A stretch of 34,356 nucleotides of DNA from the NCBI GenBank assembly GCA_017614995.1, contig JAGAAX010000001.1, forward strand, positions 1-34,356, read 5' to 3'. The notes under the pieces were generated by a model. That model did no database searches, was not told where the DNA came from, and saw nothing but the letters and a program-made list of their open reading frames with translations. The position numbers were made by a program, and so were the translations under genes. This DNA is from Spirochaetaceae bacterium. GTDB taxonomy: Bacteria > Spirochaetota > Spirochaetia > Treponematales > Treponemataceae. Of this stretch, positions 1-34,356 are shown one piece after another (position 1 is the first letter of the stretch; each line of letters starts with the position of its first letter).

Positions 1-360
1 ATGCGGTTTTCTCCCTGACGGAAAAACAGCAAACCGCACCATGCGGTTTTGTGCCTGAGAAAAAAACGAGAAACCGCACCATGCGGTTTCTTGCCCAGAG
101 AAAAAACAGCAAACCGCACCATGCGGTTTTGTGCCTCAGAAAAAAACAGCAAACCGCACCATGCGGTTTTGTGCCCAGAGAAAAAACAGCAAACCGCACC
201 ATGCGGTTTTGTGCCTGAGAAAAAAACGAGAAACCGCACCATGCGGTTTCTTGCCCAGAGAAAAAACAGCAAACCGCACCATGCGGTTTCTTGCCCAGAG
301 AAAAAACGGCAAACCGCAAAATACGGTTTTGTGCCTGAGAAAAAAACGAGAAACCGCAGA
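1..360. repeat. 40-bp tandem repeat array, nine units, each junction a hairpin
   Basis: Nine head-to-tail 40-bp units run from base 1 to 360 and are probably cut by the window edge. Each unit starts ATGCGGTTT and ends AAACCGCACC, with an A-rich centre (gAGAAAAAACAGC or gagaAAAAAACGAG). Across each junction the sequence AAACCGCACCATGCGGTTT forms an 8-bp stem with a CCA loop. Units 2 and 6 are identical, units 3 and 7 are identical, and unit 9 is a decayed version of unit 2, so variants recur as blocks. Where a unit ends in GAG the next begins with TTTCT, which lengthens the stem to 10 bp (junctions 2/3 and 6/7). The unit length is not a multiple of three and spacers are not unique, so neither a protein repeat nor a CRISPR is the best reading. 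Function unknown. Confidence 0.93.
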
Positions 361-395
361 AAGACTGAAAAATTAAAGCTGGTACAGAGGATAAA

Positions 396-905
396 ATGAA
401 TAATACATATATAATTAGAGAAGCTGTTCCTGATGATGCAGAGAAAATGATTTCATATCTGAATCAGGTAGGCGGAGAATCAGATAATTTGCTACACGGA
501 GAAAATGAATTTACTGTTCCAATTGAAGGCGTAAAACGAAAACTGGCTATGAGTAAAGACTCGGAGAACAGTATTGTTCTGATAGCTCTTGATAACGAAC
601 AGATTATCGCGAGGGCAGAATTGGAGGGATATTATCCGGCAAGAATTCGTCATAGAGCCAAATTCTCTATTTCAGTAAGAAAGGATTACTGGAATCAGGG
701 AATAGGATCAGAAATGATTAAAAGAGTTTTCGAGCAGGCAGAGAAGATGAAGCTTAGGATTATTGAACTTGAAGTAATCTCTGATAATGTAAGAGCCATT
801 AATCTGTATCATAAAATGGGATTTGCTGATATAGGAATATATAAAGATTACTTTTATGTAAATGCGATGTTTAAAGATGCTATAGTGATGCAGAAGATAT
901 TATAG
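396..905 (+). CDS. GNAT family N-acetyltransferase
   Basis: A 169-residue protein of usual GNAT length. The acetyl-CoA binding segment is visible around residues 93-110 (RKDYWNQGIGSEMIKR), where the Q-G-I-G turn binds the pyrophosphate. It is followed by the strand-helix of motif B (LEVISDNVRAINLYHKMGF), with the typical asparagine and tyrosine near the active site. The family moves an acetyl group from acetyl-CoA to an amine; the substrate cannot be told from sequence (small molecule, ribosomal protein N-terminus or antibiotic are all possible). An AGAGGA ribosome site lies just upstream of the ATG. It stands alone between the 40-bp array and a promoter for the next genes and is AT-richer than the core genes, suggesting accessory status. 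Family certain, substrate unknown. Confidence 0.9.
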   Translation: MNNTYIIREAVPDDAEKMISYLNQVGGESDNLLHGENEFTVPIEGVKRKLAMSKDSENSIVLIALDNEQIIARAELEGYYPARIRHRAKFSISVRKDYWNQGIGSEMIKRVFEQAEKMKLRIIELEVISDNVRAINLYHKMGFADIGIYKDYFYVNAMFKDAIVMQKIL

Positions 906-935
906 AATTCGGAACTGAATGCTGTTGCGAAAAGC

Positions 936-964
936 TTGTGGCACTGCATAAAATAAGATATAAT
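936..964 (+). promoter_or_regulatory. Sigma-70 type promoter of the two-component operon
   Basis: TTGTGG at 936-941 and a perfect TATAAT at 959-964 are separated by 17 bases. The expected transcription start, about seven bases after the -10 box, falls at 971-972, the first base of the response regulator ATG. No Shine-Dalgarno sequence is present before that ATG, so the message is probably leaderless. Confidence 0.65.
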
Positions 965-971
965 CGCACTT

Positions 972-1625
972 ATGAATAAAGCATCTGTCTTGATCGTAGA
1001 AGATCACCCGATTTTCAGTAAAGGATTGTCTCTTTTGATCGACGCTGAGGAAAGTTTTTCAGTTGTCGGTGAAGCCCGTAACGGCTCTGAAGCATTAGCG
1101 ATGCTTGTGGAAAAAAAGCCCGATCTGGCAGTAGTAGACTTAAACCTGGGCGATGAAGACGGCCTTGAAATTATTGCCTCAATGAAATCAAGAGCCGCAA
1201 ACCTGAAAATACTTGTTCTTTCTATGTATGACGAGCGCTATTATGCAGAACGTGCCTTAAAAGCCGGTGCGAGCGGCTACGTTATGAAAGAAGAGGCAAG
1301 TACGCTCGTAATTGATGCTTTGAAAACCGTTCTTCAGGGAAAAATCTGGCTGAGCGCAAATGAGCAGAATTATTTGAATGAGCATCTTGAAGGCCACGAT
1401 ATTGCTTCATCAGAAGACTGCTTTGCTTCTATCAACCAGCTTTCAAACAGACAGCTTCAAGTATTCCTGCTTATAGGCAAAGGTTTCGGCACAATTGAAA
1501 TTGCAGCAAAGCTAGACCTCAGCACAAAGACAATTGATGCTCACAAAGAACATATTAAGCAGAAACTGCACTGTGCAAATTCTCAGGAACTGCGCCAGCT
1601 TGCGGTTCAGTGGAATGCCCGCTAA
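972..1625 (+). CDS. NarL/FixJ-type response regulator
   Basis: A 217-residue two-domain regulator. The receiver domain (about 1-120) shows the acidic pair E10/D11, the phosphoacceptor D56 (VVDLNL), S84 and K106 (GYVMKE). A LuxR-type helix-turn-helix fills roughly 150-212 (LSNRQLQVFLLIGKGFGTIEIAAKLDLSTKTIDAHKEHIKQKL). It should be phosphorylated by the histidine kinase encoded immediately downstream, whose ATG follows this stop codon with no gap, and then act as a DNA-binding transcription factor. Its start codon coincides with the predicted transcription start. Targets cannot be read from the sequence; the kinase input domain hints at sugar uptake or catabolic genes (inference). Confidence 0.93.
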   Translation: MNKASVLIVEDHPIFSKGLSLLIDAEESFSVVGEARNGSEALAMLVEKKPDLAVVDLNLGDEDGLEIIASMKSRAANLKILVLSMYDERYYAERALKAGASGYVMKEEASTLVIDALKTVLQGKIWLSANEQNYLNEHLEGHDIASSEDCFASINQLSNRQLQVFLLIGKGFGTIEIAAKLDLSTKTIDAHKEHIKQKLHCANSQELRQLAVQWNAR

Positions 1626-3752
1626 ATGAACAAAATACGCCACATTATATTGTTTTTAAGAACATTGAACGATCCGTATCAGCAGGCGATTTTTAAATCA
1701 ATCAGCCAGAGCGTAAAAGACTCTAATCTGCTGGTCTGGGCTGTTCAGAGTGAGCGTATAGACCATACTTTTTCGTTTGACAAACATTCAGCCTGCAAAT
1801 TCCTTAAATTTTTTGAAGCAGACGGCGTGCTTTTTTTGTCTTCGGCAATGTTTCTTGACGGAAACATGACAACCGAGCGCCTCAAAAACTGCATAAACAA
1901 TCTTCCGTGCATTTCAGTCGGCTATAATTATTCGGGCATTCCTTCAATATTAATTCGCAACAGAATTTCAATGACTCACATAGTTGAGCACCTGATAAAA
2001 GACCACGGCTATAAGACTTTTCTGTTTATAGGCGGCGAAAAATTCCACAATGACAACCGCGTGCGCGAAACTGTCTTCAGGCGCACAATTGAACGATATG
2101 CGGAAAACTCTCCGGATATCCGGGCTGAATATGCGCACTGCAACTGGTCAGAGCACCAGACCTTTGCCTTTATGAAAGACTATCTTTCGCGCCACCCTGA
2201 CAAAGCCCCGGACGCAATAGTTGCCGCAAACGACAATATGGCAATAGGCGTGTTGAAGTTTCTGCGCTCTGCACATGAACCCGCATGGCAGCATGTTGCC
2301 GTTACAGGCTACGACGATATTCCGCAGGCAGCATTGGAAATGCCTGCTCTAACCACAGTTTCTCAGCCTTTGCAGAAATTGGGCGCTACGGCAGTTTCAG
2401 AGCTTAAGGCACTTATGGAAGGCGAGGAAGTGCCTGCAAGAACGCACATTGACACAGAAGTGCGCATAAGAAGCTCGTGCGGCTGTCCGGCTGAAAAACA
2501 TAGCGGTATACATGTCTCAGACGGAAAAAATGAAACAGCTCCGGATTTTCAGTCAAGGTTTAAGTCTGATTATTATCTGAATATCGTAAGCTCTTTTTCG
2601 CAGGAACTGACTGATGTTGATACAATGCCTGCTTTGTGCGCATCGCTTACGGGATTTCTTAACATGCTTGAAGTGCCTATGTTCTATCTTTTCAGCTTTT
2701 CTTCTCAAGACGATTTGCAGTGGTATGAAAGGGGAACAGCTCAGCTTATTTACAGCCGTATTCCAGGAAAAGAGGTGCACACAAACTGCTTTGGCGAGCA
2801 GACTGATTTATACGATTTTCTTCACAAAGACTTTTCAAGCATTGTCCGCTCAATTTTTCTTTTGCGCGCGGGGCAGAAAGAAATCGGTTTTATCCTTTAC
2901 GAGATTGATCCGGAGCTTCAGCCTTATATTTGCAGCGCATTCACTTTTATAGAGAATGTCTTGCGCCGCATAAACGACCTTGAGACTGAAAAGCAGCATT
3001 CAGCCCTGCTTGAAAAAGAAGTGCAGCTAAGGTCAAAAGACCTTGTTGCAGTGCATGAAAAACTCAAGCAGGAAGCTGAGCGGCGTCTTGCCGTTGAAGC
3101 CGAGGTTCTGCGCATAAGCGAGCTTGAACGCCTGCGCTTTTCTATAGACCTGCACGACGACATCTGCCAGCGTCTTGCCGGTATTTCGCTTTATTGCAAG
3201 AGCCTTGTAAAGATGAAGCAGCTTCCTGACGCCGCTCTGCCGGATCTGGCTGCCCTTGTTGATGAAACCTTAACAAGAACACGCGCCTATGCCCACGACT
3301 TTTTTCCGCTTGAGCTTGATTCGGTTGACTTAAAAGAGGCGCTTTCTCTGCTGTGCGAAAGTTCCGGCTCGCAGATGGGGCTGCACTGCAACTTTGAATG
3401 GAAGCTTCGCGATTCTGTAAGTTTTCTCCCGGCGCAGAAGCTTAATATTTACCGGATTTTTCAGGAAGCGCTTCACAATGTCTCAAAGCATGCAAAGGCT
3501 AGAAAGGCTGTCCTGCGTGTTTCAGAAGATTCCGCTTTTACAGTTTTTGAGCTGATCGACGACGGTATCGGTGTGGCACAGTCTCAGGAAAATGCCGTTA
3601 AGTCAAAGAAAAAATCAGCCGGTCTAGGACTGCGCTCAATGGAATACAGGGCGCACCAAATCGGCGCCGAATACTCGATAGACCCCGCCGAGCCGAGCGG
3701 CACAATAGTGTCAATCGTCCTCCCCAGAACCCTTCTTCTGGAAAAGGTATAG
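1626..3752 (+). CDS. Soluble histidine kinase with LacI-type periplasmic-binding-protein sensor domain
   Basis: 708 residues with no signal peptide or membrane segment, so cytoplasmic. Residues 1-285 match the ligand-binding core of LacI-family regulators without their DNA-binding headpiece: LRTLNDPYQQAIF, HLIKDHGYKTFLFIGG, DAIVAANDNMAIGVLKFLR and VTGYDDIPQAALEMPALTTV are the family landmarks. Residues about 300-460 look GAF-like, then a coiled coil leads to a HisKA_3 dimerisation box with the phosphoaccepting H510 (DLHDDICQRLAG). The HATPase domain has N618 (EALHNVSKHAKA) and the DDGIGV loop at 645-650. The reaction is ATP-dependent autophosphorylation followed by transfer to the adjacent regulator. 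The likely ligand is a cytosolic sugar or sugar derivative, by analogy with LacI cores. The ATG abuts the regulator stop, implying translational coupling. Confidence 0.92.
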   Translation: MNKIRHIILFLRTLNDPYQQAIFKSISQSVKDSNLLVWAVQSERIDHTFSFDKHSACKFLKFFEADGVLFLSSAMFLDGNMTTERLKNCINNLPCISVGYNYSGIPSILIRNRISMTHIVEHLIKDHGYKTFLFIGGEKFHNDNRVRETVFRRTIERYAENSPDIRAEYAHCNWSEHQTFAFMKDYLSRHPDKAPDAIVAANDNMAIGVLKFLRSAHEPAWQHVAVTGYDDIPQAALEMPALTTVSQPLQKLGATAVSELKALMEGEEVPARTHIDTEVRIRSSCGCPAEKHSGIHVSDGKNETAPDFQSRFKSDYYLNIVSSFSQELTDVDTMPALCASLTGFLNMLEVPMFYLFSFSSQDDLQWYERGTAQLIYSRIPGKEVHTNCFGEQTDLYDFLHKDFSSIVRSIFLLRAGQKEIGFILYEIDPELQPYICSAFTFIENVLRRINDLETEKQHSALLEKEVQLRSKDLVAVHEKLKQEAERRLAVEAEVLRISELERLRFSIDLHDDICQRLAGISLYCKSLVKMKQLPDAALPDLAALVDETLTRTRAYAHDFFPLELDSVDLKEALSLLCESSGSQMGLHCNFEWKLRDSVSFLPAQKLNIYRIFQEALHNVSKHAKARKAVLRVSEDSAFTVFELIDDGIGVAQSQENAVKSKKKSAGLGLRSMEYRAHQIGAEYSIDPAEPSGTIVSIVLPRTLLLEKV

Positions 3753-3764
3753 CCAAGGAGAGAA

Positions 3765-4412
3765 ATGCACAAAATGAAAAAAGTTGTTATTTGTGGTTTT
3801 ATCTTAATAGTCAGTGCTAATGCTTTTGCACTAGGTTCTATAATAGCTCAATATAAGGTTGAACATCACCCTTTGGTTAGATCTTTGGATTATGACGGTA
3901 GCAGTAATTGTTCAGGAAATGCATTTACACTAAGGTTAAAAAATGGGCACGAGATTTATTTTACAGGTGTTAAATCAAATTTTACCTTCAACAAGTGGAG
4001 TGGAATCTGCTATATAAATGATGTACATTTTGTTACTGATGACAATTATGAATCATCAGAAAAAGGTAGCCTGTATCTATATTTGAGACTAATAGATTTA
4101 TGTAAGGCAACCGGTACAAATTATAATAATGTTTTATCTATATTGGATAACTATAATGAATTTTGCAAATTATTGAATTCAATACCTTGGATTCAAGATG
4201 ACGATGCTGAAAAGCTGTATGTAAAATACAATGCAAACCATTATGTTTATTTATACAGAGGTAGTATTGCTAAAGAACAAGAAAACAAATTTATAGAAAT
4301 TCCAGAAGATTTGGATTATGAAAACTTCGGAAGAGAAACATTCAAAATAGATTTTAGTAAAGATTCACCTCAGTTTTTTGGAAATAAGCCTTTTAGGCTT
4401 GAAAAGCAATAA
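3765..4412 (+). CDS. Hypothetical exported protein, AT-rich orphan
   Basis: 215 residues, not recognised. The N-terminus is a clear signal peptide (MKK, hydrophobic stretch VVICGFILIVSANAFA, cleavage probably after AFA), so the mature protein should be periplasmic or outer-membrane associated. It contains few cysteines and many Asn/Tyr/Asp residues and no motif I can name. AAGGAG at 3755-3760 sits four bases before the ATG used here; ATG at 3774 (MKKVVICG) is a possible alternative that gives a more typical signal peptide. It lies 12 bases after the kinase gene and could be transcribed with it, but its base composition is much more AT-rich, which suggests separate acquisition. A palindromic element begins 28 bases after the stop, as also happens after the exported orphan at the other end of the window. 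Confidence 0.75.
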   Translation: MHKMKKVVICGFILIVSANAFALGSIIAQYKVEHHPLVRSLDYDGSSNCSGNAFTLRLKNGHEIYFTGVKSNFTFNKWSGICYINDVHFVTDDNYESSEKGSLYLYLRLIDLCKATGTNYNNVLSILDNYNEFCKLLNSIPWIQDDDAEKLYVKYNANHYVYLYRGSIAKEQENKFIEIPEDLDYENFGRETFKIDFSKDSPQFFGNKPFRLEKQ

Positions 4413-4440
4413 CATAACAAACAACATAGATGTGCACATC

Positions 4441-4538
4441 CAAGAACCTGCGTAGGCGGATTTTGGTGCGCAAAAAATTCTGCAGGCACGAAGTGCCGAA
4501 GCCTTTTTGTGACGGAATCCGACGAGAGCAGGTTCTTG
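4441..4538 (+). repeat. Imperfect palindromic repeat element, copy A
   Basis: A 98-bp element bounded by perfect 11-bp arms, CAAGAACCTGC (4441-4451) and GCAGGTTCTTG (4528-4538). The arms continue inward across a mismatched patch (GTAGGC opposite GACGAG) to GGATT/AATCC. The apex holds a separate hairpin, GGCAC-GAA-GTGCC (4485-4497). A diverged copy in opposite orientation lies at 33139-33235. Both copies lie directly after the stop codon of an exported orphan gene. It could be a REP/MITE-like element, a structured RNA or a complex transcription terminator; there is no T-tract to favour the last. Confidence 0.8.
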
Positions 4539-4592
4539 CTTATGGTACATTTTCTAGATTTGGTTTTCATAGTCATTCTGTTATTGCCATGC

Positions 4593-4620
4593 TTGACACG
4601 TCAATCTTGTTTAGTATAAT
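4593..4620 (+). promoter_or_regulatory. Consensus sigma-70 promoter of the glgA-mltG-dnaG-rpoD operon
   Basis: Perfect TTGACA (4593-4598) and perfect TATAAT (4615-4620) with a 16-base spacer. This is the best promoter match in the window. The predicted start is 4627, exactly the G of the GTG that opens the next reading frame. Confidence 0.8.
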
Positions 4621-4626
4621 TGAATT

Positions 4627-4989
4627 GTGCAGGATAGCGTTGTTACAGAAAAACAAAAGACGTTTGTACTTATAAGACTTTTGCAGCGGCTGAATGTCTG
4701 TCTTTTTATATATCTTTTTGTGCTTGCTTTTGTCTATATACTTGGCAATATGCAGAATTTTCTCGATTCTTCTCAAGTTTTGATTTTACAGATAATCTCT
4801 TTTACTTCTATTTTATTGATTTTGCTTTCTTTATGCGCTATTGTTCTTTCAGTGTTTTTTGCTGTTTATCAAAAGACATCAGTTTATTTCGGGCGTTTTA
4901 TTTTTAACCTGATTTCCTGCTTGATTGCTGCTGTTTTTCTGATTGTTTCGGCAGGTATCAATTTTCTAGCATCTGGAACGGGGGCTTAA
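4627..4989 (+). CDS. Small hypothetical integral membrane protein
   Basis: 120 residues with three predicted membrane segments, around residues 22-42 (CLFIYLFVLAFVYILG), 53-77 (LILQIISFTSILLILLSLCAIVL) and 87-112 (FIFNLISCLIAAVFLIVSAGINFL). No family recognised. The only plausible in-frame start is GTG at 4627, which coincides with the predicted transcription start and has no ribosome site, so it would be translated as a leaderless message. A later TTG (4680) is possible but also lacks a ribosome site. It precedes glgA by six bases and is first in a long operon; its role there is unknown. It is probably a real gene given length, composition and position. Confidence 0.65.
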   Translation: MQDSVVTEKQKTFVLIRLLQRLNVCLFIYLFVLAFVYILGNMQNFLDSSQVLILQIISFTSILLILLSLCAIVLSVFFAVYQKTSVYFGRFIFNLISCLIAAVFLIVSAGINFLASGTGA

Positions 4990-4995
4990 TCTTTT

Positions 4996-6561
4996 ATGGG
5001 TGGCAATGCTGGGGCACTTAATGTTTGGCACGTTACAAGAGAATATGCCGGAATAGCAGAAGCCGGCGGTGTCAAGAATGTCGCATGTTCTTTGGCAGAA
5101 GGCCTTGTAAGACAGGGTGCAAAATGTACAGTCTTTATTCCATTTTACGGCTGCACCATGATGAAGCGGCTTTCAAAAATCACAGAATTGTCTTCATCTA
5201 TAGCCGGAATAATATGCGGAAATTCAATTTACAGAGTGGCTTACGGTCAGGCTGACGTAAAAGGCGTGCGCATAATCTTTGTAATGCACCGCATTTTTAC
5301 CGAAAAAAAAGCCGTTTACGTTTATACAGCCGAGGACGAAAAAGAAAACCCGGAATTTGTGCGCGGAATGGGGCACAAAGACGCAAACATAATGAACACA
5401 GTCTTTCAGAAAGCGGTTATTGCGTTTGCGCAGCTTTCGGGCGAGTATCCCGACATTATTCAGTGCCAGGACGCGCATACTGCGCTTATTCCGGCATTTG
5501 CGAAAGCTTCGCCGCAGCACGCAAAGTCATTTGCAAACACGCGCTTTTTTGTCACAATCCACAATGCAGGCGAAGGCTACCGCCAGCAGTTTAATTCTAT
5601 GCTTGAAGCATATTCATTGACGGGGCTTCCGATGCCGATGCTTCAGACCGGCCTTATGAACGGACATGTCGAGCCGTTTTTGGTTGCTTCGGTCTATGCA
5701 AAGCTTTCTACGGTTTCGCCCTGGTATGCAGAGGAGCTTCTTAACGTCAACGACACTTTTACAGGCGGGCTTGCGCAGACTTTCGCTGAAAAGAATATTG
5801 CCGTAAAAGGCATTACAAACGGAATTGACGCAGACAAATATAATCCTGCGGACAAAGAAAAATCTCTGCTTCCGTATACTTTTAACCCGAAAAAAGGCAG
5901 CTTCCGCGGAAAGTATTCGTGCCGTAGCTGGTTTATCAAGAATACCGGCAAAAATTTCAATGTTCCGGGGCTTGAGTGTTACGGCGCTATAACGCATAAG
6001 CCGGGCAACGTTTATTTTGCCTATCATGGGCGTCTTGTTCACCAGAAAGGGCTTGAAGTGCTTGCCGATGCGGCAGAAATTGTGCTTAAGAAAAACCCTG
6101 ACGCATGCTTTATAGTCACCGGTCAGGGCGATTCTTCTTTGGAAGAGTGCCACAAGCTTCTTGCCGAGCAGAACAAGGGCAGATACATCTATATCCGCGG
6201 CTACGAGCGCTCTTTTGTGCGGCTTTGTGTTGCAGCCGCAGATTTTATCGTTTTGCCAAGCTTCTTTGAGCCTTGCGGTCTTGAAGATTTTATTGCACAG
6301 ATTTTCGGTACTATTCCTGTGGCACATGCTGTAGGCGGTCTCAAGAAAATCATTGACGGCAAGACAGGCTTCTTGTATGAACCGAATACTTATGAAAAGC
6401 TCGCTGATACGCTGCTTGAGCTTATAGAGCGGTTTAAAAAAACGCCGGCGGCTTTTGCTTCAATTGCAAAAGAAGCCGCAAATTATGTAGAAAGCGAATA
6501 TTCTTGGGACCGCGTAATTGAGCAGCAGTATCTTCCAATGTATACATGCAAAGATGTATAA
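4996..6561 (+). CDS. glgA: Glycogen/starch synthase (GT5 family)
   Basis: 521 residues, slightly longer than the usual 480-490. GT5 retaining glucosyltransferases add glucose from ADP-glucose to the non-reducing end of alpha-1,4-glucan in the cytosol. The C-terminal GT-B half is well conserved: R346 and K351 in HGRLVHQKGL bind the nucleotide-sugar phosphates, and E425 opens the EPCGLEDF...GTIPVAHAVGGL block. The N-terminal loop, normally KxGGL, reads E22-A-G-G-V26 here, so the usual lysine is a glutamate. QDAHTALIP and FVTIHNAGEGYRQQF are typical of the N-terminal domain. It sits between a small membrane protein and mltG. No clear ribosome site precedes the ATG, so coupling to the upstream gene is possible. 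Glycogen synthase activity is likely; an altered donor preference is possible. Confidence 0.85.
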   Translation: MGGNAGALNVWHVTREYAGIAEAGGVKNVACSLAEGLVRQGAKCTVFIPFYGCTMMKRLSKITELSSSIAGIICGNSIYRVAYGQADVKGVRIIFVMHRIFTEKKAVYVYTAEDEKENPEFVRGMGHKDANIMNTVFQKAVIAFAQLSGEYPDIIQCQDAHTALIPAFAKASPQHAKSFANTRFFVTIHNAGEGYRQQFNSMLEAYSLTGLPMPMLQTGLMNGHVEPFLVASVYAKLSTVSPWYAEELLNVNDTFTGGLAQTFAEKNIAVKGITNGIDADKYNPADKEKSLLPYTFNPKKGSFRGKYSCRSWFIKNTGKNFNVPGLECYGAITHKPGNVYFAYHGRLVHQKGLEVLADAAEIVLKKNPDACFIVTGQGDSSLEECHKLLAEQNKGRYIYIRGYERSFVRLCVAAADFIVLPSFFEPCGLEDFIAQIFGTIPVAHAVGGLKKIIDGKTGFLYEPNTYEKLADTLLELIERFKKTPAAFASIAKEAANYVESEYSWDRVIEQQYLPMYTCKDV

Positions 6562-6573
6562 GGGAGGGAGTTT

Positions 6574-7656
6574 ATGAAATTATTTCTTAAGATTGCTATT
6601 ATTGTTCTTCTGGTTCTTGTTGCCGCTGTCAGTTCTGTAACAGGCTGGTATTTTTATATGCAGACTGCTCCTGTTCAGGCTGCCGAAGCTGCGGAAAATG
6701 CTGAAGCAGCGGATGAAACTGCTGATGTCGCGGGCGAGCCTGAACCATATATTCTTAAAGTTCCGGTCGGTACAGGAATCTTAACAGTTGCGTCTGAACT
6801 TGAAGAAAACGGCTTAATACGCTCTGCGGACATTTTTTACTTAAAGGCACGTCTTGAAAAATTTGAGATGAAAGCCGGACGCTACACAGTGCGCCCTACA
6901 ATGAGCATGTCTGAAATTTTTGAACTGCTCGCTTCTGGCAAGCAGGACCACATAAGCGTCAGCATTCCGGAAGGGCTTACAGCGTCGCAGATTGCCGGGC
7001 TTCTTGTAGATTCAGACGTAATTCTCTCAAAAGAAGATTTTATAAAAGGAACGGCGAATCCTGAAATTATAGAAAAGTACAATATTGAGGCTTCTAATCT
7101 TGAAGGTTATCTTTTTCCAGATACGTATTTTTTTAACCCGTCAATGGAACCGCGCGACGTTATTGAGCGGCTTGTTGACAATTTCTTTGCAAAAATTGAT
7201 TCGCTTGAGATTTCCACAGAAGACATGAAAAAGCTTCACGAGACGGTTATTCTTGCTTCTATTGTTGAGCGCGAATACTGCCGCGAAGAAGAAGCGCCGC
7301 TTATTGCGAGCGTCTTTAAGAACAGGCTTGACCACCACATCGGCTTGGAATCTTGCGCCACAATCGTTTATATTCTGACTGAAATTCAGGGCAGACCGCA
7401 CCCGGAGCGCATAACTTATGAGGATTTAAAAGTCGACAGCCTTTACAACACTTATAAGTGGGCAGGGCTTCCTTATGGCCCAATCTCAAACCCGGGGGCA
7501 ATTGCGTTAAAAGCTGCCGCAAACCCGCCAAAGACAAACTACTATTACTTTAGGGTTGTCGATGAATCGACCGGCACACACCACTTTTCGTCTTCACTTG
7601 AAGAGCACGCAAAAACCGGCAGAGAGCTTGCCATAAAGGCGGCAGCAGGAAAATAA
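6574..7656 (+). CDS. mltG: Endolytic murein transglycosylase MltG (YceG-like)
   Basis: 360 residues. One N-terminal membrane anchor (residues 5-27) holds the protein on the outer face of the inner membrane, followed by an Ala/Glu-rich linker (35-57). A LysM-like subdomain (about 58-115, VPVGTGILTVASELEENGLI) precedes the catalytic domain. The catalytic glutamate is E232 in ILASIVEREYCREEEAPLIASVFKNRL, matching E218 of the E. coli enzyme. GLPYGPISNPG and the C-terminal YYYFRV are further family marks. It cleaves nascent peptidoglycan strands and limits glycan length. AGGGAGGGAG ends three bases before the ATG, a very strong ribosome site. The stop overlaps the dnaG start by one base, as mltG-dnaG coupling would require. 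Confidence 0.95.
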   Translation: MKLFLKIAIIVLLVLVAAVSSVTGWYFYMQTAPVQAAEAAENAEAADETADVAGEPEPYILKVPVGTGILTVASELEENGLIRSADIFYLKARLEKFEMKAGRYTVRPTMSMSEIFELLASGKQDHISVSIPEGLTASQIAGLLVDSDVILSKEDFIKGTANPEIIEKYNIEASNLEGYLFPDTYFFNPSMEPRDVIERLVDNFFAKIDSLEISTEDMKKLHETVILASIVEREYCREEEAPLIASVFKNRLDHHIGLESCATIVYILTEIQGRPHPERITYEDLKVDSLYNTYKWAGLPYGPISNPGAIALKAAANPPKTNYYYFRVVDESTGTHHFSSSLEEHAKTGRELAIKAAAGK

Positions 7657-9491
7657 TGCCGCGTTTCATTTCGTCTGCTACAATAGATGCAGTAAGCAAC
7701 AGCGTCGATATTGTTTCTCTTGTCAGTGAGTATGTTCACCTTGAAAAGAAAGGCTCCGGGTTCTGGGGCTGCTGTCCGTTTCATAATGAAAAAACGCCTT
7801 CATTTACTGTAAGCCCTGAGAAGAGAATCTACCATTGTTTTGGCTGCGGCAAAGGCGGCGGTGTAATTCAGTTTTACAGAGAAATTGAAAATGTTTCTTT
7901 TGTTGAAGCGGTTGAGCAGCTTGCCAGAAAAAATGCTATAGAAGTAATTTACGACGGTGTGTCTTCTAAAAAAGATGACGAAGAATACGCCAAAGCACGC
8001 CAGTTCAAAGACGATATGCTTGATTTGTACAGGCGTACTGCGGCGCTTTTCCGCTATTTTTTGAATGAAACCGAGCAGGGTAAGCCTGTGCTTGCCTATC
8101 TTGCAAAACGCGGTGTTTCGCCTGAAATTGCGGAGCAGTTCGGCTTGGGGTTTGCGCCTGAAGACCGGCGCTGGCTTAAGAAATTTCTTGCACAGAAGAA
8201 CTATTCAAATGATTTTCTTGCTCAGTCGGGGCTTTTTTCAAAGAATTACCCTGATGTAGCGTTTTTCTCTAACAGGCTGATGTTTCCAATCTGCAACAGG
8301 AACGGTCAGGTTGTAGCTTTCGGCGGCCGCATTCTTGAAGGAGACGGCCCGAAGTACCTTAACTCAGGCGATTTACCGCAGTACAAAAAGTCAGAGACGC
8401 TTTACGCTTTTCATCTTGCAAAAAACCAGATAAACAGGCTTAAAACCGTTATTTTATGCGAAGGCTATATGGACGTTATTGCCTATCATCAGGCTGGCTT
8501 AAATTATGCCGTCGCGCCTCTTGGCACTGCCTTAACAGAGGAACAAATCCATATACTGAAACCATTTGTAGATACGTTCCTGCTTTCTTTTGACGGCGAT
8601 GAGGCAGGGCAGAAAGCAACTTACAGAGCTATTCTTATGTGCCGGAAAGCCGGTGCGGTTGTCAAGATTGTGAACATTGCCGGCTTCAACTTTAGTGACA
8701 GACCTAAGCCGAAAGACCCTGCTGATGTTCTGCTAAATTTCGGTGCAGAAACCTTGACGAGTATTGTAGATAACAGTATAATTGATTCCGATTATTTATT
8801 GTCTAGACTGGCAAAAAAGTATCCTATAGATACACCAGACGGAAAAACCAAAGCTTCTTTGGAGTTTTTCCCGTATATTGATGTTTTGCCGTCAGATATA
8901 CAAAAAGAATCGTGTCTTGAGCAGTTGTGCAATACTTACGGATTATCGCTACAGGCTGTACGCTCTGACTTTAACCGCAGGGACGCTGCTCAGAAAAGGA
9001 CTGTACCGGACAGACATACATCAGAATCTATAGTACCAGACAACCCTGATATAAAGAAAAATGCCGAATTACGTGCGATGCTCGCTGTTGTGTCAAATAC
9101 GGAATATTTCACAAAAATGCGCTCAATGCTTTCGCCAGAAGACTTTGAAGACCCGGCTGCAAAAGAGTTGTTTTATGCTTTAGAAGAATGCTTTAGAGAA
9201 GATGTTGTAAGTTCGGATGCAATACTTGCCAAATGCGAAAATGAAAAATTGCGCAAATTGGTAAGTGAGACGGTTGCTTCTGATGAATTTACAATAAATT
9301 CAGAGAAGACAATTGAAGACAGTATTGCTTTAGTGCATCGAAACAGTTTGGAGAGGAAAAGGGAGAGACTGATGAATAAAATTCGTCAGTGTGGTGGTAA
9401 AACTCTTGAAGAACTGCAAGAGTTACGCAACATGCAGTATGAAAAAATGGCCATCGATAACGAATTGAACGTAAAGGATGTAACTGAATGA
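7656..9491 (+). CDS. dnaG: DNA primase
   Basis: 611 residues, normal for bacterial DnaG. The CHC2 zinc finger is at C40, H43, C61 and C64 ([11 protein letters not shown]...[10 protein letters not shown]). The TOPRIM catalytic centre shows E269 in EGYMD and D313/D315 in DGDEAG, which bind the metal ions for RNA primer synthesis. The C-terminal part (about 440-611) is the less conserved helicase-binding domain that should contact DnaB, encoded at 21191-22528. It starts one base inside the mltG stop (TAATG) and its own stop overlaps the rpoD start by four bases (ATGA), giving a tightly coupled mltG-dnaG-rpoD set. The rpsU gene found upstream of dnaG in many bacteria is absent here. Confidence 0.98.
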
Positions 9492-11281
9492 CGGATCAAG
9501 AACTAGATCCAGCAATAGTAAAACTTGTTGAATACGGAAAAGCTAAAAAAGTCCTTAACTGGGATGAAATCAATGATTTGTTACCGCCTGAAATTTTGAA
9601 CTCAGACAAAATGGATACGGTACTCATGGTTCTTGAACAGAATAAGATTCAGGTTATAGAAGAAGACCTGGTTCTTGAAGATGAGGACGATGAAGAGGCC
9701 AGAGAACAGGCTGAAGAAGCAGCCGCAAATGCTGACCCTGATAAACCGGAAAAAGATGATGATTTAGGACGTAAGCGCCTTGTAAACAATGACAAGGATT
9801 CGTCAATCGACGACCCGATCCGTCTTTATCTGCGTGAAATCGGAAAAGAAAACCTGCTTACAGCTGAACAGGAAGTTGAGCTTTCTAAAAAAATGGAAAG
9901 CGGTGAGAACATCATAAAAGACGTAATCAAAAATTCCGGTATGATTATTCCTGAATTTTATGCGATTGCGCAGCGTGCCTTCACCAAGATTGACCCTCAT
10001 GAAGCTGGACGTCCGAGAAAAGAAATAAACGAAGAAATGGCAGAAAAACGCCGTCTTAAGGCAAACTACAGCGACGCCTTAAAGCAGGTTCTGCCGGAAA
10101 TGAAGCAGTATATTGCCCTTAAGAAGCAGCTTTATGAAAAAGACCAGAATGTTTCGATTTTTGAGAACGAAGATCTGGTTGCGCTCCGTAATAAGATTCT
10201 TCCTGTTTTGCAGGGCGTAGACATTCAGTCTGAAGAAATTGAACGTTTCTCGGACAGATTTATTGAAGCAACAAAGAAAATCAAGGAATACCGCCACCGT
10301 CAGGAAAAGAAAGAGAAAGAGCTCCGCATTTCTGACTATACAGAACTCCGCGCACTCGGCAAAAGAGTTTCTCTAAAGTCTGAAAGAGCAAAGCTTGAAG
10401 AAGAGCTTGGAATTCCTGCTGACGATATCCGCGAGATTTATACACAGATTCAGAAAATTGACCGCAAGCTCCGCAGACTTGAGTATGAGTTTGAGAACGA
10501 TGTTTCTGAAATCTTGACAATGGCAAGAGAAATTCAGCGCGGCCGCATTATGATGAAAAAGGCGAAAGACCGCCTTATTAATGCAAACCTGCGTCTTGTA
10601 GTTTCTATCGCAAAAAAATACACGAACCGCGGTCTCCACTTGTTCGACCTTATCCAGGAAGGCAACATCGGCCTTATTAAGGCTGTTGAGAAATTTGAGT
10701 ACAGCAAAGGCTTCAAGTTCTCTACTTATGCAACATGGTGGATACGCCAGGCAATTACACGCTCAATTTCAGACCAGGCGCGCACTATACGTGTGCCGGT
10801 TCACATGATCGAACAGATAAATAAGGTTGTGCGTGAAGGCCGCCAGCTTATGCAGCGTCTTGGCCGCGAGCCTACTGATGAAGAGATTGCAGCCCAGCTC
10901 GGTTGGGCAGTAAGCCGCGTTAAGCAGGTTAAGAATGTTGCGCGCGAGCCTATATCACTCGAAACACCAATCGGCGAGGAAGAAGATTCTCTGCTCGGCG
11001 ATTTTATCGAGGATAAGGAAGTTGAAAATCCTGCAAATCAGACAGCGTTTACGCTTTTGCAGGAACAGCTTCAGACTGTGCTTGCAACGCTGCCGCCGCG
11101 CGAGCAGGAAGTTCTTAAGATGCGTTTTGGTCTTGATGACGGTTATTCGCTTACTCTTGAGGAAGTCGGTTTGTACTTTAACGTAACACGCGAACGTATA
11201 CGTCAGATTGAGGCTAAGGCGTTGAGAAGGCTTAGACACCCGAGACGCTCAAGCCCGTTGCGCGATTATCTTGACAATTAA
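9488..11281 (+). CDS. rpoD: Primary sigma factor RpoD (sigma-70)
   Basis: 597 residues. Region 1.1 is followed by a very acidic stretch (residues 58-95), then region 1.2 ([22 protein letters not shown]), a non-conserved spacer, region 2 ([25 protein letters not shown], then [17 protein letters not shown], which melts and reads the -10 element), region 3 and region 4.2 ([26 protein letters not shown]), which reads the -35. It directs RNA polymerase to housekeeping promoters, and the TTGACA/TATAAT-like elements seen in this window fit that specificity. Its ATG overlaps the dnaG stop (ATGA). The zinc-ribbon gene follows after 21 bases. Confidence 0.98.
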
Positions 11282-11302
11282 TATAGAAGAGGTTTTGTAC
11301 TT

Positions 11303-12175
11303 ATGGAAATGACTGAAGTTTTCGACAAATTAAAAACTTTGCAGGAAGTTCTTTCTGAAAAATATGAACTTGAGACGCTTATAGCCGACGCACCGAAACG
11401 GCTTACTAATCAGGAAGAGCTTCTTGAACGCATGAAGAAGCAGTTTATAGAAAAAAATGCGGAATACGAAACACTCCGTACAAAAGTTGTTACTTTGAAG
11501 TCACAGCTTGCTGATGCAGAAGCAAAACGCGAGCGCGGTGAAAAGGGAATGGATTCGATTACAACACACCGCGAGTATGAAGCTCTTGAAAAAGAAATTA
11601 AAGACGCTACAGAGCTTGAGCAGCAGATCCGTAAAGAACTTCAGAAAGAAGAAAAGAACTTTATCGAGCTTGATGAGAATATCAAACAGGACGAGCAGTT
11701 TATTGCACAGCAGGAATCTGAGCTTAACCAGAACAAGCAGAATCTTTCTCAGGAAATTGAAAACCTGAAAGCAAAGCTTGAAGCCCTGCATAAACAGGAA
11801 GAAGAAATTGTTCCAGGAATCGATTCTGAAATTATTTTCAAATTTGAGCGTATTATCAAGAGCAAGCACAGCAAGGGTATCGTAGCTGTAAAAGGCAACG
11901 TCTGCGACGGCTGTCACATGATTCTTCCGGCACAGTTTGCTAATGAAGTTCATACAGGCGAAAAGATTGTATTCTGTCCGTATTGCAGCCGTATTCTGTA
12001 TTACGAAGAAGATGAATCAGGTGAAAGCGAGTACTTCCACCTTGATGATACAGGAAGCCTTGCAGACCTTGATGATGATTTCAGCGATGAGGACGAAGAG
12101 AGCGAAGACGAGGATCTTGACGAAGAAGAACACCGTTCTCGTGATGAAATCAAAGAAATGGGCTTTGATGAGTAA
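11303..12175 (+). CDS. Coiled-coil zinc-ribbon protein (CT398-like)
   Basis: 290 residues. Residues 5-170 form a long alpha-helical hairpin rich in Glu, Lys and Gln. A C4 zinc ribbon follows at about 200-230 (CDGCHMILP ... VFCPYCSRILYY). The last 55 residues are an acidic tail of Asp, Glu and Ser. This organisation matches the Chlamydia CT398 / zf-RING_7 family, found in many bacteria and usually of unknown function; CT398 has been linked to sigma-54 and secretion proteins. Its place directly after rpoD suggests a role near transcription (inference). ATG at 11303 is taken with AAGAGG about eleven bases upstream; ATG at 11309 is an alternative. A 7-bp inverted repeat (ATTTCTC/GAGAAAT) starts at the stop codon and overlaps the rnpB promoter. 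Confidence 0.88.
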   Translation: MEMTEVFDKLKTLQEVLSEKYELETLIADAPKRLTNQEELLERMKKQFIEKNAEYETLRTKVVTLKSQLADAEAKRERGEKGMDSITTHREYEALEKEIKDATELEQQIRKELQKEEKNFIELDENIKQDEQFIAQQESELNQNKQNLSQEIENLKAKLEALHKQEEEIVPGIDSEIIFKFERIIKSKHSKGIVAVKGNVCDGCHMILPAQFANEVHTGEKIVFCPYCSRILYYEEDESGESEYFHLDDTGSLADLDDDFSDEDEESEDEDLDEEEHRSRDEIKEMGFDE

Positions 12176-12181
12176 TTTCTC

Positions 12182-12210
12182 TTGAAACAGAGAAATGTAG
12201 ACATGTTAAT
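12182..12210 (+). promoter_or_regulatory. Probable rnpB promoter
   Basis: TTGAAA (12182-12187) and GTTAAT (12205-12210) with a 17-base spacer place the start near 12215-12217, where the first P1 helix strand of RNase P RNA begins. The -10 box is poor at its first base, so this is probable rather than certain. The -35 lies in the loop of the ATTTCTC/GAGAAAT inverted repeat. Confidence 0.5.
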
Positions 12211-12214
12211 TCTG

Positions 12215-12590
<376 letters not shown>

Positions 12591-12598
12591 TTTTTTTT
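12591..12598 (+). terminator. T-tract ending rnpB
   Basis: Eight consecutive T follow the P1 3' strand of RNase P RNA. There is no separate local hairpin, so the folded RNA and P1 itself probably supply the stem. Confidence 0.5.
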
Positions 12599-12605
12599 CA
12601 TAAAG

Positions 12606-12623
12606 CTGTTAATTGATTAACAG
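12606..12623. repeat. 18-bp inverted repeat between rnpB and the TPR gene
   Basis: CTGTTAAT-TG-ATTAACAG, perfect 8-bp arms with a two-base centre. It lies 30 bases before the TPR gene start and just after the rnpB T-tract. The short centre favours a protein-binding operator over an RNA hairpin, but neither is proven. I see no convincing promoter beside it. Confidence 0.55.
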
Positions 12624-12652
12624 TACCAAATTGGGGTGGGATTGGTTAAAAA

Positions 12653-13615
12653 ATGAAAATGAGTCAACTGCGTGAATATGAAAGTTATGACAAAAAGAAA
12701 AAACGCAAATTCTTATGGACTTGTGTCATCATAATTGTTCTGGCAGTTGCATTTGCTGCAGGTGTATCGATGCGGACACTTGCAAAGCATAAAGAATATT
12801 CAAAAGAACTGTCTTTAGAAAATCTTGAAAATTTGTGGAATTCTGAAGATTACGAGGGCGTTTATGCTCAGGCAGACCGTATGCTTGAAGAAAAGCCTAT
12901 GCAGCAGTCAGTTCTTGTTTATAAAGGTTATTCCGCATTTTATCTTGCCGTTTCTCAGACAGACACATCTGCCGCACTTGCTTATATCGAAGATTCAATA
13001 AACGCACTGCGTCTTGCATTAATTTCAAATTATTCAAAATCAAAGCCTCAGATTGAGTATATGCTTGCAAGGGCATATTACCAGAAAGATGTTTTTGCCG
13101 CATACAACTGTTATGCGGATCTTGCTATAAAGTATTTTACACTGGCTAAAAATGACGGCTATGCCTCAAATGATATTCCCGAATATTTAGGACTTTCTTA
13201 TGCTGCGCTGAATATGACTGAAGAAAGCATAAGCGCTTTTACAGAAGCGCTCGGCATTCACGAATCAGAAAAGCTTCTTCATGCAATCGGTGAGCAGTAT
13301 TATAAGTCAGAAGACTATTCAAAGGCAAAACAATACCTTTTTCGTGTTGTAAGTGAGTCGAATGATGACATTTTGGTGTTGAAAAGTCGCAATATTCTGG
13401 GTAAAATATATCTCGAAGAAAATAATCTTTTTGATGCAAAAAGAGAATTTGATGCTATTTTAGCTAAAGATGCAAATTATGCCGATGCCTATTACGGGCT
13501 TGGGATAATATATGAAAAACAAGGTGATTCGACAAAAGCGCGTTCAGAATGGCGTAAAGCTCTGCGGGTGCAGGTAAATCATCCTGGTGCACTTCAAAAA
13601 TTGAATAACGGTTAG
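12653..13615 (+). CDS. Membrane-anchored TPR protein
   Basis: 320 residues. A short basic N-terminus (KKKKRK, residues 14-20) is followed by one membrane segment (about 22-42), with the rest probably outside the cytoplasmic membrane. The remainder is helical repeats with the TPR pattern, clearest at 170-200, 205-235 and 275-310 ([29 protein letters not shown]). TPR proteins are scaffolds. Standing eight bases before mreB, this one is a candidate partner of the elongation machinery (inference from position). G-rich sequence at 12634-12640 is the likely ribosome site; ATG at 12653 is followed by a second ATG two codons later. Confidence 0.85.
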
Positions 13616-13623
13616 GGGGGGTT

Positions 13624-14658
13624 ATGAGCTTAATTGATAAGTTTACAACAGATATAGGAATTGATTTGGGAACATGTAACACGCTTGTTTATGTTCGTGG
13701 AAAAGGCATTGTAATAAACGAGCCTTCTGTTGTTGCTGTAGAATGCGGAACAAAACGTGTAGTTGCTGTCGGTTCAGCTGCAAAACAAATGCTGTGGAAA
13801 ACTCCGGATAATATCACTGCGAAACGCCCCCTTAAAGATGGTGTTATTGCTGACATGGATTTGACTGAAAAAATGATTAAGTTTTTCATTCAAAAGGTTA
13901 TTCCACGTTATAAGCTTACAAGAACAAGAATGAAGATTGGTATTCCTTCTTGTATTACAGAAGTTGAGCGCCGCGCCGTAATGGAAGCTGCCGTTCATGC
14001 CGGTGCAAGAGAGGTCAATGTTATTCAGGAATCTCTAGCTGCTGCTATCGGTGCAGAAATCCCGATTCATGAGCCGGCAGGCCACATGGTCTGCGACATC
14101 GGCGGCGGTACTACAGAAATTTCAGTTATTTCTTTGAGCGGCATGGTTGTTACAAGAGCCATCCGTCTTGGCGGCGACGAATTTGACGAAGCTATCATCA
14201 AATATGTAAGAAGCGTACACAACCTTGTAATCGGTCAGCAGACAGCAGAAAAGCTTAAGACTGAAATTGGAAACGCTGTTCCTGACAAGAACATTGAAAA
14301 GCGCGAGATTAAAGGTACAGATGCTATTACCGGCCTTCCGCGCCGCCTTGAGATAGACTCTGTTGAAGTACGCGAGGCATTAAAAGACCCGATAACACAG
14401 ATTCTTGACGAAATCAAGCTTACATTGTCAACAACTCCGCCTGAGCTTGCTGCTGATATTGTAGAGCGCGGTATTGTTATGACCGGCGGCGGTTCTCTCT
14501 TAAAAGGCTTCCCGAAGCTCATCTCAAAAGAAACAGGCGTTCCTGTAATTCTTGCAGAAGCTCCTCTTGACTGTGTTGCTATCGGCGCAGGCAAGTCTTT
14601 TGAACTTGAAAGAGAAATCTCTTCTGACCGCAGCATCTATGATATGCTGAACAACTAA
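13624..14658 (+). CDS. mreB: Rod-shape-determining actin MreB
   Basis: 344 residues, full length. The actin-fold nucleotide motifs are present: phosphate 1 [20 protein letters not shown] near residues 12-31, phosphate 2 [14 protein letters not shown] around 158-171, and the adenosine loop [13 protein letters not shown] near 289-301. MreB polymerises with ATP under the inner membrane and positions the RodA/PBP2 synthase. TTAGGGGGG lies just before the ATG and overlaps the end of the TPR gene region. It heads mreB-mreC-mreD-mrdA-rodA, the whole elongasome in one run with gaps of five bases or overlaps. Confidence 0.98.
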
Positions 14659-14663
14659 TAACT

Positions 14664-15518
14664 ATGGCACAATCAAAAACAACTGCCTGGTTCAGTTTAC
14701 CGGTTTTCCTTCTGGTTTTACTGGTTGTCATATCTGGAGTTATTCTCGCATTGCAGACTGGCGGCTTTATAGTAAATTTTAAAGAGACCGGTTTTTCCAT
14801 TGCTTCAACCGCGCAGCTTTCTGTTCATTCTGTTGCAAATTCTATAGGCGGAACTTTTACTGCCATTAGAGAGCTTTCAGATTTGCGCAAAGACTATGAA
14901 GCGCTGACTGAAAAGCTCAAGGATTATGAATATCTTCAAAGAAACAATGTAGAGATAAGACGCGAAAATGAGCGGCTGAGGGAGCAGCTCGGTCTCTCGG
15001 ATTCGCTGAATAAAAAGAATTATCCTGCATATATTATTGGCAGAGACCCTCAGGCTCCGTATTCTGCAATTACAATAAGCAAGGGCAGTAAAGCCGGCAT
15101 AAAGAAAAATATGCCTGTTATAGCCTTGCAGCGTGGCAATGTCGGTCTTGTCGGCAAAGTTATTGAAGTTGGGCGTTATACAAGTCTTGTAATGCCCGTT
15201 TATGACTATCAGTGCAATGTTTCAGCCAGAGTACGCAGTACAAGAGACTTAGGGCTCATATCGGGCAACGGTTCTGAAAGTCAAAGTCTTTCATTAAGAT
15301 ACATCAATAAGAGAAGTCTTGATTCATTGCAGATGGGTGATGTTGTTGTTACTTCCGGTGAAAACGGAAATTTTGAGCGTGATATTCCTATCGGTTCAAT
15401 TTCTCTGATAAAAATCCTTGAATATGATTCATCTCTTGAAATTGAAGTAACGCCGATTATTGATTTTTCCCGTCTTGAATCTGTAATTGTCATGGACAGA
15501 GAGGAATTAAATGATTAA
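14664..15518 (+). CDS. mreC: Rod-shape-determining protein MreC
   Basis: 284 residues. One membrane helix (about 10-32), a coiled coil (70-110, LRKDYEALTEKLKDYEYLQRNNVEIRRENERLREQLGL), then two beta domains with family blocks YPAYIIGRDP, KGSKAGIKKNMPVI, GLVGKVIEVG and GDVVVTSGENGNFERDIPIG. MreC spans the inner membrane and activates PBP2. It starts five bases after mreB without a clear ribosome site and overlaps mreD by eight bases, so it is likely translated by coupling. Confidence 0.95.
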   Translation: MAQSKTTAWFSLPVFLLVLLVVISGVILALQTGGFIVNFKETGFSIASTAQLSVHSVANSIGGTFTAIRELSDLRKDYEALTEKLKDYEYLQRNNVEIRRENERLREQLGLSDSLNKKNYPAYIIGRDPQAPYSAITISKGSKAGIKKNMPVIALQRGNVGLVGKVIEVGRYTSLVMPVYDYQCNVSARVRSTRDLGLISGNGSESQSLSLRYINKRSLDSLQMGDVVVTSGENGNFERDIPIGSISLIKILEYDSSLEIEVTPIIDFSRLESVIVMDREELND

Positions 15519-16032
15519 ATCAAGTTTTTTTTCTTTTATTTTTTCTTTGAGCTTTTTGATTATTGAAACAGCGCTGCTTTCTAATATCAGTTTTCTGCCT
15601 GTTGTTCCGGATTTGGCACTGCTGATTCTTATTTACGTTTCATTTTATAATGGTTCAATTTCTGGGGAAGTCAACGGCTTTTTGTCAGGAATGATTCTTG
15701 ATTTTTTATCAGTTTCGCCGCTGGGTTTGAATTCATTGTTAAGAACCATCATCGGTTTTATAACCGGCTGTTTCAAAGATTTTATCAATGTTGATACTGT
15801 ATTTTTCCCGGCAATTCTTGCGGCAATCGCGACATTTGTAAAAGCTATGCTGTTGTTTGTTGTGTCATTTTTGTTCGGCGGAAAAATTGCGGTCTATCAT
15901 TTATCAGAGTCTCTTTTCTGGATTGAGCTGTGTATGAATACAGTTCTGGCACCGTTGATGTTTGCTTTTTTGCGTTTATTTTCTTCATGGCTTTTAATTA
16001 TGCCAAAGAGCGCGTCGTATGCGAAAGAATGA
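15511..16032 (+). CDS. mreD: Rod-shape-determining protein MreD
   Basis: 173 residues, almost entirely hydrophobic, with five or six membrane segments and the family-like PDLALLILIYVSFYNGSISGEVNGFLSGMILDFLSVSPLG near residues 33-72. MreD is the integral membrane partner of MreC. Its start overlaps mreC by eight bases and its end overlaps mrdA by fourteen. The identification rests on both the motif and the unbroken mreC-mreD-mrdA order. Confidence 0.92.
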   Translation: MIKSSFFSFIFSLSFLIIETALLSNISFLPVVPDLALLILIYVSFYNGSISGEVNGFLSGMILDFLSVSPLGLNSLLRTIIGFITGCFKDFINVDTVFFPAILAAIATFVKAMLLFVVSFLFGGKIAVYHLSESLFWIELCMNTVLAPLMFAFLRLFSSWLLIMPKSASYAKE

Positions 16033-17917
16033 TTTTATCAATGCACCGGAAATATCTGAAACAAAAAATACAAAGATTAATGTAATCGGTATAATCATTT
16101 TTCTTGTTTTAGCTGTTTATTTGTTTAAGTTATTTTCAATGCAGGTAGTTCAAGGTCAGAATTACCGTACACAGTCAAAAAAGATTTCAAGTACTGTAAA
16201 AGAAATACCTGCCCAGCGCGGTGAGATTTACGATAGAAATTCCGATCAGGCTCTTGCTGTAAATATTGATTCATTTGCTGTTGATATAACTCTTGGTGAA
16301 ATACCAGATGAAAAATACAATACGGTCTTGTCACGTCTTGCGTCTCAGCTTGAAGTAAGCAGAAGTTTCATAGACAGTAAAATCAAAGACGTACCGCGCT
16401 ATTCATTCAGAGCGGTTGAAGTTAAGTCAAATGTTTCGTTTCAGACTATTACCATGATTGCGGAAAATCTTGTTGATTTGCCCGGTGTTTCATGGCGTGC
16501 AAAGCCTGTCAGAAGCTATCTTGTTACAGGCTCTTTCTGTCACATTCTTGGCTATCTTGGAAAAATTACCAAAGACCAGCTTAATGTGCGCTATAATATG
16601 CATGACAATGACTCAAAGCGTATCTATAATGAAAACAGTATTATCGGGCAGAGCGGCATTGAAAGCCAATACGATGAGATTCTTCAGGGTGAACCTGGCA
16701 GAGAGTCAAGAACTGTTGACGCAAAGGGACGCTTTGTTTCAGCTGCGCCTGTTGTTATTCCGCCAAAAATGGGTAATAACCTTGTTCTGACCATAGACCG
16801 CTCAATTCAGGAACTTGCAGAAAAAGCTTTAGGCGAGCGTTACGGTTCGGCTGTTGTTTTAAAGCCTTCTACCGGTGAAATTCTTGCTATGGCTTCTTAT
16901 CCGTCTTATGATGCTAACGTAATTACTTCAGGTGAAAACACATCTGAAACGCGCAGAATTCTGAATGACCCTAGAAAGCCGATGCTGAACCGCGCCGTTG
17001 AAGGAACTTATCCTCCGGCTTCAACTTTTAAAGTTATTATGTCTGCGGCAATGCTTCAGGAAGGCACATTTGATCCGCTTAAAAAGGTAGAATGTAACGG
17101 CTTCCTTGAATATGGTAACCGTGTTTTCAAATGCCATATCGGTATTCCCGGTCACGGCAAACTTGACTTGAAAAATGGTCTTGCCCAGTCATGCAACGTC
17201 TATTTCTGGACTATCGGACGTGAGGCTCTTGGAATTGAGCGTATTTCAAAATATGCAAGAATGTTCGGTTATGGTCAGGAAACTGAAATTGATCTGCCGT
17301 CGCAGGCCAGGGGCTTGGTTCCGACACCGCAATGGAAAGAGCGTACTTTCCATGAAAAATGGCTTGGCGGTGACACGCTCAATGCTTCAATCGGACAGAG
17401 CTATACGCTTGTAACGCCTCTGCACGTAGCAAATATGATGGCTATGGTTGTAAACAAAGGCGTAATATACAAGCCCCATATTTTGAAAATTGCTTATGAC
17501 CCTGCAACAAAAGATATAACAAAGGAATTGAAGCCTGAGATTCTTCATAAAGCTGATATTGATGCCTCTGTTTGGGAAGAATTGCAGACAGACTTAAGAT
17601 ATACTGTAACAAACGGTTCTGCCCAGTGGCCGTTAAGAAACAAAGTCGTTCAAATTGCAGGAAAAACCGGTACTGCCGAAGTCGGTTTGAATAACCGCTG
17701 GCATTCATGGTTTGTTGCATACGCACCGTTTGATGCACCGCCTGAAGATGCTGTTGTTGTCTGTGTTTCTGTAGAAGCTACAAATGAATGGGAATGGTGG
17801 GCGCCGTATGCTTCTAACATCATTTTTCAGGGCATTTTTGCAAAACAGACTTATGAAGAAGCTATTGAAACATTAGGATTTTCTGCTATCAAAAAACCTG
17901 TGGGAAGACAAGAATGA
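16019..17917 (+). CDS. mrdA: Penicillin-binding protein 2, elongation transpeptidase
   Basis: 632 residues. N-terminal membrane anchor at about 24-42, PBP dimerisation domain (EIPAQRGEIYDRN, 62-74), then the transpeptidase domain. Catalytic triad motifs: S335-T-F-K338 (nucleophile in PPASTFKVIM), S-C-N in LAQSCNVYFW, and K549-T-G551 in AGKTGTAEV. It cross-links peptidoglycan of the cell cylinder on the outer side of the inner membrane and is a beta-lactam target. It overlaps mreD by fourteen bases and rodA by four (ATGA). Confidence 0.96.
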   Translation: MRKNDFINAPEISETKNTKINVIGIIIFLVLAVYLFKLFSMQVVQGQNYRTQSKKISSTVKEIPAQRGEIYDRNSDQALAVNIDSFAVDITLGEIPDEKYNTVLSRLASQLEVSRSFIDSKIKDVPRYSFRAVEVKSNVSFQTITMIAENLVDLPGVSWRAKPVRSYLVTGSFCHILGYLGKITKDQLNVRYNMHDNDSKRIYNENSIIGQSGIESQYDEILQGEPGRESRTVDAKGRFVSAAPVVIPPKMGNNLVLTIDRSIQELAEKALGERYGSAVVLKPSTGEILAMASYPSYDANVITSGENTSETRRILNDPRKPMLNRAVEGTYPPASTFKVIMSAAMLQEGTFDPLKKVECNGFLEYGNRVFKCHIGIPGHGKLDLKNGLAQSCNVYFWTIGREALGIERISKYARMFGYGQETEIDLPSQARGLVPTPQWKERTFHEKWLGGDTLNASIGQSYTLVTPLHVANMMAMVVNKGVIYKPHILKIAYDPATKDITKELKPEILHKADIDASVWEELQTDLRYTVTNGSAQWPLRNKVVQIAGKTGTAEVGLNNRWHSWFVAYAPFDAPPEDAVVVCVSVEATNEWEWWAPYASNIIFQGIFAKQTYEEAIETLGFSAIKKPVGRQE

Positions 17918-19245
17918 AATTACGCGTATTCAGTTATTTGGATTATTTTCTCTTTTTTGCCGTATTGATATTAATTTTTATCGGAATCTTGTTTATTTAT
18001 TCATCAGGTTTTGACCAGTACGGAATGATGCAGTCAAAAGAATACACAAGACAGATAGCCTTTGCAATTACCGGGCTTATTCTGCTTATTGCAATGATTG
18101 TGATTGACTACCGCAAATTCAGACAATGGTCTCCGTTTCTGTATATGGGTCTGCTTTTGATTCTTATCTATACATTAATGTTCGGAAAAAATGTAAAAGG
18201 TGCAAGAAGCTGGCTTGGTATCGGCGATTTTGGTGTTCAGCCTTCAGAATTCGGTAAGATTATTTTTATTCTGTATCTTGCAAGATACCTTGAAACATCT
18301 TCTAAAATGTCGGAATTAAAGCGCTTTATAAAGGGAATGTTCATAATGCTTATTCCGGTCGGCTTAATTCTTCTACAGCCTGACCTTGGATCTGCAAGTG
18401 TTTACATACCGATATTCCTTGTAATGTGCTATATGGCAGGGCTTCCCAAAAGATATATCTTTTATCTGCTCGGCATTGGCTGTCTGACCGTTGTAATGGC
18501 AATTCTTCCTGTTTGGGAATTAAAGATTTATCAGCAGCAGATTCCTTTTTTCAAGATTTTCAGAGAGTTCCGTCTGAGACTTTTGATTATAAGCTTTATG
18601 TCTGTTATAACATTGATTTCTGTTGCCGGATATATCCTATTCAGAACAAAATACTTTTATTGGCTTGCTTATATTTTCAGTATTATAACCATTTCACTCG
18701 GTGCTTCAGCTTTGTGCGCAAAAGTTCTGAAAGAATATCAGGTAATGCGTCTTATTGTGTTCCTGAATCCTGAAGTTGATCCGCGTGGTTCAGGCTGGAA
18801 TATTATTCAGTCTAAAATTGCTATTGGTTCGGGTAACTTGTTAGGACAGGGCTTTCTTCAGGGAACACAGAGCCATTACCGGTTTTTGCCTGAACAGAGT
18901 ACAGACTTTATTTTCAGCATTCTGTCTGAAGAGTGGGGGTTTGTAGGCTGTCTTTTTGTTTTCGCGCTTTTTGTGCTGATTTTTATCCGCGGTCTTATAA
19001 TTGTAAGAAACACAACGAATGTTTATGGATATTATATTTCAATTGGAATTGTATTCATGATCTTCTTTCACTTTATCATTAATGTCGGAATGGTTATGGG
19101 TGTAATGCCGATTACAGGTATTCCGCTTATGTTTTTGTCTTACGGCGGTTCGTCTTTGTGGACGGCAATGACTGGAATCGGGCTGCTTATGGGTGTTAAT
19201 TTGCGCCGTGAAGACTTTTATGATTCATATAAAGCTGACGACTGA
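17914..19245 (+). CDS. rodA: RodA peptidoglycan glycosyltransferase (SEDS family)
   Basis: 443 residues with about ten membrane segments. SEDS landmarks are GARSWLGIGDFGVQPSEFGKI (residues about 93-113), LLQPDLGSASVY (147-160), DPRGSGWNIIQSKIAIGSGNLLGQGFLQGTQSH with FLPEQSTDFIFSILSEEWGF, and PITGIPLMFLSYGGSSLW near the end. RodA polymerises lipid II and works with PBP2 from the preceding gene. The D/E of the QPDLGS and EQSTDFIF blocks are intact, so it should be active. ATGA overlap with mrdA. Last gene of the elongasome operon. Confidence 0.97.
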   Translation: MKLRVFSYLDYFLFFAVLILIFIGILFIYSSGFDQYGMMQSKEYTRQIAFAITGLILLIAMIVIDYRKFRQWSPFLYMGLLLILIYTLMFGKNVKGARSWLGIGDFGVQPSEFGKIIFILYLARYLETSSKMSELKRFIKGMFIMLIPVGLILLQPDLGSASVYIPIFLVMCYMAGLPKRYIFYLLGIGCLTVVMAILPVWELKIYQQQIPFFKIFREFRLRLLIISFMSVITLISVAGYILFRTKYFYWLAYIFSIITISLGASALCAKVLKEYQVMRLIVFLNPEVDPRGSGWNIIQSKIAIGSGNLLGQGFLQGTQSHYRFLPEQSTDFIFSILSEEWGFVGCLFVFALFVLIFIRGLIIVRNTTNVYGYYISIGIVFMIFFHFIINVGMVMGVMPITGIPLMFLSYGGSSLWTAMTGIGLLMGVNLRREDFYDSYKADD

Positions 19246-19282
19246 TAAGCTGGCGGATGCAATTGTGGCTCAATTATGGCTG

Positions 19283-19311
19283 TTGACCATTTTTGCAAAA
19301 AAAGCTATATT
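19283..19311 (+). promoter_or_regulatory. Promoter of rpsF-ssb-rpsR-rplI-dnaB
   Basis: TTGACC (19283-19288), 17-base spacer, TATATT (19306-19311). The start would be near 19318, leaving a leader of about 45 bases that contains a CCCCTTG...CAAAGGG imperfect hairpin before AAGGAG. Such leaders before rpsF are often sites of S6:S18 feedback; I cannot confirm the exact motif. Confidence 0.65.
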
Positions 19312-19362
19312 TACATAAACCCCTTGCCCAAACAAAGGGCCAAAAGTCCATAAGGAGTAAAC

Positions 19363-19644
19363 ATGAGAAAGTACGAATTAATGACAATCTTCCCGGTAGA
19401 GGAAGATCAATGTCAGGCTGGTCTTACAAACGTTCGCGCTGCATTAAATGAATTCGGCGCAGAAATCGAAAAAGAAGATTTCTTCGGTGAAAGAGATCTT
19501 ACTTACGAAGTTAAAAAGAGAAACCGTGGTAAGTTCTATCTTTTCAACATCAAAGTAAATCCTGCAAAGGTCATTGATATTGACCACAAATTTAAGCTTG
19601 ATCCAATCTTGATGAAATTCATGTTCGTCCGCATCGACGAATAG
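19363..19644 (+). CDS. rpsF: 30S ribosomal protein S6
   Basis: 93 residues with the family start RKYELMTIFP and the central FFGERDLTYEVKKRNRGKFYLFNIKV. S6 binds 16S rRNA together with S18, encoded two genes downstream. AAGGAG at 19352-19357 is five bases before the ATG. It opens the conserved rpsF-ssb-rpsR-rplI order. Confidence 0.97.
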   Translation: MRKYELMTIFPVEEDQCQAGLTNVRAALNEFGAEIEKEDFFGERDLTYEVKKRNRGKFYLFNIKVNPAKVIDIDHKFKLDPILMKFMFVRIDE

Positions 19645-19684
19645 TGTTTAACTAAAAGATTATTGCGCTAAAGGAGTTTACAGC

Positions 19685-20179
19685 ATGAATGATTTAAATC
19701 AGGTAATGATTATTGGAAGACTGACACGCGATGCTGAGATGAAATATACTCAAGGCGGTTTTGCTATTGCAAGTTTTTCAATTGCTGTGAACCGTAAACG
19801 CAAAAGCGGTGATCAGTGGGTTGATGAAGTAAGTTATTTTGATGTTAACTTATTCGGAAAATCTGCTGAAAACCTCAATCAATATCTCATTAAGGGAAAA
19901 CAGGTCGGAATTCAAGGTGAATTACGCCAGGATCGTTGGGAACAGGACGGACAGAACAGAAGCAAAGTTATTATTGTTGCTACTAATGTTCAGTTGTTAG
20001 GCGGAAATTCTGGAGGAAGTACCGGAATGGCACAGCCATCCGGAGGGGGTTACAGCCAGAACCGCAGTCAGCAGTCTTATCAACAGCGCCCATCAAATGC
20101 ACAGCCACAGCAGAACGAATATGATGCAGGGCAGTCTTATGGTGGTGATTCAGATTTTCCTGAAGAGATTCCTTTTTAA
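19685..20179 (+). CDS. ssb: Single-stranded DNA-binding protein
   Basis: 164 residues. OB fold at 1-108 (DLNQVMIIGRLTRDAEMKYTQGG, FDVNLFGKSAENLNQYLIKGKQVGIQGEL), a Gly/Gln/Ser-rich linker, and an acidic tip DSDFPEEIPF that recruits partner proteins, here with two extra residues compared with DDDIPF. It coats single strands in replication and repair. AAGGAG at 19671-19676 is eight bases before the ATG. Confidence 0.97.
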   Translation: MNDLNQVMIIGRLTRDAEMKYTQGGFAIASFSIAVNRKRKSGDQWVDEVSYFDVNLFGKSAENLNQYLIKGKQVGIQGELRQDRWEQDGQNRSKVIIVATNVQLLGGNSGGSTGMAQPSGGGYSQNRSQQSYQQRPSNAQPQQNEYDAGQSYGGDSDFPEEIPF

Positions 20180-20228
20180 GAGAAGCTGAAAAGCTTTTCT
20201 GTCAAACTTTGAACAGGAGATTATAGTT

Positions 20229-20543
20229 ATGTCAGATATTAAAAACAAAGACGTAGATCAGGTAACAGAAGCACAGTTGCAGGATGCAGGCCGTGAAGGC
20301 GAAGAACGCGGTGCCCGCGGCGGTAAAAACAAGGCTTTTTTCCGCAAAAAGGTTTGCCGTTTCTGCGCAAATAAAACACCAATCACATACAAAGATGTAG
20401 ATGTATTGCGCCGCTTTACAACAGAACGCGGAAAGATTCTTCCACGCCGCATTACAGGCACATGCGCAAAGCATCAGAGACGCCTTGCACTTGAAATTAA
20501 ACGTGCACGCGCAATCTGTCTGCTTCCATTTGTCTGCGAGTAA
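20229..20543 (+). CDS. rpsR: 30S ribosomal protein S18 (zinc-binding form)
   Basis: 104 residues. The core [24 protein letters not shown]...[20 protein letters not shown] is plain S18. The C-x2-C pair and the later C-x2-H are kept, so this is the zinc-binding version. About 37 extra charged and Gly-rich residues precede the core, longer than the 75-residue minimal protein. AGGAG at 20215-20219 is nine bases before the ATG. Confidence 0.96.
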
Positions 20544-20567
20544 ACATCAATTTATTGGTGATTTAAC

Positions 20568-20608
20568 GGTTCTTTGAAAGCTTGTCTTTTGAAGAACCTT
20601 AATTTTTG
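20568..20608 (+). terminator. Possible attenuator between rpsR and rplI
   Basis: GGTTCTT (20568-20574) pairs with AAGAACC (20592-20598), with an inner AAAG/CTTT stem, followed by TTAATTTTTG. The T-tract is imperfect and genes of the same operon follow, so partial termination is more likely than full. Confidence 0.4.
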
Positions 20609-20614
20609 TCTAAA

Positions 20615-20643
20615 AGGCTTAAGCTGTACTCCGGCTTGAGCCT
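20615..20643 (+). promoter_or_regulatory. Stem-loop in the rplI leader
   Basis: AGGCTTAAGC (20615-20624) pairs with GCTTGAGCCT (20634-20643), ten pairs with one T-G, loop of nine bases. It ends nine bases before AGGAG of rplI and could modulate initiation or bind protein. Confidence 0.5.
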
Positions 20644-20663
20644 AAATATATTAGGAGCTTGAA

Positions 20664-21191
20664 ATGAAAGTTATTCTTAATCAAGATGTAAAGCACCTCG
20701 GAGAAGAAGGTGACGTAAAGAATGTTGCAAACGGCTACGCACGCAACTATTTGTTCCCACGCAATTTTGCTTTGCCATACAATGATGTAACAGTTGCTTA
20801 TTTTGAAAGCCGCAAAGCTGAAATTGAAGCTAAGAAAGAGCAGAAACGCAAGGATTCTGCATCTTTGAAAGACAAGCTTCAGTCAGAAGTTCTTACAATT
20901 ATCATGCCTGCCGGTTCAAACGGCAAACTTTATGGTGCTGTTACAAACCAGACTGTTGCTGAATATCTTCAGAAACAGGGCTACGATATTGAGCGCAAGC
21001 GCATCGAAATTCCTGGTTCTACAATTAAGAGCGTAGGCAAGTATTCAGCTGTAGTTCGCTTGTACGAAACAACATCAGCTGATATTTCTATCATCGTAAA
21101 AGGTCAGGAACAGGCTGAAAAAGAAGCTGCCGAAGCAGCTAAAGCCGCTGATGCAGCAGAAAAACCTGCGGAAGAGCCAAAGGCTGAATAA
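20664..21191 (+). CDS. rplI: 50S ribosomal protein L9
   Basis: 175 residues. N-domain signature MKVILNQDVKHLGEEGDVKNVANGYARNYLFP, long connecting helix (45-78), C-domain LYGAVTNQTVAEYLQKQGYDIERKRIEIP. An Ala/Glu/Lys tail of about 25 residues extends past the usual end. AGGAG lies six bases upstream. The stop overlaps the dnaB start by one base (TAATG). Confidence 0.97.
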   Translation: MKVILNQDVKHLGEEGDVKNVANGYARNYLFPRNFALPYNDVTVAYFESRKAEIEAKKEQKRKDSASLKDKLQSEVLTIIMPAGSNGKLYGAVTNQTVAEYLQKQGYDIERKRIEIPGSTIKSVGKYSAVVRLYETTSADISIIVKGQEQAEKEAAEAAKAADAAEKPAEEPKAE

Positions 21192-22528
21192 TGGCACTCA
21201 AGGATAAAGTGCCTCCTTCAAATATTGAGGCCGAACAGGCAACATTAGGCGCTTTACTCCTTGACTGGGAAGCTGTCGGAACGGTAATAACTTATTTGCG
21301 TCCCGACAACTTCTACTCAATTCAAAATAAAAAAATTTTCGAAGCCATGCTTAAATTGTACAACAATAGTCAGCGTGGTGATTTAATAACTTTAACAGAA
21401 CAACTTAGAAGTGATAATGAGCTTGAAAATGCCGGTGGTCCCGGTTATATTACAGCTCTGACTGATACGGTTGCTACAAGTGCAAACGTTGAATATTATG
21501 CAAAAATAGTGCTCGAACAGTCTGTCCGGCGCGACCTCATAAAAGTATCAAATAAAATAATAGCACAATCTTATGATGAAACAGTCGGAAGCAGAGCTGT
21601 CCTTGAAGACGCTCAGAAAATGATTTTTGAGCTTTCCGATTCAAATCAAACATCAAGCTATAAAGAAGCTGGCCCTGTAGTTGTTTCAACCATTGAGATG
21701 ATTGAAAAACTATATAACAATAAAAACGCATTCACTGGAATCCCGTCTGGTTTCAGAGACTTGGACACTATGACGAGCGGCTTTCAAGATTCTGAACTCA
21801 TTATCATTGGTGCTCGTCCTTCAATGGGAAAAACCGCAATGGCTCTTTCTATGATTCAGAATATCGCCATAAAGGAAAAAATCCCGGCAGCGCTGTTTTC
21901 TCTTGAAATGTCTGACAAGCAGATTATGCAGCGTCTTCTGGCGGCGCAGGGAAGAATACCGTCTCAGAAAATTCGAACCGGTCTTTTGACAATGCAGGAA
22001 CTGCAAAGAATGCAGGACGCCGCCGGCATAATCTATGAATCGCCGCTTTATATCGTAGACACGCCGAATATGAAGCTTCTTGATTTACGCGCTCTTGCAA
22101 GAAGAATGAAGATTCAGCGCGATATCAAGATTATCTTTATTGACTATATTACTTTGATAACAAGTGAAAATACATCAATTCCGCGGCATGAGCAGATTGC
22201 TGAAATTTCACGCTCACTTAAAAGCCTTGCGCGTGAGCTGAATATTCCTGTTGTGGCTTTGTCACAGGTTAGACGCGATGCTGAAGGCCAGGAACCGACA
22301 CTTGCGGATTTGCGTGAATCAGGCTCAATCGAGCAGGACGCGGACGTTGTAATGTTCATTCACCGTGAAAGACAGAAGAAGCAGAATGAAGAAGACCCTT
22401 CTCAAAAGACTCTGGGAATGCCAACAAAGCTTATCGTTGCAAAACAGCGTAACGGTCCTATCGGTGATGTTGAGCTTGTTTTCTTGCCGTCGTTCACAAG
22501 GTTTGAAACAGCCGAAAAAGAAATGTGA
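21191..22528 (+). CDS. dnaB: Replicative DNA helicase DnaB
   Basis: 445 residues. N-terminal primase-binding domain (PPSNIEAEQATLGALLLDWEAV), then a RecA-like motor with Walker A G207-ARPSMGK-T215, Walker B region IKIIFIDYITLI, the DnaB block ALFSLEMSDKQIMQRLL and ESGSIEQDADVVMFIHRE. It unwinds DNA ahead of the fork as a hexamer and recruits DnaG from 7656-9491. No intein or insertion. Its end is 22 bases from the end of a convergent gene with no hairpin between them. Confidence 0.98.
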   Translation: MALKDKVPPSNIEAEQATLGALLLDWEAVGTVITYLRPDNFYSIQNKKIFEAMLKLYNNSQRGDLITLTEQLRSDNELENAGGPGYITALTDTVATSANVEYYAKIVLEQSVRRDLIKVSNKIIAQSYDETVGSRAVLEDAQKMIFELSDSNQTSSYKEAGPVVVSTIEMIEKLYNNKNAFTGIPSGFRDLDTMTSGFQDSELIIIGARPSMGKTAMALSMIQNIAIKEKIPAALFSLEMSDKQIMQRLLAAQGRIPSQKIRTGLLTMQELQRMQDAAGIIYESPLYIVDTPNMKLLDLRALARRMKIQRDIKIIFIDYITLITSENTSIPRHEQIAEISRSLKSLARELNIPVVALSQVRRDAEGQEPTLADLRESGSIEQDADVVMFIHRERQKKQNEEDPSQKTLGMPTKLIVAKQRNGPIGDVELVFLPSFTRFETAEKEM

Positions 22529-22550
22529 CCGCGGAGCGTTTCAGTATAAA

Positions 22551-23750
22551 TTATTTGTCAACTGAAATAACAATCTTAATCGAATACAATGCGGAAGCTA
22601 TGAGCGTTGTCAGCGGAATGCCGCACAAGATGCCGATTGAACCGGTGAGAGCCTGCATAATCTCAAAAGCAATAATCTGGTTGTTTAAGAGCCCCAAAAA
22701 AGACGAATTATACGCAATCAAGACAAGAATAAACGAAAGCGAGCTGCCTGTGTAGGCAAGAATCAGCGTATTTGCCATTGTGCCCATCATGTCGCGGCCG
22801 ATGGCAAAGCCGGATTTTACAAGCTGCTTGAATGAAATGTCCTTAACTGAAGTTGAAAGCTCATACAGTGCAGAAGCGAGCGACATAGAAACGTCCATTA
22901 CAGCGCCGACTGCACCGATTATAATTGCTGAAAAAAGCACCGCAACTAAGTCTTTTTGTCCGCCGGGCAAAAGCGCCTCCAGATAGAGCGAGTCGTTATT
23001 CAGATAGCCGTTGATGTGCATTGCGTTTTTCATTATTACCGAGAGAAGAGCTGCGATAAGCACGCCGCCAAAACAGCCGGTAATAGAAGCTATGCTTTTT
23101 TTGTTGATGCCGTTCACAATCGTTACAGTCATTACAATAATGAAAAGACAGACTGTAATGCTTGTGGCATAAAGATTTGCGCCGTAAAAAATAGACGGAA
23201 TAAACCAGCAGAAAATTGAGGCGCAGGTAAACACGAGCGAAATCAATGTGTTCATGCCCTTTAAGCCGCCAAAAACCAAAAGAAGAATTACAAAAACAAA
23301 AAGCAGCACTGTCATTGAGGTAAATCTGTAGAATTCTTCAAAGACAAAAACTGGATTGTCAAAGATTTCCTGATTTGGCGTGTTTTCGGTTAAAGACGGT
23401 GCGGTATTTTCGCCGAGCTGAAGAATGATTACGCTGTCGCCTTTTTTTACGGCGTCGCTTTTAAGCGCAATAAAGTCGTCCTGCATTTGTACGGCTTTAA
23501 CCGTCCTATTCTTGAACGGTCCGTCATAAAGCTTTACGTTAAATAGAATTGCTGTTTTCTTTAAGCCGTTTCCGTTCTCATAATATTCAGTAGATGTGTC
23601 AACAATATCTGTGACTTTTCCTCTGTAAGAAGCCCAGCCGTTTTTTTCAGCAGCCAGTGTGTTTTTTAGAGGCGGGTAGTGAACCGAAACAAAAAACAGA
23701 ATAGCGGCAGAAATAATGACTGTTAGAATATGCGGAACGGAAACTTTCAT
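22551..23750 (-). CDS. YibE/F-like integral membrane protein
   Basis: 399 residues. One N-terminal membrane segment (7-24), a soluble beta-rich region (30-130) and then six to eight membrane segments. GGLKGMNTLISL, GAVGAVMDVSMSLASALYEL and GRDMMGTMANTLILAYTGSSL are hallmarks of the YibE/F family, whose function is unknown. It begins one base after the stop of the beta-propeller gene and is the last gene of the minus-strand operon. Family likely; role open. Confidence 0.88.
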   Translation of the reverse strand: MKVSVPHILTVIISAAILFFVSVHYPPLKNTLAAEKNGWASYRGKVTDIVDTSTEYYENGNGLKKTAILFNVKLYDGPFKNRTVKAVQMQDDFIALKSDAVKKGDSVIILQLGENTAPSLTENTPNQEIFDNPVFVFEEFYRFTSMTVLLFVFVILLLVFGGLKGMNTLISLVFTCASIFCWFIPSIFYGANLYATSITVCLFIIVMTVTIVNGINKKSIASITGCFGGVLIAALLSVIMKNAMHINGYLNNDSLYLEALLPGGQKDLVAVLFSAIIIGAVGAVMDVSMSLASALYELSTSVKDISFKQLVKSGFAIGRDMMGTMANTLILAYTGSSLSFILVLIAYNSSFLGLLNNQIIAFEIMQALTGSIGILCGIPLTTLIASALYSIKIVISVDK

Positions 23751-23751
23751 G

Positions 23752-25662
23752 CTAATTCTGCGTTATATCAATAAGCTGATTGTCAAACGAAAGTGCGACA
23801 TTTCCAATTTGGGTAAAATCAGAATCGTTTTTATGAACGAATAATGTGCCCTTTGTGTTTAGAATATAAAGCTTGTTGTCAAAGACTGCGACTTTTACAA
23901 CACCGCCAGAAGCAAGCCGCCTTCTCTGAGAAGTATTTGAAAGATTCATTGAAATAAGCTGATTTTTTGAAAAGTCTGTGAACAATGTGCCGTCTGCAAT
24001 TTGCATGAAAGACGCTGTAGCTTCGCCTTTTTCTGTCCAAAGAATCTTGTAGTCGCGCTGTTCAGGTCTGAATGTGAAAAGTGAGCATGAAGGAGCGTTA
24101 TTGTTTTCAGTGTACATCTGCCCAAAAATCATGCCGTTTGCTGTGTCAAAGCTGTAAACAGCGTTTGCCTTAATGTTGAGGCTGACTGTTTCTCCTGTTT
24201 TTGTGTCGATGAGCAGGAACGGCACTTTCGGGTTTGTCGCGCTGGATTTGCCTACATAAAGCTCTGTACCGTTTATTAATGCCGCATCAAGATAGCCTGT
24301 GCCTGTGTATTTGTTTATAACGGTGTTTGTCAGTGCGTCAATAAGCGTAACTGCCGAATTGCCTTCAAGCAGCAGAATCTTGTCGCCGTAAGTCTTTAAA
24401 GACTGAATCGAATAGCTTGGCGTGTAGACAAAAGCCGGTTTGTCAGTAGGTTCTGTAAAATTAAAGGCATAAATCGATTTTCTTGTGTTTTTATTCCACA
24501 AATAAAGATTTTCATCTGTGGCAGAAATATTGGTAAAGCCTGAATTTTGTAAAAGCGGCTCTGTTGTGTAGCCGTCATCAAGCACATGGAGAATTTCTGA
24601 TTCAGTAAGAATAAATGCGTTTCCGTCTGGAGAAGTGCAGATATCTTTAATGATTGCGTAAGTCGGTGTGGTCAGAGGCTCTAATTGACTGACCGCATAG
24701 CTTTCGGTTTTATTCAGCTTGTAGATGTCGCCTGATGAAGTGCCGATATAATAGCCGCCGGCTGTCTTTACAATTGATTTTGGTTCGTCTTTATAAGAAA
24801 AAGCCTGTTCGCGTGCGGCATTTCCTTTTGGTGCAACGGAATAAATTGTAGTAAGCTTAGAATCGTTCTGGGCATAGTAAAGCGCAGCATCTGAATCAAC
24901 TGTGCAGAAAAACGGGTCATAAGCATAAGCTGTTGATTCAGTCTTGCCGGTTGTAGCCGCAATTGTGTAGATTTTGTTGTCCTTGTAGCCTGCAAAGCTT
25001 ACGTTATTGTTGAAAAGCACCGGCTGTTCAAGATTAGGCTCTACTGCAAAGCGGCCTTTTTCTGTGCCTTTTTTCAAGTCGTAATAGCTTAGCAAGCCTG
25101 TCGGTGAATAAACTACAAGCGTTGATTCTGTGCCGCTTGTCTTAGCCATTGTAACTGCGCCTGTTGAAGCTGTCAGCAGATTGCGCGGCATTCCGTTTTC
25201 TGCAAGAAAGAAGTTGACGCCTTTGAGAGATGTTGTGCCAACAATGAGGTATGTGCCCTGTGCAGAAAAAGCAATGCATGTTACAGAATCTTTGAAAGTT
25301 TTTGTGTATTTCTTGTTTTTATAAGTCCAGTCTATAACCGTAACTCTGAATGTTTCTACATTGTCAGTTTCGTAAATTGCAATTTCGTTTTTCTGCGGGT
25401 TGAGCGCAATTGCGCGGATCGGCAGATTTGAGCACTGAAAATGGTCGCCTGTTCCAGTTGCATTGTTCCAGGCTATAACCATTCCGTCTTCTCCGCATGA
25501 AAAAACTGTGTCAGAAGCTTCTCTATAGGCAAGTGCCGTAACAGCAGAGAAGTGCGGCTGTGTCGAATAATTTTGAGCAAAAACAGCGGCAAGGCAGATT
25601 AAAAAGCCTGCTGTCATAAAAGTTTTCTTAAAAGAATTGTTAAAAGCAGTAAGTTGTTTCAT
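23752..25662 (-). CDS. Exported beta-propeller (WD40-like) protein
   Basis: 636 residues. A signal peptide (KKTFMTAGFLICLAAVFA, cleavage near residue 29, VFA-QN) directs it out of the cytoplasm. The mature chain is beta-rich with WD40/PQQ-like blades: HFSAVTALAYREASDTVFSCGEDGMVIAWNNATG (37-70) is a near-typical WD repeat, and DSVTCIAFSAQGTYLIVG another. Later blades are degenerate. No enzyme motif seen; such proteins are binding platforms. It sits between rseP and the YibE/F gene; the 58-base gap before it has AAAGGA about ten bases from the ATG and no clear promoter. Confidence 0.82.
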   Translation of the reverse strand: MKQLTAFNNSFKKTFMTAGFLICLAAVFAQNYSTQPHFSAVTALAYREASDTVFSCGEDGMVIAWNNATGTGDHFQCSNLPIRAIALNPQKNEIAIYETDNVETFRVTVIDWTYKNKKYTKTFKDSVTCIAFSAQGTYLIVGTTSLKGVNFFLAENGMPRNLLTASTGAVTMAKTSGTESTLVVYSPTGLLSYYDLKKGTEKGRFAVEPNLEQPVLFNNNVSFAGYKDNKIYTIAATTGKTESTAYAYDPFFCTVDSDAALYYAQNDSKLTTIYSVAPKGNAAREQAFSYKDEPKSIVKTAGGYYIGTSSGDIYKLNKTESYAVSQLEPLTTPTYAIIKDICTSPDGNAFILTESEILHVLDDGYTTEPLLQNSGFTNISATDENLYLWNKNTRKSIYAFNFTEPTDKPAFVYTPSYSIQSLKTYGDKILLLEGNSAVTLIDALTNTVINKYTGTGYLDAALINGTELYVGKSSATNPKVPFLLIDTKTGETVSLNIKANAVYSFDTANGMIFGQMYTENNNAPSCSLFTFRPEQRDYKILWTEKGEATASFMQIADGTLFTDFSKNQLISMNLSNTSQRRRLASGGVVKVAVFDNKLYILNTKGTLFVHKNDSDFTQIGNVALSFDNQLIDITQN

Positions 25663-25720
25663 ATTAATTGAATCCTTTAATCGCTATTTTGTTACACATT
25701 TTAGAGAAAATTTAGAAATT

Positions 25721-27091
25721 TTATTTTGCTTTTGCAAAAAATGCTTTGACAACACCAAAAACATAGTTAAAGTCGCTTGTAAGTGCCACAACAAACAATA
25801 GCCCGATAATGAAAATGCCTATATACTGAACTCTCTGCATTGTTTTGGGCGAAACGCCTTTGCCCCGGATAATCTCGATAATGGCAAATAAGATGATTCC
25901 ACCGTCAAGAATCGGAATCGGCAAAAGGTTCATTATAAAAAGCGAAACGCTGATAAGTGCAAGAAAGTTCAGCATTGTAACAAGGCCTTCTGTAAAACCT
26001 GCGGCAAAACCCGTTTTTGCTGTCTCACCGAGCATTACAGTAATTCTTATAGGTCCTGCAACAGCCTGCGTTACGTCTATGCCCTTAAAGAACCATGTGA
26101 TTGTCTTTAATGTAAGCGCAATAAGTTCGCCGGTCTGCTTAAAGCCTTCTGCAATTCCGCCAAAGAACGAATCTGCTTTTTCTGTAACTGAAATGTAATC
26201 AAACTCAATGCCGAGATTGTAGCTTCCGTCTTTTGTCTTTTCAAGCGGAATCTCAATGTCTACAGTCTGGTCTTGTCGCTGAACTTTAAGTTTTGCAACA
26301 GAAGCGTCCTCAAAAGTTTTTACAAGTTCCATCACATGATGAACTTCAACGCCGTTAGATTCTATAATAAGGTCTAATGGCAGTAGACCTGCTTTTTCGG
26401 CTGTGGAATTTTCCTCGATATGCTTGATTTTCGGTGTAACCCAGTTTATTACGCCGATTTTGCCGCTTGCAGAAGCCTTGTCCATTGCAATAGAAACAGG
26501 AATTGTCATGCGCTCGCCGTTTCTGATTATTCCGAAATCGAGCGTCTCATCGGGATGCAGGGCAACGGCTGTCTGAAGGTCTGTAAAGGTTTTGATTTCG
26601 TCTTTTCCGATTGAATAAATGTAGTCGCCTGTCTGAAGCCCAGCTTCTTTAGCAGTACTTCTCATTTCAGGGTAAACGTCTGTTGCAAGAATAATTACCG
26701 GCTCTGTTGAGTAATAAGTCTTGCCTGCAAAAGCAATTATGATAAATGCCAAAACCGTAAAGACTATATTTGCAAAAGGCCCTGCAAACGCAATAATGAG
26801 CCGCTTGAAAGGATTTTCAAAAAACGAGCGCGGTTCCGGGTGTATGCGGTCAAGATCTGCATCAATTGCCTTTTGAAAATCAGATTCGCCTTTTATGCCG
26901 CAGTAGCCGCCGACCGGCAGAAGCGAGAGCCGGAACTCTGTCTGCCCAATCTTCTTGCGTGCAAGAACCGGTCCCATGCCGACAGAAAAGCTTTCAACAT
27001 CGATATTTAGCAGTTTTGCCGCGATAAAATGCCCGAATTCGTGGACAACTACGATAACGCATAAAGCGAGAAGCCCCCAGACAATTATCAT
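25721..27091 (-). CDS. rseP: RIP metalloprotease RseP (site-2 protease)
   Basis: 456 residues from the chosen start. The zinc site HEFGH (H17, E18, H21) is in the first membrane helix. Two PDZ-like regions follow, near residues 110-200 and 200-290, and the third metal ligand is in NLLPIPILDGG near residue 405. It cuts membrane-embedded substrates such as anti-sigma factors and signal-peptide remnants. ATG at 27091 is preferred over 27103: the second ATG overlaps the dxr stop as ATGA and GGGGGG stands four bases before it, while the first lies inside that run. The dxr-rseP order is common in bacteria. Confidence 0.95.
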   Translation of the reverse strand: MIIVWGLLALCVIVVVHEFGHFIAAKLLNIDVESFSVGMGPVLARKKIGQTEFRLSLLPVGGYCGIKGESDFQKAIDADLDRIHPEPRSFFENPFKRLIIAFAGPFANIVFTVLAFIIIAFAGKTYYSTEPVIILATDVYPEMRSTAKEAGLQTGDYIYSIGKDEIKTFTDLQTAVALHPDETLDFGIIRNGERMTIPVSIAMDKASASGKIGVINWVTPKIKHIEENSTAEKAGLLPLDLIIESNGVEVHHVMELVKTFEDASVAKLKVQRQDQTVDIEIPLEKTKDGSYNLGIEFDYISVTEKADSFFGGIAEGFKQTGELIALTLKTITWFFKGIDVTQAVAGPIRITVMLGETAKTGFAAGFTEGLVTMLNFLALISVSLFIMNLLPIPILDGGIILFAIIEIIRGKGVSPKTMQRVQYIGIFIIGLLFVVALTSDFNYVFGVVKAFFAKAK

Positions 27092-28227
27092 AAAGCCCCC
27101 CATTTAGAAAGGACTTCTTTTGCAGCGGCACGTGCCTTTTTGTCAGCCTCAAATACTGCGTCAAAATCAGCAGGTTCGCCAGTCCAGTCTTTGGCAAGCA
27201 CTTCTTCTGTCAAATGTGGAATATCAAGAAACTTTATCTGCGTTTGTATAAAAGCCGCTACCGCAACTTCGTTTGCCGCATTATACGCAATTGTGTAAAG
27301 CCCCGATTTTTTAGCCGCTTCAAATGCAAGAGGCAGCATCTTAAAATCGTCCATGCGCGGCTTCTGAAAAGTCATTTCTATGTTGTCTGCCAAGTCAAAA
27401 AGCTTGAGCTTGTTCGGCTGAAATTCAGGCCAGAAAAAAGCCTGAAGGATAGGGTGCTTCATGTCAGGCTCTGAAATCTGCGCGTAAAGCACGCCGTCTT
27501 TTGTGCGTATTAAAGAATGTACAAGGCTCTGCGGATGAACTACAACATGCACCTTTTCAGCCGGAACGTCAAAAAGGCGGCATGCTTCAATTACTTCAAG
27601 ACCTTTGTTCGCAAGTGTCGCAGAATCAATCGTGATTTTTTGCCCCATGTTCCACGTCGGGTGCTTTAATGTGTCGGCAAGTGTTACCGTTTCAAGCTTT
27701 TCTTTCGGCGTGTTTCTGAACGGCCCGCCTGAAGCAGTCAAAACAATTGAATCAAGCGAGTCTTTTCCGTATTTTTGTGTAAGGCTGAAAACTGCCGAAT
27801 GTTCAGAGTCTACGGGCAGAATGCGCGCATTATTTTTTGCGGCAAGCTTTCTTATTAAAAGCCCTGCCATTACGATAGTCTCTTTGTTTGCGAGCGCAAG
27901 GTCTTTGTGGCTTTCGAGCGCCGTAATTGAAGGCACTAAGCCTGCCGCGCCAGCAATTCCGTTAAGGACAATATCGCAGTCTGTAGACTTTATAAGCTCT
28001 TTAAGTCCGTCTGTGCCATAAAACGAAACGCCGTCTTGGTGCTGTGCGCTCTCTGATGTAAGGCACAAATTTTTGCATTTGAATTCACCGGCAGCTTGAA
28101 GAAGCGCATCTGCATTTTTGTGTGCGCTCATGCCTGCAAGACAAAACTTGTCAGGATGCTGCCTGATAATATCAAGGCCACTTTTCCCTATTGAACCGGT
28201 GGCTCCTAAAACGAGTATTTTTTTCAT
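27088..28227 (-). CDS. dxr: 1-deoxy-D-xylulose 5-phosphate reductoisomerase
   Basis: 379 residues. NADPH site KKILVLGATGSIGKSGLDII at the N-terminus; active-site DSEHSAVF, ASGGPF and HPTWNMGQKITIDSATLANKGLEVIEA. It makes 2-C-methyl-D-erythritol 4-phosphate in the MEP isoprenoid pathway, feeding the undecaprenyl carrier made by UppS nearby. Two bases separate it from cdsA and four overlap with rseP. Confidence 0.97.
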   Translation of the reverse strand: MKKILVLGATGSIGKSGLDIIRQHPDKFCLAGMSAHKNADALLQAAGEFKCKNLCLTSESAQHQDGVSFYGTDGLKELIKSTDCDIVLNGIAGAAGLVPSITALESHKDLALANKETIVMAGLLIRKLAAKNNARILPVDSEHSAVFSLTQKYGKDSLDSIVLTASGGPFRNTPKEKLETVTLADTLKHPTWNMGQKITIDSATLANKGLEVIEACRLFDVPAEKVHVVVHPQSLVHSLIRTKDGVLYAQISEPDMKHPILQAFFWPEFQPNKLKLFDLADNIEMTFQKPRMDDFKMLPLAFEAAKKSGLYTIAYNAANEVAVAAFIQTQIKFLDIPHLTEEVLAKDWTGEPADFDAVFEADKKARAAAKEVLSKWGAL

Positions 28228-28229
28228 AA

Positions 28230-29081
28230 TTAAGACAAGTTAAACAAAAACTGAATTGCAATATAAAAAACAGGTGCTGCAAACACAATTGAATCGATAG
28301 AATCTAAAATGCCGCCGCGCCCAGGAATAATGTTACCGGAATCTTTAATTCGGGCGGAACGCTTCATTACAGATTCTGCCAAATCACCAAGAATTGCAGC
28401 AAAAGCTGTTATAACACCCAGAAGAATAACTTTTGAAACTGAATCAAAAACAGGGAAGACATAATGCGCGATAATACCGATGACAATAGAGCCGGCAAAA
28501 CCGCCGATAAAGCCCATTACGCTTTTATTGGGGCTTACTTTGATAAGCCCTCTGTTGTTTTTGCCCATTGTAACGCCGAAAAGCCATGCGGCAGAATCGC
28601 ACATAAAAACCATCAGCAGAAAAACAATAATGATTTCGCGCGAATACTGCCAGACAGTCATTCTCTGAATAAACGTAAAGAAAAACGATGAATAAAGAAT
28701 TGTAAACGTAGAAGTGACAATTCTGGTTAAAGAATCTGAAAACTGTTCCTCTCCGGCTTTTTTTGAAAAAATCTCAAAAATCAATATAAATGAAAGTGCA
28801 AAAACAAAAGCAAATGTGGCATATTCCATTGTATAGTTAAAAGTTGTGCACAAGGTTGCTGTTGCAGAAACAAAAAAAGAAAGGAACAGCACAAATGGTT
28901 TAGGCTGAACAGAAAGATTCTGCTTGAAAAGCACCTGCATTTCGTTTGCCGCAATTACGGCTGCCGCAATTACAACAATGTTGAGCAATAAATGGTTCTG
29001 CCATTTGCCAAACCAGACAAGTGCAACACAAATAGGAATTGCAATTATAAATGTCAGCAGACGTTGCATCACTTTACTCAT
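28230..29081 (-). CDS. cdsA: Phosphatidate cytidylyltransferase
   Basis: 283 residues with about eight membrane segments. The family signature is near the C-terminus: SVMKRSARIKDSGNIIPGRGGILDSIDSIVFAAP, with the conserved Asp and Arg residues. CDSAAWLFGVTMGKNNRGL is another block. It makes CDP-diacylglycerol, the precursor of phospholipids. ATG overlaps the uppS stop by four bases. Confidence 0.96.
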   Translation of the reverse strand: MSKVMQRLLTFIIAIPICVALVWFGKWQNHLLLNIVVIAAAVIAANEMQVLFKQNLSVQPKPFVLFLSFFVSATATLCTTFNYTMEYATFAFVFALSFILIFEIFSKKAGEEQFSDSLTRIVTSTFTILYSSFFFTFIQRMTVWQYSREIIIVFLLMVFMCDSAAWLFGVTMGKNNRGLIKVSPNKSVMGFIGGFAGSIVIGIIAHYVFPVFDSVSKVILLGVITAFAAILGDLAESVMKRSARIKDSGNIIPGRGGILDSIDSIVFAAPVFYIAIQFLFNLS

Positions 29082-29794
29082 TTGACACCACCAAATCTTC
29101 TGTTTCTATGTTGATAATCAGCAATTGTTGCTAAGAATTCTTCTTTGGAATAATCTGGCCAGAGTGTGTCTGAAAATGCAAGCTCTGCATAAGCGGCGTG
29201 CCATAAAAGAAAGTTGCTCAATCTCTTTTCTCCGCCGGTTCTTATAAGCAAATCTACAGGCGGAAGGTATGGTATATCAAAAGATTTTTCTAAAACAGAT
29301 TCATCAACTTTTGTAAGCTTATTGTCTTTAGCTGCAAGAATTTTGTTTACGCCGCGGACTATTTCGTCTCTGCCGCCGTAGTTAATGGCTAATATTACGG
29401 TTGTGCCTCTTTTTGAGGCTGTTTTTTCCATGGCGTCTTTCAGTTCTTTCTGAACATCGTCTGGAAGCCCTGCCATGTCTCCTAAATGGAGCAGGCGGAT
29501 ATCATCTTTGAGATAACGCTCAACTTCTGCGTGCAGGTGGCTTGTAATAAGCCCCATAAGGAAACCGACTTCTTCTTTTGTGCGTTTCCAGTTTTCAGTT
29601 GAGAACGTGTACAATGTAACGTATTTTACGCCAAGTTCAGCGGCTGCCGTCAAAATGCGGCGGGCGCTTTCAAGTCCTTCCTTGTGACCAAAAGAACGTG
29701 CAAGATTCCTTTTTTGAGCCCAGCGTCCATTCCCGTCCATGATGATTCCAATATGAACGGGAATGTTTTCTTTGTCTAAGGTTGACTCTGCCAT
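29078..29794 (-). CDS. uppS: Undecaprenyl diphosphate synthase
   Basis: 238 residues. The diphosphate-binding D20 is in IIMDGNGRWAQKRNLARSFGHKEG, TLYTFSTENWKR follows, and the C-terminal RTGGEKRLSNFLLWHAAYAEL binds isopentenyl diphosphate. It makes the C55 lipid carrier for peptidoglycan precursors, used by RodA/PBP2 from the plus-strand cluster. Start overlaps frr by one base. Confidence 0.97.
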   Translation of the reverse strand: MAESTLDKENIPVHIGIIMDGNGRWAQKRNLARSFGHKEGLESARRILTAAAELGVKYVTLYTFSTENWKRTKEEVGFLMGLITSHLHAEVERYLKDDIRLLHLGDMAGLPDDVQKELKDAMEKTASKRGTTVILAINYGGRDEIVRGVNKILAAKDNKLTKVDESVLEKSFDIPYLPPVDLLIRTGGEKRLSNFLLWHAAYAELAFSDTLWPDYSKEEFLATIADYQHRNRRFGGVK

Positions 29795-30348
29795 TAGCCT
29801 TCCATTATCTCTTTTTCTTTATCTTCAAATATTTTATTGATTTCTGCAATGAATTTGTCTGTTGTTTTCTGAAGTGAATCTTCTGTTGTCTTTAATTCAT
29901 CTTCTGTGATAGAACCGTCTTTCTGCTGCTTTTTCAATTCATCGTTGCCGTCGCGGCGGATATTGCGGATTGCAACGCGGCTGTTTTCAGCGATTGTCTT
30001 TGCCTGCTTTACAAGCTCTTTGCGGCGGTCTGCTGTTAATGGCGGAATTGCGATGCGGATAACCTTGCCGTCGTTAGAAGGGTTCAAACCGAGTTCCGAG
30101 CGCTGAATCGCTTTTTCGATTTCGCCAATAAGAGATTTATCCCAAGGAGTAATAACAACCATGCGTGCTTCTGGAATTGCAATGTTTGCAACCTGCGAGA
30201 GCGGTGTTTTTTCTCCGTAATAGTCAACACGAACTTTGTCAAAAAGAGAAGCCGATGCGCGGCCTGTGCGGATTGTATTGAATTCATCTTTCAGCGCATT
30301 GATGGTTTTTTCCATGCGCTTTACACTTGCTTCGTTAATTTCAGACAT
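29794..30348 (-). CDS. frr: Ribosome recycling factor
   Basis: 184 residues, usual length. RTGRASASLFDKVRVDYYG, NPSNDGKVIRIAIPPLTADRRKELVKQAK and RRDGNDELKKQQKDGSITEDE are diagnostic. It splits post-termination ribosomes together with EF-G. A good promoter and GAGG ribosome site lie just upstream, so it opens a new transcription unit after the tsf terminator. Confidence 0.98.
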   Translation of the reverse strand: MSEINEASVKRMEKTINALKDEFNTIRTGRASASLFDKVRVDYYGEKTPLSQVANIAIPEARMVVITPWDKSLIGEIEKAIQRSELGLNPSNDGKVIRIAIPPLTADRRKELVKQAKTIAENSRVAIRNIRRDGNDELKKQQKDGSITEDELKTTEDSLQKTTDKFIAEINKIFEDKEKEIMEG

Positions 30349-30386
30349 AATTGATTCCTCATAAAAGGGCAGAAATGTGTGTTTGT

Positions 30387-30415
30387 ATTATAACACAATA
30401 TGTTTAATTGCTCAA
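30387..30415 (-). promoter_or_regulatory. Promoter of frr-uppS-cdsA-dxr-rseP
   Basis: On the minus strand TTGAGC (30410-30415), 17-base spacer, perfect TATAAT (30387-30392). The -35 box uses the last two T of the tsf terminator T-tract. The leader to the frr ATG is about 32 bases. Confidence 0.7.
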
Positions 30416-30451
30416 AAAAAAAGTGAACAGGGCTGCCAAAATTGACAGCCC
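30414..30451 (-). terminator. Intrinsic terminator of rpsB-tsf
   Basis: Minus strand GGGCTGTCAA and TTGGCAGCCC form a ten-pair stem (30430-30451), followed after seven bases by nine T (30414-30422). Only eight bases from the tsf stop. Confidence 0.8.
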
Positions 30452-30458
30452 CGCCAAA

Positions 30459-31301
30459 TTATGCACCAAGTACGTAGTTTACGATTTTTTCAATCTTGAT
30501 TTTGCAGCCGCAAGCTTTTGCAACTTCATCAATCTTTTTAGCTACAGTAACTTTGTCGTCTTTTACGAACATCTGATCCATAAAGCAGATGTCTGCCAGG
30601 TGCTTGTTGATTTTGCCCTGGAGAATGCCAGCTTTAACGTTTTCAGGCTTAGAAGCCATTTTTTCGTCCTGGTCAAGCTGTGCCTTAAAGATTTCTTTCT
30701 GTTCGTCAATGTACTGCTGAGAAACTTCGTCGCGTGTTATGTACAGCGGGTTGAATGCTGCAATGTGCAGACAGCAGTCATAAGCAAATTCTGCAATTTT
30801 TGCATCGTTTGTTGCTGGTTCTGTCTTAAGAATAACGATAACGCCTGTCTTGTTGTCGCCATGAACGTATTTAGCCATTACACAACCGGCTGGAACTTCT
30901 ACCATTTCGAGGCGGCGGAGACCCATGTTCTCGCGTGTCTTTGCAGCAAAGTCTTCCAAAAGACCTTTGAGCTCGTCATTTACAGAAGAGTAGCCCTTTG
31001 CCATTGCTGTATCAACAATTTTCTGACCGCAAGCAACAAAGTCTGCGTTGTTTGCAACAAAGTCTGTTTCACAAGTTACTTCGCCGATAACAACCTTTGA
31101 GCCTTCAACTTTAATGAAAATGCGGCCTTCTTTTGTTGCACGTTCAGAACGTTTTGCAACAGCTGCAAGTCCTTTTTCTTTAAGCAGTTTGATTGCTTCT
31201 TCTTCGTTTCCGTTACATTCAACGAGTGCTTTTTTGCACTCCATCATGCCGGCACCTGTTTTTTCGCGCAATGCTTTTACATCAGCTGCTTTAATTTCCA
31301 T
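30459..31301 (-). CDS. tsf: Elongation factor Ts
   Basis: 280 residues. N-terminal UBA-like segment (VKALREKTGAGMMECKKALVECNGN), core TCETDFVANNADF, and EGRIFIKVEGSKVVIGEV. It exchanges GDP for GTP on EF-Tu. A GGAG ribosome site precedes the ATG. It follows rpsB by 46 bases, which hold a stem-loop, and ends at a strong terminator. Confidence 0.98.
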   Translation of the reverse strand: MEIKAADVKALREKTGAGMMECKKALVECNGNEEEAIKLLKEKGLAAVAKRSERATKEGRIFIKVEGSKVVIGEVTCETDFVANNADFVACGQKIVDTAMAKGYSSVNDELKGLLEDFAAKTRENMGLRRLEMVEVPAGCVMAKYVHGDNKTGVIVILKTEPATNDAKIAEFAYDCCLHIAAFNPLYITRDEVSQQYIDEQKEIFKAQLDQDEKMASKPENVKAGILQGKINKHLADICFMDQMFVKDDKVTVAKKIDEVAKACGCKIKIEKIVNYVLGA

Positions 31302-31317
31302 TTATTATCTCCAATCG

Positions 31318-31340
31318 GGGCATGTGCAGTGCACACACCC
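31318..31340 (-). promoter_or_regulatory. Stem-loop between rpsB and tsf
   Basis: Minus strand GGGTGTGTG pairs with CACATGCCC (nine pairs, two T-G) around a five-base loop. No T-tract follows, so it could be an mRNA processing or stability site that sets the S2:EF-Ts ratio. Confidence 0.4.
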
Positions 31341-31347
31341 GCGTCTA

Positions 31348-32205
31348 TTATTTGTACAATTTGTCTTCGTCTACGAGAGAATCATCAGCTTCTTCTTCAA
31401 CTTCGTCCTTGTTTTCTGTAGGAGTGTAGTTAGAATAGTCAACGATTTCTTCGTCTTCTGTCTTGAGTGTTTCGCTGATTTCGTCATCTTCGTCCTGAAG
31501 ACCTTCGATAATCTTAAGACCGTTCTCGTTATCAGCTTCAACAACTGCGTTTGCAATAATAGAAGTGAAAAGTGTAATTGCGCGGATAGCGTCATCGTTA
31601 CCAGGAATCGGGTAGTCGATGCCTTCCGGGTTACAGTTTGTATCAACTACAGCTACAATAGGAATTCCCATGCGGCGTGCTTCTGCAACTGCAATAGCTT
31701 CTTTGTGTGTATCGATGATGAAGATAATTCCAGGGAGTTCCTTCATTTCTTTGATACCGCAAAGGTTCTTTTCGAGTTTGGCTTTTTCTTTCTGAATAGC
31801 AGCGATTTCTTTTTTTGTGATGCTTTCAAATGTGCCGTCTACTTCCATTTTCTCAAGTTTCTTGAGACGGAGCAAAGACTTTTTGATTGTTGCAAAGTTT
31901 GTAAGCATACCGCCAAGCCAGCGGTTGTTTACGTAGAACATGCCGCAGCGTTCAGCTTCTTTTGCAATTGCCTGCTGAGCCTGTTTTTTTGTACCAACAA
32001 AAAGAACAGTTTTTCCTGCTGCTGCTGTCTTGCGGACTGCTTCATAAGCATCCTTGATTGAAACGATTGTTTTCTGCAAATCGATAATGTGGATTCCATT
32101 GCGTTCTGCGAAGATAAACTTCTTCATACGTGGATCCCAACGCTTAACCTGATGACCAAAGTGTACACCAGATTCAAGCAGACTCTTCATGGTTACTACT
32201 GCCAC
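31348..32205 (-). CDS. rpsB: 30S ribosomal protein S2
   Basis: 285 residues from GTG at 32205. The start [23 protein letters not shown] matches the family's usual first residues, and AAGGAG lies six bases before the GTG; the in-frame ATG at 32220 overlaps that ribosome site and would add five unmatched residues. [23 protein letters not shown] and [24 protein letters not shown] are conserved. A 55-residue acidic tail extends past the usual end. The 95-base leader holds several small stem-loops. Confidence 0.96.
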
Positions 32206-32222
32206 GAAATGCTCCTTCATCG

Positions 32223-32307
32223 GGGGTTATAAACCCTCACCTGACTCTATATCTTGGATTGCAGCTATGCTGCGCTCCAGAAGATTCTGCCGCCGCAAAA
32301 GCAGCGG
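32223..32307 (-). promoter_or_regulatory. Structured leader of rpsB (four small stem-loops)
   Basis: In minus-strand order: CCGCTGC-TTTT-GCGGCGG (32290-32307, one mismatch), CAGAA-TC-TTCTG (32278-32289), GCAGC-ATA-GCTGC (32261-32273) and GGGTT-TAT-AACCC (32224-32236). The last ends seven bases before AAGGAG. No T-tract, so not a plain maf terminator. Feedback by S2 on its own leader is known in other bacteria; this fold is not one I recognise. Confidence 0.45.
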
Positions 32308-32315
32308 AGAACAGA

Positions 32316-32948
32316 CTATTCCAATACGGAATAATTCTGCGCACGTAGTATGTCATAAAAATCAGAAATAGGCAAGCCCGCAACGCAACTTGTAGAGCCT
32401 TCAATGCTTTTTATAAGACATTCTCCAAATCCCTGAATTCTGTATCCGCCTGCCGCGCCCTGCCATTCGCCTGTGTCAAGATATGCGTTTATTTCTTGTG
32501 CTTCAAGCTGCTTAAAACTAACCGCCGTTCTGTTCTTAACTGAATGGTAAGCCTCGGTCTGCATGTTGAAAACTACTATGGCAGTAACCGCAAAATGTGT
32601 GTTTCCGCTAAAAGCTTCTAAAAACTGAAAAGCTTCGCTTCTGTTTTGCGGTTTGCCGTAAGATTTGCCGTTCATCATTAAAAGCGTGTCTGCCGCAATT
32701 ATAAGCGCGGCTTTGTACTGCTTTTGTTCTTGCGGCGGCATTTGCGTTATTTTGGCGCGCACAGCTTCTGCCTTTGCTTTTGCTATAATTTCCGGTCTTT
32801 CTTCACAGGCGTATTTGTCTGCAAAAGATTCATCTATTTTAGAAACGATTGTCTCAAAGTCGAGGTTCATGCTTTCAAGCACATGCTTTCTGTAGGCAGA
32901 ACCAGAAGCAAGAATAAGTTTGGGCTTTGTGTCAGATTTATCATTCAT
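32316..32948 (-). CDS. maf: Maf-like nucleotide pyrophosphatase
   Basis: 210 residues. Family marks are LILASGSAYRKHVLESM near the N-terminus (here AYRK where PRRR is common), AADTLLMMNGKSYGKP with the catalytic Asp, and GAAGGYRIQGFGECLIKSIEGSTSCVAGLPI. These enzymes hydrolyse non-canonical or pyrimidine nucleoside triphosphates. It lies between tRNA-Arg and rpsB on the same strand and may share the tRNA promoter. The altered N-terminal motif could change substrate choice. Confidence 0.9.
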   Translation of the reverse strand: MNDKSDTKPKLILASGSAYRKHVLESMNLDFETIVSKIDESFADKYACEERPEIIAKAKAEAVRAKITQMPPQEQKQYKAALIIAADTLLMMNGKSYGKPQNRSEAFQFLEAFSGNTHFAVTAIVVFNMQTEAYHSVKNRTAVSFKQLEAQEINAYLDTGEWQGAAGGYRIQGFGECLIKSIEGSTSCVAGLPISDFYDILRAQNYSVLE

Positions 32949-32963
32949 AAGTGGAATAAAAAA

Positions 32964-33037
32964 CGAGAGATACAGGATTCGAACCTGCCGCCTCTTCCTC
33001 CGGAGGGAAGCGCTCTATCCAAATGAGCTAATCTCTC
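32964..33037 (-). tRNA. tRNA-Arg (anticodon CCG)
   Basis: Minus-strand cloverleaf of 74 nt: acceptor GAGAGAT/ATCTCTC perfect, D stem GCTC/GAGC, anticodon stem CTTCC/GGAAG with loop CTCCGGA (anticodon CCG, reads CGG), T arm GCAGG-TTCGAAT-CCTGT. Discriminator base G. The 3' CCA is not encoded (TTT follows), so it must be added by enzyme. Confidence 0.95.
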
Positions 33038-33048
33038 AACGCTTAGTT

Positions 33049-33077
33049 ATGATACAAGAAAAGCGAACTTGTTGCAA
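33049..33077 (-). promoter_or_regulatory. Promoter of tRNA-Arg
   Basis: Minus strand TTGCAA (33072-33077), 17-base spacer, TATCAT (33049-33054). The start would be near 33042, about five bases before the tRNA. Confidence 0.6.
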
Positions 33078-33138
33078 GTTACCGGCTGGTATTTGTAGGC
33101 AAACACATAGGAAATGGCTATCAGATTGCGGAGCATGT

Positions 33139-33235
33139 AAGAGCCTGCTCTCGTCAGATTTCATTCCGCGAATTAGATTCGCACCTTCGGTGCTCATGTA
33201 ATTCACGTCACGAAATCTGCCTATGCAGACTCTTG
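33139..33235 (-). repeat. Imperfect palindromic repeat element, copy B
   Basis: Diverged copy of the element at 4441-4538, in opposite orientation. It shares GACGAGAGCAGG exactly (minus strand of 33144-33155), plus TGCACAT, CAAGA, CTGC, TAGGC and GATTT in order. The apex hairpin is GCACC-GAA-GGTGC (33181-33193). It begins about 15 bases after the stop of the exported orphan at 33250-34209. Confidence 0.8.
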
Positions 33236-33249
33236 AATGTGCATATTTT

Positions 33250-34209
33250 TTATTGTATTTTCCATTTATGTCTTTCTTCTAAAGGAATTCTTATATCAGG
33301 CGGATTTAAATCTGCTTCTGTTATGATTTTACGGGCTTTTTTCCCTTTATAATCATGGTTATCAAGAATAAACAGATAAGTGAATTCTTTGCCAATATAC
33401 TTTTCTTTAGGAACAAGAGATACTGATTCTGTCTGAAAATTGAAAAATCCGCATCCATACGGAGTTATGAATTCAATGCCATTTTCTGTTTGATTATAGA
33501 AAGTAATTTCATCTACCAAAACACTTTCTATTTTTTTTATGCCGTCTATCTTGTAAAGACTACAACCGTCATAAGAAAAATACTTGCGATACATATTATC
33601 AAAATATTTGTGAAAGAAATCTGCACCTAGATATTTTTCTTTTAGCTCTCCAAAATTTTCCGTATCATCAACCTCATAGTATTTGCCGTCTTCTTTAAGT
33701 TTCAGATAAACCCTATTTAATTTTCTTTCATAAACAACATCCAATACAATTCCTTTTTCATATATTTCCCAATAAGATGCAACACAATTATAAAGATAGC
33801 CACCTTCTTGTCTTGTTATTCCACCTATAGAAAAAACATCCTTAAGATTTTCATTTTTCATTATAATATCAGGGAAAATATACAGGCTATTGCAAATAAC
33901 AGGTAAATATTTTTTCTCAGAAGGGTTTTCTGTATTAAGAACCGAAAGACTACTTACACGCATTGGTACGATTCCCATTTCCAAATTTGGAAAGCATTCA
34001 ACAATACTGCATGATTTTGCATCAACATAATACGCATAAAACGGGCGTTGCATTTGAATTCTGTATTTATTTGTTTTGTGATTACTGTTAATCACAAAAT
34101 CTTCATGCGGACATATAGAATCAAATACATCAAGCGTTCCTGATTCTGCGTATATAAACAGACTTGTTAATAAACAGACAAAAATCGAAATGAGCTTTTT
34201 ATTCATCAT
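33250..34209 (-). CDS. Hypothetical exported protein, AT-rich orphan
   Basis: 319 residues, not recognised. Signal peptide MMNKKLISIFVCLLTSLFIYA with cleavage probably before ES (residue 22). The rest is mixed alpha/beta with many Tyr, Lys and Asn and no motif I can name. GGGAGA lies a few bases before the first ATG. It is AT-rich compared with the core genes and is followed by palindrome copy B, as the orphan at 3765-4412 is by copy A; the two proteins show no clear similarity to each other by eye. Confidence 0.8.
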   Translation of the reverse strand: MMNKKLISIFVCLLTSLFIYAESGTLDVFDSICPHEDFVINSNHKTNKYRIQMQRPFYAYYVDAKSCSIVECFPNLEMGIVPMRVSSLSVLNTENPSEKKYLPVICNSLYIFPDIIMKNENLKDVFSIGGITRQEGGYLYNCVASYWEIYEKGIVLDVVYERKLNRVYLKLKEDGKYYEVDDTENFGELKEKYLGADFFHKYFDNMYRKYFSYDGCSLYKIDGIKKIESVLVDEITFYNQTENGIEFITPYGCGFFNFQTESVSLVPKEKYIGKEFTYLFILDNHDYKGKKARKIITEADLNPPDIRIPLEERHKWKIQ

Positions 34210-34222
34210 AAGACTCTCCCAT

Positions 34223-34247
34223 AAAAAGTCAACGAGCAGTCGACTTT
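34223..34247 (-). terminator. Intrinsic terminator of the truncated right-edge gene
   Basis: Minus strand AAAGTCGAC-TGCTC-GTTGACTTT (nine pairs, one G-T) running into a short T-tract. It stands 11 bases after the stop of the partial reading frame at the edge and before the exported orphan. Confidence 0.6.
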
Positions 34248-34258
34248 CTAAGATTTAA

Positions 34259-34356
34259 TTAAGCGGGAAGATTTTGTTCTGGAAAATGAATCAGCGTGTA
34301 AGTACCTCGCATTTTCTCTGAATCAAAATCTGTTTTGGAGCTGAGCAGCGCCCAGA
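34259..34356 (-). CDS. C-terminal end of an unidentified gene, cut by the window edge
   Basis: An open minus-strand frame enters from the right edge and ends at TAA (34259-34261). The visible 31 residues end in LIHFPEQNLPA. It is too short to identify. The terminator hairpin 11 bases downstream supports a real gene end; the other two minus-strand frames are closed by stops in this stretch. Confidence 0.45.
   Translation of the reverse strand, partial: WALLSSKTDFDSEKMRGTYTLIHFPEQNLPA

Follow-up and report, generated by a model that had tools for sequence, protein, structure and literature searches.

Our results indicate that two distant palindromes in the 34,356-nucleotide stretch of DNA analysed here (the window), which comes from a Spirochaetaceae bacterium, are copies of a dispersed hairpin element whose core is probably kept as a folded RNA, read in the GYAG-to-GAGA direction, and whose carrier would be moved by a transposase. 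On our best reading, this is a new dispersed element, a hairpin with a core that matters at the RNA level; the molecular job of the core is one that we infer. The initial annotation had described the two palindromes, copy A (4441..4538, + strand) and copy B (33139..33235, - strand), as sharing a fold with compensating changes, and both alignment and folding bear this out. They are not a lone pair: about 41 copies occur in the same draft genome.

The core spans approximately 98 nt and consists of an outer stem, a GYA/GRRA internal loop, a second stem, a second internal loop, a third stem and an apical GAA hairpin. Copy A (hairpin core P3, A-type) is matched by model R1 at 4435-4544 and copy B (P3, B-type, without MITE ends) at 33132-33241, each with 114 bits. 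In A, all on the + strand, the predicted outer stem pairs 4442..4451 with 4528..4537 (covarying helix 1) and is followed by the conserved internal loop, with the GYA side at 4452..4454 (G in 51 and A in 53 out of 53 aligned copies) and the GRRA side at 4524..4527 (G in 48 and the last A in 50 out of 53). The apical stem GGCAC-GAA-GTGCC lies at 4485..4497 and forms helix 4, in which all five pairs have two-sided changes; the same apex reads GCACC-GAA-GGTGC in B, and the inner arm pair GGATT/AATCC of A is AGATT/AATCT in B. In sequence and alignment, the outer arms of the two copies are CAAGAACCTGC/GCAGGTTCTTG and CAAGAGTCTGC/GCAGGCTCTT, and GACGAGAGCAGG is common to both. When the sense strands were folded as RNA, both copies were much more stable than 200 shuffles each, with z values of -5.6 for A and -7.3 for B.

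The copies in the draft genome of the window (G000), of which a first set came from a blastn search of that genome with A as query, comprise 33 found by a covariance model and about eight with longer centres (C and D types). The model, a search that the initial annotation had proposed, was built from 20 copies and run across eight members of the genus, seven of which have copies: besides G000, there are 13 places in G002, about 10 in G003, about nine in G005, four in G007, three in G004 and two in G001, counted by hand with matches on both strands merged, and the model finds none in G006. Weaker model matches, under stricter filters, were found in three other genera within the family (G074 and G080 in g9, G068 in g13 and G035 in g10); the g9 copies retain the GUAG and CGAGA sides and differ in their stems, and the g10 copies retain chiefly the apical part. 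A 16-base pattern scan of wider genome contigs was too unspecific, giving chance-like matches, and the three spirochaete matches inspected are not the element. The A/B pattern had no match in viral contigs, and no relevant description was found in the literature on Treponema repeats.

Selection on structure, which the preserved pairing had been taken to imply, is well supported by covariation, fixed loops, a sense-strand folding bias and a G-T excess. We aligned 53 copies with MAFFT without fitting them to the structure; at 34 named pairs, 93.7% of the stem cells form standard pairs, compared with 72.7% in shuffles. Two-sided changes occur in 30 out of the 34 pairs. The covariation score was 0.581, compared with 0.204 in shuffles and at most 0.123 when partners were slid by 1-3 columns, in a test that somewhat favors the structure because pairs 21-91 and 22-90 of the RNAalifold consensus of 20 copies were adjusted after inspection of the columns; 0 out of 500 shuffles reached this score, a count that is not a probability because the copies are related by descent. 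Shared ancestry may also contribute to the covariation signal. Two loops are fixed, with nearly invariant columns: the internal loop in which GYA lies opposite GRRA, and the UCUGCA/GAA/GAAGC module at the apex. Furthermore, the strand that reads GYAG first is the better RNA fold than its complement in 60 out of 64 copies (mean -7.6 kcal/mol). Among helix mismatches, with two columns of common wobble left out, G-T outnumbers A-C by 54 to 14 (31:2 in G000, 10:2 in G003, and nearly even in G002, G005 and G007), an excess that could also stem from transcription-linked C-to-T mutation.

It might be argued that the palindrome is purely a DNA element, that is, an ordinary MITE palindrome in which matching changes arise by template-switch correction of quasi-palindromes, with no selection on RNA. 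The target duplications and inverted repeats of the carrier fit this idea, as do two cases of inverted orientation at orthologous sites (L013 vs L054; L325 vs L320) and a few copies that have turned into perfect palindromes through the former internal loop (L041, L339, L342 and L346), as template-switch correction predicts. However, such correction should erase the mismatched internal loop too, yet this loop is intact in 54 out of 64 copies by a pattern test, and a sense-strand bias would not be expected. We rate selection at the RNA level as more likely, chiefly on the ground that stems turn over and yet most copies retain the mismatched loop, and we consider the DNA-only explanation unlikely. 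Inner-stem pairing is lost in some copies with C- and D-type centres and the loop is gone in others, which means that the fold is not required at every site. That the fold, and not the stem sequence, is kept across four genera suggests a role as a transcribed RNA.

The carrier of the core behaves as a MITE. Many copies in G000 lie within a MITE-like element of 290-440 bp that is bounded by terminal inverted repeats (CANGGYTTCAGCATGAAA). Between these repeats, hairpin P2 (GGCGGAAA..TTTCCGCC) is followed by the core, which often makes up the 3' part, and each of the two hairpins has a variable tip. The TTCAGCATGAAA ends gave 98+114 matches at ≤1 mismatch compared with 9+6 for a reversed control, the matches listed including about a dozen from an unrelated contig-end IS and some within genes. 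Direct repeats stand at a constant distance of 6 bases from TTCAGC, on its outer side, with a length of 10 bp at six sites, 11 at two and 12 at one; these nine sites, with spacing that fits a 10-12 bp target duplication, compare with approximately 0.15 expected from a mismatched-flank control. Searches of seven congeners with the flanks of 27 sites led to 70 orthologous regions, and their comparison showed that, for most composite sites, the flanks are nearly joined and the module is absent in one or more relatives. Target duplications, inverted repeats and empty sites together support mobilization as a MITE, one of the possibilities raised by the initial annotation. At A, only a decayed right end (TATGGTACATTTTCTAGATTTGGTTTTCATAG; 4539..4572, + strand) is seen by eye in comparison with full copies, with repeat coverage at 4417-4571, and both the left end and P2 are absent. 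Other inverted repeats, read by eye, flank the core in G002 and G005. As possible helpers, Y1_Tnp and DDE_Tnp_1 (PF01609 and PF01797 searched) are absent from the draft genome G000.

Elements that lie in opposite orientation at orthologous sites, with differing modules or stems, suggest in-place inversion between the inverted repeats. L013 in G000 and L054 in G004 share the same insertion point with the interior inverted, and in G005 and G007 (L325 vs L320) a shared pair of genes encloses the core, which points in opposite directions in the two genomes. In addition, L012 (G000) and L074 (G003) have common flanks and carry composites with different modules. Hairpin P2 (GGCGGAAATCCG..CGGACG..TTTCCGCC) is present in composites and also, at several sites of the genus (L017, L053, L063 and L077), without the full composite, and thus appears to form a second module family in its own right. 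Further arrays of small hairpins (GCGTTTTGC..GCAAAACGC, AAGTTTTGC..GCAAAACTT, GGTGCACA..TGTGCACC) were seen at L060 1-400 (G006), L039 860-1246 and L010 1325-1480, and their small hairpins recur as tips within P2 and the core. A 135 bp IS end (TAGCCTGAAATTCGAGTTTTCATGCTAAACGG) is common to the starts of contigs C1, C3, C7, C9 and C20 and to the end of C16 (L031-L036); no Pfam family matches its peptide of 39 residues. This IS was rejected as a helper because it carries a similar 12-mer inside the apparent C-terminus of its transposase, in the wrong orientation. Positions 1-400 of the window, at the contig start, hold a tandem repeat with a 40 bp period in seven overlapping register copies.

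The initial annotation had also tied the palindromes to exported orphan genes. A and B indeed lie downstream, in the same relative orientation, of genes with a signal-peptide-like stretch at their start: the gene upstream of A (3765..4412, + strand; exported, no Pfam match) has its stop 28 bases before A, and that upstream of B (33250..34209, - strand; exported, no Pfam match above the cut-off) has its stop 14 bases before B, both being linked to the core by position only. The connection is not causal on this evidence. At site A, G003 has an ortholog of the upstream gene together with the core, both gene and palindrome are missing from G004, and a different gene without the core occupies the site in G001; at site B, G001 has a different exported gene beside the same tRNA gene, again without the core. 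The G003 homolog of the gene upstream of B adjoins other genes, and no core was found there. Since relatives carry other orphan genes or nothing at these sites without the palindrome, the link with exported genes looks secondary; the sites are variable slots, and the palindrome is no fixed partner of the genes. In L252 (G003), around 290-340, the core is followed by a repeat of the 3' end of the gene that precedes A and then by a lipoprotein gene on the opposite strand, which marks stacked insertions or recombination in the site A slot.

Stand-alone copies do favor gene 3' over 5' ends (23:8), and the upstream genes are mixed. Those within 50 bases and with a complete N-terminus are exported at A and its ortholog, B, L306, L324, L330 and L354, and look cytoplasmic at L007, L336 and L344. 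Stand-alone copies also lie mostly on the same strand as the upstream gene (31:14), both ratios being counted by hand with genes from simple ORF calling. These placements, along with a T run that ends some copies (L307, L308, L331 and several in G002), could indicate intrinsic terminators or 3'-UTR stabilizers that spread with their host genes. However, no GC-rich stem with a U run behind it, the mark of an intrinsic terminator, is present at A or B, the MITE-borne copies frequently lie between divergent genes, and terminators have no need of conserved internal loops; we regard this explanation, too, as improbable.

For the hairpin element with an RNA-level core, we propose that a transposase would move the non-autonomous carrier, and that copies landing behind genes would become 3'-UTR hairpins of the transcripts. 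Recognition of the two conserved loops by a protein or by RNA-processing machinery may then keep the fold intact, and the exported neighboring genes would be passengers of the same variable intergenic slots. More tentatively, the core might be an undescribed, family-wide structured RNA. A host factor would bind its two loops, and small mobile elements unrelated to one another would have adopted it again and again as their core, the RNA module and not the DNA ends being the unit that persists. Bacterial palindromic repeats have mostly been described as DNA elements, with RNA roles only loosely proposed. The case for RNA is unusually strong here, as the stem sequence is near-completely turned over and the loops are fixed across genera and carriers. 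The core motif offers a concrete bait for a binding protein, the covariance model could be submitted to an RNA database, and the small elements themselves document how hairpin modules are naturally inverted and swapped in place.

Among known families, Rfam gave no match for the element, either at the gathering score in the window or at E up to 1 in 20 other loci; the Rfam elements that passed were known tRNA, RNase P and TPP only. In GTAG-tagged REPs, GTAG is followed by GCGGAT, and so it is in the core. Like the core, GTAG/CGTC-tagged REPs are intergenic palindromes that contain GTAG and often lie downstream of genes (PMC3733652), and these likenesses would fit a REP moved by a RAYT (Y1) transposase, as the initial annotation had considered. 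This reading fails its main test, because the Y1 transposase is absent from the own genome and the Y1 loci of two relatives (G002 and G004) have no core or MITE motif nearby beyond weak 3-mismatch matches. Moreover, unlike GTAG/CGTC-tagged REPs (PMC3733652), the element is longer (at least 98 nt), its GYAG faces CGRRA within the stem of a hairpin of about 98 nt, as an internal loop and not at the base of a hairpin of only 20-40 bp, its genome is without a RAYT, and its carrier makes target duplications. A REP origin is thus largely refuted and, in our view, highly improbable.

Integron attC sites share with the core the conservation of structure over sequence and a variable terminal structure, and an orphan gene with its palindrome could be taken for a gene cassette. 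In support of this, G000 has an integron integrase (L373, G000:C28:36294-42042; TIGR02249, 420 bits) followed by a cassette array, in which several exported orphan genes, a MazF-like gene and attC-like repeats (CATAACATGCACTT..AAGTGCGTAGTTAT) are seen before the contig ends within it. However, the model finds no core in this array, whose repeats look different, and the GTTRRRY box occurs in only one out of 64 core copies; the array's own attC-like repeats also misfit a strict GTTRRRY/RYYYAAC box. The core thus has no R boxes and the resident integron uses other repeats, so we rejected the attC reading, which is refuted on the features tested and to which we assign next to no probability. The BOX elements of pneumococci are modular intergenic hairpin repeats with a variable middle and, compared by description only, resemble the present element in these respects, but belong to another phylum; the internal loops are fixed here. 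With bacterial MITEs the carrier shares terminal inverted repeats, target duplications, no visible transposase gene and empty sites in relatives. It differs from them in holding a covarying, RNA-like core that is also present without MITE ends, and in that the modules inside it are exchanged and inverted in place.
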